A stretch of DNA of 64,000 nucleotides. Origin: an uncultured Bacteroidales bacterium (GTDB lineage: Bacteria; Bacteroidota; Bacteroidia; Bacteroidales; P3). The DNA lies in assembly GCA_944320465.1 (NCBI GenBank), contig CALUHO010000011.1, positions 1 through 64,000 on the forward strand, in the 5' to 3' direction. Position 1 is the first letter of the stretch. Every line of letters begins with the position of its first letter. The notes under the pieces were generated by a model. That model searched no databases and had not been told where the DNA came from. It worked only from the letters and a program-made list of their open reading frames with translations. Below are positions 1-64,000 of this stretch, piece after piece. The translations under genes were made by a program, and so were the position numbers.

Positions 1-116
1 ATCCTGTTTCTCGCTACGCCTCGACGTAGCCCGCTACGCCTTCGGCTAGGCGAGAAGCATGCTGCATGACACAAGCAGGCAATCTCCCCAAAGTCTAATG
101 ACCGATTTGGGATAAA
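1..116. repeat. Family B palindromic element, partial (cut by window edge)
   Basis: These bases are nearly the reverse complement of 53478-53593. The shared parts include the terminal GTCTAATGACCGATTTGGGA and an internal run of GTAGC-type palindromes. Only the right end is in the window; a full copy is 204 bp, so about 88 bp should lie to the left. There is no coding capacity. Interpreted as a MITE-like non-autonomous element. Confidence 0.75.
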
Positions 117-143
117 TCGCAAGAAAAACGTTCCCGCTCGACC

Positions 144-313
144 GAGGAGAAGGGCTTGAAATCCTCATGAAAAAAGGGAAAAAGAAAAGCGAAAAGCTGC
201 CGCGTCAAAAAGCAAGCATGTTTGAGCGCAGGCGAGGCCAAGCGAGTCCTTGCTTTTAGCAAAAGCTTTCCGCTTTTCCCCTTTTTGATGGGATTTAAAG
301 CCCTTCTCCGAGG
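144..313. repeat. Long imperfect inverted repeat
   Basis: The left arm begins GAGGAGAAGGGCTTGAAATC (about 144-196). The right arm (about 259-313) reads back as GGAGAAGGGCTTTAAATC. The arms match imperfectly over about 50 bp and enclose a shorter nested repeat (AAAAGCAAGCATG against CTTGCTTTT). RNA from it could fold into a long hairpin. It lies just past the stop of the glycosyltransferase gene, so it may be a terminator-like structure or a decayed palindromic element. No gene is seen in 1-320. Confidence 0.5.
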
Positions 314-320
314 AAGAGAT

Positions 321-1343
321 TTATTTGTTATATGCCTTCTTCAACTTCTCCCCCGTCTCCAGATTCCTCCCCAACACCACTTTCGTCCAGAACGCCTTCA
401 AGAAACCGCAACCATAGCCATTGAGTTGCACAAAACCCGTCAAAATCGACAAAGCCGCAATCTTCAACGACTTGTTCTTGATCAAGGAAGCAAAGAAAAG
501 CAGCAACGCATACAAAGCAAGCAGCAACAGCCAGCAAGGCGTATGCAAAACCGCTAACAGGATGATGGCAAGTTCCCCTAATACGAAACAAGCCGGCAAA
601 GCATGTACCAACTTCAGAGAACCCGGATGCAACTTGAACAGGAAAATTCTTGCCTGGCCGAAATTATAGACCTGCCGGAAAAACTTCTTCAGATTCACCC
701 GGCGTTTATGATAGACCGAAGCATCCTGAAACAAAGCAATGCTGAAACCCGCCTCCCGGATTCGGATGCTCAAGTCGATATCCTCCCCGAACATGTCCGC
801 AAAACCGCCCACCTTCTCGTAAACCTGCCGGGAAAATCCCATATTGAACGAACGCGGGTTGAACTTCTCCATGCAGACCTTGCCGCTTCCCCGGATTCCG
901 CCCGTGGTCAGAAACGAAGTCATCGCGAAATTCACCGCCTTCTGCACCGGAGAAAACGAAGCCAATGCCCGGTCCGGTCCCCCGAAACAATCCACGTAAT
1001 TTTCCTTTAGACAACGATTCAAGGTCTGCATATACTCCGGCGGCAGAATGCAATCCGAATCAAAGAAAAGAAAATAATTGCCCTTGGCTTTCTGCATCCC
1101 GACATTCCGCGTATCGCTCCGCCCGGTGTTCGGCTTAGTGACATAGCGGATTTCCAGCTTCCCGGCATAGCGGTCCACCTCGTCCTTGCAAGGCTTGGAA
1201 GACCCATCCTCCACCACGACAACCTCAAAATTCCTTTCCGACTGGGCATCGAGGCTTTCCAGCATCTCCGCCATCTCGTCCGGCCTGTTGTAGACCGGAA
1301 TGATTACCGAATACTTCAATTCCACTGTTCTATCTATTATCAC
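321..1343 (-). CDS. Family 2 glycosyltransferase with membrane anchor
   Basis: Predicted to move a sugar from a nucleotide donor at the inner membrane face, in cell-surface glycan synthesis; acceptor unknown. The N-terminal GT-A fold is visible: YSVIIPVYNRPDE near residues 11-23, VVVVEDGSS at 41-49, the metal/nucleotide motif FFDSDC with D95 and D97, and an acidic GEDIDLS near 186-192 in the usual catalytic-base position. Residues 248-290 are strongly hydrophobic. The annotated start is GTG; a second GTG six codons later is equally possible. It begins 18 bases after the upstream YfhO-like gene, so the two are probably cotranscribed. Confidence 0.85.
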   Translation of the reverse strand: MIIDRTVELKYSVIIPVYNRPDEMAEMLESLDAQSERNFEVVVVEDGSSKPCKDEVDRYAGKLEIRYVTKPNTGRSDTRNVGMQKAKGNYFLFFDSDCILPPEYMQTLNRCLKENYVDCFGGPDRALASFSPVQKAVNFAMTSFLTTGGIRGSGKVCMEKFNPRSFNMGFSRQVYEKVGGFADMFGEDIDLSIRIREAGFSIALFQDASVYHKRRVNLKKFFRQVYNFGQARIFLFKLHPGSLKLVHALPACFVLGELAIILLAVLHTPCWLLLLALYALLLFFASLIKNKSLKIAALSILTGFVQLNGYGCGFLKAFWTKVVLGRNLETGEKLKKAYNK

Positions 1344-1360
1344 CCATCAGAGTATCACAT

Positions 1361-3856
1361 CTATTCCTTGCCTGTAGAAGCCTGTTCCGCATCCATTCCG
1401 GCCCCAATCGTACTTTTTCTTGATTGAGGCTTCCAAATCAACATGGCAACCAAAGCCAGAATCAACAAGCCATTGATTATCGAACCCGTATTCGTCATCC
1501 ATCCGCTGGCTGCCTTGATTTTGTTTCGGCACTTGAGTTCCACCACATGTTCCCCCGCTGGAGCCGTCAGACCTCGTAAAATATAATTCACCTGGTACAA
1601 AGGTACTTCCTGGCCATCCACAAAAGCCCTCCACGTCTTATAATAGACCTCCGAAAACACTAAAGGCCGTTCTACAGAAGACCTATACTCATATTTCAAA
1701 TGATTCGGTTGATAATACGTCATACGAACATACGAAGCTGTATCCAGTGCCGGGTACACCCTCGCCGAAGACCCTACCTTCTCCCGCCAAACCGTATCGA
1801 TAATCGCCGTCCGAGCCGGATCAAAATCATACAAAGCCTCAATCTCCTCGTCCGGAGAATTGACCCAGCGCACACTGTCCACAAACCAAGCATGACCCAA
1901 AGCTGCCACGTTCCTTTGAACTGCGGGCTGTCCCTGCCGATCCGGAACAATGAAATAACGGGTGTTGAGCATATTCAGAACCTTGAAATTCACCCCTTTT
2001 TGAAAATCAAAATGGTAATCTATGACATCTTGATATCGACGAAGCTTCATTGGGCTATATCCACCTATCGACTTATGGAAATTAGAGGTGGAAGCATCAT
2101 TGAACGTATTGACGGTGGCATTGAACACACGGTAATCCGGATCTGGATGAGCCTTCAATTCCGGATCATTGAGAATCATCATATCCGCTTCATTCGGAAT
2201 CACAGCCCGAGCCGCACGTTTAGGGTAAAAATTCTGCTCACCGACATATTTGCGATCGATCGTCCACATATCCGCAAACACCAAACCTGCCAAAAGGCCG
2301 ACAGCCACCACATCCTTCACGGACTTCTTCATATACATCCAAATCAAAACGCCAGCCAGCAAGACAAACACAAGAGAACGCCATGCACTCGAAACCAAAA
2401 GGCTTGCCCGATCCGCCCTCAAGCTATCCTGCAGAACCGGAGGATACTGAGCATCACCTACGGCTGAAAAGCCGAACATGGACCGGCCAAACAAAGCAAA
2501 AATCAAACAAATCCCCCCTGCAATTCCTACTGCATAAAACAAATCTTTCTTGTAGTGCAAACCACCTCGGCTTTCCGAAAACAACACTTTCAGTGCTAAT
2601 ACGGCCAGTATCACCATCGACAACTCGGCAATAATCAATGCCATAGAAGGAGTCCGGAAACGATTGTACAAGGGCAAGTAATCAAAAAGGAAATCATTGA
2701 GCCAAGCCAGATGCCGTCCCCAAGATAAAACCAAGGAAATGACCGTCACCACCAGAAGCCACCACTTCACAGGCCCCTTCACCACAAAAAGCCCGAGGAC
2801 GAACAACAGACAGATAATCGCTCCCACATAGACCGGCCCGGATGTAAAAGGCTGGTCGCCCCAGTACATCGGAAGCATTGAAGCCTGCTGGCCGGACTGG
2901 CGCAGCAGCTGATTGGTTTCCGAATCGTCCGGCATCGCATAATGGCTGCTCCCGCCATAGAACTGAGGAATCAGCAAGGTCATACTTTCCATTTTCCCGT
3001 AACTCCATTGGAAAGCATAATCCCTCTCCAGCCCGGTCCCTTCGTTCTCGCCCTGCGGATTCTGCTTGAGGACCGCTCCGCCGCGCATCGTATCCTTGCT
3101 GTAATCATAGGTCACCAACCATCCGCCCAAAGAAGGAAGCAAGGAAATGACAGCCATACCCAACGCAAGCACGCTTCCTTTCCAAAACGTTTTCATCTGC
3201 TTCTGCCTGTAGGCATCGATTCCATAGGCAATTGCCAGCACAACCAACATTATCAATAGATAATAAGTGATTTGCTGATGGGAATACATGATATGCATCC
3301 CCGTGAACACCAAAGTCAACAAAGCACCCCAGAGATATTTTCCTTTGAAGCAGAGTATCACACCTGCCAAAATAGGTGCCATCGTGGCCATCGCCCAACA
3401 CTTGTTGACATGGCCGGCATCGATAATTACCACATTATAAGTGGCAAATGCATAAGCTATCGCCCCGATTACCGAAAGCCAAGGCCTACATCCCAAAACA
3501 CAGAGCAAGATATACACTCCTATCATGTAAAAGAACAGAATCCCTGCGTTCAAAACCGGGAGACCTCCCATCATTACCCGTGGGAAAATCTGCTTATAAA
3601 TATTAGTTCCTTCCGAACCCACGGTCGGCATCCCGCCAAAAGCCACATTGCTCCAGTCCGTCCTCTCACCGGTCTGCTCATAGCAAAGCCTGGATTCTTG
3701 CTGGGATCCGAACCAACTATGCACATCCCCCTGTCCCATATCCTTCTCGCCTAACACCACCGGAGCAAAATAAAGGAAACTCAGAATGAAAAACACCAGA
3801 ATTGCCCCGGCATGAGGCCAAATCTTCTTCCAATCGAAATGTATGTTCGCTTTCAT
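1361..3856 (-). CDS. YfhO-like polytopic membrane protein
   Basis: An 831-residue integral membrane protein of the YfhO type, a GT-C-like fold linked in Firmicutes to glycosylation of teichoic or lipoteichoic acids. In Bacteroidetes the substrate is unknown, presumably a surface glycan. The N-terminus is cytoplasmic, followed by one membrane segment and a long loop (DMGQGDVHSWF), then about ten more hydrophobic segments and a soluble C-terminal domain ending in a membrane helix near residue 800. The ATG at 3856 was chosen over a GTG two codons upstream. It sits just ahead of the family 2 glycosyltransferase, which supports a shared glycan role. Confidence 0.75.
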   Translation of the reverse strand: MKANIHFDWKKIWPHAGAILVFFILSFLYFAPVVLGEKDMGQGDVHSWFGSQQESRLCYEQTGERTDWSNVAFGGMPTVGSEGTNIYKQIFPRVMMGGLPVLNAGILFFYMIGVYILLCVLGCRPWLSVIGAIAYAFATYNVVIIDAGHVNKCWAMATMAPILAGVILCFKGKYLWGALLTLVFTGMHIMYSHQQITYYLLIMLVVLAIAYGIDAYRQKQMKTFWKGSVLALGMAVISLLPSLGGWLVTYDYSKDTMRGGAVLKQNPQGENEGTGLERDYAFQWSYGKMESMTLLIPQFYGGSSHYAMPDDSETNQLLRQSGQQASMLPMYWGDQPFTSGPVYVGAIICLLFVLGLFVVKGPVKWWLLVVTVISLVLSWGRHLAWLNDFLFDYLPLYNRFRTPSMALIIAELSMVILAVLALKVLFSESRGGLHYKKDLFYAVGIAGGICLIFALFGRSMFGFSAVGDAQYPPVLQDSLRADRASLLVSSAWRSLVFVLLAGVLIWMYMKKSVKDVVAVGLLAGLVFADMWTIDRKYVGEQNFYPKRAARAVIPNEADMMILNDPELKAHPDPDYRVFNATVNTFNDASTSNFHKSIGGYSPMKLRRYQDVIDYHFDFQKGVNFKVLNMLNTRYFIVPDRQGQPAVQRNVAALGHAWFVDSVRWVNSPDEEIEALYDFDPARTAIIDTVWREKVGSSARVYPALDTASYVRMTYYQPNHLKYEYRSSVERPLVFSEVYYKTWRAFVDGQEVPLYQVNYILRGLTAPAGEHVVELKCRNKIKAASGWMTNTGSIINGLLILALVAMLIWKPQSRKSTIGAGMDAEQASTGKE

Positions 3857-3902
3857 AAACACTATCTTTCTTTTTTCATTTTCATTTTTTTGAGGGCAGT
3901 AC

Positions 3903-3933
3903 TTGCATTTTCAAATAAAGCGTGGTACTTTTG
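3903..3933 (+). promoter_or_regulatory. Bacteroidetes-type promoter for tRNA-Gln
   Basis: A -33-like TTG (3903-3905) is followed by 20 bases and TACTTTTG (3926-3933), which fits the TAnnTTTG -7 box. The tRNA-Gln 5' end is 15 bases downstream. Confidence 0.6.
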
Positions 3934-3947
3934 CGCCCTGTTCCGAT

Positions 3948-4018
3948 TGGCCAATGGTGTAACGGTAACACAACAGATTTTGGTTCTGTTATTCTGGGTT
4001 CGAATCCCGGTTGGCCAA
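3948..4018 (+). tRNA. tRNA-Gln (anticodon TTG)
   Basis: The acceptor stem TGGCCAA (3948-3954) pairs with TTGGCCA (4011-4017), with discriminator A at 4018. The anticodon loop TTTTGGT sits on an ACAGA/TCTGT stem and gives anticodon TTG. The T-loop GGTTCGAATCC is normal. CCA is not encoded. The convergent SPOR gene ends six bases downstream. Confidence 0.95.
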
Positions 4019-4023
4019 CTTTT

Positions 4024-4533
4024 TTATCTCTCAGAAGTTTCCCCGTTCAAATATTCTTCCATATCCAGTACATCCTTTATCACAAAGGCATAGGGGTAAT
4101 CCGCTTTGATGCTTTTCAGATACAAGGAGGCGTCAATGCGGCTTGTAAAATTTCCCACTTTCACCTTGAAATAAGGCTCCTCGAACACCAAGTAGACTTT
4201 TTCATCCGGATAAAGTGCCAAAAAATCCTCCATCGCCTCCACTGCCGCGTTCTTGGAATAATTCCCGCTTTGTGAAAAAATCAAAATCCGATAGCCCTTG
4301 TCGGGATTTGAATTCCGGTATAAGGCTTGGTACATCAGCAAGGTATCCACATCTGCCGAAAAGCTTATCCCTTTCAATATTCCCGGTGTCTCCGGCAAGA
4401 CGACAGGCTTCTTCTCCTGCGCCTTTCCTTGTTGCGAAGGAGATTGCTGCGCCCATCCGCTTCCCACCAAGAAAAAAAGCAGAACAGGCAACAACCCCAT
4501 CTGCCACCACCATTTCCGTCTATTTTCCATCAT
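4024..4533 (-). CDS. Secreted SPOR-domain-like protein
   Basis: A 169-residue protein with an N-terminal signal sequence (hydrophobic LLPVLLFFLVGSGWAQ, cleavage after WAQ), a Gln/Lys-rich linker, and a C-terminal SPOR-like repeat. The repeat pattern is YRILIFSQSG, an amphipathic helix, then YFKVKVGNFTSRIDA and YAFVI. SPOR domains bind denuded septal peptidoglycan, so a periplasmic or envelope role is likely. The assignment rests on pattern, not on an invariant motif. The stop is six bases from the end of tRNA-Gln on the opposite strand. The M16 peptidase pair lies upstream on the same strand, 80 bases away. Confidence 0.6.
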   Translation of the reverse strand: MMENRRKWWWQMGLLPVLLFFLVGSGWAQQSPSQQGKAQEKKPVVLPETPGILKGISFSADVDTLLMYQALYRNSNPDKGYRILIFSQSGNYSKNAAVEAMEDFLALYPDEKVYLVFEEPYFKVKVGNFTSRIDASLYLKSIKADYPYAFVIKDVLDMEEYLNGETSER

Positions 4534-4613
4534 CTATTCTTATGCATTTGAAATCCAAAAATTCAATCCCTGCCACCATTCCCTACCGGCCGGCGGCGTG
4601 TCAGAACCCGTTA

Positions 4614-5873
4614 TCACACGCCGCCGCTTGCACCGGCAGTCACCGTACAGAATCCAGCCCTATCCAAAAACCGCCTTGCCGATTCCCGTATCTGCTCCGT
4701 CGTGATTGAGAACAGCACATCTTCGTTCCGCTCGTAGAATTCAGGACCTTGGCCAATCAAAGTAAAGAACTTCATCCGCTCGGCCAATTCGAAAGTCCCG
4801 TCCAATTCCCGCATGAAATCCCCCATATACGCATGGCGGACCAAATCCAGCTCGTCTTCCGATATCTCCTTGCGTCTCAGTTTGTCTATTTCTTTTCCTA
4901 TCTCGTCAATCACCAATTCCGTGCTGTCGGCCTTGACTTCGGAACTGATCATCCAGACAGGCTGGAACCGCAAAGGTATCACATAGGACGAAATCCCGTA
5001 CGTATAACCTTTCTCCTCCCGGATATTGCGCATCAGACGGGATCCAAAATAACCGCCCAACACATAATCCACCACCTTGAATACCGGAAAATCCTCGCTC
5101 TTGAGGCTGCACACCGGCATCCCGATACGGACAGAAGCCTGCAAAGAACCTTCCATCGGCACATCCACCCGCCGGCCAGCCGAAAAAGAGGGTGTCTGCG
5201 GCCCATGTTCCTTGTCCGCCCGCTCCCCGCTCCAATCCTTGCCCCCGAAAGCATCGTCCAAGGCCTTGCAATGGGCTTCGGTGAAATTCCCGGCCAAGAC
5301 AATGCTGCAATTCTCGGCCACATACTGCTTCTTGTAGAATTTCCGTAAATCGGCAGCTCCCAGTTTTTTGAAATCCTCTTCCTGGACCACGACTCCGTAC
5401 GGATGTTCCGGCCCGAACATCGTGGAATAGAAAGCCCGGCGGGAAACCTCCGAAACTTTCCGCGCATTGACCAAGAAACGACGATGTTCCTTTCGCAGAT
5501 AAGTATCCAGTTCTTCTTCCGGATAGACCGAATGCCGTACCACTTCTTCGCAAAGCGGCAGAATCCGGTCGAAATAACGGCTCATGCACGAAAAGACAAT
5601 CGAAGCCTGGTCCCGGTCCGGGTAGCGCTCTACATAAGCCCCGAAATAATCGATTTTCTCGGATAAAGCCTGAGCCGTGTAGTGTTCCGTGCCAGTCCCC
5701 AACAAGTAACAAGACGCGCCTGCCTGCATGATTTTCTGCTGGTAGTAACTTCCTGCTTCGAAAATGAATTCCAATCGGACCAAGTCTATATGCGAATTCG
5801 GGAACGTGTAAAGAGGAATCCCGTTGGCCAGACTCCTTGTCCGAGGCCTCAGTTTATCGTAATCGAATCTCAT
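4614..5873 (-). CDS. M16 peptidase family, non-catalytic subunit
   Basis: A 419-residue M16 (pitrilysin/MPP-like) protein that lacks the zinc-binding HxxEH motif: the matching place reads QAGASCYLLGTGTEH. It keeps the C-terminal substrate-clamping region with SRLMRNIREEKGYTYGI. Such non-catalytic partners form heterodimers with an active subunit, and that subunit is encoded immediately upstream. The genes overlap by four bases (5870-5873), consistent with coupled translation. Probable role: degradation or processing of short peptides as the alpha-like partner. Confidence 0.85.
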   Translation of the reverse strand: MRFDYDKLRPRTRSLANGIPLYTFPNSHIDLVRLEFIFEAGSYYQQKIMQAGASCYLLGTGTEHYTAQALSEKIDYFGAYVERYPDRDQASIVFSCMSRYFDRILPLCEEVVRHSVYPEEELDTYLRKEHRRFLVNARKVSEVSRRAFYSTMFGPEHPYGVVVQEEDFKKLGAADLRKFYKKQYVAENCSIVLAGNFTEAHCKALDDAFGGKDWSGERADKEHGPQTPSFSAGRRVDVPMEGSLQASVRIGMPVCSLKSEDFPVFKVVDYVLGGYFGSRLMRNIREEKGYTYGISSYVIPLRFQPVWMISSEVKADSTELVIDEIGKEIDKLRRKEISEDELDLVRHAYMGDFMRELDGTFELAERMKFFTLIGQGPEFYERNEDVLFSITTEQIRESARRFLDRAGFCTVTAGASGGV

Positions 5874-7147
5874 TCTTCTTCCTCCATGATACAGGCCGGC
5901 CCGGCATTTCCGGAGGCCTTGTAATACAAGGTATTGCTATTCTCCTGCCGCAGGCAGCGGGCCACCGCCTCCTGCATGTCCCCAGCTTGGATCGCGCGGT
6001 ATTTCGCATCCTCCCGGTTCAGCACAGAAGCATCTCCCATCAAAGCGAAATAGCCAAGGTTCATTGCCTTGTCCATCGCTTTCATATTGGAATAAAGCAA
6101 CGCGGCTTCCACCTTGTTCTTGACCTTCTGCAATTCCATTTCGGGAATATCCTCCTGCACAAGACGTTCAATTTCCTCATCCACTGCCTTCTCCGCCGTC
6201 TCGAACGCCACCCCTTCTTCCAAAAATCCCGACACAAGGAACAATCCCGGCTCTATGTCGCCCGAAACGTAGGCGTTCACACTGTTGAACAACTTCTTTT
6301 CCTTGACCAGACGGGTATAGAAACGGGAAGACTCTCCGTTGGAGAGTATATCTGATACCAAATCAAACACATAGAAATCATCGCTCAGCCGCTCGCCCAT
6401 ATGGTATGTCTTGTACAACGCATTGGCTGGCACGTCCCGTGTCACCGATTCCCTCCGAGCTTCCTTCTGCTGCGGTTCCACCGGCAAGCGTCTCGGAGGC
6501 CGGTTTCCTCTTGGGATATGCCCGAACCACTTCCGGCTCATCTCGAAGATTTCCTCGGCTTCCACCGGCCCGGCCACCGTCAGAATCGCATTGTCCGGCT
6601 TGTAATAAGAGGCATAGAACTCCTTGACATCCTTGAGCGAAACCGATTCGATCTGATCCACGCTCTTGCCTATCGTGGACCAAGCATAAGGATGCACCTT
6701 GTAGCTCAACGGACGGACCAGCAAATCGGAATCCCCATAGGGCTGATTGAGGCATCTTTCCTTGAACTCCTCGATGACCACCCCTTTCTGGATATCCAGT
6801 TTCTTCTGATTGATTGTCAAATCCGACATGCGGTCGCTCTCTATGCGGAACGCCACTTCCAAAGAATCCTTGGGAATCAGGATATAATAATTAGTGAAAT
6901 CGTTATTGGTGAATGCATTGTTCGATCCGCCCACCCGGTCCAGTTCCATATCGAAATCCTTCACATGCTTGGACCCGCTGAACATCAAGTGTTCGAAAAG
7001 ATGGGCGAACCCGGTCTTCTCCGGGTTCTCATCCTTGGAACCCACATCGTAAATCAGGTTGAAAGCCACCATCGAAGTGGTATCATCCTTGTGGACCAGA
7101 ACCCGGAGACCGTTGTCCAGGACTGTTTCCTTGTAATCTATCTGCAT
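5870..7147 (-). CDS. M16 zinc metallopeptidase, catalytic subunit
   Basis: A 425-residue M16 peptidase with the inverted zinc motif HLFEH at residues 49-53 (H49 and H53 as zinc ligands, E52 as catalytic base). The downstream acidic helix supplies the third ligand region (IEEFKERCLNQPYG). It starts inside the end of purD (overlap 7138-7147) and its stop overlaps the start of the non-catalytic subunit. The three genes therefore form a compact transcriptional unit. No signal peptide is visible, suggesting a cytoplasmic peptidase. Confidence 0.92.
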   Translation of the reverse strand: MQIDYKETVLDNGLRVLVHKDDTTSMVAFNLIYDVGSKDENPEKTGFAHLFEHLMFSGSKHVKDFDMELDRVGGSNNAFTNNDFTNYYILIPKDSLEVAFRIESDRMSDLTINQKKLDIQKGVVIEEFKERCLNQPYGDSDLLVRPLSYKVHPYAWSTIGKSVDQIESVSLKDVKEFYASYYKPDNAILTVAGPVEAEEIFEMSRKWFGHIPRGNRPPRRLPVEPQQKEARRESVTRDVPANALYKTYHMGERLSDDFYVFDLVSDILSNGESSRFYTRLVKEKKLFNSVNAYVSGDIEPGLFLVSGFLEEGVAFETAEKAVDEEIERLVQEDIPEMELQKVKNKVEAALLYSNMKAMDKAMNLGYFALMGDASVLNREDAKYRAIQAGDMQEAVARCLRQENSNTLYYKASGNAGPACIMEEEE

Positions 7148-8442
7148 ACGTCCTTGCCTATGTCTTTTCGGTAATACATCTTGTCGAAATGTATCTTTTC
7201 CACTTCCTTGTAGGTCTTTTCCAAAGCTTGAGCCAAAGTGGGTGCCAAGGAGGCGACCGCCAAGACACGACCGCCGGAACTCAGCACACGGCCTTCCGCA
7301 TCGGCTTTCGTACCCGCATGGAACAGCAGCGTATCTTTGTCCGTATCTTCCAAACCTTCAACCGGATAACCTTTTCCATAGGATCCAGGATAGCCTCCCG
7401 AAACCAACATCACGCAGGCAGCCGCTTCGGCCTTCACTTTCAATTCCATCTTGTCCAGCCTACGGTCATGAACCGCCCAAAGCAAATCCACCATATCCGA
7501 ATCTATCCTCGGCATCACAGACTCGGTTTCCGGATCTCCCATACGGACATTGTATTCAATCACATACGGGTCACCATCCACGTTCATCAGACCGATGAAC
7601 AGGAAACCCGAATACGGGATATGCTCCTTGCGCAACTGGGCAACCGTCGGCTTCACGATACGTTCTTCCACCTTGGCCATGAAGTCCTTGCCGGCAAAAG
7701 GAACCGGAGAAACCGACCCCATGCCACCGGTATTCAAGCCCGTGTCGCCTTCACCCACCTTCTTATAATCCTTGGCTTCAGGCAGAATCATGTAATGCTC
7801 GCCATCAATCAGCACGAACACAGACAGCTCCAGGCCTTGCAGAAACTGCTCTATCACCACCTTGTCCGAAGCATTCCCGAACTTGTGCCCTACCAACATT
7901 TCTTCCAAAGCCGCTTCGGCCGCTGCCTTATCAGGCTCAATCAGAACCCCTTTCCCGGCAGCCAGCCCGTCGGCCTTGAGCACGTAAGGCGGTTGCATCT
8001 TGTTCAGGAAAGACTTGGCTTCATCCAACCGAGAGGCATCGAACGAAGCATAAGCCGCAGTCGGAATGCCCGCCCTTTGCATGAATTCCTTGGCAAACTG
8101 CTTGCTGCCCTCCAAACGGGCCCCCGCCTTCCAAGGACCGATTATTGCCAAGTCCCGGAAATTGGCATCGGCCTGGAAATAATCATGGATTCCCCGCACC
8201 AGAGGATCTTCCGGCCCGACTACCAGCATATCGATATCGTTCTCGATGATGAAATCCTTGACTTGGGCAAAATTAATCGGATCCAGTTCCGCATTCTCCG
8301 CCCATTGCAGAGTCCCGGCATTGCCCGGTGCCACAAAAAGCTTGTCCAAATGCGCACTTTGGGAAATCTTCTGCGCCAAAGCGCTTTCCCGGCCTCCCGA
8401 TCCTAAAATCAGCACCCGGGTCTTTTTCCTTCTTCCTGTCAT
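7138..8442 (-). CDS. purD: Phosphoribosylamine-glycine ligase
   Basis: GAR synthetase, second step of de novo purine synthesis: ATP-dependent ligation of glycine to phosphoribosylamine. The 434-residue length is typical. The N-terminal VLILGSGGRESALA is the conserved PurD start. The ATP-grasp core shows PYVLKADGLAAGKGV and the metal-binding region GGMGSVSPVP ... YVIEYNVRMGDPE. The end overlaps the start of the M16 peptidase. It follows gyrB by 18 bases on the same strand. Confidence 0.97.
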   Translation of the reverse strand: MTGRRKKTRVLILGSGGRESALAQKISQSAHLDKLFVAPGNAGTLQWAENAELDPINFAQVKDFIIENDIDMLVVGPEDPLVRGIHDYFQADANFRDLAIIGPWKAGARLEGSKQFAKEFMQRAGIPTAAYASFDASRLDEAKSFLNKMQPPYVLKADGLAAGKGVLIEPDKAAAEAALEEMLVGHKFGNASDKVVIEQFLQGLELSVFVLIDGEHYMILPEAKDYKKVGEGDTGLNTGGMGSVSPVPFAGKDFMAKVEERIVKPTVAQLRKEHIPYSGFLFIGLMNVDGDPYVIEYNVRMGDPETESVMPRIDSDMVDLLWAVHDRRLDKMELKVKAEAAACVMLVSGGYPGSYGKGYPVEGLEDTDKDTLLFHAGTKADAEGRVLSSGGRVLAVASLAPTLAQALEKTYKEVEKIHFDKMYYRKDIGKDVCR

Positions 8443-8460
8443 TTCTCTTTGGATTAAGGA

Positions 8461-10566
<2,106 letters not shown>

Positions 10567-10658
10567 TTACACAGACCACAAGACATCCGAAAACCATGGG
10601 AAAAAGCCAACACACCGCCCTGCCCCCGTCACAGAAAAAAAATGGACTTAAAGTTCTT

Positions 10659-12668
10659 CTAATCAAAGAACCTCCACGAAACCCCGAAACGCACGCAGCG
10701 ATCCCATAATGGATAATGAGGTGTCTGGATATAATTATAGCCGAATAGGCCCTGAGCAATATTCAACCCCTTGACAAAAAGGTTGGCACGCTTCACTTTG
10801 AAATTCAAAAAAACATTCAGCATGACAAAATTCCCTGTCTTGACATCATCCTGCCAATAATATGAAGTGGTAGCCGGAGAATAGGCATCGGCATAATAGG
10901 ATGTATTGTACATAACTTCTACCCCGACATGAATCTCGGCAATATCCTTGATCGGGATTATTCCATATACATTCTCTTGCATTGAAAACAAAGGTACATG
11001 CAAATATTCTGGAGCGGAACTATAGGCAAACATCAACAGATTGTCCATTCCTACATACTTTCCAATACGCAAAGACTTGCCTCCAACCACATTAACCAAA
11101 AGAAATTCCTTCTCCGCTTGCACAGGACCGTCTTCCTTCAAAAAAGTGTAATTCTGCAACAAGCCGGCCTTTCCACGCAACCACCAGCCCTTCAGATTGA
11201 ACTTGAACTGAAGGTAAGCCTCCATATTTTTCTGCCATTCATTATCCCAATAGAAATGATTGGACGCATGGTAAGTATAAATCCAATCCGGCTCAAAACG
11301 GTTCACTCCCAATTGAACCTCTATCCCGTCCCGCTTGGACAGAGTACGCTGGGCATCATCCCGGAAAAGATACTTGAACATCGCTCTCCCACTGAAATCA
11401 AACTGGTTATACCCTCCAAAGCCAAAATCCATATAAGCATCAAACACAAAACGATCAGCAAAATCTATCTGGATCTGGGCAAAAGGAAACCATTGCACCC
11501 ATTGCCGAAACGACATCAAATCATGCCAGCGAATATATTCATTCTTGAAACCGGCAGCAAACTTGAAAGCATATCCGAACGGAAGCGTCTCCATATCAGC
11601 GCTGCTGTAAAAGACCCGATTGGTCATTTTCATCATCCAGCTCTTGTCCCGGCTTTCCGACGGATTCAGATAAAAATTGTCATACAAACCGTCTGCCACC
11701 GTGGTCTGATCCCTATAGGAAAAATAAAAATCCTGTATTTCGAAAGCATGGGTCAAAAAGCCAAAGCTCCGATTATTCTCCGCAATAGTATCTTTTTGAT
11801 TATCATAAAAATGATAAGATTGTTTAAAAAAATACTTGTTTTCCCGCCACCGGCTCTTCGCATCGTTCATATAAACAGGGACCCGCAAACGATTCGTCTC
11901 CAGGTTTTCCGTAAACACGGAATCCGTCTTCATCCCCCCATTTTCCCCCACTGCCGCCACATTATGGATATAACCGAACAAAATCCGGTACTTGGAGTCC
12001 CTGGTTATGTAGTTCCCGGTCACACCTACATTATACTGGTTGCTCTGGCTGTTGTTATAGGGTCCATATACATCGTACACACGGAAATCCACCCCTACAT
12101 TCAAACCCCGGGCCACATTCTGATTGTGAATAGCCCTGAAAAAATTCAAATCTTGCCCGAAATTGTTGACAAAATAAAGATAAGTATAGGGTGTCTTAGT
12201 CTGTAGGAACGGAATATTTTCCTGTGTATAAAACCATGAAGTATAAGGATTTGTCCTATGGTTAAAACCCGATGTCTGACGAGGATTGAATTCGATGAGC
12301 TGATCCGGCATCCCCAAGCTTCCACGGCTGTTACGGAAATCTCCATGCTGGTAGGTCGGATCAAATTTCTGGAAACCATCCAACGGAAAGACCATTGTAT
12401 CAAATTGAGGCAAACCGCTTTGCATATAATAATCATAAAAATATTCGGTTTCGCCTTTATCTCTGGCCAGATTAGCCAATTTAGCCCGACGGATAGAGTC
12501 GCGACGCTGAGCCGGTGTCAAAGTGGAACCTGAAAAATCAGCAGGAGGTGCTTCCGTATTTGTTTCCGGCATACTACCCGGAAACGGTTCTTGCGGCAGC
12601 TGGGCTTTCAAAATAGAACCCAACAGCAAGAACAATGCAGCCACCACAAAACTTATTCTTTTTTTCAT
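10659..12668 (-). CDS. Putative outer-membrane porin (Porin_10 type)
   Basis: A 669-residue secreted protein: signal peptide with FVVAALFLLLGSILKAQ, then a Pro-rich linker and a long region of alternating aromatic/polar strands (YKFRILFGYIHNV-like repeats). It ends in WRFFD, with the terminal aromatic residue typical of beta-barrels. It matches the Bacteroidetes 'putative porin' family that contains TYLYFVNNFGQDLNFF-type motifs. It probably forms a diffusion pore or scaffold in the outer membrane. The upstream neighbour is trmB, 50 bases away on the same strand. The region 10530-10658 holds no gene. Confidence 0.75.
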   Translation of the reverse strand: MKKRISFVVAALFLLLGSILKAQLPQEPFPGSMPETNTEAPPADFSGSTLTPAQRRDSIRRAKLANLARDKGETEYFYDYYMQSGLPQFDTMVFPLDGFQKFDPTYQHGDFRNSRGSLGMPDQLIEFNPRQTSGFNHRTNPYTSWFYTQENIPFLQTKTPYTYLYFVNNFGQDLNFFRAIHNQNVARGLNVGVDFRVYDVYGPYNNSQSNQYNVGVTGNYITRDSKYRILFGYIHNVAAVGENGGMKTDSVFTENLETNRLRVPVYMNDAKSRWRENKYFFKQSYHFYDNQKDTIAENNRSFGFLTHAFEIQDFYFSYRDQTTVADGLYDNFYLNPSESRDKSWMMKMTNRVFYSSADMETLPFGYAFKFAAGFKNEYIRWHDLMSFRQWVQWFPFAQIQIDFADRFVFDAYMDFGFGGYNQFDFSGRAMFKYLFRDDAQRTLSKRDGIEVQLGVNRFEPDWIYTYHASNHFYWDNEWQKNMEAYLQFKFNLKGWWLRGKAGLLQNYTFLKEDGPVQAEKEFLLVNVVGGKSLRIGKYVGMDNLLMFAYSSAPEYLHVPLFSMQENVYGIIPIKDIAEIHVGVEVMYNTSYYADAYSPATTSYYWQDDVKTGNFVMLNVFLNFKVKRANLFVKGLNIAQGLFGYNYIQTPHYPLWDRCVRFGVSWRFFD

Positions 12669-12717
12669 CCTGCTTTTGCTACCGTTTCCATTCCCGTAAC
12701 TTCACCTGCAAACAATT

Positions 12718-13386
12718 TTACATCAAACGGAACGCCAAGTACTTTATTTTCCGTCCTTCTGCCAGCCAACGTTTTTCATAAAACGTCTGCACTGCGGCCG
12801 CCTCGCTCTGCGCCGTCTCTTCAGCATACAAGTCCGCGGTCGATGCCAAAATCTCATAACCTGCAGGCTCCACTACTTCATGCAAGCAATACTCATACAA
12901 ATCACCATCGTCTGTTTTCAGATGCACAATGCCCCGGCCTCCTGGAAAAAGCTTCCTGTACCTTTCAAGAAACATAGGAGAACACAAACGCTTATTAGGC
13001 TTCGATGGTTGGGGGTCAGGGAATGTAATCCAGATTTCAGATATTTCACCTGGTGCAAACACTCTTTCTACAAATTCCGCCCTTGTCCGAACAAAAGCCA
13101 CATTTGCCATAGACTCTTCTGTGGCTGTCTTGCAACCTCTCCAAAGACGGGCGCCTTTGATGTCCAAGCCCACAAAATTCTTGTCTGGATACCTTCGCGC
13201 CAACCCCACCGTATAATCCCCTTTTCCACAACCCATCTCCAGAACAACAGGGTTGGAATTTCCATAATACCCTTCTTGCCAATGTCCGCGCAAAGGAGCC
13301 TCCCACGGCAGAATCGTAGCAGGGAACTGGAAAAGATTCTTGAATCCCAGATTCTCCTCAAATTTAGCTAATTTGTTCTTTCCCAA
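12718..13386 (-). CDS. trmB: tRNA (guanine-N7-)-methyltransferase
   Basis: Methylates G46 in the variable loop of tRNAs with S-adenosylmethionine. The 222-residue length is typical. SAM-binding motif I is VLEMGCGKGDYT, followed by the acidic FVGLDIKGARLWRG; IWITFPDPQPSKPNKR is the TrmB signature with the catalytic Asp. The C-terminal LKTDDGDLYEY is also conserved. The annotated start gives an N-terminus (MGKNKLAKF) normal for the family. Confidence 0.95.
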   Translation of the reverse strand: MGKNKLAKFEENLGFKNLFQFPATILPWEAPLRGHWQEGYYGNSNPVVLEMGCGKGDYTVGLARRYPDKNFVGLDIKGARLWRGCKTATEESMANVAFVRTRAEFVERVFAPGEISEIWITFPDPQPSKPNKRLCSPMFLERYRKLFPGGRGIVHLKTDDGDLYEYCLHEVVEPAGYEILASTADLYAEETAQSEAAAVQTFYEKRWLAEGRKIKYLAFRLM

Positions 13387-13487
13387 TGTTATTTATCTTT
13401 TTCTACGAAAACAAGGAAACCGAAGCCCTTGCCATGGACAAGCAAAAAGCAAGAACTCCGGCATCCCCGTTTTCCAGGATTCAAAAT

Positions 13488-14885
13488 CTATTTTGCCTCG
13501 TAAATCCAGCACTCCATCCTCTTCTGGTCCCGAAAATAAGCCTTGGCATCTATTGCCTCCGCCCTCGTGGCGCATGTCTTCACACTGATATAATAAATAT
13601 CCTTGGCTGCCACATACAGAGCGGAAGGATTCTGCCCTTCTTTCTTTAGTTCGTTGAACTTGTTCTGAGCATATGTCTTATTGACAAAGCTGCCTACAAT
13701 AATATAGAACTTGCCTTTTACCGGGTCTTCCGATGCAAAAGCCTTCGGAACCGATTGAGAGGCCGGCTTAGCAGCCGGTTTCGATGCCGGTCTTGCAGCC
13801 GGACGGCTCTGAGTTTTGGACTGGACAGCCTTTGCCTTAACTTCAGCTTTTTCCCGTTGCACTTGCCCAGAAATCACCTCTTTGGCAATTTGCTCATTTT
13901 CAGACACAATCTTCTCTTCCGACAATGACTCCATTCCGTCTGCTTCCCCGGCCAGCATCAAATCCACATTCTCTTCTATCAAACTATCGTTAGCCGGCAA
14001 AAACATTTCCATTTCAGCAGTCTTGCCTGTACCGAACAAACTTTCCCGCACCGGACGTATCGCAAACAGTACAATCAGCAGAACAACCGCTAAGCAGCAC
14101 AGCAGAAACCACCATTGAGTAAATATATTCCTTCCCCCGGACTGCGGACTTTTCCGCGATACCGCCCGATTGTTTGCCTGTCCGCCATTACCGTTACCAC
14201 GGCGGTTCTCCAAAACAATCCCTTTATTGGGAGCCGCAGGACGGGAAACAGCCGGACGTTGACGGTTTTCATTCGGATTAGGCCGAAAAGTATTTTTAAC
14301 GGCAGCACGCTCATTCTGACCCGGTCGTCTGTCTGGCCGTTTTTCTTGCCGAGCCGGAATATTCGGCCGGGATACGTCTTGGACCTGACGCGGAACAGAT
14401 GGAACTTGCGCTGAATTAGCATCCCGAGCAAAGGAGTCCTGTCCTGACACATCCGCAGAAACTTGGGGATCAGGCCGAACACTCTCCTTTACAGAAAGCT
14501 TTGAGTCCACCGGTGGTTCTTCCAGACCAAATTCAGCCTCTACCGATTTAGGGGGATTGACCTCCGGAACAAATTCAACCTTGTCGGCAAGAACCGAGAA
14601 GCTCCCAACCCCGTCGATATATACATTGCCTTCCGATTTCAATCCATGCAAAATCCGATGCACCCACATTTCCGTCTCTGCCCGCGCATTCTCTTCTGTA
14701 ATATTGTCCTCAAACGCAATGTAATTCAAAAAAGTCTTATCCGTAGGAGTTACTTCTTTGAACAAGATACAAGAGAATCCGTCTTTTTCCCCTACATAAA
14801 ACACACCTAAGCCCGGAACAGCAGCTTCCTGCTTAGGCTGTTCCGCCAAGAATTTCTTCAAATAACTTACAACGTCCATATCCAT
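13488..14885 (-). CDS. HU-CCDC81/SPOR envelope protein
   Basis: A 465-residue bitopic protein. Residues 1-110 resemble the two small HU-like domains found at the N-terminus of Bacteroidetes SPOR proteins (SYLKKFLAEQPKQE, then VPGLGVFYVGEKDGF and VYIDGVGSFSV). A low-complexity Pro/Asn/Arg region follows, then a single membrane helix (WFLLCCLAVVLLIVLFAI, near 260). A Lys/Ala/Pro linker follows, and residues 385-465 form a SPOR domain (KFYIIVGSFVNKTYAQ ... YYISVKTCATRAEA) that binds septal peptidoglycan. The predicted topology is HU part in the cytoplasm, SPOR in the periplasm. This could tie DNA or cytoplasmic factors to the division site; that function is inference. Confidence 0.8.
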   Translation of the reverse strand: MDMDVVSYLKKFLAEQPKQEAAVPGLGVFYVGEKDGFSCILFKEVTPTDKTFLNYIAFEDNITEENARAETEMWVHRILHGLKSEGNVYIDGVGSFSVLADKVEFVPEVNPPKSVEAEFGLEEPPVDSKLSVKESVRPDPQVSADVSGQDSFARDANSAQVPSVPRQVQDVSRPNIPARQEKRPDRRPGQNERAAVKNTFRPNPNENRQRPAVSRPAAPNKGIVLENRRGNGNGGQANNRAVSRKSPQSGGRNIFTQWWFLLCCLAVVLLIVLFAIRPVRESLFGTGKTAEMEMFLPANDSLIEENVDLMLAGEADGMESLSEEKIVSENEQIAKEVISGQVQREKAEVKAKAVQSKTQSRPAARPASKPAAKPASQSVPKAFASEDPVKGKFYIIVGSFVNKTYAQNKFNELKKEGQNPSALYVAAKDIYYISVKTCATRAEAIDAKAYFRDQKRMECWIYEAK

Positions 14886-14939
14886 TGTTTTTTCGTTGCC
14901 AATCCCATCGATGCTCCGAGCAGATTTTCTAAAAAAAAA

Positions 14940-15557
14940 TCAGAACAAACCGTTAATCTGGGCATCCACCTGCTCGATAACTGTACCCAAATCCTCCGGC
15001 TTGTTCCTGAAATCAAGCTCGTTCACATCCACAACCAATAATTTACCTTGATCGTAATGCGAAATCCAATCCTCATAACGATCATTCAGGCTCTTGAGAT
15101 AGTCCAAACGGATGCCGCTCTCGTACTCCCGTCCTCTCAACTGAATCTGACGGACCAAAGTCGGAACTTCTGCCCGTAGGTAAACCAGCAAATCCGGAGC
15201 TTGGATAAAGGAATTCATCAATTCGAACAGGGAAAAATAATTCTCGAAATCCCGGGTCGTCATCAAGCCCATCGCATGAAGGTTCGGCGCAAAGATATAA
15301 GCATCCTCGTAAATAGTCCTGTCCTGAATTACATTCTTGCCTTTTTTACGAATATCCACAATCTGGCGGAAACGATTGTTCAAGAAATATATCTGCAAAT
15401 TGAACGACCAACGCCGCATATCTTCATAAAAACTGTTCAGATACGGATTATCATCCACTTCTTCATACATAGGCTTCCAGCGATAATGTTTGGCCAAAAG
15501 CCCAGTCAATGTGGTTTTGCCAGAACCGATATTCCCGGCTATCGCTACATGCATCAT
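14940..15557 (-). CDS. Deoxynucleoside kinase
   Basis: Phosphorylates deoxynucleosides for salvage with ATP. A 205-residue enzyme of the dCK/dGK type: Walker A GNIGSGKTTL at residues 8-17, YEEVDDNPYLNSFYED, the DRS-like motif QDRTIYEDAYIF, and the lid region with Arg residues (IQLRGREYESGI). The start was placed at ATG 15557, one codon before the second Met. A longer frame reaches 15857, but it would run through a family B palindromic element and place 100 unrelated residues before the P-loop. Substrate preference cannot be read from the sequence. Confidence 0.88.
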   Translation of the reverse strand: MMHVAIAGNIGSGKTTLTGLLAKHYRWKPMYEEVDDNPYLNSFYEDMRRWSFNLQIYFLNNRFRQIVDIRKKGKNVIQDRTIYEDAYIFAPNLHAMGLMTTRDFENYFSLFELMNSFIQAPDLLVYLRAEVPTLVRQIQLRGREYESGIRLDYLKSLNDRYEDWISHYDQGKLLVVDVNELDFRNKPEDLGTVIEQVDAQINGLF

Positions 15558-15589
15558 AGACCCAAGACTCTTTAATACAGGCATGCCTC

Positions 15590-15674
15590 TTAAATCCCAA
15601 TCGGCCATTAGACGCACCGTAGCCGTTTCAATCTGGAGACGATGCCCAAAGTCTAATGGCCGATTGGGATTTAA
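15590..15674. repeat. Short family B palindromic element in kinase leader
   Basis: A perfect 24-bp inverted repeat: the arm starting TTAAATCCCAATCGGCCATT (15590-15613) matches 15651-15674 in reverse, with a 37-base loop. Its outer sequence resembles the ends of the family B element at 53478-53681 (AATCCC, CGGCCATTAGAC against CGGTCATTGGAC). It is 33 bases upstream of the kinase ATG, so it would be transcribed into the leader and form a strong hairpin. Confidence 0.8.
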
Positions 15675-15682
15675 GGCACCAC

Positions 15683-15711
15683 CTATCTTTGCTTCCAAGA
15701 AGCAAAGATAG
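15683..15711. promoter_or_regulatory. 13-bp perfect palindrome with TATCTTTG arms
   Basis: Arms 15683-15695 and 15699-15711 are perfectly complementary around the loop CAA. Both strands carry TATCTTTG, the Bacteroidetes -7 consensus, so the site could be a promoter with operator symmetry or a hairpin. A similar palindrome lies ahead of the Rpn nuclease gene (38990-39016). No matching -33 box is evident. Confidence 0.4.
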
Positions 15712-15859
15712 TGATTTTTCGTTTTGTCTACATATCCGTCAGTCTCAAAACCAGCCACCCTGAACAAAACAGAAAACCGGATTCCTTCCCTATCGAGAAA
15801 AGCATCCGCCTTCTTCTTTCGAGAAAAAAATCCGGTTGACCTTCCAGCTTGACGCAATC

Positions 15860-16168
15860 CTAAGCCTCAGCCGGCGGTACGTTCATGAACGGCGCAATCG
15901 TGTTTCCCGCTTCCGGTTCAACAATAGTCCCGAACACGCTTTCATATTTATGGATATTGTCCGCCAAAGCCCGCATCAGACGCTTTGCATGCTGCGGAGT
16001 CAGCACAATCCGCGACTTTACCCTCGCCTTTTCCACTCCCGGCATCATCCGGATGAAATCCACAATGAATTCCGCCTGCGAATGAGTTATCAAAGCCAAG
16101 TTCGCATAAACGCCTTCCGCCACTTCGGCCGGCAATTCCAATTGGAGCTTATTCTCTTTCTTTTCCAT
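15860..16168 (-). CDS. DUF3467 family protein
   Basis: A 102-residue soluble protein of the DUF3467 family, common in Bacteroidetes and some other bacteria; molecular function unknown. The family pattern is visible: AEGVYANLALITHSQAEF, DFIRMMPG, then KSRIVLTPQHAKRLMRAL and NIHKYESVFG. It starts four bases after the rpoC stop, so it is probably made from the RNA polymerase operon. A transcription-linked role is a context guess only. Confidence 0.85.
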   Translation of the reverse strand: MEKKENKLQLELPAEVAEGVYANLALITHSQAEFIVDFIRMMPGVEKARVKSRIVLTPQHAKRLMRALADNIHKYESVFGTIVEPEAGNTIAPFMNVPPAEA

Positions 16169-16172
16169 GTCA

Positions 16173-19100
16173 TTATTCTTTTTCGGCAGCCTCCATCAAT
16201 TCCCGGTATTCCTCCTTGGAGTAAACAATATCGTTCTGGTATTCTTTCAAACCGGTACCAGCCGGAATCAAGTGGCCGACCAACACATTTTCTTTCAAGC
16301 CTTCCAAGTAATCCACCTTGCCGCTTACCGCCGCGTCAGTCAACACCTTGGTCGTTTCCTGGAACGAAGCAGCCGAGAGGAAGCTCTTCACCTGCAAAGA
16401 AGCACGGGTGATACCCTGCAACACCTGTCGAGCCGTGGCCGGACGAGCATCGCGGACTTCCACCAACTTCAACCCTTTACGCCGCAATACCGAGTTTTCA
16501 TCCCTCAGAGCACGAGCTGTCAATATCTGGCCAGCCTTCAGGTTTTCGGAATCGCCCGCATCGGTAACCACTTTCTGCCCGTAAATCATATCGTTTGTTT
16601 CCACAAAGTCCACCTTGTTCACCATTTCCCCTTCCAAGAAATTGGTATCGCCCGGATCAATCACTTCCACCTTGCGCATCATCTGACGCACAATCACTTC
16701 AAAGTGCTTGTCATTGATCTTCACACCTTGCAGACGGTAAACTTCCTGGATTTCGTTCACGATATACTCCTGAACCTTCATCGGTCCCTTGATAGCCAGA
16801 ATATCCGCTGGTGTCACAGCACCTTCCGACAAAGGAGTACCAGCTTTCACATAGTCGTTCTCCTGTGCCAGAATCTGCTTGGAAGTAGGAATCAGATAGG
16901 ACTTCACATCGCCCATCTTGGAAGTAATCAAGACTTCGCGGTGGCCGCGCTTCAGCTTCTTGCCAAAGCTTACGATACCATCGATTTCAGCCACAATGGC
17001 CGGATCGGACGGGTTCCGGGCTTCGAACAGCTCGGTAACACGAGGAAGACCTCCCGTGATATCGCCCGACTTGCCGAACGAACGCGGAATCTTCACAAGA
17101 ATGTCCCCAGCCTTGATCTGAGCAGCATCTTCCAACTGCACGTGAGCACCTACAGGAATATCGTAAATCTTCAATACTTCCCCCTCCGGAGAAACGATAT
17201 TGATCGAGGGGTTCTTCGACTTCTGACGGGATTCGATGATGACGCGATCCTTGTAACCGGTCTGCTCGTCCGATTCCACACGGTATGTCACGTTTTCGAC
17301 CAAGTTCTGGAAAGAAACCTGACCGGCTACTTCCGAAACAATCACCGCATTGTACGGATCCCAGTCGGCAATCAACGTTCCAGCCTTGACTTCCGCCCCT
17401 GGAGCAACATACAGCGAAGCCCCATAAGGAATATTGGTCGTTGTCAGAACCGACTTTGTATTCGGGTCAACGATACGAAGTTCGGCGGAACGCCCGATTA
17501 CCACCTGATGCTTGCTACCCTCGGCGGTTTCGTAAGGCACACTGCGTAACTCATCTATTTCCACAATACCGTCGTACTTGGAGATGATATTCGACTGGAT
17601 ACCCGTATTGCCACCGGCAACCCCGCCGACGTGGAACGTACGCAAGGTAAGCTGAGTACCTGGCTCCCCGATGGACTGGGCCGCGATGACACCGACCGCT
17701 TCGCCCTTCTGAACCATCTTGTTGGTAGCCAAGTTTCGGCCATAACACTTGGCGCAGACACCGTGCTTGGACTCGCAAGTCAGCACCGAACGGATTTCCA
17801 CTTCTTCAATCGGGGAATCCTCGATTTCCTGCGCGATTTCTTCCGTGATTTCTTCACCCGCTTTCACAATCAGCTTGCCGGTTTGCGGATGATATACATC
17901 ATCGATCGTGGTCCTACCCAAGATTCTTTCATACAAGGATTCGACCACTTCGTCGTTCTTCTTCAAAGCCGTCGCAATCAACCCACGTTGCGTATGGCAA
18001 TCTTCTTCGGAAATAATCACATCCTGCGAAACATCCACCAGCCTACGGGTCAAGTACCCGGCATCGGCAGTCTTCAAAGCGGTATCGGCAAGACCCTTAC
18101 GGGCACCGTGGGTAGAGATGAAGTACTCCAATACCGACAGACCTTCCTTGAAGTTCGAGAGAATCGGGTTTTCGATGATTTCGCCCCCGCTGGCTCCGGA
18201 CTTCTGCGGCTTGGCCATAAGTCCACGCATACCGCAAAGCTGACGAATCTGTTCCTTGGAACCACGAGCCCCGGAATCCAGCATCATGAAAACAGGATTG
18301 AAGCCTTGGCGGTCGGACGAAAGCTGGTTCATCACCGCATTGGTCAACTTATTGTTAGTATGTGTCCAGATATCGATAATCTGGTTGTAACGCTCGTTGT
18401 TGGTGATGAAACCCATGTTGTAGTTGTTCATCACTTCTTCCACGTCCGAATTGGCTTTGGCAATCAGTTCTTCCTTCACCTGAGGAATAATCACATCGCC
18501 CAAGTTGAACGAAAGACTGCCCTTGTAAGCTGTCCGGTAACCCATGCTCTTGATATCATCCAGGAACTTCACCGTCTTGGCATTGCCGCACTTCTTCAAA
18601 ACATCGGCAATGATATCACGCAAAGATTTCTTGGTCAGCAAGGTATTGATGAAACCATATTCCTTTGGAACCACCTGGTTGAACAAGATACGACCTACCG
18701 TCGTCTCCAGCAGATACGGAGTGCCGTCTTCCTTGGTAAGACGAATCTTGACCCAAGCATGCATATCCACCTGCTGCTCGTTAAATGCGATAATAGCTTC
18801 TTCAGCAGAGTAGAAAACCGTACCTTCGCCCTTCACCTTGATATCGCCTTCGCTCTTGCGGCCCTTAGTCAGATAATACAGCCCCAGAACCATATCCTGC
18901 GAAGGAACGGTGATAGGAGCCCCGTTGGCCGGATTCAAGATGTTGTGCGACGCCAGCATCAGCAACTGCGCTTCCAGAATGGCCGCATTGCCCAGAGGCA
19001 CATGGACAGCCATCTGGTCGCCATCGAAGTCGGCGTTGAAGGCGGTACAGCACAAGGGGTGCAGACGCATCGCCTTGCCTTCGATCAACTTGGGCTGAAA

Positions 19101-20450
19101 AGCCTGGATACCCAAACGGTGCAAGGTCGGGGCACGGTTCATCAGCACCGGATGCCCTTTCAATATGTTTTCGAGGATATCCCATACCACGGGATCCTTA
19201 CGTTCCACAATCTTCTTGGCCGATTTCACGGTCTTGACGATGCCGCGTTCCAGCATCTTACGGATAATGAACGGCTTGAACAATTCCGCCGCCATATCCT
19301 TGGGAAGCCCCATCTCGTTCATCTTCAAATCCGGGCCTACCACGATGACCGAACGGCCGGAATAGTCGACACGCTTACCCAACAGGTTCTGACGGAAACG
19401 GCCCTGCTTCCCTTTCAAACTGTCGGACAAGGACTTCAGCATGCGAGCCCCGTCGCTTTTGGCGGAACGAGCCTTGCGGGAATTGTCGAACAAGGAATCC
19501 ACGGCTTCCTGCAACATACGCTTTTCATTGCGCATGATCACATCCGGAGCTTTGATTTCTATCAATTTCTTCAAACGGTTGTTTCGGATGATGACCCGAC
19601 GGTACAAATCGTTCAAGTCGGATGTTGCGAACCGGCCGCCGTCCAAAGGCACCAAAGGACGCAAATCCGGCGGAATGACCGGAATGACCTTCATGATCAT
19701 CCATTCCGGACGATTTTCCACCCGCTTCTGCGAGTCACGGAAAGCTTCCACCACGTTCAAACGCTTCAAAGCTTCCTGTTTGCGTTGCTGGGAAGTTTCC
19801 TTGTTTGCCTTGTCGCGCAACTCGTAAGACAAGGCATCCAAATCTATCTCTTTCAGCAAATCGTAAAGCGCTTCCCCGCCCATCTTGGCTATGAACTTGT
19901 TGGGATCCTCATCATCCAGAAGCTGGTTATCGGCGGGAAGGCTGTCTATAATGGCATAATATTCTTCATCGGAGAGGAACTGGAGCTTCTCAATCCCGTC
20001 CTGCGCTTTGATACCCGGTTGGATTACCACATACTTTTCATAATAGATAATCGATTCCAGCTTCTTGGTCTGGATGCCCAGCAAAGCCCCGATCTTATTG
20101 GGCAACGAACGGAAAAACCAGATATGGGCAACCGGCACGACAAGCTGGATATGTCCCATCCTTTCACGGCGCACCTTCTTCTCTGTCACTTCCACCCCGC
20201 AGCGGTCGCACACGATTCCCTTGTAACGGATTCTCTTGTATTTACCGCAATGGCACTCCCAGTCCTTGGTAGGACCGAAGATACGTTCGCAGAAAAGGCC
20301 ATCGCTTTCCGGCTTGTATGTACGGTAATTGATCGTCTCCGGTTTGGTCACTTCGCCATGGGAACGTTCCAGAATGGTTTCGGGAGATGCCAAACTGATG
20401 GTGATTTTATTGAAGTCCAGCGTAACCGGACCTTCTTTTCTCGACGCCAT
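16173..20450 (-). CDS. rpoC: RNA polymerase beta' subunit
   Basis: Largest catalytic subunit of RNA polymerase, 1425 residues. Seen in order: the N-terminal zinc ribbon [20 protein letters not shown], the active-site loop [15 protein letters not shown] whose three Asp residues hold the catalytic magnesium, the bridge/trigger region near [10 protein letters not shown], and the second zinc site [15 protein letters not shown]. It follows rpoB by 95 bases. The fused C-terminal region has the extended beta-barrel insert usual for Bacteroidetes. Confidence 0.98.
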
Positions 20451-20545
20451 ATTTTGAATCTAAATTGTATATTAAAATTCTTCTCTGCAGTGAATCGATA
20501 CCGGGAATGCCCCGCAGAGAGAAGCATTCCCAAACAAATTCAAGC

Positions 20546-23500
20546 CTATTTGCTGAAAGTGATTTCCAACCCCAAGCCACGGAGTTCGTTCACCAATACA
20601 TTGAACGATTCCGGAATCGAAGGCGTAGGCATGTTCTCACCCTTCACAATCGCCTCGTAGGCTTTGGCTCGTCCGGTCACATCGTCAGACTTGACCGTAA
20701 GCACCTCCTGCAGGATATTGGCTGCCCCGAAGGCCTCCAGTGCCCAGATTTCCATTTCCCCGAAACGCTGTCCCCCGAACTGGGCTTTACCGCCAAGCGG
20801 CTGTTGCGTAATCAAGGAATAGGGACCGATGGAACGGGCGTGCATCTTGTCGTCGATCATGTGGTGCAGCTTAATCATATAAATGTAGCCCACGGTAGCC
20901 GGCTGGTCGAAACGTTCGCCGGTTTCCCCATCGTACAGATAAGTACGCCCGTAACGCGGCAGACCTGCCATATCGGTATAATGGTCGATTTCTTCCGGAG
21001 TAGCCCCGTCGAAAATCGGCGTAGCGAATTGCAAGCCTAATTTCTTCCCGGCCCAGCCCAACACGGTTTCGTAAATCTGACCCAAGTTCATACGTGAAGG
21101 CACACCCAAGGGGTTCAACACAATGTCCACCGGCGTTCCATCCGCCAGGAAAGGCATGTCTTCAGCACGCACGATACGTGCCACGATACCCTTGTTCCCG
21201 TGACGGCCGGACATCTTGTCCCCGATTTTCAGCTTGCGCTTCTTGGCAATCGTAATCTTGGCCATCTGGACAATGCCGCCCGGCAATTCATCGCCCACCA
21301 TGGCCACGAACTTGTCACGCTGGAAACGGCCCAAAATTTCCCGATACTTGATATTATAATTGTTCAACAGACGTTTCACCAAGTTGTTGACATCCTCATT
21401 GCCTGTCCAACCCGACGGATTGATGGTCTGATAATCCAGGTTCATCAAGATTTCCGATGAGAACCGCGCTTTCTTGGGTACCAGTTCTTCCTTCAGGTTA
21501 CTGTACACCCCGGCAGAAAGATTATTGCCCAGAACCACCATCAGCTTCTCAACCAGCTTGGCCTTCAAGTCCATGCTCTCCTTGTTGAAATCCTGTTCGA
21601 GCTTCTTGATTACATCCTTGTCCTTGTTCTTGCCTTTGCGGTCCTTCATGGCACGGCTGAACAGACGCTTGCCGATAACGACTCCGCTTACCGATGGGGG
21701 AACCTTCAACGAAGCATCCTTCACATCACCGGCCTTGTCGCCGAAGATGGCACGCAACAGCTTTTCTTCCGGAGTAGGATCGGATTCACCCTTAGGAGTG
21801 ATCTTACCAATCAGAATATCTCCTTCCTTCACCTCGGCACCGATACGAATCAGACCATTGCTGTCCAAATCCTTGGTAGCATCCTGACTTACATTGGGAA
21901 TATCATCGGTCAGTTCTTCCATTCCGCGCTTGGTCTCGCGCACATCCATCGTGTACTCTTCCACATGGATGGAAGTGAAAAGGTCGTTCTTGATAGCATC
22001 TTCCGAGATAACGATAGCATCCTCAAAGTTATAACCCTTCCAGGGCATGAAAGCAACCATCAGGTTTCGACCCAAAGCCAAAGAACCATCCTTGGTGGCA
22101 TAACCTTCGCAGAGAACCTGCCCTTTCTTTACTTTGTCCCCCTTGCGGACGATAGGAGTCAAGTTGATGCAAGAACTTTGGTTGGTCCGCTGGAACTTGG
22201 TCAAATGGTATGTCTTGAGATCGTCGTCGAAGCTGACCATGCGGTCCACTTCGTCCATATCGTAACGAATCACAATCGTATTGGCATCCACGTAAGTCAC
22301 AACCCCGTCGCCCTCGGCATTGACAAGCACGCGAGAATCATGGGCCACGTAAGGCTCCAGACCGGTACCCACGATAGGCACTTCCGGATTAAGCAATGGC
22401 ACAGCCTGACGCATCATGTTCGATCCCATCAAGGCACGGTTGGCATCGTCGTGTTCCAAGAAAGGAATCAAAGAAGCCGCGATAGAGGCAATCTGGTTCG
22501 GAGCCACGTCCATCAAAGTAACCTGTTCCCTGTCTACAATCGGGAAGTCGGCCAAATGACGGACCTTGATTTTCTGGTCATGGATGGTACCATCCGGATC
22601 CAATGGCGTGCAAGCCTGAGCAATAATCTGGTCCTCCTCTTTCTCCGCTGTCAGGTAAACCGGTTTTTCATCCAACAGAACCTTGCCGTTTTCCACCCGG
22701 TAATACGGTGTTTCGATGAAACCCAATTTGTCGATAATCGCAAAAACGCAAAGCGAGGAAATCAGACCGATATTAGGACCTTCCGGAGTTTCAATCGTAC
22801 ACAGACGGCCATAATGGGTATAGTGAACGTCTCGCACTTCGAAGCCGGCACGCTCGCGGCTCAAACCGCCAGGCCCCAAAGCGGAAATACGGCGCTTATG
22901 CGTCACTTCAGACAAGGGGTTGGTCTGATCCATGAACTGGGACAGCTGATTGGTTCCAAAGAAGGAATTGATGACCGAACTCAGCGTCTTGGCATTGATC
23001 AGGTCGGTAGGCGTGAAGACCTCGTTGTCGCGCACATTCATCCTTTCACGAATCGTACGGGCCATACGGTTGAGGCCGACCCCGAACTGAGCATAGAGCT
23101 GCTCGCCGACCGTACGGATACGACGGTTGCTCAAGTGGTCGATATCATCCACTTCGGCATGGGAATTGATCAACTTGATCAAATGCTTGATGATGCAGAT
23201 GATGTCTTCCTTGGTCAACACCCTGGTTTCAAGCGGAATATTCAGTTCCAGCTTGCGGTTAATCCGGTAACGTCCCACCTCGCCCAAGTCGTAACGTTTG
23301 TCGGAGAAGAACAGTTTCTCGATAATGCCTCGGGCCGTTTCTTCATCTGGCGGTTCGGCATTACGCAACTGCCTGTATATGAATTCCACGGCCTCCTTGG
23401 CATTGTTGGCCGCGTCTTTTTGCAAAGTATTGAAAATAATGGAGCAATCCAAGTGGCTTTCGTTATCCTCGCGGTGAATCAGGATGGACTTGATACCGGC

Positions 23501-24355
23501 ATCCACGATCATGTCGATATGCTGCTCTTCCAATTCCGTCTCACGGTCGATGAGGACTTCGGTACGTTCAATCGAAACCACTTCTCCGGTGTCCTCGTCC
23601 ACGAAGTCTTCCACCCAGGTGCGAACCACACGGGCAGCGAGACGGGCACCGATATATTTCTTCAAACCGGCCTTGCTTACTTTCACTTCCTTGGCAAGGT
23701 CGAAAATTTCAAGGATGTCCTTATCCGTTTCAAATCCTATCGCACGCAGAAGCGTGGTGATAGGCAATTTCTTCTTACGGTCGATATACGCGTACATCAC
23801 ATTGTTGATGTCGGTAGTGAACTCCATCCACGAACCCTTGAACGGGATGATACGGGCGGAGTAAAGCTGCTGACCGTTGGTATGGTAGCTGGTCCCGAAG
23901 AAAACGCCGGGAGAGCGGTGGAGCTGGGATACGATAACACGTTCGGCTCCGTTGATGATAAAAGAACCACCGGGCGTCATGTAGGGAATCATACCCAGAT
24001 AGACTTCCTGGATAATGTCCTTGAAGTCTTCGTGTTCGCTGTCGGTGCAGAACAATTTCAGTTTCGCCTTGAGCGGAACACTGTATGTCAACCCTCTGTC
24101 CAAACATTCTTCTATGCTGTAACGAGGAGGATCGATAAAATAATCAAGAAATTCGAGCACGAAATTATTTCGTGCGTCAGTGATTGGGAAATTCTCTGCA
24201 AAAACCTTGTAAAGACCCTCATTCACTCGATTTTCCGGATTGGTCTCCAACTGAAAAAAGTCTTGGAAGGATTTGAGTTGGATGTCCAGGAAATCGACGT
24301 GCTCGGCCGGTTTGGTCGATGCAAAATTTATCTTTTTGACAGCCTTTGTTGACAA
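20546..24355 (-). CDS. rpoB: RNA polymerase beta subunit
   Basis: Second-largest polymerase subunit, 1269 residues, forming the catalytic cleft with beta'. The rifampicin region is recognisable ([19 protein letters not shown], then [14 protein letters not shown]), as are the C-terminal [12 protein letters not shown] and the clamp motif [19 protein letters not shown]. The residues in the rifampicin cluster look wild-type (Gln, Asp, His, Arg and Ser present). It starts 111 bases after rplL, with a hairpin in between. Confidence 0.98.
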
Positions 24356-24406
24356 AGTAGTATGATTTTAAATAAGACGATTTTGAACCGGGGTGCTTTT
24401 ATACGC

Positions 24407-24446
24407 AAAAAACACGAGGGGTGACGATACGCCTCCCCTCATGTTT
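24407..24446 (-). terminator. Attenuator-like hairpin between rplL and rpoB
   Basis: On the minus strand ACATGAGGGG (24444-24435) pairs with CCCCTCGTGT (24421-24412) and is followed by T6. This is a rho-independent terminator shape between rplL and rpoB. Because rpoBC must still be transcribed, partial termination (attenuation) is likely, as at the equivalent place in enterobacteria. Confidence 0.7.
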
Positions 24447-24466
24447 GGAAACCAATAAGGTGGAAA

Positions 24467-24850
24467 TTATTTCATTTCAACTTCAGCACCGGCTTCTTCG
24501 AGGCTCTTCTTCAAAGCTTCGGCTTCGGCCTTGCTGATACCTTCCTTAACGGGCTTCGGAGCTGCGTCAACGAGTTCCTTGGCTTCCTTCAGACCGAGGC
24601 TGGCCAATTCCTTAACCAACTTCACAACAGCCAGCTTGTTGGCACCGGCGGACTTCAGGATAACATCGAAGTGGGTCTTTTCTTCAGCAGCAGCACCAGC
24701 GGCGGCACCACCGGCAGCAGGAGCTGCAACGGCTACAGCGGCGGCAGCGGGTTCGATGCCGTATTCGTTCTTCAATACATCGGCCAATTCTTTTACTTCT
24801 TTTACAGTCAGGCCAACCAGTTGTTCAGCAAGAGCTTTAATATCTGCCAT
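24467..24850 (-). CDS. rplL: 50S ribosomal protein L7/L12
   Basis: 127-residue stalk protein that recruits elongation factors. The N-terminal dimerisation helices ([20 protein letters not shown]) are followed by the Ala/Gly-rich hinge ([13 protein letters not shown]). The C-terminal domain has the conserved [20 protein letters not shown] and [14 protein letters not shown]. It lies between rplJ and rpoB in the usual order. Confidence 0.98.
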
Positions 24851-24968
24851 TGTTTTAACTTTTTAAAAGTTTACTACTTGTTTTGTTTGTTTTTGGAAAA
24901 CCCGTAAAGGTCTTCTCTGTATGGAAGGGCTTCCACCTCCCTGCGTTTCACCTTGCGGTAGATCAAGC

Positions 24969-25490
24969 TTATTCCGGTCTTTCGGAGAGGGTCTTTACCA
25001 AGCCGGCCACCGTGTTGGGTGCCGATTCCAAAGCGCCCAGAACATTCTGGAGCGGAGATTGGAGCAAAGTAACGATTTCGCCGATAAGTTCGGACTTGGA
25101 TTTGATTTGAACCAAAGTATCCAGGCTTTCATCGCCCAAATAGAAAGACTCTTCAACGTATGCGCCTTTCAGCTTGGGCATTTCATTCCTCTTGCGGAAT
25201 TCTTTGATTACCGTGGCGGGAGTCTTATTTACATCCGAAAGCATGATAGCCGTTGTCCCTTTCAAGGTCGGCATCAATTCGGAATAATCCACGCCAGTCT
25301 TTTCCAAGGCTTTCTCAAGCAAGGTATTCTTCACCATGATCAACTTCACCCCGTTCTTGAAGCAAGCCCGGCGCAAGTTGCTCGTAGCAGCGGCATTCAT
25401 ACCTGTGATGTCCGTCACATACATATGAGGCTTGGCCTTGATTTGCTCGCAGAGCGAGTCGATGATCACAGCTTTTTCTTCTTTCTTCAT
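24969..25490 (-). CDS. rplJ: 50S ribosomal protein L10
   Basis: 173-residue base of the L7/L12 stalk. The N-terminal rRNA-binding half (KEEKAVIIDSLCEQIKAK, then GMNAAATSNLRRACFKNGVK) and the C-terminal helix that carries L7/L12 dimers are both visible. In many bacteria L10-L12 represses its own operon by binding the leader; no obvious binding fold was picked out in the 37-base gap after rplA. Confidence 0.97.
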   Translation of the reverse strand: MKKEEKAVIIDSLCEQIKAKPHMYVTDITGMNAAATSNLRRACFKNGVKLIMVKNTLLEKALEKTGVDYSELMPTLKGTTAIMLSDVNKTPATVIKEFRKRNEMPKLKGAYVEESFYLGDESLDTLVQIKSKSELIGEIVTLLQSPLQNVLGALESAPNTVAGLVKTLSERPE

Positions 25491-25527
25491 ACCTCGTTAA
25501 AATTACCTGATTGTTAATAATACCGGA

Positions 25528-26217
25528 TTAGATGGACTTAGGGTCGATCTTGATACCCGGTCCCATGGTACTGGTCATGTAGATACTGTTGATGTAAGTA
25601 CCTTTGGCAGCCGACGGTTTCAGTCTGACAATCGTTTGGAGCAGTTCACGCGCGTTGTCGGCAATCTTGTCGGCATCGAACGAAACTTTCGCCACGCTGG
25701 CGTGGACGATACCAAGCTTGTCAACCTTGAAGTCGATCTTACCGGCCTTCACTTCCTTGACCGCCTTGCCAATTTCCATGGTAACGGTTCCGGTCTTGGG
25801 GTTCGGCATCAAGCCACGAGGACCCAACACCTTACCCAGTGCCCCCACTTTGGGCATCACACTCGGCATGGTAATAACAACGTCAATGTCCGTCCAACCG
25901 CCTTTGATTTTTTCTACGTATTCATCCAAACCGTAGTAATCGGCTCCGGCTGCTTTGGCTTCTTCTTCCTTGTCGGGGGTGCAGAGTACCAGCACGCGAA
26001 CCTGCTTGCCGGTGCCGTGAGGCAATGTCACCACGCCGCGAACCATCTGGTTGGCCTTACGCGGATCCACGCCCAAGCGCACGTCCAAATCAACGGAAGC
26101 ATCGAATTTGGTATAGCTCGTTTCCTTCACCAAAGCGGCTGCTTCAGCAAGGGTATAGAACTTGTCCTTATCGACCTTGGCCAAGGCTTCTTTTCTTTTC
26201 TTAGAGATTTTTGCCAT
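25528..26217 (-). CDS. rplA: 50S ribosomal protein L1
   Basis: 229-residue L1 protein of the E-site stalk. The signatures [20 protein letters not shown] and [16 protein letters not shown] are present, with a normal C-terminus ([16 protein letters not shown]). It lies 115 bases after rplK, a rather wide gap for this pair. Confidence 0.98.
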
Positions 26218-26332
26218 TGTTGTTGTCTATAAAAATTCAATTTTTCGACTGTGGACCCTCCCGGGCCTGTACAATCTTCTAAACGAATTTCCAGCCTCGG
26301 AACACGTAACACATTCCAAAGCCGGAAATACC

Positions 26333-26779
26333 TCAACTCAATTCAGCAGGGAGGTCGCCTTTCACTTCGATCCCCATGCTCCGAGCGGTTCCAGCCACCA
26401 TCTTCATGGCGGAAGCAATCGTGAAGCAATTCAAGTCGGGCATCTTGTTTTCGGCAATCGTCCTTACCTGATCCCAGGTCACGCTGGCCACCTTGTTACG
26501 GTTCGGTTCGGCCGAACCTTTCTTAGCCTTCGAAGCATCCTTGAGCTGGACAGCCACAGGGGGAGTCTTTACTACGAATTCAAACGATTTATCGGCATAC
26601 ACAGTGATGATGACCGGAAGCACTTGCCCCGGCTTGTCCTGCGTACGCGCGTTAAACTGCTTGCAGAATTCCATGATGTTGACCCCTTTGGCACCCAACG
26701 CGGGACCTACAGGAGGCGAAGGATTGGCAGCACCGCCTTTGATCTGCAACTTGATTAAGGCACTAACTTGTTTTGCCAT
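26333..26779 (-). CDS. rplK: 50S ribosomal protein L11
   Basis: 148-residue L11 of the GTPase-associated centre. The N-terminal domain has [19 protein letters not shown], and the rRNA-binding C-terminal domain has the conserved [20 protein letters not shown]. The gene is 46 bases after nusG. Confidence 0.98.
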
Positions 26780-26825
26780 TTTTTTTTAGTTGATTAAATG
26801 TGAAAACACAAACAATGAAACTGTA

Positions 26826-27368
26826 CTACTCTTTCTCAACTTGGGAGAAATTCAATTCGAGAGGAGTCTTTCTCCCAAAGATCTTCACCATCACCTTCAG
26901 TTTCTTCTTTTCCTCGTTCACCTCCTCAATAATCGCCGAGAAGTTGTTGAACGGCCCATCGGTAACCTTCACCGGCTCGCCCACCATAAAGGGTTCTACC
27001 GGTTTTTCAGGCGAATCGGCCAGCTCGTCCACCTTGTGGAGGATCCGCTGCACCTCGGCCGGGCGCAAAGGCACTGGCTCGCCTTGGTTTCCCAAAAAGC
27101 CCAACACCCCAGGAACGTCCTTGATAACGTGCGCGATTTCTCCAACCAAAAGAGCCTCTATCAACACATAACCGGGCAGATAGGAGCGTTCGATGCTCAC
27201 TTTCTTCCCGTTACGGATAGTATAAACCTTCTCTGTAGGAATAAGTACTTGGGGAATATAATCCCGGATGTTCAACCTGGAAATTTCACTTTCCAAGTAT
27301 TCCTTCACTTTCTTTTCCTCGCCACTGACAGCGCGGATAACGTACCAATTCTTAACTTGTTCGGCCAT
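26826..27368 (-). CDS. nusG: Transcription termination/antitermination factor NusG
   Basis: 180 residues from the ATG at 27368, chosen because [18 protein letters not shown] is the standard NusG start; a longer upstream frame is unrelated sequence. The NGN domain is followed by a KOW domain ([19 protein letters not shown]) near residues 125-145. It binds the beta' clamp of RNA polymerase and adjusts elongation and Rho-dependent termination. secE lies 171 bases upstream. Confidence 0.97.
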
Positions 27369-27539
27369 GCTCTTCGTTGAATGCACACTGCCCCGCCGGA
27401 AAACCGGCTCACCCGGAGCAGCGAAACTGAAAATGACGGGCGGGATAAACCCGGAGTAATATAGATTCGGCACACTCTCGTTCCGGCAGGCATTGGAAGC
27501 TATGCCCGGAAACCCGGACTTTCAAGCAGCCTATTCATT

Positions 27540-27755
27540 CTATCTCAAAAGGTCGTAGATATAACCTAAAACACCCTTCCACGCCATGTCGTGGACACCC
27601 AGAACCAAATCCATGATAAATACAACCACGGCTATCAAAAGAGCCGCCACAAAGACTACCACAGCACTGTTCTGGAGTTCAGCGTACGTAGGCCAGGTTA
27701 CTTTATGAAGCAATTCATCCTTGCTGGCTTTTACGTAATTGACAAACTTTGACAT
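27540..27755 (-). CDS. secE: Preprotein translocase subunit SecE
   Basis: A 71-residue single-span SecE from the ATG at 27755: amphipathic helix with the conserved ELLHKVTWPTYAEL, then one membrane helix (VVVFVAALLIAVVVFIMDLV). It clamps SecY in the Sec translocon. The longer frame upstream overlaps tRNA-Trp flanking sequence and is rejected. Confidence 0.96.
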   Translation of the reverse strand: MSKFVNYVKASKDELLHKVTWPTYAELQNSAVVVFVAALLIAVVVFIMDLVLGVHDMAWKGVLGYIYDLLR

Positions 27756-27822
27756 CGTATCCGGCGTGTTAGAGAATTTAACAAAAACACTTCCTGTCAC
27801 CCTCCGGGTGCAGGAAGCCACT

Positions 27823-27896
27823 TGGCAGGGGCAGAGAGAATCGAACTCCCATCAACGGTTTTGGAGACCGCTATTCTGCCATTAAACTATGCCCCT
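27823..27896 (-). tRNA. tRNA-Trp (anticodon CCA)
   Basis: The acceptor stem AGGGGCA pairs with TGCCCCT; discriminator G and CCA are encoded (27826-27823). The anticodon loop CTCCAAA gives CCA. It lies between tuf and secE, the usual Bacteroidetes order. The 114 bases between it and tuf include an interrupted GCGGGTT/AACCCGC stem (27906-27963), perhaps an RNA processing structure. Confidence 0.96.
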
Positions 27897-28010
27897 AAAC
27901 TATTTGCGGGTTCACCCCTGTAAAAGGTTCGTTCTTGACCGACCCCCTCAGGAACAAACCCGCTCATAGCGAGGATTTAAATCCCCATATTTATCAGTCC
28001 GAGACTGAGA

Positions 28011-29198
28011 TTAGTCGAGAATTTCGGTTACCTGACCGGCACCAACCGTTCTACCACCTTCACGGATAGCGAAACGGAGGTTCTGGTTCATAGCGATAGG
28101 AGCCAGCAACTTAACTTCAATCGTCAAGTTATCGCCAGGCATAACCATTTCCACACCCTGCGGCAGGACGATTTCACCGGTTACGTCAGTCGTACGGAAG
28201 TAGAACTGAGGACGGTAGTTGTTGTGGAACGGCGTGTGACGACCACCTTCTTCTTTCTTCAGGATATAAACCTGAGCCTTGAAGTGCTTGTGCGGGGTTA
28301 CAGAACCGGGCTTGGCGATAACCATACCACGACGGATCTGATCCTTCTCAATACCACGCAACAGCAAACCTACGTTGTCACCAGCTTCGCCACGTTCCAG
28401 AATCTTGCGGAACATTTCAACACCGGTTACCGTGGATTTCAGTTTTTCATCGCCCATACCGATGATTTCAACGGGGTCGCCCGAGTTGATAACACCGGAT
28501 TCGATACGGCCGGTAGCAACAGTACCACGACCGGTAATCGAGAACACGTCTTCGATAGGCATCAAGAAATCCTTCTCAACATCGCGCTTGGGCAGAGGAA
28601 TCCATTCGTCAACAGCAGCCATCAATTCCATCACCTTTTCTTCCCACTTCGGCTCGCCGTTCAAGGCACCCAAAGCGGACCCGCGGATGATAGGAGTATT
28701 GTCTCCATCGTATTCGTAGAACGAAAGCAGTTCACGGATTTCCATTTCAACGAGGTCGAGCAACTCGGGGTCGTCCACCAAGTCAACCTTGTTCATGAAA
28801 ACAACGATACGGGGCACACCTACCTGACGAGCCAACAGGATGTGTTCGCGAGTCTGGGGCATGGGACCATCGGTAGCAGCTACTACCAAGATAGCACCGT
28901 CCATCTGGGCAGCACCGGTAACCATGTTCTTAACATAGTCAGCGTGACCCGGGCAGTCTACGTGAGCATAGTGACGGGATTCGGTCTGGTATTCTACGTG
29001 AGCGGTATTGATGGTAATACCACGTTCTTTTTCTTCAGGAGCGTTATCGATAGAATCGAAAGATTTTACTTCGGACAAACCCTTCTTAGCGAGAACGGTT
29101 GTGATAGCGGCGGTCAAGGTGGTCTTGCCGTGGTCAACGTGACCGATGGTACCAATGTTTACGTGGGGTTTGGTACGCACAAAAGTTTCTTTTGCCAT
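28011..29198 (-). CDS. tuf: Elongation factor Tu
   Basis: 395 residues from the ATG at 29198 ([16 protein letters not shown]); an upstream frame read through tRNA-Thr is excluded. GTPase motifs are GHVDHGKTT (G1), DCPGHADY (G3) and NKVD (G4). Domains 2 and 3 are complete, ending [11 protein letters not shown]. It delivers aminoacyl-tRNA to the ribosome. It sits between a four-tRNA cluster and tRNA-Trp, transcribed with them from the promoter at 29660-29690. Confidence 0.98.
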
Positions 29199-29258
29199 AT
29201 TTGAAAATGTTTTAAGTGTATAAACAAATTTGCGTGAAGCAAACCTTTTGCCCCCGCC

Positions 29259-29333
<75 letters not shown>

Positions 29334-29346
29334 ATTTCTTTGAACC

Positions 29347-29422
29347 TGGAGCGGAAGACGGGGCTCGAACCCGCCGCCTGTAGCTTGGAAGGCTACCGCT
29401 CTACCAAATGAGCTACTTCCGC
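29347..29422 (-). tRNA. tRNA-Gly (anticodon TCC)
   Basis: The acceptor GCGGAAG pairs with CTTCCGC; discriminator T and CCA are encoded. The anticodon loop CTTCCAA gives TCC. The gap to the next tRNA is 13 bases, typical of a processed polycistronic tRNA transcript. Confidence 0.95.
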
Positions 29423-29426
29423 GTTC

Positions 29427-29511
29427 TGGTGGGAGGAGAAGGATTCGAACCTTCGAAGGCTAAGCCGACAGATTTACAGTCTGTTCCATTTGACCGCTCT
29501 GGAATCCTCCC
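29427..29511 (-). tRNA. tRNA-Tyr (anticodon GTA)
   Basis: 85-base class II tRNA with a long variable arm. Acceptor GGGAGGA pairs with TCCTCCC, discriminator A, CCA encoded. The anticodon loop CTGTAAA gives GTA. Confidence 0.95.
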
Positions 29512-29555
29512 AGATTTCCGTTTTGCTTCCCGGCAGCCTTACCGTGGATTGCTTG

Positions 29556-29628
29556 AGCCAATAGAGGGACTCGAACCCACGACCGGCTGATTACAAATCA
29601 GCTGCTCTACCAACTGAGCTATATTGGC
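29556..29628 (-). tRNA. tRNA-Thr (anticodon TGT)
   Basis: The acceptor GCCAATA pairs with TATTGGC, discriminator T; CCA is not encoded, unlike the next three tRNAs. The anticodon loop TTTGTAA gives TGT. First tRNA of the cluster, 32 bases after the -7 box. Confidence 0.95.
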
Positions 29629-29659
29629 GTTCTCACGCTGCCTGTCGCAAAAAGGACTG

Positions 29660-29690
29660 CAAAGATACAACGAATTTTTATAATACCAAA
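29660..29690 (-). promoter_or_regulatory. Promoter of the tRNA-tuf operon
   Basis: On the minus strand TTTG (29690-29687), 19 bases, then TATCTTTG (29667-29660): an exact match to the Bacteroidetes housekeeping promoter. The first tRNA starts 32 bases downstream. The rest of 29629-29880 is AT-rich and shows no gene. Confidence 0.8.
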
Positions 29691-29880
29691 TTTTCTTGCC
29701 TCTTTTTTGCATTTTTTTTTGCCCTAAGAATCCAAAAACAGTTTTATTTATTCATTTTCAATTACTGATAGAAAAATGTAGCAAGCCTTGCAAATCCCAT
29801 ACTTGCCTCCACCATCCGACCTGTACACATCCAACTTTAACAACACGCAAAAATACGATAAATCCATGACCGAATAACCG

Positions 29881-32517
29881 CTACAAAGTCACATACATCT
29901 TCAGGAAGAACATCCGGGGCCGGATCCGGTAACGGGTCTGGAAACTGCTGACCGGGGAAATCGTGGAATAAACATAATCCTGCACGCCCAAAAGGTTACG
30001 GCAGCTAAAGCTCCAGCGGAACTTCTTGTACGAATACTCGATTCCGGCATCGAACAAAACGAAATTCTTCTTCCCTGCCGAAGCCCCGTTGTAATAGTGG
30101 TCGCCTCCCACATCTATGTTGACGTTCTTGGGCAGCCGGAAACGAAGCCCTACATGGTTGGAATTGGTCAGCAAGGGCTGCAAGCCCTCGCCATCCTCCT
30201 GCCCGTAGAGCGTGTAAAGCACGTTTCCCGCATAAGAAAACCCCAAGAAATTGAAAGGAGAGAAAGAGAACTCCAGCTCCGCCGAATAACCCTGCCCGTA
30301 GCTGGTGGACACCACCTCCTGCATCAGGTACGGGCTTTCCGAATACGAGGCCGAGACCACCCCCTTCAGCACCGCGTCCTTCCAGGAGAAACTCTTGCTC
30401 GCCTCCAAGCTCCCGTACACGAAATGCGACAGCCGCCGCGTATCCCTCGCTATCGTGGTAGAATATATCCCGTCGAAATCCAAGCCGTACAGCACCCTCG
30501 GATTCCCCAGCGAATACCCCGCATCAAACCCAAGGAAGAACATGCCGAAGATGTCCTTGAAATCCGTGCTGAAAGCGAACGTCTGCGTCATGCCCTCGGT
30601 CAAGTCCGCCCGGTAGCGACCCAGGCTCCGGTAGTCGGTCAGGATGAATCCTTCGTACAAGCGCGACACCTCCGGCATCTGCCAGCTCATGCCGTAGGCG
30701 AACCGCAAGTCCACCGAGGCCGAGGCGATGTACTTGGCCATCAGGCTCGGCTCCACGAACACCTTGTGCCGCTGCAAGTCCCGCCCCATGCGGTTGTCCA
30801 ATATCGTCATCCGGTAGCTCAGCGGTATCCCCAGGCTCACGTCCCAGCGGGCGGACTGGTGACGCAGGTAAGCTGTCGGCTTCAGCACCAAGCGGTGCAT
30901 GTACAGCAGGTTCCTGTAAAGGCTTTCCTCCCCCGCCCCTATCCACGGCCCTTCCAGCAGGCTCTCCAAGCGGTCCATCCGGTACTCGGCCTGCACCGCC
31001 GGCGAAAGCATGAGCCCCCAGAACCGCAGTCTGCGGTAGAGCGAGGCATGCGCCGAAGCCCGCAGCCCGTCCGACACCACCTCCTGCACCGCCCCCGCGT
31101 AGGGGTTCTCCGCCATCACCCCCGTGGCCGAGTCCACTTCCAGACGGTAGGGCTTGTGCTCGTAGTCCGCCCGCACGAAGAGGTTGTAGCCTGTCCGCTC
31201 TCCCACACGCCGAATCACCGATGTCCGGGACGAGGCCTTGAACGAGCGCAGGCGGTAGCTCTGCTCCAGTCCGTTCACGTCCGTCCCCATCCCGTTGAAC
31301 TCCCCGCTGAACCGGTTCTCGTTGTTCAAATACAATTTGGATTCGTTCTTCTTGAAGCTCAAATCCGCCTCGATCCGGTGTGTTTCCAGGCTGTTGGCAA
31401 TATCCTCCCGGATGACATGGCGGCTCGAATCCGGCAACATCCATTGGGTCTCTTCCTGGGTGCTGCGGTCTTCGTGGTCGTGCAAGTAGACCGCGTTCAA
31501 ATTGGTTATCAATCCTTTTTCGTTCTTGAAAAGATTATTGAGCGATGCCGATTCCGAGCGGTTGAAGTAATAGTGTTCCTTGTCGATGCCGGGCGGCGAG
31601 GCCAAGGTGGGCTGCGACAACGTAGGGCTCAGCGAAACCGTGCCGCCCGAATGGTCGCTCAGCTCGTAGCGCAAATCCTTGCCGGTGTTGTTCCCCTTCA
31701 ATGTCACGATATGCTGGCTTCGGTGGCCGAAGTACATCCCCGCCCCCTCGCCATCCCAAAGGCCGCCCCCGTCGTAGCCCCCGCCCGCTCCGAGGCTGGC
31801 GATGAACACCCCCTTGGACGATTCCTTCAGCTTGAGGGTCAGGGTCGTCCTGTCCGAAGGCATTAGACCCTCCAGTGCCTTGACAGCCTGATGGTTCTCT
31901 AATATCTCCACCGTGGAGATATGTTCCGGGGCGATGTTCTTGGTGGCGACACCGTAACGCCCCTTGAGCAAGTCCATCCCCTCGATGGTCAGATCCACCG
32001 GCTTGCCCTTGTAGGTAATCCGCCCGTCCTTCCTGACCCTGATGCCCGGCAGCTTCTTCAGCACGTCCTCGATCACCCGGTCATCCTCCGTCTTTATCGC
32101 ATCCACCTGATACACGATCGTGTCCCGGCCTTTGAGCCGCACCTTGGGCGCCTGCACCTCCACCTCCCGCAGCTTGAACGTCTCCCGCTCCACCCGGAAG
32201 TCCTGCCTCCCGTCCCGGTTCGCCACCCGCCGGGTCAGGCTCTTCACCCCCAAGCCCGTCACGCAAAGGTCCACGCTGTCGAACGTGGCCACAAACTCCA
32301 AGCGGTAGTTTCCCGCCTCGTCCGTCACCACGTACCCCACCGCCAAGTTCGCCTGACCCGGCGGCCGTGCCAGCACGTAGGCCGTCACCCCTGCCCCGCT
32401 TCCGGCCTCCGTCACCCGCCCCTCGATCACCGTCTGCGAAAAAGCCCGGCCTCCCCCGGACAAAACCAAAACGAGGAAAAATGCCATCCATAAAAGCGTA
32501 TATCTGCCCATAGCCAA
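29881..32517 (-). CDS. TonB-receptor-like outer-membrane protein
   Basis: An 878-residue outer-membrane protein: signal peptide (FFLVLVLSGGGRAFSQ), then a carboxypeptidase regulatory-like beta-sandwich (VIEGRVTEAGSGAGVTAYVL, about 30-115). A plug-like domain follows with VIEDVLKKLPGIRVRKDGRI and ISTVEILENHQAVKALEG. Last is a long beta-barrel ending ...MFFLKMYVTL. It resembles TonB-dependent receptors, but no TonB box is obvious. The reading frame is visibly richer in G+C than its neighbours, which may point to transfer. It is the last gene of a run containing a pseudo-rSAM gene, a GLPGLI gene and a GG-motif peptide, where it might serve in export or uptake of the peptide product; that link is inference. 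Confidence 0.8.
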   Translation of the reverse strand: MAMGRYTLLWMAFFLVLVLSGGGRAFSQTVIEGRVTEAGSGAGVTAYVLARPPGQANLAVGYVVTDEAGNYRLEFVATFDSVDLCVTGLGVKSLTRRVANRDGRQDFRVERETFKLREVEVQAPKVRLKGRDTIVYQVDAIKTEDDRVIEDVLKKLPGIRVRKDGRITYKGKPVDLTIEGMDLLKGRYGVATKNIAPEHISTVEILENHQAVKALEGLMPSDRTTLTLKLKESSKGVFIASLGAGGGYDGGGLWDGEGAGMYFGHRSQHIVTLKGNNTGKDLRYELSDHSGGTVSLSPTLSQPTLASPPGIDKEHYYFNRSESASLNNLFKNEKGLITNLNAVYLHDHEDRSTQEETQWMLPDSSRHVIREDIANSLETHRIEADLSFKKNESKLYLNNENRFSGEFNGMGTDVNGLEQSYRLRSFKASSRTSVIRRVGERTGYNLFVRADYEHKPYRLEVDSATGVMAENPYAGAVQEVVSDGLRASAHASLYRRLRFWGLMLSPAVQAEYRMDRLESLLEGPWIGAGEESLYRNLLYMHRLVLKPTAYLRHQSARWDVSLGIPLSYRMTILDNRMGRDLQRHKVFVEPSLMAKYIASASVDLRFAYGMSWQMPEVSRLYEGFILTDYRSLGRYRADLTEGMTQTFAFSTDFKDIFGMFFLGFDAGYSLGNPRVLYGLDFDGIYSTTIARDTRRLSHFVYGSLEASKSFSWKDAVLKGVVSASYSESPYLMQEVVSTSYGQGYSAELEFSFSPFNFLGFSYAGNVLYTLYGQEDGEGLQPLLTNSNHVGLRFRLPKNVNIDVGGDHYYNGASAGKKNFVLFDAGIEYSYKKFRWSFSCRNLLGVQDYVYSTISPVSSFQTRYRIRPRMFFLKMYVTL

Positions 32518-32581
32518 TCCATTTTTTACCTAACCATCCTTTCCCAAAATCAAAATGCCGGCCCGAAGCCCGCCACAGGCA

Positions 32582-33967
32582 TCAAGACAGGATGCAGTCC
32601 AAACCCATCATCCGCTCGTAGAAACGGGGCGATGGACATAGATAGCGGTACAGGCATTCCCGGCATTCCGCCGAATCCCGGATGTACCGCCAAGCCCGAG
32701 TACCCTCCAGTTCCTTGACTATCATCTGCGTGATGGAATCCTCCATCGAACCCAATGGTGCTGCCGAGCAGTCTGCATAGACCTTCCCATCCGGCAGCAG
32801 CGTCAGATGCCCGAAATAACCCGGCGGTGTGTCATAATGAGCAATCTGCTTCGTTGCTTTGGTTTCACCGAAAACAGGCTGCACCTCGGCCAAACTCAAA
32901 CCGTGCCGGTTTGGTTCGGCTCTCGGTTTGCACTGTTTTTCGAGTCTCGAACTCAGTCACGTACCTAAGTACGCTCCTTCGTTCTCGCTCTCAGCGCCTT
33001 GCATCTTACTCACTCTGACACGCCGCCTGAGGGTGATTTCAAATGCCTATTTTGATACACCCTCCTGCCGCTTGGACAGCCGGCTCCGCAATATTTCCTC
33101 CCTGTTCGGAAATACGTTCTCCTTGAAAAAATCCAGATTCGTCCCATCGTACAACGGCACCGCCTCGTATTCTTCCTCCAAGTCCAGCGATTCCAGCCTC
33201 TCCAAATCCGCCCCGTTCCGCACGAAACAGATGCGGCGGGCATTCATCCCCGCCGCCTGCACAGAACATGCCTCAGGCACTGATACGCAGCCTCTCGACA
33301 AATCATAGTACGCCTCTAGCCCGAAGCCCGTCGCCTGCAACATTCCTGCAATCTCCTCTTTCTGCAACTCCTCCGCCCGCAATGCCACCACCGCCCCCGG
33401 AAACTCCCCCTGCAGCCATTTCAGGAATCCTTGCCACCCTGGATAATTCTCCAAACAGGAAAACAGGAACTTTGCCTCCCTCAACCTCGGATGCCGAATC
33501 CGGAGAAGAAACGCTTTCAGCCGCTCCTGCGGCAGGTATCCGGCAAAACTCGAAGGGTACTCCGCCTGCTTGTGCCAGTCCCCCTCCCAGCCCCGGCCGC
33601 CCATATAGACCGTCAGCGACAGGAAATTCCTCAGGACATCCGTGCTGCCTATCTTTCCCTGCCCCCGCAGCCTGTCCTGCTGCAGACTCAGGAATGGCGG
33701 CAAATACACCCGTCCCTCCTCTTCATGGACGCAGCCCAAACCCCGGCTCTCCACCTCCGCCACGAACGCCTTGAACCCGGGATCCGCCATCCATGCCTCG
33801 CACGGAATCCGGTACAACTTGTCCAAATCGGACAACTCGGCACAAGCCTCCTTCACGCAATCCACCAGCAAAAACTCGCAGGAACGATGATTCCGCGTGT
33901 TGTACAGCAAGCCTTTCCCACCCGCCGTCCACAAGAATGTTTCCGAAAACAGGCTCAAATATTTCAT
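32582..33967 (-). pseudogene. Pseudo-rSAM protein, GG-Bacteroidales type, split by an insertion
   Basis: Two in-frame pieces, 33967-33047 and 32899-32582, together match the pseudo-rSAM partner found beside radical SAM RiPP systems in Bacteroidales. The N-terminus MKYLSLFSETFLW...GLLYNTRN is typical. The C-terminus has FGHLTLLPDGKVYAD and the SPASM-like CRECLYRYLCPSP. The family has lost the CxxxCxxC cluster site and is thought to assist maturation or recognition of the peptide. Between the pieces lies foreign DNA with stop codons, flanked by CTGC on both sides. Removing 219 bases (one CTGC included) rejoins SRLSKRQ to IAHYDTPPG in frame and gives 388 residues, the normal length. The present gene should make only a truncated product. 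Confidence 0.75.
32850..33064. mobile_element. ~215-bp insertion inside the pseudo-rSAM gene
   Basis: A non-coding segment bounded by the 4-base direct repeat CTGC (32846-32849 and 33065-33068). It contains small palindromes such as CGTACCTAAGTACG and a GAGGGTG/CACCCTC stem at its right side, but no clear terminal inverted repeat and no transposase. Interpreted as a short non-autonomous element because its exact removal restores the host frame. No second copy is seen in this window. Confidence 0.55.
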
Positions 33968-34097
33968 AAACCAACATTTTATCAATAGGCGCGTTCTAAA
34001 TCAAATCAATCCAGTTTTTTCGCTTTTGCGGTGTCATCCCCATGCACGTAATCCCTCCATTCATCTGCACTTGGCTCATTTCAAGCAGGCAAGCTTT

Positions 34098-35008
34098 CTA
34101 TTCCAATTCTATCGGGGTATAATAGATGGATTCCTCCATTTCCTCGCCCGTCAACGGGCGGTGGTTCCCGTCTTCCTGGTAAATCAGTATTTTGCCCCCA
34201 TCGATACGGCGTAAGGAAAAGGCTTCTCGAATATGCCCTGTATCAAGCGGCGAGCCTTTGACCGAGAAGCTTTCCGGCGGATATAGTCCCGCTCTATCAT
34301 CGGCTCGTTCAAATTCTGTATCGCCCCATCGATAAATGTCCAAGAGTAGTCCCCCGCCTTGTCCTCCACTTTCAGTATCAAGCCCGGCAGCCCCCTGAAC
34401 TTGTACGGCCCGGCATCGATGGGTATCTCCGGGCAGAACCATGCCTCGTAGTTCCTCCCTTTGTACTCCGTTTCCGCCTTCTGGCACAGATACCCGCCCA
34501 CGCTGTCCGTCTCCGGCAAAAGTTCCCATGCAAACTTGGCCGCCGGCTCGGCATACTCAATCATCGTCGACTGCCTCAACAGCAACAACCTGAACAAACA
34601 GACCGACTGCCCTTGCGAATCTGTCACCCACTCCATCGGGTAATACTCACCCATGTACAAAAGTCCCGAATCCGCCTGCCACCTACGCTCGGCCTCCTCA
34701 ATCCTCCAGCTGACATCCTTCCTGTTCCCGCCTTTCCCCACATACATAATCCGATAATCTTCTATCTTTGCAGACTTGTCCTGATTCCAGAAACGCATCG
34801 TGTAATGCAGTTCCAACCATGCCGTGTCGTACACCCTCTCCATCCGCCACCGCCAATCGTCCCCGTAGCCCAAAAGGCGATAGGGGGCTGGGACATAGAA
34901 ATCGGAAAGTATCGTAGTCCCATGCTGGCATTGACCAGTCCACAGTAAAACAACAAAGAAAAGCACCAGCGTGCTACTCCTATCTATGAAATCCGCACCT
35001 CCCTTCAT
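34098..35008 (-). pseudogene. GLPGLI family protein, frameshifted near C-terminus
   Basis: A secreted Bacteroidetes-specific protein of unknown function, named for its GLPGLI motif, here RGLPGLILKVEDKAGDYSW. The start at ATG 35008 puts the hydrophobic STLVLFFVVLLWTGQC at the signal-peptide position; an ATG at 35029 is also possible. The frame stops early (VSMGAKY then TGA) at a run of five G (34195-34199 on the plus strand as C). Adding one G gives SMGGKILIYQED and continues to the family ending YYTPIELE at 34098, as in the second copy (FYTPIELE). Either a real slip mutation, a switchable tract or a sequencing error. It follows the GG-motif peptide gene. Confidence 0.8.
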
Positions 35009-35054
35009 AGCTATACTATAATCATCCATCCATCGATTGTATCGCCATCTTCCA

Positions 35055-35177
35055 TTATAGAACACTCGCAAACAGTAATAGGCTGACTTCCCATCCTCCT
35101 TTCACCATCATCTGCGCCTTGCGTTCCAAAATCCGGGATTCCATATCGTTCATCTTAAGGCTTCTCTTGGTTTTCAT
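35055..35177 (-). CDS. Candidate RiPP precursor peptide with GG motif
   Basis: A 40-residue ORF too short for usual gene callers. It starts MKTKRSLKMND, has a charged leader with ERKAQMMVKGG, and ends in a 12-residue tail beginning WEVS. The pattern (Lys/Leu/Asn start, hydrophobic residues before a Gly-Gly) is that of Bacteroidales leader peptides cut after GG and modified by radical SAM enzymes. Just downstream are a GLPGLI gene and a pseudo-rSAM gene, the expected partners. The tail is oddly hydrophobic (LLLFASVL). One frame over, the DNA encodes aromatic-rich YYCLRVFYNGRWRYNRW, so the core may itself be frameshifted. No strong Shine-Dalgarno; the leader is AT-rich. Confidence 0.55.
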   Translation of the reverse strand: MKTKRSLKMNDMESRILERKAQMMVKGGWEVSLLLFASVL

Positions 35178-35211
35178 TTTTCAATCATTTACTAATTAAC
35201 ACTTGCTTTTA

Positions 35212-35415
35212 GAAGCTGTTTAAATTTATTTGTTTGAGGCATCGGGAGGAAATTTCGAGGGATTTTGCCGCGTTTTTCAAAGGAGGATAGCCAAGCTATC
35301 GGACGTGAAAAACGCAAAAAAGCCCCGAAATAGCACCCGATGGGCAAACAAAATCCTGAAACCGCTCCCTGAAAATTCAGCCTTTTCAGGATTGCAAGAA
35401 ATTTTAAACAGCTTC
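35212..35415. mobile_element. Family A MITE-like element, copy 1
   Basis: 204 bp with terminal inverted repeats GAAGCTGTTTAAA ... TTTAAACAGCTTC. An internal hairpin, GCGTTTTTCA ... TGAAAAACGC enclosing GATAGC/GCTATC, is conserved in all copies. It is flanked by TTA (35209-35211) and TAA (35416-35418), so the target duplication has one mismatch. The same-strand copy is at 61598-61801 and the inverted copy at 41121-41324. No transposase inside. Confidence 0.9.
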
Positions 35416-35509
35416 TAACAAGCATTGGACACCTTTTTAACGAGATTTCAGCAATCTCGACCCAAGACCCTGCCACGAACCATGGCATGAAGAATGTCTC
35501 CGCCCCGCA

Positions 35510-35727
35510 TCATGGCAGGGAGAACCTCTCCAAGCCATTCTTACCCATGAATGACAGGCGTTGGTTATATGGATTACATGGCAGAACATGCCCTTGCTTT
35601 TCTTTTCCCGATAATGCTTGCTTTATGAAAACAAATCCCCGAAACGGGTTGCAGAGCCTGACGATGAAAAAAAACAGATTTACGCCATCGGCAGGCAAGA
35701 ATCAGATAAATCGTTCTTCCCTATCAT
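35510..35727 (-). other. Two short GKN-motif coding-like remnants
   Basis: Two stretches read alike in different frames: MIGKNDLSDSCLPMA then stop (35727-35680, with AGGAGG eight bases before the ATG), and LSFMGKNGLERFSLP then stop (ending 35510). Both resemble the 26-residue peptide at 39683-39763 (FIGKNDLSCISLPQGW). The flanks also repeat a GATTACATGGCA segment in inverted order (about 35551-35590 against 35735-35775). Function unknown; perhaps remains of a small-peptide gene family. The rest of 35416-36003 shows no supported gene. Confidence 0.3.
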
Positions 35728-36003
35728 GGAAAGCCTCCTATTGCCATGTAATCCCATCCTGCCCATAACACCTGCCTTTGTTAGTTACTAATCCCCCCAG
35801 TGCCAACCGTATCGCTAAGTTAAACATTATTTCCTACTTGGCAAAATCTCATGGACTGGTTGCAGGGCAACCGCATCAAAATGCAACGGATTAATAATCA
35901 TCATTATTATTTTATATCAACTTGTATGGGTTTGCTATCATAATATTTATTGCAAATCAAACCGTTGATTGTTGCAGATGATTTTGACACAGTTTGTCGC
36001 AAA

Positions 36004-36020
36004 GCAAGACTAAGTCTTGC
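36004..36020. promoter_or_regulatory. Palindrome and -7 box upstream of sulP
   Basis: GCAAGAC-TAA-GTCTTGC is a perfect 7-bp inverted repeat. It is followed at 36031-36038 by TACCTTTG, a good TAnnTTTG -7 box, 86 bases before the SulP ATG. The palindrome occupies the -33 region, where no TTTG is found, so it may be an activator or repressor site. Confidence 0.5.
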
Positions 36021-36123
36021 TGATATTTCATACCTTTGCAGGCTTTTTCCGCCGACGGGCGGAACATCCTGAATAAAAACCGAATTCATACAATCCGTAC
36101 CCTGACATAGACTTGGCCGCGCC

Positions 36124-37806
36124 ATGAAAAGACTCGACTTCCATCCCAAGCTGTTCTCCTGCCTGAAAGGCTACAACCGCAATTCGTTCCTCTCCGACCT
36201 GATGGCCGGGGTCATCGTCGGCATCGTAGCCCTTCCCTTGGCCATCGCCTTCGGCATCGCCTCCGGGGTCAGTCCGGAAAAAGGCATCATCACCGCCATC
36301 GTGGCCGGTTTCATCATCTCGCTCTTAGGCGGAAGTAAAGTCCAGATTGGCGGGCCTACCGGGGCCTTCATCGTCATCATTTACGGTATCATACAGCAAT
36401 ACGGATTCGAAGGGCTTACCGTGGCAACCCTGATGGCGGGCGTATTGCTGATACTTTTAGGCGTGTTCAAGCTCGGCACCATCATCAAATTCATTCCCTA
36501 CCCTATCATCGTGGGTTTCACGGCGGGAATCGCAGTCACGATTTTCACGACCCAGATTGCCGATGTCTTCGGACTGGATTTCCGGGGCGAAAAAGTCCCG
36601 GGAGACTTCATTGGCAAATGGCTGCTGTATTTCAAGCATTTCGATACCGTCAACTGGGGGAACGCCTTGGTAAGTATCCTGAGCATCCTCATTATCGCTC
36701 TTTGCCCGAAAATCAAGTTCCTGAAAAAAGTGCCCGGTTCCTTGGTGGCCATCGTGCTCGTCACCGTCGGGGTGTACCTCTTGAAACAATACGGCTTGGT
36801 AGGCAACATTCCCACGATTGGCGACCGTTTCTCGATTTCTTCCCAGCTGCCCCAAGCCAGCTTGCCTTCCTTGGACTGGGAGGCCGTCAAGAACCTCTTT
36901 CCTGTGGCTGTGACGATTGCGCTCTTAGGCGCGATTGAAAGCCTGCTCTCGGCGACCGTGGCCGACGGGGTCATCGGCGACCGCCACAATTCCAACACCG
37001 AACTGATTGCCCAAGGCGTTGCCAACATGCTGACGCCTTTGTTCGGGGGAATCCCGGCAACCGGTGCCATTGCCCGGACCATGACAAATATCAACAACGG
37101 GGGCAAGACACCGGTGGCGGGCATCATCCATGCCGTGGTATTGCTTTTAATCCTGATTTGCCTGATGCCTTTGGCCAAATACATCCCGATGGGCTGCTTG
37201 GCCGGTATCTTGGTGGTGGTTTCCTATAACATGAGCGGCTGGCGCACGTTCAAAGCCTTGCTGCGCAACCCTAAAAGCGACGTGGCAGTGCTTTTCCTGA
37301 CTTTCTTCCTGACGGTCGTCTTCGACTTGACGGTGGCCATCGAAGTGGGACTCGTGATTGCCTGCATCCTGTTCATCAAGCGGGTCATGGAAACGACCCA
37401 GATTTCGGTCATCACCAACGAGCTGGATCCGCAACAGGAATCGGACATCGTGATGCACGAAGAGAACCTTTCGATTCCGAAAGGCGTGGAAATCTACGAA
37501 ATCAACGGGCCTTACTTCTTTGGTATCGCCAACAAGTTCGAGGATACGATGAAGACCATCGGCGACCGGCCCAAGGTGCGGATTATCCGGATGCGGCGCG
37601 TGCCTTTCATCGACTCATCGGGCTTGCACAACCTAGAATCACTCTGCCAGATGGCGCAGAAAGACGGAATCCGGATCATCCTTTCCGGCGTGAACACACA
37701 TGTACGGGAAACATTGGAAAAATCGGACTTCTACCGGATTGTAGGCAAGGAAAACGTCTGCGACAATATCCATATCGCTTTGGAGCGGGCCAATGCCTTG
37801 CTGTAA
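36124..37806 (+). CDS. SulP family anion permease with STAS domain
   Basis: A 560-residue inner-membrane transporter of the SLC26/SulP type, moving sulfate, bicarbonate or a similar anion, probably with a cation. The membrane domain (about residues 20-430) holds the family signature GIASGVSPEKGIITAIVAGF and the repeat PITGFTAG-like VGFTAGIAVTIF. The cytoplasmic STAS domain (about 450-560) has VPFIDSSGLHNLESL, the segment phosphorylated in anti-sigma antagonists. The substrate cannot be told from sequence; no carbonic anhydrase gene lies nearby. One of few plus-strand genes here, convergent with the Rpn gene. Confidence 0.92.
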   Translation: MKRLDFHPKLFSCLKGYNRNSFLSDLMAGVIVGIVALPLAIAFGIASGVSPEKGIITAIVAGFIISLLGGSKVQIGGPTGAFIVIIYGIIQQYGFEGLTVATLMAGVLLILLGVFKLGTIIKFIPYPIIVGFTAGIAVTIFTTQIADVFGLDFRGEKVPGDFIGKWLLYFKHFDTVNWGNALVSILSILIIALCPKIKFLKKVPGSLVAIVLVTVGVYLLKQYGLVGNIPTIGDRFSISSQLPQASLPSLDWEAVKNLFPVAVTIALLGAIESLLSATVADGVIGDRHNSNTELIAQGVANMLTPLFGGIPATGAIARTMTNINNGGKTPVAGIIHAVVLLLILICLMPLAKYIPMGCLAGILVVVSYNMSGWRTFKALLRNPKSDVAVLFLTFFLTVVFDLTVAIEVGLVIACILFIKRVMETTQISVITNELDPQQESDIVMHEENLSIPKGVEIYEINGPYFFGIANKFEDTMKTIGDRPKVRIIRMRRVPFIDSSGLHNLESLCQMAQKDGIRIILSGVNTHVRETLEKSDFYRIVGKENVCDNIHIALERANALL

Positions 37807-37915
37807 GCCCTCTGTACCACTGAAGCATGCCTGACATCCGCAGGCGGAAACCGCCCTTTCGGACACGCAAACGAAATACTGCCTCCCTCACCGCGCCGTG
37901 CATCATTCTGGAACC

Positions 37916-38953
37916 CTAATCTTTGCCCGACAGGCCAATTATTTGCCTGATGATGCTTCCGTCCAGACCTTGAGCTTCCATTTTGCGCACCATATCGGCG
38001 ATAGCTTCCGCACGCCCCTCTTCCCGACCTTCAGCTCTACCTTCGGCCCGTCCTTCCAATCTACCCTCTTCCAATCCCTCTTTACGTCCTTCTGCTCGTC
38101 CTTCTGCTCGCCCTTCTGCTCGCCCTTCCTCTAACCCCTTAGCCAACCCTTCTTCCCGGCCTTCAGCGATACCTTTCAGACGTCCCTCGGCAATACCTTC
38201 CAGACGGCCTTCAGCCCGTTCTGTAGTGATGTTATCTCTCAGGATGTTGAGGTCGTCGAGATGCTTGTAGTAGGCATCGAGCTCGGACTTGCTCATTTTC
38301 TCCAGACGGAGCTTTTCCCTGACCAAGTCCAAGCCGGGTGCCGAGGCATCATCCCTCACCTCCCCTGTGTTCAGGTAGTGAATCCACTCCTCCAACGGGC
38401 TTTTGGCCACCTTGTTGAATTCATTCACTTTCAATATGTAATATTCTGGAAACAGCTGGCTGACGCTATCCACCTTGAACCTCTGCTTCTGGAAAGGAGA
38501 CAAATCGAGGATGTCTCCCAAATGTTGCCCTTTGAACTCGGTCTTCCCGTGGTAGAGGTAGTCCTTGCCCATGCCGAGGGGAAAATAGACGATGTTCACG
38601 CTGTAGACCTTGCGGACTTTCTCGTAATTGTCGCCCCGATTGATGTACTCGCTTAGCAGTTTGGACGTACCGAAAATCATCCGCTGGAAATAGGTCAGCT
38701 CGGTATTGTTCTGCACCTCGATGATGACTAATTGCCCGCCCTCCATCTCCGCCAGCAAATCCACCCGGTTACTCTTCTCGTATTCCGATTCCCGATTGCT
38801 TTCGCTTTCCAGAATCCGGTTGATTCTGACCTTCTGGTCGAACAAGGTGGAGAGAAAACCCTCCAACACTCCATAATTGGCCTTGTTGCGAAGAAGGCGT
38901 TTCATCGCCCAGTCGAAACGGACGTAACTTTCCGTTTTAGGTTTCTTGGTCAT
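37916..38953 (-). CDS. Rpn family nuclease / PD-(D/E)XK transposase-like protein
   Basis: 345 residues from ATG 38953 (MTKKPKTESYVRFDWAMKRL). Rpn proteins are RecA-independent recombination-promoting DNA endonucleases. The PD-(D/E)XK core is seen as ESNRESEYEKSNRVDLLA followed by VIIEVQN (Asp, then Glu-x-Gln). Residues from about 255 to 325 are a low-complexity series of EGRAEGR-type repeats, in DNA a run of near-identical 12-base units that could change length. The C-terminal MVRKMEAQGLDGSIIRQIIGLS is the usual short tail. An upstream Met frame of 12 residues is rejected. A palindrome with TATCTTTG lies 37 bases ahead. Confidence 0.88.
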   Translation of the reverse strand: MTKKPKTESYVRFDWAMKRLLRNKANYGVLEGFLSTLFDQKVRINRILESESNRESEYEKSNRVDLLAEMEGGQLVIIEVQNNTELTYFQRMIFGTSKLLSEYINRGDNYEKVRKVYSVNIVYFPLGMGKDYLYHGKTEFKGQHLGDILDLSPFQKQRFKVDSVSQLFPEYYILKVNEFNKVAKSPLEEWIHYLNTGEVRDDASAPGLDLVREKLRLEKMSKSELDAYYKHLDDLNILRDNITTERAEGRLEGIAEGRLKGIAEGREEGLAKGLEEGRAEGRAEGRAEGRKEGLEEGRLEGRAEGRAEGREEGRAEAIADMVRKMEAQGLDGSIIRQIIGLSGKD

Positions 38954-38989
38954 GGTGTTGTATGTTATCGGCCTTATGCCGAGACGCAT

Positions 38990-39016
38990 CCTATCTTCGG
39001 CGAAGCCAAAGATAGG
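38990..39016. promoter_or_regulatory. Palindrome upstream of the Rpn gene
   Basis: CCTATCTTCGGC and GCCAAAGATAGG pair over 12 bp with one mismatch around GAA. The minus strand carries TATCTTTG (-7 consensus). Similar in plan to the palindrome at 15683-15711. Confidence 0.35.
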
Positions 39017-39109
39017 AACAAAATCCGTGAACTGCTAAATTTTAACGTTTTTTAATACTCGGCAAGTTCAAGACATCTTGCAACTTGCCTATTCCCAGCA
39101 ACACACTTT

Positions 39110-39316
39110 CTACTCCACTGTCCGCAAAAGATCCTTGAAAGACATCGATATCTTCTCTCCCGTGGAGAAGTCGTACAGGGTCTTCTCCCGGATGACGTAA
39201 TACAAAAGCCAGTACTGCTTCAAGGCCTCCAAGTACTGGTCCAAGCTGCTGTCCTTGTCCGTCCGCGCATTCCAGTAACGGGAAAAATCCGTCTTGGCCA
39301 TCACGTACAGCAACAA
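39110..39316 (-). pseudogene. C-terminal remnant, possibly of a TolC-like protein
   Basis: A 68-residue frame with no normal beginning. It reads TDKDSSLDQYLEALKQYWLLYYVIREKTLYDF, a helix-rich pattern (given here in parts: SSLDQYLEALKQYW, LLYYVIREKTLYDF) like the last helix of some Bacteroidetes TolC-family exporters. It directly follows a broken GLPGLI fragment on the same strand. The assignment is a weak resemblance. Confidence 0.3.
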
Positions 39317-39348
39317 ATCCTCCTATTATGCTATTATGGTGTGCCAGA

Positions 39349-39576
39349 CTAATCATTCCGGAAAGTTTTCCCTATGTTCACAACCCGTTCGTCTTCATAC
39401 CGTGCCTCATGGTTTTCATCCCAGAAAGACATCTTGTAGCGTATTTGCAGATAGGCCGTATCCAAAACCGCCTCTTTCGGCTTTACAGACTGCACAGACG
39501 GATAATACGGCTACGCAAACAAAGCGGAAGCGGCAAAAAAACATGAAAAAACAAGAAAAAGTTTCAAAGCATTCAT
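39349..39576 (-). pseudogene. GLPGLI family N-terminal fragment with amber codon 22
   Basis: From ATG 39576 the frame encodes a signal peptide (MNALKLFLVFSCFFAASALFA), then TAG at codon 22 (39513-39511). It continues in frame as PYYPSVQSVKPKEAVLDTAY and LQIRYKMSFWDENHEARY before stopping at 39349. This matches the N-terminus of the next GLPGLI gene (EEVLDTAFLRVRYEMEFW). The GLPGLI motif and C-terminal half are missing. The amber codon is at the same codon number and same structural place as in the copy at 39912-40802. Confidence 0.7.
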
Positions 39577-39682
39577 TTCCAAGACTCTTTTTAGCCAAAA
39601 ACAAGGATTTCCCGGTTTGGCCCGGGTGTGTTCCTCCCACAACAGGTATAAGAAAGTGTTGAGGAAAATGAAACCTTCCTTC

Positions 39683-39763
39683 CTACCAGCCTTGCGGCAG
39701 GCTGATACAGGACAAATCGTTCTTCCCGATAAAAGCTAAATATTGATTGATACTCCGCTTCAT
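39683..39763 (-). CDS. Possible 26-residue peptide
   Basis: An ORF with a strong Shine-Dalgarno (GAGGAGGTG, four to six bases before the ATG) encoding MKRSINQYLAFIGKNDLSCI and ending SLPQGW. Its C-terminal half resembles two remnants at 35510-35727. It sits between two GLPGLI genes, much as the GG-motif peptide sits next to the first GLPGLI gene. It has no GG cleavage site. It could be a small product peptide, a translated leader or a remnant. Confidence 0.35.
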   Translation of the reverse strand: MKRSINQYLAFIGKNDLSCISLPQGW

Positions 39764-39911
39764 CTGCACCTCCTCTGTTAAGAATGCAACGGATTTTTAC
39801 TATCGACCACAAGTTTACAAGATTTTCACGACACGGTAAAATCCGGATTCCACTTGCACAAAAAGCCAAAACGTGAACCGGGAAAATCGCCTCAAGCATC
39901 CTGTCCGCCAC

Positions 39912-40802
39912 CTACTCCAATTCTATCGGGGTATAAAAGAGGCCGCAATCCTGGATGTCATCCTCGGTAGCCATATGCCAATCGCCTTTTTCCATATCAT
40001 GGACCGTTATCCAATAGCCCATGGATTTCCATATGCGGCAAGGATTGGCATACACCCGTTCGATTTGTTTCCGCGCTTGAACCGGAGACACCTTTTGCAA
40101 GACAATCTGCCTTTCGGCGACAGGCCAGCGGCCTTTTTCCAAACCCCGCATCTCCCACGAATAATCCCCCCGCTTATCGACAACCCGGATTATCAAGCCC
40201 GGCAAACCACCGAACACGTAAGGACCTCCATCCACAGGGATTGCCGGACAATACCAGGCTTCATACTCCCGCCCCCGGTATTCCGTTTCCGCCTTCTGGC
40301 ATACATACCCGGCAATACTATCCGTTTCCTGCACGAGGTGCCATTCCAGGTTTCCCCTTTTCTCCTCATATTGCAGTATGGACAGAAGCTTTACCAATCG
40401 GAAACGGCAGCGCACACGCTTATCCGGCAGCAATATCCATTCAGCCGGATACACCGTTTCCTGTTCCACGGTCAACATATCGCCCCCTGCCCCTGCGATG
40501 CTGTCGTACAGGTGCAATCTTTCACTACAATCGTGCCTTGCCGCCTCACCGATTTCCACCATTCTGAAATCCTGACACTTGGCATCACCCAAATGATTCC
40601 AGAACTCCATTTCGTAACGAACCCGCAGAAAAGCCGTATCCAAGACTTCCTCCGACTCCCAGGCGGAAACCAAAGGAATATTCAAATAAGGATCCATCTT
40701 GCTTCCGGCTATCAACCCCATCACTTTCTGCACCTCCTACTGGGCGCACACCGGCCCCAGAAGCAAGAACAGGCCTCCGAACAATAGTTTCAAACAATTC
40801 AT
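39912..40802 (-). pseudogene. GLPGLI family protein with amber codon 22
   Basis: A full-length GLPGLI protein apart from one stop. ATG 40802 gives a signal peptide (MNCLKLLFGGLFLLLGPVCA then Q). TAG at codon 22 (40739-40737) stands where a Gln codon CAG would fit. The frame then runs unbroken through GGLPGLIIRVVDKRGDYSW to FYTPIELE at 39912. The amber is followed by AGGAGGTG and an ATG 12 bases later, so translation could restart without the signal peptide. Function of the family is unknown; members are exported and often lie near RiPP or TonB-receptor genes. Confidence 0.75.
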
Positions 40803-40855
40803 AACCAAAAACACTTAATCATCCTTATCGGAAACATGCCTATCGGATCCTATTT

Positions 40856-41548
40856 TCACCCATTCCGGCCACGAACATAAAATTCCGGATGCGCGTCTTT
40901 CAAATAGGCTTCATATCCTCCAGGCAAGGGAATACCGTACATCTCATGCATAGCCCGCAGCGGAACCAGATAAATATCGACACGCCGCTCATCCACATGT
41001 ACCACGTCCGGGATAATGCAACCCCGGCCTCCAAAAGCTCCATACATCGAAAACAATTTCTTGGATTTCCGAACCTGGCAAATCCAAACAGCATAATGCT
41101 GGTCGTACACCACAGCATAAGAAGCTGTTTAAAATTTTTTACAATCCTGAAAAGAATGAATCTTGAGGGGGCGGTTTCAGGATTTTGTTTGCCCATCGGG
41201 GGCTATTTGGGGTCTTGCTTGCGTTTTTCACGTCAGATAGCTGGGCTATCCTCCTTTGAAAAACGCCGCGCCATCCCTCCAAATCCCCTCCCGATGGCCT
41301 AAACAAATAAATTTAAACAGCTTCTAACAATAAGGATACAAGTCGCCAGTCCGAACCCTCCCCCATAAGGATTGCACATAGGCCGGATTGGTTTCCCTCT
41401 GGCTTTCTTTCATCCCATGCAGATAGGAAAGCTGCCAGCCCAGGCTTTCCAGCCTTCCACCCGGCAACGTAACTGCCCGGCAGACTGTTGAAGCCACCGC
41501 AAAAACCACTTGCCCTGTTCCACGCCCAAGACAAGGCTCGAAACCCAT
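40856..41548 (-). pseudogene. Unrecognised gene disrupted by a family A element
   Basis: Two pieces (41548-41328 and 41117-40856) read in one frame once the 204-bp element and one TAA duplicate are removed. The junction becomes GDLYPYCYAVVYDQHYAV. The rejoined ORF is about 160 codons, with a C-terminus containing RRVDIYLVPLRAMHEMYG and ending FYVRGRNG. I do not recognise the family. The first 35 codons look unlike coding sequence, so the true start may already be lost. It lies between the TolC gene and a GLPGLI gene. Confidence 0.5.
41121..41324. mobile_element. Family A MITE-like element, copy 2 (inverted)
   Basis: 204 bp, opposite orientation to copies 1 and 3, with the same terminal repeats and internal hairpin. 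It is flanked by perfect TAA duplicates (41118-41120 and 41325-41327). It interrupts an ORF that rejoins in frame on precise removal, which defines the element ends and the 3-bp target duplication. Confidence 0.92.
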
Positions 41549-41569
41549 TGAAAATACCCAAAACGCAAA

Positions 41570-43036
41570 TCATTCCCCCATCCCGGCACCGCAGCGGGAA
41601 AGGTAGTCGTGCAAGGCGTTCCGGTAGGCGATTTCTTGATCCACGCATTTGTCGGCCACCGAACGGAACTTGGTCTGCGCCTGCAACAACTCCGACAAAG
41701 GCGACATCCCCGCCCGATAATAGGCATTGAGCTTCTCCACGCTGGCACGAGCCGTGGCCTCGCTCTTCCGCGCTATCTGCAATTGGTCCCAAGCCACAGT
41801 CAAGTCAAGCCAAAGCTTGCGGATTTGCAACAATATCTGTTGCTGCAAGAAATCCCGCTCGTTTTCGGCCTTTTCCATCTGGTAGCCCAAACGCTGCATC
41901 TTGCGGGCCGTCTTGCCCCAATCCGAAAGCGGAATCTGGGCCATCACATAAACCGCCCCGTTGAACTCCCCGTTGCTGAGCAGGTTCCCGTAACCATACG
42001 AACCCCCGATGCCGATTTGAGGCAAAGCCTCGCCCAAGGCCATCTTCTTCTGGAGCCGGGAAGCATCGACGGAAAGATCCAGCAAACGCATTTCCTGCTG
42101 CCGGGACGCGATTTCCTCTTCCGGCACGAAATACGAGGAAGGCGGCAGCAAGGAATCCAAGCGGTCGGTCAGGAAAATGCTGTCCAAGGCCGGCAGGGAA
42201 TCCAAGACCACGCTCTGATAGGGATTGTATTCCAAGCCTATCGTATTGAACAGGTTCATCTTGGCCAATTTGATACCGCTCTCCACCTGGATAAAGCCCG
42301 AACGGACCTCATCCCGCTTGAGTTCCACCTGCATCACATCGGTTTCCGTGGCCAAGCCAGCCTGCCGGGCCGATGCCACATCCTTGTACAAAGTGTCCAA
42401 CAGCGTGGCTAATTCCTGCAAGGTGATACGTTTTTCCTCCAAGGAAACCACCTGCCAATAACCGCTCTCCACCTCCTTGTCCATATCCCGCACGGCAATC
42501 TGCTCCTGCAAGGCAGCGGCTTCCACCCCCACGGCGGCCAAACGGTTCCCATTCACGATACGGCCCCCGGCAAAGACGGGTTGCATGGCCGAAACCGAAG
42601 CCATGAAACCCCGGTGCAGCATCGTATATTCGGCATTGAATCCATATTGCGTTGCCAACTCGTCCATGAGTTCCTGCAAGCGGACCGCAAAATCGGATGT
42701 ACCGAGGATGTCGGTCAAACCGATTTCAAGCATGGGCTGCAAGGCAGCGAATCCGAAAGCCGTAGCGGATACACTAGGGAAATAAGCCGCCAAGGCTTCC
42801 TGCTTCTGGGCCTTGGCAGCCAAGATATCTAAGCGGGCGTTCTTGACGGCCATGCTGTTTTCCACGGCCATCCGGCGGCAGTCTTCCACCGAGAGTTCGA
42901 GCCTAGGCGACTGCCCTTGAATCGTCTGCGCCTGAAGCGAACCACCGGTTCCAAACCCGCACACTCCACATAAGCCGCCCAACACCAAGGCAAAACCGCC
43001 AAATCCCAAGCGTATGTTTCTCCTTAGATTATTCAT
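41570..43036 (-). CDS. TolC-family outer-membrane efflux protein
   Basis: Outer-membrane channel of a tripartite efflux pump, 488 residues from ATG 43036. That start has a strong GGAGG six to ten bases upstream and yields a signal peptide (LGFGGFALVLGGLCGVCGFG, then SLQAQ). Two long coiled-coil repeats with Ala/Gln/Leu patterns are seen, for example DILAAKAQKQEALAAYFPSV and KLNAYYRAGMSPLSELLQAQ. The start overlaps the end of the RND gene by eight bases. Third gene of the MFP-RND-TolC operon. Confidence 0.9.
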   Translation of the reverse strand: MNNLRRNIRLGFGGFALVLGGLCGVCGFGTGGSLQAQTIQGQSPRLELSVEDCRRMAVENSMAVKNARLDILAAKAQKQEALAAYFPSVSATAFGFAALQPMLEIGLTDILGTSDFAVRLQELMDELATQYGFNAEYTMLHRGFMASVSAMQPVFAGGRIVNGNRLAAVGVEAAALQEQIAVRDMDKEVESGYWQVVSLEEKRITLQELATLLDTLYKDVASARQAGLATETDVMQVELKRDEVRSGFIQVESGIKLAKMNLFNTIGLEYNPYQSVVLDSLPALDSIFLTDRLDSLLPPSSYFVPEEEIASRQQEMRLLDLSVDASRLQKKMALGEALPQIGIGGSYGYGNLLSNGEFNGAVYVMAQIPLSDWGKTARKMQRLGYQMEKAENERDFLQQQILLQIRKLWLDLTVAWDQLQIARKSEATARASVEKLNAYYRAGMSPLSELLQAQTKFRSVADKCVDQEIAYRNALHDYLSRCGAGMGE

Positions 43037-46000
43037 GCTCTCCTCCTTCCCTCGTTTGCAATGCCTGCACCGCTTGCCTTTCCCGAACGGTCTGCCCCGC
43101 CTGACCAAAATTCCTTTGCTTGGCCATCCTCCGCTTCTCCCCTATCTGGAAAATCTGCCAGTATGACACCGGCATAATCAGCACAATCAAGATAATCGAA
43201 AGCATCGTCCCGAAACAAATCACCACCCCCATCGGCTTCCACAGGAAATCCCCGCTGAGAATCATCGGCAATACGCCCAAAGCCGTGGTGCAGGAAGTCA
43301 GAAAGATAGGCCGCATCCTGCGTTTACCAGCCTCCTCGGCGGCTTCCTTCAAGGGCATTCCCCTCTCAAAACGGAGTTCCTCGGCATACTCGAACATGAT
43401 AATGCCGTTGCGGACAATGATGCCCACCAAGCTAATCAAACCCAGCACGGCGGTCAACCCGAAATCGAGCCGGAACAGCCACAATCCCAGAAACGCACCG
43501 AAAAAGCAAAGCACGCTCAGCACCAATGTCAAGGCCGCAATCGAAATCTTCTTGAAATGGAAAAGCAGGAAGAAGAACAAAACCGCCACCGCGCAAATGA
43601 ATGCCATCATGATTTCCGGGCCGACATCCTTGTTGATGGCCGAAAGGCCGGCATATTCCACCCTCGCCCCCTCCGGCAGGTTCGGTTTAATATGGCTTTC
43701 CACAAAGGCTTTGATATGTTTCATCGCTTCCGGCTGGCTGCATTCGTATTTCATATCGGCCGTCACGGTCAGACAGGATTCGCCCGCCTTGCGGGGATAC
43801 GACTCCAGCTCCCATCCTGGCTGGATTTCAGCCACTTGACGCAAAGGCACCGACACACCAGGATACAGAGTCGGCAACAGGTAATTCTCCAAAACGGAAT
43901 AATCCATCTGACGGGACACCGCCTCGCTATACAGGCTCACCGGCACGGACTTCTCCCCTTCCCAGACCGTCCCTACGGGCAATCCGTTGAAAGCCCCCGA
44001 CAGAGACAAGGACACCATGCTCTTGTTAATGCCCAATCGGGAAGCCTCGTCCGGATCTAAAGAAATATCAATCGAGCTTACATAGCCATCGCAATCGGTA
44101 TGGACCCATTGCAGCACATCCCCCATGCCCGATAAAAAATGCCGGATACTGTCGGCGAAAGGCTTGAGGACTTCCGGATCCGCCCCACGAAGCTCGATGG
44201 CCACCGGCGCGGTCACCGCTTGGTAATCCATCTGCTTGAACCTCAGCAATGCCCCAGGGAACAGATGTTCGTATTTCTGCTGGCATTCCTGCAACAAAGC
44301 CTCCGTGGCCCGCAAGGACGAAGTGGTGACAATCAGTTGCGCCGTGTTCGAGCCGGGCAACATCGGCACGTAAATCGCATTGAAACGCGGCGCGCCCGTT
44401 CCGATGAACGAGGTCACCGACTTGACCCTCCGGTCGGCTGTCAGCAGCCGCTGTATGGAGTCGGCCACCTTCTCGGTCTGCTCCAAGCCTGCATTGTTTT
44501 CCAGATAAATCTCCACGGCGAAATACTCCCGGGCCGCCATCGGCATCATCTGGATGTTGAGCTGGAAGAAAAAGACCACGCCCAGAACCACCGTGCCCAG
44601 TCCCAACAACAATGTCCGGCGAGGATATTTGAAGCAAACCGCCTGCAAGCGTTCGTACCCGTTCTGCATCCCGTCGAAGAAGCGTTTCTGGACCCGGGCC
44701 AACAGACTATTGCCCTCCGCCCTCGCGCTGCCGATGAAACGGACTTCCAACGAAGGCACCACTAACATCGCATAGGCCAAAGAAGTCCCCAAGGCTATCG
44801 TGACCACCCAAGGGAAATAGCTGACGAACTCGCCGAGATAGCCGGTAATCACTTTCAAGCTCGGGAAAAACATCACGCAGATGGCGGTCGTGGCCATGAA
44901 CATCGGCATAAACAGCTCCTTGGCACTGGCGCAGGCCGCATCGATCCGCGAATAACCTTGCCCCAAGTAATTCATATAGCCATCCATCGTGATGATGGAA
45001 TCATCCACGATCATCCCCAGCACCACAATCAGCGATGCCAAGGTCACGGTATTGAGGTCGATGCCGAAAAGGTACATCAACGCCAAGGCCACCGCCGTGC
45101 AGACCGGCACGCCTGAACTGGCAATCAGGGCCGAACGCATCGGGAACAGCATCAGCATCACGAAAATCACCACCGCCATCGAAATCAGAAGGTCGCGCAG
45201 GAAGGAATACACCGAACTGCCCACCACCTTGGGCTGGTCGGTAATCCGGCTCATCGTCACGCTCTCCGGCAGACCGGTCGAAAATTCCGCCAAAACCTTG
45301 TCCACCTCCTCGCCGAAGGCCACGATATTGTTGTCCGGCCTCATCTCGATAGAGAGAATCAAGGCGGTATGCCCGTTGTACTTGACTAAAGACGAAGGTT
45401 CCTTGTAACGGCGTTCTATCCTGGCAATATCCTTGAGCCGTATCGAGTTACCGCCCGGATCCACATAGACGATATGGTTGGCGATTTCCTCCTCGGAGGC
45501 CACCAGGCTCTTGACATGTATCGGAGAATAAGCGTAACCGGTCTTGAACGTCCCGCCTAAAAGCTGCAGGCCGGAAGTCTGGTAGTTGAGCATCAAGGCG
45601 GAGGGACTGATACCGTAGGCCGAGAGCTTGTCCATGTCCACCGTGACAGCGATTTCCTCGTTCTGGGTCCCCACGATGCTTACATTGGCCGTGGCAGGAA
45701 TCGATTTGAGTCGTTCCGAAAGGTCTTCGGCATATTCCTGCATTTCCCGATAGCTCTTATCAGCCGATTCCAAGGCTATCAGCAAGGCGGAAACCGAACT
45801 GAAATTATCCACGACCGCCACCGCCAAGACTCCGGGCGGCAGGGTCATTTTGGCCGCATCCAACCGAAGCTTGATCTTGGACCAGGCTTCGTCCTTTTCC
45901 TTGGCCGGAACTGTCAAATCCACATAGATATAACAGATGCCATCCTTAGAATAGGAATAGGTGGTTTCCCGATTCACCTCCGAAAACGAGAACAAAATGT

Positions 46001-46229
46001 CTTCCAATGGCTTGGTAAGCTGTTCCTCCACTTCCTTGGCCGAAGCGCCGGGATATACGCCCGCCACAAGGCCTTGCTTGATTTCAAAGGTGGGGAACTC
46101 GTCCTTGTTCATGCGCGAAAGCCCGGCGATACCGATGGCTATCAACAGGAAAAGAATCAGATAGACTATCTTTTTCTGATGAATCATCCCCCTGATGATA
46201 CCTGAGCCTTTATCTGTACCTTTATCCAT
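43029..46229 (-). CDS. RND efflux pump inner-membrane transporter
   Basis: A 1066-residue proton-driven transporter of the AcrB/MdtC (HAE) group. The N-terminal helix is followed by the porter loop (EFPTFEIKQGLVAGVYPGAS) and helices 2-6 with GMIVDDSIITMDGYMNYLG, where the paired Asp form the proton relay. A second porter domain and the C-terminal helices (GIIVRNGIIMFEYAEEL) follow. It works with the adaptor gene six bases upstream and the TolC gene overlapping its end. Substrates are unknown: multidrug or lipid-like. Confidence 0.93.
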   Translation of the reverse strand: MDKGTDKGSGIIRGMIHQKKIVYLILFLLIAIGIAGLSRMNKDEFPTFEIKQGLVAGVYPGASAKEVEEQLTKPLEDILFSFSEVNRETTYSYSKDGICYIYVDLTVPAKEKDEAWSKIKLRLDAAKMTLPPGVLAVAVVDNFSSVSALLIALESADKSYREMQEYAEDLSERLKSIPATANVSIVGTQNEEIAVTVDMDKLSAYGISPSALMLNYQTSGLQLLGGTFKTGYAYSPIHVKSLVASEEEIANHIVYVDPGGNSIRLKDIARIERRYKEPSSLVKYNGHTALILSIEMRPDNNIVAFGEEVDKVLAEFSTGLPESVTMSRITDQPKVVGSSVYSFLRDLLISMAVVIFVMLMLFPMRSALIASSGVPVCTAVALALMYLFGIDLNTVTLASLIVVLGMIVDDSIITMDGYMNYLGQGYSRIDAACASAKELFMPMFMATTAICVMFFPSLKVITGYLGEFVSYFPWVVTIALGTSLAYAMLVVPSLEVRFIGSARAEGNSLLARVQKRFFDGMQNGYERLQAVCFKYPRRTLLLGLGTVVLGVVFFFQLNIQMMPMAAREYFAVEIYLENNAGLEQTEKVADSIQRLLTADRRVKSVTSFIGTGAPRFNAIYVPMLPGSNTAQLIVTTSSLRATEALLQECQQKYEHLFPGALLRFKQMDYQAVTAPVAIELRGADPEVLKPFADSIRHFLSGMGDVLQWVHTDCDGYVSSIDISLDPDEASRLGINKSMVSLSLSGAFNGLPVGTVWEGEKSVPVSLYSEAVSRQMDYSVLENYLLPTLYPGVSVPLRQVAEIQPGWELESYPRKAGESCLTVTADMKYECSQPEAMKHIKAFVESHIKPNLPEGARVEYAGLSAINKDVGPEIMMAFICAVAVLFFFLLFHFKKISIAALTLVLSVLCFFGAFLGLWLFRLDFGLTAVLGLISLVGIIVRNGIIMFEYAEELRFERGMPLKEAAEEAGKRRMRPIFLTSCTTALGVLPMILSGDFLWKPMGVVICFGTMLSIILIVLIMPVSYWQIFQIGEKRRMAKQRNFGQAGQTVRERQAVQALQTREGGEHE

Positions 46230-46235
46230 GACGTG

Positions 46236-47402
46236 CTACTCCTTTCCGGGTTTTGACAGGAATCGGGAATCTTCAGTCCGACCCGTAGCGGATTGCCCCG
46301 CATCGGAACGGTTCGCACCGGATTGACCCGCCGAAAAAGAAACCACCGAGGATTGAATTTCTTCTGTTTGCTCCATCCGCACCTCCACCTGCATCCCGGT
46401 ACTCACCTTGCGGCTTCCTTCCACAATCAGCAAATCCCCGGGTTCAAAGCCTTTTGAAACGATAACGCCTTTCCCGGAGAACCCCTCCACTTCCACATAG
46501 CGTTTCTCCACTTTCCGTTCGGGGTTCACCACCCAGACATATTTTCCCCGACCATCCATTTGGACCGTGGAAGCCGGAATGACGGTACCCCGGTCGTAAA
46601 GGATATCCATATAGACTTTGCCGACCATGCCGGGCATCAGCCCTTGCACCGGTTCGAGCGGTTCGAGCCTGCAATCATAGGTATGGGAAAGCAGGGATGC
46701 CGTCATGCCTTTTTCCACCATCCGGGCGCGGAAACGATGATTGTCCAAGGCAGGGATTTCCACTGCAGCTTCATCGCCCACCTGCAGCTTGCCGATTTCC
46801 GACTCCGGCACGGGAACCCTGATTTTGACCGTAGAAATATCCATGACCCGCATCAAGGGCTGCAAGGGGGACACTTCCACGCCTTCTTCTATCTGGAGGT
46901 CGCCCACCACTCCGTCGAAAGGGGCTTTGACCCGACAGTCTTCGACCGCCTGCCTTGCCGCCTCGGCCGCCGCCCTCGCCTGCGCCAACTTGGACTGGAC
47001 TTCCACCAACTGCACATCGGCTATGCTGCCGCTCTCATGCACCTGCAGCACGCGGCGGTAACCATCCTCGGCCTGCGCCAAGGTGGCTTCGGTCATCTTC
47101 AAGCTGCTTTCCACGCTTGGGGAACTTATCACAGCCAAGACCTGGCCTTGCTTCACTTCGTCTCCGGCCTTCACTTTCAACGAATCAAGCCTGCCAGGAT
47201 AACGGGCGGACAGCGTGGCGGACTTGTCGGCTTCCACTATGCCCACATAGGAAGATGTCCGCAGATTGGTATCGATGCCTACCGGGACAACCGTGACAGA
47301 CACCAAGGCGGCTTGCGCGTTCTCTTGCCGGGGCTTCTTCTCCGCACAGGACAGCAAACCGAGGAACGCGCAGCAAAGGATTATCAGATAATGTGTTCTC
47401 AT
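46236..47402 (-). CDS. RND efflux adaptor (membrane fusion) lipoprotein
   Basis: 388 residues from ATG 47402. The lipobox LGLLSC places the lipidated Cys at residue 19. Seen in order: beta-barrel/lipoyl region (SARYPGRLDSLKVKAGDEVK), an alpha hairpin (QSKLAQARAAAEAARQAVED), the second lipoyl half (VKAPFDGVVGDLQIEEG) and a membrane-proximal domain. It links the RND pump to TolC in the periplasm. A longer frame of 40 residues upstream has no lipobox sense and is rejected. No local TetR-type regulator gene was found. Confidence 0.92.
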   Translation of the reverse strand: MRTHYLIILCCAFLGLLSCAEKKPRQENAQAALVSVTVVPVGIDTNLRTSSYVGIVEADKSATLSARYPGRLDSLKVKAGDEVKQGQVLAVISSPSVESSLKMTEATLAQAEDGYRRVLQVHESGSIADVQLVEVQSKLAQARAAAEAARQAVEDCRVKAPFDGVVGDLQIEEGVEVSPLQPLMRVMDISTVKIRVPVPESEIGKLQVGDEAAVEIPALDNHRFRARMVEKGMTASLLSHTYDCRLEPLEPVQGLMPGMVGKVYMDILYDRGTVIPASTVQMDGRGKYVWVVNPERKVEKRYVEVEGFSGKGVIVSKGFEPGDLLIVEGSRKVSTGMQVEVRMEQTEEIQSSVVSFSAGQSGANRSDAGQSATGRTEDSRFLSKPGKE

Positions 47403-47782
47403 ACAATGCCCTTTCTGACCATCAAAGCCTATCCATTTGATTTCTAATGCATCACGCACAAAAAAAGCTTTGGCGAAGGTCTTCTTTTCCAGATAGCGAA
47501 GATACTGAAAAGTCGGCAGCATCGAAAAAGAAAAGAGGAAATCTTTACGAAAAGAAAAATTTAATTACCGGAATTTTTCAAACCGCCTTGCAAGGGCGGA
47601 ATTCTGGCTCTCAGGATATTCAGATGACCTTTGGGTTGGTTTCTTGACAAGAGGGCTGCAAACAAGTGCTTGGATTTGGCATAGAAATGTTGATACGGAA
47701 TACCGCTTAGCGGCATTCTCTGGTGGAACATTGGTGGAAATTTTGTATGCAAATACAGGCAAAAACGTATTCAAGAACCAAA

Positions 47783-47813
47783 ACAAAAAAGCCCCGGAGG
47801 AATCCGAGGCTTT
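47783..47813 (-). terminator. Terminator after tRNA-Pro
   Basis: On the minus strand AAAGCCTCGGA-TTCC-TCCGGGGCTTT is followed by a T-rich stretch: a rho-independent terminator 22 bases after tRNA-Pro. The whole 66-bp segment 47761-47826 is 63/66 identical to 52716-52781 behind tRNA-Arg. The remainder of 47403-47760 shows no gene. Confidence 0.85.
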
Positions 47814-47834
47814 GAAAATCAAGTCATTTCGTTG

Positions 47835-47908
<74 letters not shown>

Positions 47909-48006
47909 TCTCATCCGATGCCAGTAGAATGAAAACCAAGCCGAAGCAAAACCGGATAGACATACTCTCGGCATCAAACGGGCCGCAAAGGTACAAAAAA
48001 AGTATT

Positions 48007-49296
48007 TCAGAACAAATTCGTCACGTCTTCCAGCACCGCTTCGGGGTCGGCATCAATCGGGAACACCAACGAAGGATCCAGATTCCAAACCTGGCGCTCC
48101 TGCTTGAAGCGCTTCTCGCCGCCGCCCGTGATATTGAGCATCACTACATCGTCTTTCTGCACCTTGTCGTCCCGAACCGCCTGCATCAGCGAATAAGTCG
48201 CCACGCCCGATGCCGAATAGATGTCCACGCCCTCGGTTTCCAAGAACAGACGCTGAGCTTCCTCGGCTTCGGAATTGGTCACCGCGAACATATCCCCTTG
48301 CGTGTCCTTGAGCGCATCGTACAGGCCGCCCGCCTGACTGTATGGCGGCTTGCGGTTCGACAAGACCTTGGCATTAATCGATTCCGCATCCGAACGAGCT
48401 TGATCAGCATCGTAAGGCAGCAACGCCCTCGAATCGGCCTTCCATGCCTTGTACATCGGCAGGAAAGGCGCGTTCTGCGACACCATCAACCTCATCTTGT
48501 GAGAACCGAAACGCCCGTCCTCAATCAGTCGAAGATTGGCTTCCCAAGCCGCGATAGCTCCTGTGCCGCTGCCGACTGCCTGGAAATAGAAATCCGGAAT
48601 CCGGCCGATATGAGTCGTAGCCGAAAGGACCGTCGTCCCCATGCCGTCGCGGCGGGCAATGTTCTTGGCACCGCCTTCGGCCAAGAACTTGTCGGAGGCC
48701 AGTACCATATTGCTCAGATTAATCGCATCGAAATAGTCGCCGCCTTTCTGGACGGCAATCAGCTTGACGCAATCATTCAAAGGAGCTTCGAACCAAAGCG
48801 CGTCCAGATTGTCGGCAGGCACGCTCAGCAGCAAAGGTATATGGTTGTCGGAGCAGACCTTGGCGAAAGCCCTCGCCGTATTGCCGGCCGAAGCCACGAC
48901 CAAGACCTTGCCGCAATCCGCCGCCAAACGGGCGCAAACCGAATAGGCTTCGGTCTCTTTGAACGAACAGGTATTCATCCTCGCCCCGATTTTCGGGAAA
49001 TAACCGTTGAACGTGATGTAAAGGTTAGTCATCCCAAGAACTCTGGCCAAACCTTCGCTCTTGTAGGTGATTGGCGCGCAAGAACCGGCCAATGTCCGCT
49101 TGATGGGCAACCAGTCGGCAAAGCGGTAGATTCCGCAGCTTTCCGATTTGACATCAATCTGTTTTTTCTTGTATTCGGCCCTAATCAAAGAGGGCTTTTC
49201 CGAAAGTTCGTCATCGATGGCCCAACCGGCATCTTCAAAAACCCGGCCTGTGGCCACTGTCCGCAAGCAGTATTCCGTAGCCTTGAAATCTTCCAT
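48007..49296 (-). CDS. Cysteate synthase (threonine synthase-like PLP enzyme)
   Basis: A 429-residue fold-type II PLP enzyme. It lacks the HPTGSFKDRG-type motif of threonine synthase and instead has MNTCSFKETEAYSV, with K113 as the PLP lysine. ASAGNTARAFA, ARRDGMGTTV, QAVGSGTGAIAAWE and the C-terminal NITGGGEKRF are also present. These match the cysteate synthase group, which turns phosphoserine and sulfite into cysteate, used for coenzyme M in methanogens and for sulfonolipids (capnoids) in Bacteroidetes. A threonine synthase role cannot be fully excluded without a tree. It is a lone gene; no fatty-acyl cysteate transferase is nearby. Confidence 0.75.
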   Translation of the reverse strand: MEDFKATEYCLRTVATGRVFEDAGWAIDDELSEKPSLIRAEYKKKQIDVKSESCGIYRFADWLPIKRTLAGSCAPITYKSEGLARVLGMTNLYITFNGYFPKIGARMNTCSFKETEAYSVCARLAADCGKVLVVASAGNTARAFAKVCSDNHIPLLLSVPADNLDALWFEAPLNDCVKLIAVQKGGDYFDAINLSNMVLASDKFLAEGGAKNIARRDGMGTTVLSATTHIGRIPDFYFQAVGSGTGAIAAWEANLRLIEDGRFGSHKMRLMVSQNAPFLPMYKAWKADSRALLPYDADQARSDAESINAKVLSNRKPPYSQAGGLYDALKDTQGDMFAVTNSEAEEAQRLFLETEGVDIYSASGVATYSLMQAVRDDKVQKDDVVMLNITGGGEKRFKQERQVWNLDPSLVFPIDADPEAVLEDVTNLF

Positions 49297-49532
49297 ACTT
49301 TGCTTTTTTCTATACCATTAGAAAAGCCCCTCCCGCCGGAACGCACCCGGCCGGAGAAACAAACAACTTGCAAAGATAGCGAAAGTCGAGAGCAGTGCCA
49401 AGCACTCCCCTGATCGGGTTTGCTGAGGCGTAGGAGCTTCGATGAAATCAACACCTGATTAAGCCGAGGAACATGTCAAGGCCGTACCTTCCTTGAACAT
49501 GTTCGAAGCGTAGGGGCTTCGGCGACAGCCAA

Positions 49533-49555
49533 TCTTCGGCGACAGCCAACGATAG
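49533..49555. repeat. 23-bp repeat shared with 59847-59869
   Basis: The reverse complement of this segment, beginning CTATCGTTGGCTGTCGCC, occurs exactly at 59847-59869. Here the unit CTTCGGCGACAGCCAA is also tandemly duplicated (about 49518-49550). It lies in the 273-base gap between the cysteate synthase gene and the TIGR04076 gene, which holds no ORF. Confidence 0.6.
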
Positions 49556-49569
49556 CCAATGTTTCTCCC

Positions 49570-49914
49570 TCAGCGAACCGGCGTGTAATTCAAGGAGGCT
49601 TCTTCCTCGGTCGATTCCAATTTGAAAATGACCGGACGAATCCCGTCATTGCAACTGCAAACGGCCACGCCCGGCTTGCGAATCCAATCGCCGAAATAAA
49701 ACACTTCCTCGCCCGAACCATGCGCCAGCGCGAACACGTATTGATAAATGGCCTTCCATGCCTCGTCACAGAAACCTGCCGGCTTGGCATAATCGGCCAT
49801 GAACACCTGCCCCTCCTTCATCATCGGGCAGGCAGTCAAACCTTCAGCCCCGTATTCGGCAGCCAGTTCCTTATCGAAGGTAGTCTTGAGTATCGTAATC
49901 CTTACTTTTCTCAT
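49570..49914 (-). CDS. TIGR04076 family protein
   Basis: A 114-residue cytosolic protein of a small widespread family of unknown function. The family pattern is clear: RKVRITILKTTFD, CPMMKEGQVF, KPAGFCDEAWKAIYQYV and CSCNDGIRPVIFKLE. Conserved Cys residues suggest metal or redox chemistry, which is unproven. It stands between the cysteate synthase gene and a small membrane protein, all on the minus strand. Confidence 0.85.
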   Translation of the reverse strand: MRKVRITILKTTFDKELAAEYGAEGLTACPMMKEGQVFMADYAKPAGFCDEAWKAIYQYVFALAHGSGEEVFYFGDWIRKPGVAVCSCNDGIRPVIFKLESTEEEASLNYTPVR

Positions 49915-49941
49915 CGGTATCGCTCGTTAAAAAGACATAAT

Positions 49942-50148
49942 TCAACCAAATAACCAAGAGAACAACAGAATCAGCAACATAACACCGATTCCCCACATGA
50001 AAATCTGCGCCAGGATAATACCGCATCCCACGGCACCTGCAGCCGCCCCCGTTGCAGCCCCTTCACCTTTTTCCCCTTTCTTCGAGGCAAAAAATCCGAT
50101 AATCGCCCCTATCAGAGCCACTACGCCAATAACAATCAACCAAGTCAT
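49942..50148 (-). CDS. Small membrane protein
   Basis: 68 residues with two hydrophobic helices (LIVIGVVALIGAIIGFFA and IILAQIFMWGIGVMLLILLF). They are joined by a short basic, Gly/Ala-rich stretch (KKGEKGEGAATGAAAGA). No family recognised. It is 27 bases upstream of the TIGR04076 gene on the same strand. Codon pattern and compact spacing support a real gene. Confidence 0.6.
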   Translation of the reverse strand: MTWLIVIGVVALIGAIIGFFASKKGEKGEGAATGAAAGAVGCGIILAQIFMWGIGVMLLILLFSWLFG

Positions 50149-50249
50149 CTTTTTACGTTTTTAAGTTTTCGGCCTCGGAACTTTTCCTTAGCCTTCACTT
50201 TTTTATACCCTCCAACGTAAAAAAGTAACCTCGATTGACCCTATGCTCG

Positions 50250-50882
50250 CTACAATTCCTTGAGCGCTTCCGCCGCCCGAGAAGCATACACGCCATCCGG
50301 ATTGGAGGCTATCGCCGAAAGGCATTGCCGGGCTTTCCTCACCTTGCCCATCCGCATATAAGCCACCGCCTCGAACCAATCCAAGTCCTCCATCTGATTG
50401 TCGAATTGCATCTTATCGTATTGTCCCTCTTCCGAATTCAAATCGAATTCCGGAACCTGCATCCTCAAAGTTTCAATCTGGCACAAGGCATCTTCATACT
50501 TCCCAGCATTGATGGCTTCCAGAATCTCGTCCGAATCCGCCCCCCCCCTCATCTGAACCGCCTCCAACACAATACTCTCGCCAAGTTCCTTGCATTCCCG
50601 GACATTGCCGATTCTGAAAAAGACACCAATCACCAGACAGGCAGCCAGCAAAGCCGATGGCAGATACAACCACTTACGTGCCGAACGGGAACGAATCTCC
50701 CGTTCCTTGGCTCGGAACACATCCTCCACACCTTTCCGCCTAATAGCCAGAACAATTTCTTGCCGCAGACGTACATCAGCAGCAATATCCTCATTTTGAT
50801 GCATTTCCGACTCAAAGGCCACTCTCTCGGCCTCATCCATCTGGCCGGAAACATATTTGTCAATTCTTTCTTCTCTGTCCAT
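50250..50882 (-). CDS. Membrane anti-sigma factor candidate
   Basis: 210 residues. The N-terminal 65 residues are charged and helical, as in anti-sigma domains (DREERIDKYVSGQMDEAERV). A single membrane helix follows (WLYLPSALLAACLVIGVFF, 71-89) and a periplasmic part with TPR-like helices (YEDALCQIETLRMQVPEF, WFEAVAYMRMGKVRKARQCL). It lies 25 bases after the ECF sigma gene, the usual partner arrangement. No zinc-binding HxxxCxxC motif is present. A run of nine G (50540-50548) codes for RGGA at residues 112-115, just after the membrane helix, a likely slippage site. Confidence 0.7.
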   Translation of the reverse strand: MDREERIDKYVSGQMDEAERVAFESEMHQNEDIAADVRLRQEIVLAIRRKGVEDVFRAKEREIRSRSARKWLYLPSALLAACLVIGVFFRIGNVRECKELGESIVLEAVQMRGGADSDEILEAINAGKYEDALCQIETLRMQVPEFDLNSEEGQYDKMQFDNQMEDLDWFEAVAYMRMGKVRKARQCLSAIASNPDGVYASRAAEALKEL

Positions 50883-50907
50883 TTCGAATATCTTAACGTT
50901 CCAACCT

Positions 50908-51474
50908 TTATCGCCCCAACTTTTTCCGCAAAATCGCCTCTATTTTCCTCATGCACTTCGATTTCTGCGTTTTCACCGAATCCGGGCCGCTGTAATTCAT
51001 TATCTGTGCAATTTCCTCGCCTCTCTTTTTCTGAAAATAAAAAAGATTCAACAAGCGATTGCAAGGAAAAGGCATCTTGCATACCTCTTCATACACAATG
51101 CACTCTTCTTCATTCTTCATCCACGCATCCTCTATGCCGCTGTCCGATAATTCATCCTGAATATTTTCAACTGACGTTCCAGCCCATGACTTTTTCCCCC
51201 GCATAGTTCTCAATATCATATTTTTAGCCACAGAAAACAAATAGGTCTTCAAGGAACAAGAGAGTGTCTCTACCGACAACCGTCCCTTCTGTACCTGATT
51301 CCACACCGCCAAGCAAGCATCCGTATAAATATCTACTAGCTCATCCTCGTCCAAAGCATTATGAACCCGCGTCCTCATCCATGCAAGACAAGCCTCCCTA
51401 TTGGTTTCATACAGACGGCCAAGCACTTGCTTGTCATCCCGCAATATTCCCCGTATAAATTCCTGGTCTGTCAT
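50908..51474 (-). CDS. ECF sigma-70 factor
   Basis: A 188-residue extracytoplasmic-function sigma factor. Region 2 includes DEDELVDIYTDACLAVWNQV and LKTYLFSVAKNMILRTMRGK. Region 4 has LLNLFYFQKKRGEEIAQIMN and VKTQKSKCMRKIEAILRK, the helix-turn-helix for the -35 element. The ATG overlaps the stop of the caspase-like gene (ATGA, 51471-51474), so the two are translationally coupled. The anti-sigma candidate follows. Confidence 0.9.
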   Translation of the reverse strand: MTDQEFIRGILRDDKQVLGRLYETNREACLAWMRTRVHNALDEDELVDIYTDACLAVWNQVQKGRLSVETLSCSLKTYLFSVAKNMILRTMRGKKSWAGTSVENIQDELSDSGIEDAWMKNEEECIVYEEVCKMPFPCNRLLNLFYFQKKRGEEIAQIMNYSGPDSVKTQKSKCMRKIEAILRKKLGR

Positions 51475-52370
51475 TTAAAAATCAATTTATCGTGCATCCG
51501 TTCCGGAATATCGGCATTCAGATTTTGCACGGTATTCCGCCGGAGCGGCAATGTATCATAGGTTATTTCTATATCATTCAACAAATCGCGCACCGGAATA
51601 CCAAGCCTGAAATGCTGCGCCAAGGCATAAGTCAAGCGCCCCACATACCGGCTTCCATCCCAATACTCGTAATTGCTTTGATATGGCTTGCAGGCACTCA
51701 ATGCTATCCAGTTCGTCTTTCTCGGGGTCTTGGGCGATGCCAAATCCGGGACAAAGCCCGCATACTCGAACTTGTCCGCAGTCCCTCGAATATCGGTTTC
51801 CCAAACCGTATCCTCTTCCTCATCTTCCGCCCTTGTACCATCCCCGCTATGGCAGGCATCCAGCACTACCAAAAGACAGCCTTCTTGCCCTATCTCGTCC
51901 GCAATCGGCATCAGCCACCGGTTCAATTCATCATCGATTATATGGTTTTCACCCTCATACACCCCGGCCTTGTATTCCCTGCATGCATCGTATGGAATAA
52001 TGGCTTCGTCCCAGCCATCAGCCTCATCCCCGTCCAAATCGCTTACCTGCTGCCCATGACCGGAAAAATGGACATAGACCCAATCCCCTCTCTGGACATT
52101 GGCAGCCAAATCCGCAAAAACCTTGGCAATGACAGCCTTGTCCGCTTCCCGGTTTTTCAACACCTTGATATCCTGCGGTTCGAAACCATTTTCCGAGAGC
52201 ATGGCACACACTATCTCTATATCGGCATCGCCGTGTATCTTCTTCCATCCCGAATTTTCCGGATAATCCCCAATGCCAATGACCACGGCATGACGTTGCT
52301 GTGCACAGAGAGGCATCGCCATCGAAACCACCAAACACAAGAAAAATATAGTTCTCCTCCCTTTCGCCAT
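51471..52370 (-). CDS. Secreted caspase-like (C14/metacaspase) protease
   Basis: 299 residues from ATG 52370, with a signal peptide (TIFFLCLVVSMAMPLCAQ, cleavage near residue 24). The C14 fold begins RHAVVIGIGDYPE. The catalytic dyad is His105 in YVHFSGHGQQ and Cys173 in LVVLDACHSGDG; an acidic loop (AEDEEEDTVWE) follows the Cys and may be a calcium or maturation site. First gene of an operon with an ECF sigma factor and its putative anti-sigma factor. Because it is exported, it could cut the periplasmic part of the anti-sigma factor; this is inference. A longer upstream frame is rejected since it would bury the signal peptide. Confidence 0.85.
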   Translation of the reverse strand: MAKGRRTIFFLCLVVSMAMPLCAQQRHAVVIGIGDYPENSGWKKIHGDADIEIVCAMLSENGFEPQDIKVLKNREADKAVIAKVFADLAANVQRGDWVYVHFSGHGQQVSDLDGDEADGWDEAIIPYDACREYKAGVYEGENHIIDDELNRWLMPIADEIGQEGCLLVVLDACHSGDGTRAEDEEEDTVWETDIRGTADKFEYAGFVPDLASPKTPRKTNWIALSACKPYQSNYEYWDGSRYVGRLTYALAQHFRLGIPVRDLLNDIEITYDTLPLRRNTVQNLNADIPERMHDKLIFK

Positions 52371-52476
52371 CAATAAAATCTCCTTTTCAGCAATAACTTT
52401 TTGCTCCCACATCAGATTCTCTTTCCAAATTGCGAAGATAAGCATTCAATCCAACATAATAAACAACGCCCAATAC

Positions 52477-52531
52477 TAAGATGTTTATATTTATTTGCTT
52501 AGAACATCGGGGGAAAAATTGGGGGGGGGGG
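52477..52531. repeat. Decayed family A element end with G11 tract
   Basis: TAAGATGTTTATATTTATTT and the following GCTTAGAACATCGGGG align with the left end of family A (GTTTAAATTTATTTGTTTAG, GCCATCGGGA). The match breaks down in a run of eleven G (52521-52531). It lies 150 bases upstream of the caspase-operon start. The rest of 52371-52740 shows no gene. Confidence 0.5.
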
Positions 52532-52740
52532 CGAAGATGGGCATCGCCGAAGCCACTGAGCCTCAGCAAAAACGGTGCCAGTTGAGAGCCATGGCCGAAC
52601 TTGTTCGGAAATATCCGAAACGCAGCCCTTTCTCGATGCAGTCAAAGCGCAAACAAGCTTGACTTTGATTCCACCGAGACCAAGCTATCATCGAGCATCA
52701 ATCAAAAAAGGCCCCAAAAACGCATTCAAGAAGCAAAACA

Positions 52741-52768
52741 AAAAAGCCCCGGAGGAATCCGAGGCCTT
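52741..52768 (-). terminator. Terminator after tRNA-Arg
   Basis: On the minus strand AAGGCCTCGGA-TTCC-TCCGGGGCTTTTT, the same terminator as behind tRNA-Pro and part of a 66-bp near-identical trailer (52716-52781). Confidence 0.85.
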
Positions 52769-52789
52769 GAAAATCAAGTCAATCGCTTG

Positions 52790-52863
52790 TGATTCCGGAG
52801 CGATTCGAACGCTCGACCCACAGCTTAGAAGGCTGTTGCTCTATCCAGCTGAGCTACGGAACC
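52790..52863 (-). tRNA. tRNA-Arg (anticodon TCT)
   Basis: The acceptor GGTTCCG pairs with CGGAATC (one G-T), discriminator A; CCA is not encoded. The anticodon loop CTTCTAA on ACAGC/GCTGT gives TCT. Confidence 0.94.
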
Positions 52864-53477
52864 TCACGGAAATCCGTCAGATTTCCAAAAGAACTGCAAA
52901 ATTAGAGGTTTTCCGGCATTTTTCCAAAAGGTAGAGTCAAGGTAGAGTCAAAACGGCAAGATGAACCAATACCATCTTGAAAGATTCATTGTAAATCCCA
53001 TACAAACAATTCACGACTCATCTGACTGCAAAGATACCGAATGCAAAACACCTCGCAGACTTGAGCCAAGAATCAGCATATTCTTCCCCAAAGAATACGT
53101 TCTTCAAATTCTTTTCGTAAAATTGCACTCGTTGATTACACTCCAAAAGGAAAAGGCTAAAACCATACAATACCCCGAAGCGTCTCGATATTTTTCATAT
53201 CTTTGCCGCGTCAGGTAACTGACGACATATGGTGAAAAGTATTTTGCGCCCTTAAGTAGAAATCTGGAAAATTTCACGCGAGTAAGGACGTCAATGACGC
53301 TTATCACTTGTTCTGCATATATCATTCCGATATATACGGTCAAGTGTGGGGTATTGCTCATTTGCTCGCAGGTATTCCAGAACCTCTACTCAAATAGGCA
53401 AGCATCTCACACTTTTCTTTTTATGTCTCCATACGACCAAGCACCGAAAACCATCCGGAAAATTCCGGCCAAGATGC
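52864..53477. other. Gap without a supported gene
   Basis: Short frames on both strands have no family resemblance. A plus-strand TATCTTTG (53198-53205) looks like a -7 box but lacks a -33 box at the right spacing. The ORF after it stops at once (ATGGTGAAAAGTATTTTGCG then CCCTTAA). This may be the ruined 5' part of the outer-membrane protein gene whose 3' part begins at 53682. Confidence 0.4.
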
Positions 53478-53681
53478 TTTATCCCAAATCGGTCATTGGA
53501 CTTTGGGGAGATTGCCCGCTTGTGTCATGCAGCATGCTTCTGGCCTAGCCGAAGGCGTAGCGGGCTACGTCGAGGCGTAGCGAGCAACAGGATGCGGACA
53601 GAAGCGGGCAAGATGCCCGAAAGCCTCATTTTTCCCAATCAGAAACGGACACGGCGTGTCTAATGACCGATTTGGGATAAA
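53478..53681. mobile_element. Family B palindromic element, complete
   Basis: 204 bp with terminal inverted repeats TTTATCCCAAATCGGTCATT... and ...CCGATTTGGGATAAA, about 24 bp each with one mismatch. The interior holds GTAGCGGGCTAC-type palindromes. Its left 116 bp recur inverted at window positions 1-116. No transposase. The right end abuts the truncated outer-membrane protein reading frame. Target duplication is unclear. Confidence 0.85.
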
Positions 53682-54308
53682 GACTATGTATGGAATGGCG
53701 ATAGACCTACAGACCAAATAGAAAGTATAAAGCAAGGCTTAACAAATTACTACCTGGAAGAGTATGATTCCGAGCTTGCCAAAAAGAAATATAGTAACAC
53801 CCTTTTCATCGGCCTCTCCTGGGCTCCGGAATTCGGCTACGGATTTGGGATACAAACGGGCGTTTACTATGAACTAACAATGGAACAACATAGCTATGAA
53901 ACAAATCGAGCTTATTCTTTCTTTGCCTCTGAACACGCCTTAGCCATTCCCATACGGTTTCAATACCGCATTGAGGTAGCCAAAGATTTCAGCCTTTTCC
54001 TTTATACTGGTCCCAGTTTTGATTTCGGCCTCGCATTCAACATTCGTCAAGAAACACGCGGTGTGGGGTCCTTAATCAAACCAGATGTCGAAGAATATAA
54101 CATCTACAAAGAAAGCCCTCAAGAATTGAGCTTACATAGAGTCAATGTGATGTGGGGTGTAGGAGGCGGTTTGCGCTGGAAAGGATTGCAACTCAGGGCC
54201 GGTGGTGACTGGGGCCTCATCAATATGATTGGCCCTCGTCCCGAAATTAGCGATGCCAAAATATTTCTGCACAAGCCATTCCACATCGCCTTGTCCTACC
54301 AGTTCTAA
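53682..54308 (+). pseudogene. Outer-membrane beta-barrel protein lacking its 5' end
   Basis: An open frame of 208 codons starting directly at the edge of the family B element (DYVWNGDRPTDQIESIK) and ending HKPFHIALSYQF. Alternating strands such as TLFIGLSWAPEFGYGFGIQT and FSLFLYTGPSFDFGLAFN fit a small outer-membrane beta-barrel of the Bacteroidetes PorT-like type. No signal peptide or start remains. An internal ATG at 53880 could start a useless fragment. Probably inactivated by insertion or recombination at the element. Confidence 0.7.
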
Positions 54309-54427
54309 GCGAAATCCCTCAAAAGAGAAAATCCCGTAGGATGCTTCCAATTCGGATTCATCCTGCGGGATTTCCTGTTCAAAATCGTCCATCCCGGACC
54401 AACCAAAAACAAAGCAAAACCAATTCC

Positions 54428-55801
54428 TTACCCTGCCACCCTCCGGGCCAACGCCTTCTCGTCCACCCCGTCGAAATTACCGGAAGTCATCCACAACAGG
54501 TTGGCATCGTGCCATTCCATCGCCTCCAAGTCCGAAACCAAACGCGTACTATCGTTGTAAACCTTCAATCCGGGACGGGCGAAAGCCTCATAAAGCACCT
54601 GGGGGTCAATCGGGTCCAAGCGTTTATGTTCCACCGCCTTGGGATTATAATAAACATAGGCCGCATCCGCCTTGTCCATACACCCCTTGTAATGGGAGAA
54701 AAAGACCTTGCTCAAACTGCTGAACGTATGCAACTCCATACAAGCCACCAATTTGCGCTCCGGAAACTGTTCCTTGACCGCCTCGATCGTAGCCTGTAGC
54801 TTGGAAGGGGAATGCGCGAAATCCTTGAAAACGGACACCCCCTTGACAGGATTATCGGCAATTTTCTCCAAACGGCGCGAAGCCCCCTTGAAGGTTTGGA
54901 TACTCTTCAAGAACACCGCATCTTCAATCCCCAAGGCATGGCAAACCTTCCAAGCCGCCTCTATGTTCTGCATGTTGTGGCGACCGAAAACCTCCAAAGG
55001 ATAGGCTTTTCCCTCGTACAACAACTCGCTGAAACCTTTCTCGACCCGGTACTCCGGCACGTTGTAAGGCAGAAGCCGCACATCCGGCCGTTCCGAAGAC
55101 AATCCCGTGGCAATCCCGGCCACTTCCGGGTCGCCCGAAAAATAAGCCAGGCTTCCCCCCGGGCAAACGCTTCCGGCAAAAATCCGGAACTGCTCCACAT
55201 AGTTTTCAAAAGTCGGGAACACATTGACATGATCCCAAGCGATTCCGTTGATGACCGCGATATCCGGCTTGTACAAATGGAATTTCGGACGAGGATCAAT
55301 CGGCGAGGTCAGATATTCATCTCCTTCGATGACCATCAACGGGGCCGTTTCCGACAAGCGCACCATGATATCGTAGCCCTCCAATTGGGCTCCCACCATG
55401 TAATCGCATTCCTTCCCGGCATCCTGCAAGACATGCAGAATCATAGCCGTGACCGTTGTTTTCCCATGGCTCCCGCCAATGACCACCCGAAGCTTGTCCT
55501 TGGACTGCTCGTACAAGTACTCCGGATAGGAATAAATCTTCAACCCCAGTTCCTTGGCTCGCAAAAGCTCCGGATTGTCCTTCCGGGCATGCATCCCGAG
55601 AATCACTGCATCCAAATCCGGGCTGACCCGTTCCGGATGCCAACCCTCCTCGGAGGGCAACAAGCCATAACGGGCCAAACGGCCCCGCGCCGGTTCAAAA
55701 ATCTCGTCATCGGAGCCACTTACCTCGTAGCCTTTCAAATGCAAAGCCATAGCCAAGTTGTGCATGGCACTCCCCCCTATGGCGATGAAATGAACCTTCA
55801 T
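54428..55801 (-). CDS. mpl: UDP-MurNAc:tripeptide ligase (murein recycling)
   Basis: Joins the recycled peptide L-Ala-gamma-D-Glu-meso-DAP to UDP-MurNAc with ATP. 457 residues from ATG 55801; a TTG three codons upstream is also possible. Mur-ligase motifs: N-terminal HFIAIGGSAMHNLA, the ATP loop VVIGGSHGKTTVTAMIL, IEGDEYLTSPID and FGRHNMQNIEAAW. Mpl rather than MurC is favoured by GGSHGKTT and the DEY... variant. Last gene of a minus-strand run after the transketolase C-half. Confidence 0.9.
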   Translation of the reverse strand: MKVHFIAIGGSAMHNLAMALHLKGYEVSGSDDEIFEPARGRLARYGLLPSEEGWHPERVSPDLDAVILGMHARKDNPELLRAKELGLKIYSYPEYLYEQSKDKLRVVIGGSHGKTTVTAMILHVLQDAGKECDYMVGAQLEGYDIMVRLSETAPLMVIEGDEYLTSPIDPRPKFHLYKPDIAVINGIAWDHVNVFPTFENYVEQFRIFAGSVCPGGSLAYFSGDPEVAGIATGLSSERPDVRLLPYNVPEYRVEKGFSELLYEGKAYPLEVFGRHNMQNIEAAWKVCHALGIEDAVFLKSIQTFKGASRRLEKIADNPVKGVSVFKDFAHSPSKLQATIEAVKEQFPERKLVACMELHTFSSLSKVFFSHYKGCMDKADAAYVYYNPKAVEHKRLDPIDPQVLYEAFARPGLKVYNDSTRLVSDLEAMEWHDANLLWMTSGNFDGVDEKALARRVAG

Positions 55802-56043
55802 CCTATCCAATATTTATAACGCCATTCATAACGCTCCACAAGGTCGTCTCGAACCGCTTCCATTCCTGAAAAAAACAGGCAGCAAGAAGCAGCTAAAAAT
55901 CACATAACCCTGGGGAATAAGTTCTTACTAAGCAACACACTCCGGCGGCAGTACTGGTAAAATCCGCATCAAGCCAGCGTAACCGACCGCGCTAATGCAG
56001 TCGGCCCTGTCGCTCTCCGGCAGCAGGTCCGCCACACTCAACC

Positions 56044-57003
56044 TCAAGCCCTCTTCCTCGCCAGCAAAGCCTCAGCCTTGGCCACGATACCGGCCACGTT
56101 CAAGCCATAGAAATCCAACAACTCCTGAGGTGTCCCGCTTTGGCCGAATTGGTCATCGACCCCCAGCATTTCCATCGGGACCGGATAATGACGAACCAAG
56201 AAATTGGCCACGGCATCTCCCAATCCACCGTTAAGCTGGTGTTCCTCGCAAGTCAGCACGCAGCCCGTCTTCTTGGCCGAAGCCAAGACACATTCCGTAT
56301 CCAAAGGCTTCAAGGTCGCCATATTGATCACCTCGGCATGGATTCCTTTTTCTTCAAGTGCCGCAGCGGCTTCCAAAGCGGGCCAAACCAGATGCCCGAT
56401 GGCGATAATCGTCACATCCCCACCTTCTTGCAGCACATAACCTTTCCCGATTTCAAACACTTGGTCCGCCGGCGTGAAATTGGGAACCGTAGGCCGGCCG
56501 CAACGCAAATACACCGGCCCCTGATGACGGGCAACCGCCAAAGTAGCCTGCACAGCTTGGTTGTAGTCACAAGGATGGACCACGGTCATGCCCGGAATCA
56601 TCCGCATCATGCCCATGTCCTCCAAAGCCTGGTGCGTTGCACCGTCTTCCCCCACGGTCAAACCCGAATGAGGAGCGTAAATCTTCACATTGGCTTGGGA
56701 ATACGCCACCGATTGGCGGATCTGGTCGTAAACGCGACCCGTCGAAAACTCGGCAAAAGTCCCCGTGAATGGAATCTTCCCAGCCACCGCCATACCCGCA
56801 GCGATACTGATCATATTGGCTTCGGCGATGCCGACCTGAAAAAAACGCTCGGGATACGCCTTGGCAAAAGCATCCATCTTGACCGAACCGGTCAAATCCG
56901 CCGCCAACGCCACTACCTGCGGCATTTCCTTGGCTGCCAGCATCAGACCCGCACCAAAACCGGAACGGGTATCTTTCTTTTCGGTAAACGAATATTTGTT
57001 CAT
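56044..57003 (-). CDS. Transketolase, C-terminal subunit
   Basis: 319 residues forming the pyrimidine-binding and C-terminal domains of a split transketolase. Seen: FFQVGIAEANMISIAAGMAV with the Glu that activates TPP, FSTGRVYDQIRQSVAY, THQALEDMGMMRMIPGMTVV and the C-terminal domain from about residue 195. The N-terminal half is the separate gene at 58773-59621. Split transketolases are normal in many bacteria, but here the halves are separated by a vWA gene. Pathway: non-oxidative pentose phosphate shunt. Confidence 0.9.
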   Translation of the reverse strand: MNKYSFTEKKDTRSGFGAGLMLAAKEMPQVVALAADLTGSVKMDAFAKAYPERFFQVGIAEANMISIAAGMAVAGKIPFTGTFAEFSTGRVYDQIRQSVAYSQANVKIYAPHSGLTVGEDGATHQALEDMGMMRMIPGMTVVHPCDYNQAVQATLAVARHQGPVYLRCGRPTVPNFTPADQVFEIGKGYVLQEGGDVTIIAIGHLVWPALEAAAALEEKGIHAEVINMATLKPLDTECVLASAKKTGCVLTCEEHQLNGGLGDAVANFLVRHYPVPMEMLGVDDQFGQSGTPQELLDFYGLNVAGIVAKAEALLARKRA

Positions 57004-57207
57004 CTGCTTTTATTTAAAATCCGTTTCAAAACTTTCTTACACGCTTGGAATAGAACATGTACTGGTATCTGTTCCAGAATCATGCCTGCCATCGAGCATT
57101 TTTGCAAACCCAACCCGGCATCTCTTCCAGGATTCCCATTACCCACATGCACTCGAAAGCCTTTATCTTGCAAACCGGCTCATCACCGAACGCAAACCGT
57201 CGTCGAT

Positions 57208-58602
57208 TCAAAAAGCGACTTCCACTGTCGCCCCAGGATTCAGCACGAAAGTCTTTTCCCGCGTGGCAGAAGACCTCTGGTTATATCGGGAGCGGTTCAC
57301 GACCCGGTAAGTACCCGGTCTCAGATACAAGGTTTCCGAACGTTTGGCATCGTCAAAACGATAAACCAGCACCTCCCTTCCCGCCGAATCTACCTCATAC
57401 AGGCTGCCATACCCCTCCACACTCCGCCGGAACACCAGAATCCCTAACAGGGGCACTTCCACCATCGTAGTCTTGTCAGGCTCAATGGATACGTTTTCCA
57501 AGCACAGAGGAGGCAAGGTCAAAATTTCCAAATCGTACTTCCCGCACAGATAGCGTTCCTTGTCGTTGACATACTGGACATTCACAATATCCGTCTTACC
57601 GGGTTCACGCAACAAACACGGCGTATGCAGAGCCACCGGAGGCCTCGCACCTTTCATTCTCACCAACAAATCCCCCTGTGCGGCAGGCAAGGCGAACTGG
57701 CTATGCCGGCCTGCCCTGACCACCAAGGAGTCCAAACGCAATGCCGGCCGAGTATGCACCACCAAGTCGTAGACATGCATGGGATCCAAACTCAAGGTAT
57801 CTGGATATCCCGCATAATCAAGGGCATGCACATAATTGTACACCACCATTCCCGAAACATGGTCGTAAAAGGTCATGTTGACATTGCTCACCGTAGGCGC
57901 CCCGTCTGCATCCAGCAGATGAACCTGTGCCGTGGTACTGTTCAATGCCTGAGTTATGACAGCCTCGAATGCCTCCACGAACTCTTCCTCGTCCGAGGCA
58001 TCGAAATACTCTCCCACACAACCGAAATCATGCGAGAAGTCCTCCCCTATGCCAATAATGAAGGGACGGAGCGCGATTCCCTTTTCCTGCAAGAACGCGG
58101 AAGCCTCGCAAGGGTCTTCACCGCACTCCTCGATGCCATCGGTAATCAGGATTATCAAGTTCCGGCAATGGGTGCAAGGCGGGAAATCCTTGGCCGCTTC
58201 CCGCAAGGAATAAGCAATCGGAGTGGCGCCTTTGGACTGCAGGGTTCGAATCACCTGAGCGATTTTCTTGCCGTTCCCGGCAGCAAAAGGCACCTCTAAT
58301 CTGCTGTCCCCGCAATCCAGAGGCGGATACTGGCTCTGGTGTCCGTAAACCCGCAACGCCAGCTGGACATTTTCTACCGTCGCCAAGGAATCGATGATAT
58401 CCGCTACCAGTTTTTTGGAGATGGACATCTTGGAAGCACCTTGCCAACGGGCGTTCATCGAATTGGAAGCATCATAAATAATCAGGATACGGTTCATGGG
58501 CTGTAGACCGGAACCGGTTTGCGACCAAACCTGAATCCCTTGGCTTGAAAGGAATGCAAAAAAAATCCCTGTCCCGTATTTCCAAAAGCGACTCAAGCTC
58601 AT
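57208..58602 (-). CDS. Secreted vWA-domain protein
   Basis: 464 residues from ATG 58602, with a signal peptide (GTGIFFAFLSSQGIQVWSQ). The von Willebrand A domain (about 45-220) has the MIDAS motif DASNSM, a conserved KGATPIAYSL threonine and LIILITDGIEECGEDPC. Cys pairs near CTHCRN suggest disulfides. The rest is beta-rich repeats (about 225-464), Ig-like. Function unknown: periplasmic or surface metal-dependent binding. It lies between the two transketolase genes, 170 bases after the N-half and 204 before the C-half, an odd place. Confidence 0.82.
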   Translation of the reverse strand: MSLSRFWKYGTGIFFAFLSSQGIQVWSQTGSGLQPMNRILIIYDASNSMNARWQGASKMSISKKLVADIIDSLATVENVQLALRVYGHQSQYPPLDCGDSRLEVPFAAGNGKKIAQVIRTLQSKGATPIAYSLREAAKDFPPCTHCRNLIILITDGIEECGEDPCEASAFLQEKGIALRPFIIGIGEDFSHDFGCVGEYFDASDEEEFVEAFEAVITQALNSTTAQVHLLDADGAPTVSNVNMTFYDHVSGMVVYNYVHALDYAGYPDTLSLDPMHVYDLVVHTRPALRLDSLVVRAGRHSQFALPAAQGDLLVRMKGARPPVALHTPCLLREPGKTDIVNVQYVNDKERYLCGKYDLEILTLPPLCLENVSIEPDKTTMVEVPLLGILVFRRSVEGYGSLYEVDSAGREVLVYRFDDAKRSETLYLRPGTYRVVNRSRYNQRSSATREKTFVLNPGATVEVAF

Positions 58603-58772
58603 TTCTTCTTTCTTCCCGTTTTTCGACGACTCCACCGGCAATCCTCAAGCCCACGGACAACAACAGGACTCCCGGTTCTCAACCGGCCAAGCCCCCGTTC
58701 CCCGACAAAAGATACCTCCGCCCACACATCTCCCGCCCCTTTCCAGCAAACCGGTACCGAAGCATCCCCGTC

Positions 58773-59621
58773 TCAATAATCCCCGTATACCGTTTCCGGC
58801 AACTGCTCCAAGGCCGCTTCCGCCTGCTCGTCGTTGGGTGCTGTCCCATGCCATTTGGAAAGGTTCCGCATGAAATCAACCCCATGCCCCATCTCAGTAT
58901 GCATCAGGATCATGACCGGCCTACCCTGTCCGCAGGAAGACTTGGCTTGGTTCAAAACCTTTTCCACATCCGTCACATCGTTCCCGTTCATTTCCAACAC
59001 CAACCAGCCAAAAGCCTCGAACTTGGCACGCAGGTTGCCCAGATCCATTACATCCTTGACCGCACCGTCTATCTGCAAACCATTGTAATCCACTACCGAA
59101 ATCAGATTGTCCACTTTCTTGGCTCCGGCGAACATGGCCGATTCCCAAATCTGCCCTTCTTCCAACTCGCCGTCTCCGTGCAAGGAGAACACCAAATGGC
59201 TGTCCCCGTCCATCTTCTTGGCCAAGGCCATTCCGATCGCGTTCGACATGCCCTGCCCCAACGACCCCGAGGCCATCCGGATGCCCGGCAGATGATGGGA
59301 AACACTGGGATGCCCTTGCAGACGGCTGCCCAACTTGCGCAAAGTCCCTAATTCCGGAATCGGGAAATAGCCCGTCCGCGCCAGCACGCTATACCAGACC
59401 GGCGCAATATGGCCGTTGGACAAGAAAAACACATCCTGCCCTTTGCCTTCTATGGAAAATGTCTTCGGGTCGTGTTCCAGTACATTGAAATACAATACCG
59501 TCATAAAATCGGCACAGCCCAAAGAACCTCCGGTATGGCCGGATTTCGCCGAATGGATCATACGAATGACATCCCGCCTTACCTGGGTGGACATCTGTCT
59601 GAGTTGTTCTGTCTGCAACAT
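58773..59621 (-). CDS. Transketolase, N-terminal subunit
   Basis: 282 residues with the pyrophosphate-binding domain of transketolase: SAKSGHTGGSLGCADFMTVL, LSNGHIAPVWYSVLA, GSLGQGMSNAIGMALAKKMD and the TPP motif HGDGELEEGQIWE ... VDYNGLQIDG. It needs the C-terminal subunit for activity. An inverted repeat (TTATAAG/CTTATAA) lies 12 bases before the ATG. Confidence 0.92.
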   Translation of the reverse strand: MLQTEQLRQMSTQVRRDVIRMIHSAKSGHTGGSLGCADFMTVLYFNVLEHDPKTFSIEGKGQDVFFLSNGHIAPVWYSVLARTGYFPIPELGTLRKLGSRLQGHPSVSHHLPGIRMASGSLGQGMSNAIGMALAKKMDGDSHLVFSLHGDGELEEGQIWESAMFAGAKKVDNLISVVDYNGLQIDGAVKDVMDLGNLRAKFEAFGWLVLEMNGNDVTDVEKVLNQAKSSCGQGRPVMILMHTEMGHGVDFMRNLSKWHGTAPNDEQAEAALEQLPETVYGDY

Positions 59622-59632
59622 TTTCTTTCGTT

Positions 59633-59651
59633 TTATAAGTAGGTCTTATAA
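59633..59651. promoter_or_regulatory. Inverted repeat before the transketolase start
   Basis: TTATAAG-TAGGT-CTTATAA is a perfect 7-bp inverted repeat, 12 bases upstream of the N-subunit ATG. It could be an operator or a weak leader hairpin near the ribosome site. Confidence 0.4.
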
Positions 59652-59846
59652 CTTAGGCCGAAACGTTTTTTCGCCACTCCCAAGCACAAGCGTGTAAACC
59701 CCATTTTCAGAACACGCCTTGCCATACTTAGCCGATGGCCGATGCAAGAATTCCGTCAAGCGCAACTGCAAAAGTATCAAAAACCCACCATTCCCATACG
59801 CAAAACCCAGCCTCCTTTCCTACTTTTTATTCACATCGGATTTTCG

Positions 59847-59869
59847 CTATCGTTGGCTGTCGCCGAAGA
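59847..59869. repeat. 23-bp repeat shared with 49533-49555
   Basis: Exact inverse match of the segment at 49533-49555 (begins CTATCGTTGGCTGTCGCC). It lies in the 421-base divergent region between the transketolase and cstA genes. Confidence 0.6.
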
Positions 59870-59908
59870 CAGGATGCGTCTCGGCCATGCAAAACTGAGC
59901 AAGCTCCT

Positions 59909-59939
59909 TTTGCATGGCTCTCGACTTTCACTATCTTTG
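59909..59939 (+). promoter_or_regulatory. Promoter of cstA
   Basis: TTTG (59909-59912), 19 bases, then TATCTTTG (59932-59939): an exact Bacteroidetes promoter, with a leader of about 95 bases before the cstA ATG at 60043. Confidence 0.8.
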
Positions 59940-60042
59940 CTCCCGTATTCTTTTACGGAAAGGCTCCAAGGGCATCCAAAAACACGCTTGCCTATCCGCG
60001 ATACGCCTATCCGTAAACAGGTATTAACCGACAACAAATCCT

Positions 60043-61578
60043 ATGGTATCCTTTTTTATCTCCCTGGCCCTGCTGATTCTCGGCTATCTCGTCTATGGCA
60101 AATTCGTCCAAAAGGCTTTCGGCCCCGATCCCAATCGCAAAACCCCGGCAGTAGCCCATCCCGACGGCGTGGATTATGTACAGATGCCTGCCTGGAAAAT
60201 GTTCATGATCCAGTTCCTCGACATTGCCGGTCTCGGCCCTATCTTCGGGACTATCCTGGGAGCCATGTACGGAACCAGCTGCTTCATCTGGATTGTCATC
60301 GGATGCATCTTCGGAGGAGCCGTCCACGACTATATGGCCGGCATGCTGTCCGTGCGCAACGATGGCAAAAACGTACCCGAACTGACAGGCAAGTACTTAG
60401 GAAACGGAATGAAGCAATTCAGCCGGGTCCTAGGCATCCTGCTGATGGTCATGTGCGGGTCGGTCTTCGTAACCGGGTCGGCCGGACTGCTCGCCGCGCT
60501 CACCCCGGAATCGCTCGACACCACCTTCTGGAGCATCGTCATCTTCATCTATTTCCTTTTAGCGACCCTGCTGCCGATAGACAAACTGATTGGACGCATC
60601 TACCCCATCTTCGGCTTCTGCCTGCTGTTCATGGCCGTCGGCATCATGGCCTGCCTCATTTACCAAGCCTGTTTCGTTGCCCCCGGCTCCATGCCTGAAA
60701 TCTGGGAAGCGATGACCAATATGAACACCCCCGAAAACACCGGGACAGCCACCAAGCCAATTTTCCCGATGATGTTCATCTCGATAGCCTGCGGCGCGGT
60801 TTCCGGCTTCCATGCCACACAATCCCCCCTGATGGCCCGCTGCATGTCGAACGAAAAACAAGGCCGTCCCATCTTCTACGGCTCGATGATTACCGAAGGC
60901 GTGGTCGGCCTGATCTGGGCAGCTGCCGCCACCTATGTTTTCCATAATACCGGCCTCATGGAACAAATCGGCCTTACCTATGCCGATGTGGAAGCCAAAG
61001 GCGGCCCGACCGTGGTCAACGGCCTATCCCGCTTATGGTTAGGCGGCTTCGGAGCGGTCTTGGCCATTATCGGGGTCGTAGCCTGCCCCATCACTTCGGG
61101 CGACACCGCCATGCGCTCGGCCCGCTTGATGCTGGCCGAAATGCTGCACTTCAAACAAGAGAAACTCAGCCACCGCCTTTATTTGGCAATCCCCCTCTTC
61201 GCCGTAGCGCTCCTGCTGCTCACCGTCCTTTCCGCCCAGTTCGGCATCCTCTGGCGCTATTTCGCGTTCATGAACCAGCTAATGGCCATGTGCACCCTCT
61301 GGGTCATCACCGTTTACCTTTTCCGCTACCGGAAAGGCCTCACATACATCATGTCCTTGATTCCGGCCGTTTTCATGACTTCGGTGGTCTTCACATACCT
61401 GTTCCGCGCCCCGGAATGCCTCGGCGGGCTGTTTGCCGGCAATGCCTTCTACTTGGACACCTTGTCTTATCTGTTAGGTCTCGCCTGCATGCTCGTCATC
61501 TGCGCGGTGTTCATCGCCTGGGCTAACAAGACCGCCCGAGGAATACGCGACGGAAGCCTCTCCACCATAGAAGAGTAA
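60043..61578 (+). CDS. cstA: CstA family peptide/pyruvate transporter
   Basis: A 511-residue inner-membrane protein of the carbon-starvation CstA family, linked to uptake of peptides or pyruvate under nutrient stress. About 13 hydrophobic segments. Conserved parts: FGPDPNRKTPAVAHPDGVDY after the first helix, FLDIAGLGPIFGTILGAMYG, GGAVHDYMAGMLSVRNDG, and FHATQSPLMARCMSNE. It is shorter than the 700-residue enterobacterial protein, as is usual in Bacteroidetes. Divergent from the transketolase gene; followed directly by a family A element. Confidence 0.9.
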   Translation: MVSFFISLALLILGYLVYGKFVQKAFGPDPNRKTPAVAHPDGVDYVQMPAWKMFMIQFLDIAGLGPIFGTILGAMYGTSCFIWIVIGCIFGGAVHDYMAGMLSVRNDGKNVPELTGKYLGNGMKQFSRVLGILLMVMCGSVFVTGSAGLLAALTPESLDTTFWSIVIFIYFLLATLLPIDKLIGRIYPIFGFCLLFMAVGIMACLIYQACFVAPGSMPEIWEAMTNMNTPENTGTATKPIFPMMFISIACGAVSGFHATQSPLMARCMSNEKQGRPIFYGSMITEGVVGLIWAAAATYVFHNTGLMEQIGLTYADVEAKGGPTVVNGLSRLWLGGFGAVLAIIGVVACPITSGDTAMRSARLMLAEMLHFKQEKLSHRLYLAIPLFAVALLLLTVLSAQFGILWRYFAFMNQLMAMCTLWVITVYLFRYRKGLTYIMSLIPAVFMTSVVFTYLFRAPECLGGLFAGNAFYLDTLSYLLGLACMLVICAVFIAWANKTARGIRDGSLSTIEE

Positions 61579-61597
61579 CCTGTTTTTCCGTTTATAA

Positions 61598-61801
61598 GAA
61601 GCTGTTTAAATTTATTTGTTTAGGCCATCGGGAGAGGATTTCGAGGGATGGCGTGGCGTTTTTCAAAGGAGGATAGCTCAGCTATCTGACGTGAAAAACG
61701 CAAGCAAGACCCGAAATAGTCCCCGATGGGCAAGCAAAATCCTGAAACCGGTTCCTGAAAATTCAGTCTTTTCAGGATTGCAAGAAATTTTAAACAGCTT
61801 C
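61598..61801. mobile_element. Family A MITE-like element, copy 3
   Basis: 204 bp in the same orientation as copy 1, flanked by perfect TAA duplicates (61595-61597 and 61802-61804). It starts 19 bases after the cstA stop and ends four bases before the start codon of a glycosyltransferase pseudogene. The conserved hairpin may act as a terminator for cstA. Confidence 0.92.
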
Positions 61802-61805
61802 TAAG

Positions 61806-62326
61806 ATGAAAGTACTTTTTCTCGCTGCCTGATATCCCAATCGTTTCGATGCGATGGAAGGCCTTTTCATACGCAAGCACGCCTCCGCTGTTGGCAAGTA
61901 CACGGATGTGCGCATGTCTTGTTCTTGAAAGAACATCCCACCATTCAAAAGGGCGAATATACCAGTCAGCAGTTTGACAATATCACCGAACACTATGTCT
62001 ATTACCCGGAACAAACATCGAAAATCGGGAAACCAAAAGCTTTCATCCGGTATTGCCATATAGGCTTCAAACATGTATGCCCAGGATGAGGAAAACCGGA
62101 TTTGATTCATGCCAACGTCCTGCCCCGACATGGTGCCATGGCTTTATTTCCAAGAAATTCTACCATATCCCTTATGTCGTCACCGAACATTGGATGCAGT
62201 ACCACCGCGACCCGTTCCGGAACAAAGCGCACAAACGCCTGACCCAAGCCGTGACGAGAAACGCCGAACGGATCATGCCCGAATGCCGCGAAAGGGTAAA
62301 GGAACGGGAACGCCGACACCGCCTCT
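61806..62326 (+). pseudogene. Family 4 glycosyltransferase remnant
   Basis: The N-terminal third of a GT4 glycosyltransferase can be followed through several frames: MKVLFLAA, stop, YPNRFDAMEGLFIRKHASAV; then VLFLKEHPTIQKGEYTSQQF; then stop, KPDLIHANVLPRHGAMAL; then FISKKFYHIPYVVTEHWMQY and AERIMPECRERVKE. At least two nonsense codons and two frameshifts are needed, and the catalytic C-terminal domain is absent. It begins four bases after a family A element, which may have removed its promoter. Its end runs into the convergent RluA-type gene. Confidence 0.75.
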
Positions 62327-63037
62327 CTACCTTTGCCCCACATCCTGACATGGAAAGGACATTGGAAAATACGGCCATACACCGTTTTGAGGGACAGGGG
62401 CCTCAATCCGCAATTCCGTCTTCCGGACCGGATGCGTCAAGCACAGGGAACGGGCGTGCAACGAAATGCTACCATCCAGATTGCTCCGCTTGTCACCGTA
62501 CTTCAAATCCCCCTGTATCGGACATCCCATTCCAGAAAGCTGGACCCGGATCTGATGATGCCGGCCGGTACACAACTCTACTTCTATCAAAGCATAACGT
62601 TCCGAATGCCCGATTACTTTATAATATAGCTCCGCTTTCTGGGCTCCGGGACGCTCCGGCGGACAGATATAGGACTTGTTATTGGCTTCGTTCTTGTAAA
62701 GGTATTGCAACAGATGTCCCTGTGGTTCGACAGGTTCGTTCCGGCAGATGGCCCAATAGATTTTCTGGAACTCCCTTTCCCTTATCATCTCGTTCAGCCG
62801 AGCCAAAGCCTTGCCGGTCTTGGCAAAAAGCAAGACACCGCTCACCGGACGGTCCAAACGATGCGCCACGCCAAGAAATACATTGCCCGGCTTGGCATCC
62901 CTCTCCTTGATAAATACCTTGAACTGCTCGCTCAAAGGCACATCCCCGGTCTTGTCGCCCTGCACGATCTGCCCCGGCAGCTTGTTGACCGCTAAAAGAT
63001 GGTTGTCTTCATACAATATGGGGGCTGGGGGCTGCAT
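62327..63037 (-). CDS. RluA-family RNA pseudouridine synthase
   Basis: 236 residues from ATG 63037. The catalytic motif GVAHRLDRPVSGVLLFAKT holds the essential Asp. GRHHQIRVQLSGMGCPIQGD and DGSISLHARSL are also typical of the family. It converts specific uridines in rRNA or tRNA to pseudouridine; the target is not clear from sequence, and no S4 domain is present, as in RluA/TruC-like forms. The start overlaps the panB stop by one base (TGATG). Confidence 0.92.
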   Translation of the reverse strand: MQPPAPILYEDNHLLAVNKLPGQIVQGDKTGDVPLSEQFKVFIKERDAKPGNVFLGVAHRLDRPVSGVLLFAKTGKALARLNEMIREREFQKIYWAICRNEPVEPQGHLLQYLYKNEANNKSYICPPERPGAQKAELYYKVIGHSERYALIEVELCTGRHHQIRVQLSGMGCPIQGDLKYGDKRSNLDGSISLHARSLCLTHPVRKTELRIEAPVPQNGVWPYFPMSFPCQDVGQR

Positions 63038-63858
63038 CAGTATTGTTCGTTTTCGTTCGGGAAACAAGAAGCCTTCACATCTTCCACATAATGCGAGACC
63101 GCCTTGGTGATTTCCGTGCCCAAATCATGGTAGCGGCGCAAGAAACGAGGGGAAAAACCTTGGGTGATACCTAACATATCATGCATCACCAATACCTGTC
63201 CATCCACCCGATTGCCAGCCCCTATCCCGATGACCGGAATCGACACGACCCGGCTGACTTCCCCGGCCAATTCTGCCGGTATCTTTTCCAATACAAGGCT
63301 GAAACATCCCAACTTTTCCAACAACAAGGCATCCTGCAGCAGCTTTTCGGCCTCCATTTCGGTAGTGGCCCGAACCGCATACGTACCGAATTGATTAATT
63401 GATTGCGGCGTAAGTCCAAGATGCCCCATCACGGGGATTCCTGCCGAAATGATATTCCTTATAGAATCGGCTTCCTCCTGACCGCCTTCCAATTTGACAG
63501 CATCGGCTCCGGTCTCCTTCATGATACGCACGGCCGAACGCAAGGCTTCCAACGAGTCCCCTTGGTAGGATCCGAATGGCATATCCACCACGACCAAGGC
63601 CCGGTTCACGCCTCTTACTACCGAAACTCCGTGGTAAATCATCTGGTCCAAGGTTATCGGCAAAGTTGTAGGATAGCCTGCCATCACATTGGCGGCCGAA
63701 TCCCCGACCAGAATGACATCCACGCCGGCTTGATCAAGCAGTTTGGCCATAGAATAGTCGTAGGCCGTCAACATGGCTATTTTCCTTCCTTCTGATTTCA
63801 TCTTCAACAAAGTGCGTGTCGTCACCTTGTTATGGGATTCATGAACCGCTGTGCTCAT
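63037..63858 (-). CDS. panB: 3-methyl-2-oxobutanoate hydroxymethyltransferase
   Basis: First step of pantothenate (vitamin B5, coenzyme A) synthesis: adds a hydroxymethyl group from methylene-THF to ketoisovalerate. The 273 residues carry the family motifs [70 protein letters not shown] and [18 protein letters not shown]. Metal and substrate residues are in place. Coupled to the RluA-type gene downstream. Confidence 0.96.
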
Positions 63859-64000
63859 CCTTATGATAATTGTAGGTGTGTCCAGTCCAAGATGCGCTTC
63901 GCGAGAGTCTTTTCCCCGCAGGCAAACCCATCCTCGAATGGAACGGCAAACTTACTGCTTTTCCCCGAGCTATGAAATAGCCGACGAATTCAAGATTCAT
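63859..64000. other. Upstream region of panB at window edge
   Basis: No complete gene. A minus-strand frame of about 40 codons without a start (ends DWTHLQLS) has a stop at each side and is not supported. The panB promoter may lie here, but no TTTG-N19-TAnnTTTG pair was found. Confidence 0.4.

Follow-up and report, generated by a model that had tools for sequence, protein, structure and literature searches.

The window, by which we mean the whole stretch of 64,000 nucleotides that was analysed, belongs to a Bacteroidales draft genome of 2.85 Mb in 61 contigs (96.5% complete). GLPGLI genes were found at four places in this genome, three of them in the window (copies A, B and C) and one on contig C22 (copy D), with 12 of the 19 first-look candidates of the genome scored for this count. 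The features of the window on which the analysis turns are:

34098..35029, minus strand: GLPGLI copy B, 281 open codons followed by a frame change near 34196; conserved C-terminus lost
39349..39576, minus strand: GLPGLI copy C, a 5' remnant of 75 codons with TAG at codons 22 and 76; remainder missing
39511..39513, minus strand: amber stop of copy C (TAG, codon 22); the intact gene at the syntenic place in genus relative G007 has CAG (Gln)
39912..40802, minus strand: GLPGLI copy A, full length, a single TAG at codon 22, otherwise open
40737..40739, minus strand: amber stop of copy A (TAG, codon 22); Q in the intact protein P0001
40856..41113, minus strand: 3' piece of a split ORF, with its end 53 bases upstream of copy A
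41120..41325, no strand assigned: MITE-like repeat of 206 bp, bounded by 14-bp terminal inverted repeats; TTA is its likely target duplication
41324..41548, minus strand: 5' piece of the same ORF, which lies upstream of A and is split by the repeat
35202-35416, 41120-41334 and 61597-61804: matches of the ~206-bp repeat, with 14-bp inverted ends AGAAGCTGTTTAAA

GLPGLI copies and their lesions

From its ATG at 40802 copy A reads MNCLKLLFGGLFLLLGPVCAQ, a stop and EVQ, and from its ATG at 39576 copy C reads MNALKLFLVFSCFFAASALFA, a stop and PYY; translation thus confirmed the initial annotation, which had placed a TAG in both genes at codon 22, where the signal peptide ends. Alignment to intact homologs, proposed there as a check, put a glutamine at codon 22 for both copies, so that each TAG replaces a glutamine as had been suggested: for A the reference was P0001 (296 aa, cluster of 67 members), which is 96.6% identical to it over 296 residues, and for C the G007 gene. 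The frames also stay open past the stops, for 274 codons in A, up to the normal GLPGLI C-terminus, and for 53 codons in C, where a second TAG follows at 39351-39349.

Copy A retains the GLPGLI core (TIGR01200 profile, 109.3 bits against a cut-off of 50) and all 33 invariant columns of a 16-row alignment that has copy A among its rows. Besides the stop it differs from P0001 at nine residues: at four of them P0001 agrees with the residue commonest in the family (present in 11 to 15 of 26 relatives) while A carries one that is rare there (0 or 1 of 26), and at one, residue 237, it is A and not P0001 that has the commoner residue (12 vs 10 of 26). The 274 open codons and the 33 conserved columns suggest that copy A either broke recently or has a frame that remains selected. 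In A and C, unlike in intact homologs, the codon-22 TAG uncouples the signal peptide from the mature domain.

Copy C had no profile-family match of its own (TIGR01200 included), and the GLPGLI core is absent from it; it matches the intact relative P0068 at 83% over 81 residues. In G007 an intact C-type gene stands in the same neighbourhood: positions 39357-39830 (C and upstream DNA) share 90% DNA identity with locus L053 of that genome, the similarity ending at 39357, and 41569-43500, which we read as a TolC-like gene plus the end of one for an RND transporter, share 88% with the G007 locus. The dN/dS of C against the intact relative L004 was 0.34 on 74 codons, slightly higher than the 0.21 and 0.17 of the neighbours; taken together, the dN/dS values give a weak and mixed signal of selection.

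Three observations concern the DNA around C. Just past its breakpoint, 39216-39312, part of an ORF remnant, is 97% identical to positions 1-97 of locus L052 (the match reaches the edge of the compared stretch), which lies on contig C22, ~3.8 kb away from copy D. Copy C keeps the part before ~codon 76 (39349-39357) and the D copy of genus member G001 keeps the part from ~codon 79 (L057 ~9036, G001:C135), so these two paralogs have breakpoints that almost coincide. Positions 37916-38989 hold a PD-(D/E)XK nuclease gene (Rpn-like, PF12784) with a long repeated glutamate/glycine/arginine tail, of a family with seven matches in this genome.

Copy B scored 118.2 bits with TIGR01200 (cut-off 50) and is without about its last 31 residues: its alignment with P0008 runs in one frame up to residue 278 and switches to a different frame for residues 278 to 309. 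Copy D is spread across three frames by two frame changes, and its C-terminal half scored 82.1 bits with the same profile (cut-off 50). Both breaks of D lie inside a gap-free 604-bp match to G001 at 97.7%, so they are common to G001 and D and were inherited; the G001 counterpart is without the 5' part. Over 125 codons D and G001 show 8.5 nonsynonymous and 0.5 synonymous differences, a pattern that, on nine changes only, would fit a sequence with no sign of constraint.

Each of the four GLPGLI copies that this genome yielded carries a lesion, and the lesions differ in kind: nonsense in A, a frame change in B, nonsense plus truncation in C and two frame changes in D (lesions were read against P0001 for A, P0008 for B, L004/L053 for C, and P0068 and P0070 for D). 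With four of four copies broken, the earlier argument that random decay was an unlikely source of the two stops is not supported. The 13 genomes of the genus hold 13 GLPGLI copies, of which seven have a full-length frame (in G002, G004 (two), G005, G007:C67, G008 and G010); the other six are the four copies of this genome, the copy of G001 and G007:C32, which matches the last 178 residues only. A GLPGLI match was absent from five of these 13 genomes, and at the level of the taxonomic family a match was present in 23 of 190 genomes. Given the share of full-length copies and of genus genomes without a match, the GLPGLI gene looks dispensable.

The repeat upstream of A, the ends and duplication of which were read by eye, leaves 207 bases between the two TTA copies, i.e., whole codons, and thus both pieces of the interrupted ORF stand in one frame. 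Matches to it number at least 44 in this genome and at least 54 in G007 (some being pieces of one copy) and five each in G001 and G006, and none was found in the other nine of the 13 genus genomes. Since several copies in this genome are 99-100% identical and those nine genomes have none, the MITE-like repeat seems to have been recently active.

Some GLPGLI genes look like mosaics. The first half of B (34184-35029) is as in P0007/P0008 and its second half as in P0078: up to the end of the core, 218 of 220 aligned residues of B are those of P0008, and beyond it 59 of 61 are those of P0078. Likewise the first half of P0003 is P0078-like (119 of 119 residues in three blocks, though its first two blocks differ), and its second half is that of A (39912-40733; 129 of 130 residues). 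Such mosaics point either to recombination in the conserved core or to chimeric assembly. No further copy of the P0078-like first half was found in this genome (12 of the 19 first-look candidates scored), which makes a mix-up within the genome less likely; mixed strains in the metagenome could be the source.

Placement of the two amber stops

The two stops had been taken to lie at one structural site. The codon number is indeed equal, but the stops are one residue apart relative to the A-x-A cleavage sites (placed by eye in both genes): in A the stop is residue +2, with the +1 glutamine intact, while in C it is residue +1. Moreover the flanks of the stops differ, being GTGTGCGCCCAG-TAG-GAGGTG in A and TTGTTTGCG-TAG-CCGTAT in C. 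Together with the separate intact orthologs of the two copies, these differences point to two independent nonsense events; as judged from sequence comparison, the stops in A and C arose separately.

Bochtler and colleagues (PMC5837995) report that in Bacteroidetes a glutamine is usually exposed when signal peptidase I cleaves (the Q-rule), the 'Q-value' averaged over species being 71%. Among 168 full-length homologs of the GLPGLI copies, small-x-small-Q was present near residues 14-40 in 153, by a loose motif and with many close kin in the set; the next commonest residue by the same motif, A, was present in 93 of the 168. A second Q at +2 was found in just 11 of 152 motif-bearing homologs. With sites placed by motif, the Q-rule +1 glutamine is kept in A and present in the intact ortholog of C, and the protein that the gene encodes when intact is likely secreted.

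Other signal-peptide genes of the genome were represented by genes of a carboxypeptidase-like domain, in which Q followed the site in 8 of 10. The ten were those with a recognisable signal peptide among 30 loci, the remainder being too short (4), deep in a long frame (13), without a candidate start (2) or set aside by eye (L146). No signal-peptide look was found in the 35 residues before the preceding stop of any of these ten genes.

A CAG glutamine codon turns into TAG by a single C-to-T transition. In A, codons 21-22 account for 2 of 34 stop-making single transitions (codon 22 itself being added to the 33 counted). In the C-type gene, counted on L004, codon 22 is one of five in the part that C keeps, or one of 20 in the whole gene. 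Under a simple model, and for a coincidence chosen post hoc, the joint chance of both placements is ~0.012 or ~0.003, respectively. The near-coincidence of the stops likely reflects the Q-rule glutamine, which is one transition away from a stop. Since the Q-rule has no bearing on +2, however, the stop site of C is better explained by it than that of A. No report of a nonsense change at a Q-rule site was found in the literature searched, though one may exist.

The presence of TAG for an ortholog glutamine and the lesions in all four copies of the genome suggest that A and C are very probably ordinary pseudogenes, each inactivated by its own nonsense change. Translation of A or C would yield a 21-residue signal peptide only and no exported protein. 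C was cut short besides its nonsense change. CAG to TAG at the Q-rule glutamine would probably be what put both stops almost together. The stops, the intact orthologs and the lesions of the other copies are observed, whereas loss of function, the order of events, the cleavage sites and the role of the Q-rule in the near-coincidence are what we infer. The stops are thus likely separate hits on dying genes and not a switch. Moreover, with C truncated and the ORF upstream of A split by the repeat, decay seems to affect the whole locus. The cause would be an ordinary one, independent decay of dispensable paralogs, and the Q-rule makes the coincidence less surprising.

Other readings of the stops

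That a sequencing or assembly error in the draft made one or both stops is unlikely. The genome is in 61 contigs and chimeric assembly could account for B and other mosaic genes, but two separate substitutions would be required, and these stand beside many other differences from relatives. Moreover, 5'-truncated alleles of both genes occur in other assemblies: P0002, an allele of A (8 members), is called from codon 28 where its relatives start at codon 1, and P0069, of C type (10 members), is called from codon 38 and from codon 39 onward has the same sequence as the G007 protein. These two may represent 5' lesions near the same place in other assemblies.

Translation of A might instead restart past the stop, at a GTG or ATG (codons 24, 27 or 28) beside AGGAGGTG, and give a folded but unexported GLPGLI protein, a reading that we regard as distinctly improbable. 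AGGAGGTG overlaps the stop of A; the predicted P0001 fold is confident from ~residue 50, so that a codon-28 product would hold the whole folded domain; and P0002 is called from this very codon. Such a product would be without a signal peptide and would remain cytoplasmic, however, whereas 153 of the 168 homologs show the exported-start motif small-x-small-Q, and C has neither a sequence like AGGAGGTG at its stop nor the core. Bacteroidia ribosomes, moreover, are reported not to recognise Shine-Dalgarno sequences (PMC9976891), which also counts against a restart.

The mosaic genes offer a further lead. In this species group, copies silenced after the signal peptide could serve as donors, which would be why their mature frame stays open, and expressed genes could gain new halves by recombining within the GLPGLI core; we assign little probability to such shuffling of cassettes. 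If true, it would resemble pilin or surface-antigen variation, and the Q-rule glutamine would be a natural spot at which to silence a donor with its cargo unharmed.

The initial annotation had also listed programmed readthrough and had judged general recoding of TAG unlikely. On recoding it was right: no CTA anticodon was found among the 39 tRNA places of the draft (96.5% complete), and stop use in the window is even, with 11 TAG, 11 TGA and 10 TAA in 32 mechanically picked long ORFs (the set includes a spurious ORF opposite A, ending in TAG, and copy B, ending in TGA). Recoding of TAG was rejected on these two grounds. Programmed amber readthrough, in which the stop would be decoded as an amino acid at some rate and so tune export, is highly improbable. 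The frame of A is open and conserved beyond the stop, as readthrough would need, but the tRNA census and the 11 of 32 long ORFs that TAG terminates count against it as well, the orthologs P0001 and L004 have Q in place of a conserved stop, and readthrough of C would give a stub of 75 residues without the GLPGLI core.

A rough scan covered 149 kb of DNA of this genome and 929 kb from elsewhere, with some overlap between loci, and looked for a start resembling a signal peptide that is followed by a stop and then by at least 120 open codons, a length rule by which C was missed. It returned 11 rows at nine distinct places (L055/L058 and L057/L076 being pairs). Among the three rows from this genome, A alone has an A-x-A-like site no more than one residue away from its stop. 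In three rows from other DNA (two of them one place) such a site lay at 0 residues; these are candidate genes only. As only A among the three own rows fits, a general device of stops at signal-peptide ends was rejected, and the want of a second case beside A in the 149 kb likewise speaks against readthrough.

Lastly, that one broken copy passed its stop to the other, by shared descent or gene conversion, has next to no probability: the stop codon and codon number are the same and GLPGLI genes here have mosaic halves, but the DNA flanking the stops differs, the two copies lost residues at different distances from the cleavage site, and for each an intact ortholog of its own exists.

The case is mostly a caution: that two stops share a codon number need not imply a mechanism where a phylum-wide rule sets a stop-prone codon. 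It also yields a testable idea, namely that in secreted proteins of Bacteroidota nonsense changes may recur at the Q-rule glutamine.

Relation to known families and pseudogenes

Like members of the GLPGLI family (TIGR01200; Pfam Porph_ging, PF09697), A and B clear the profile cut-off by a wide margin. Unlike them, A has its signal peptide severed by TAG, C is without the core, B is without the C-terminus and D is split. The predicted model of P0001 has a mean pLDDT of 85.4, and its fold matches with E <0.001 were to PNGase F-II only (Foldseek E 1.8e-9 to 5.4e-7; PDB 4r4z, 4r4x and 7zgn). PNGase F-II was also the only match by sequence among PDB profiles up to E 0.1, and the profile of its N-terminal domain (PF22252) gave 30 bits for A and 27.7 bits for B against a cut-off of 27.6. 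Overall, however, the similarity to PNGase F-II is weak, with a query TM-score of 0.38-0.45 (best match 0.45). P0001 has 296 residues against 529-559 in the enzyme; ~205 alignment columns are matched, and the rest of the enzyme is without a counterpart.

As pseudogenes, the copies can be set beside those of curated Porphyromonas gingivalis genomes, for which PMC5771137 describes pseudogenes by nonsense, frame change and truncation. Like these Bacteroidales pseudogenes, the GLPGLI copies described here include all three kinds of lesion. Unlike them, two paralogs carry stops within one residue of each other, at a codon that the Q-rule makes prone to become a stop.
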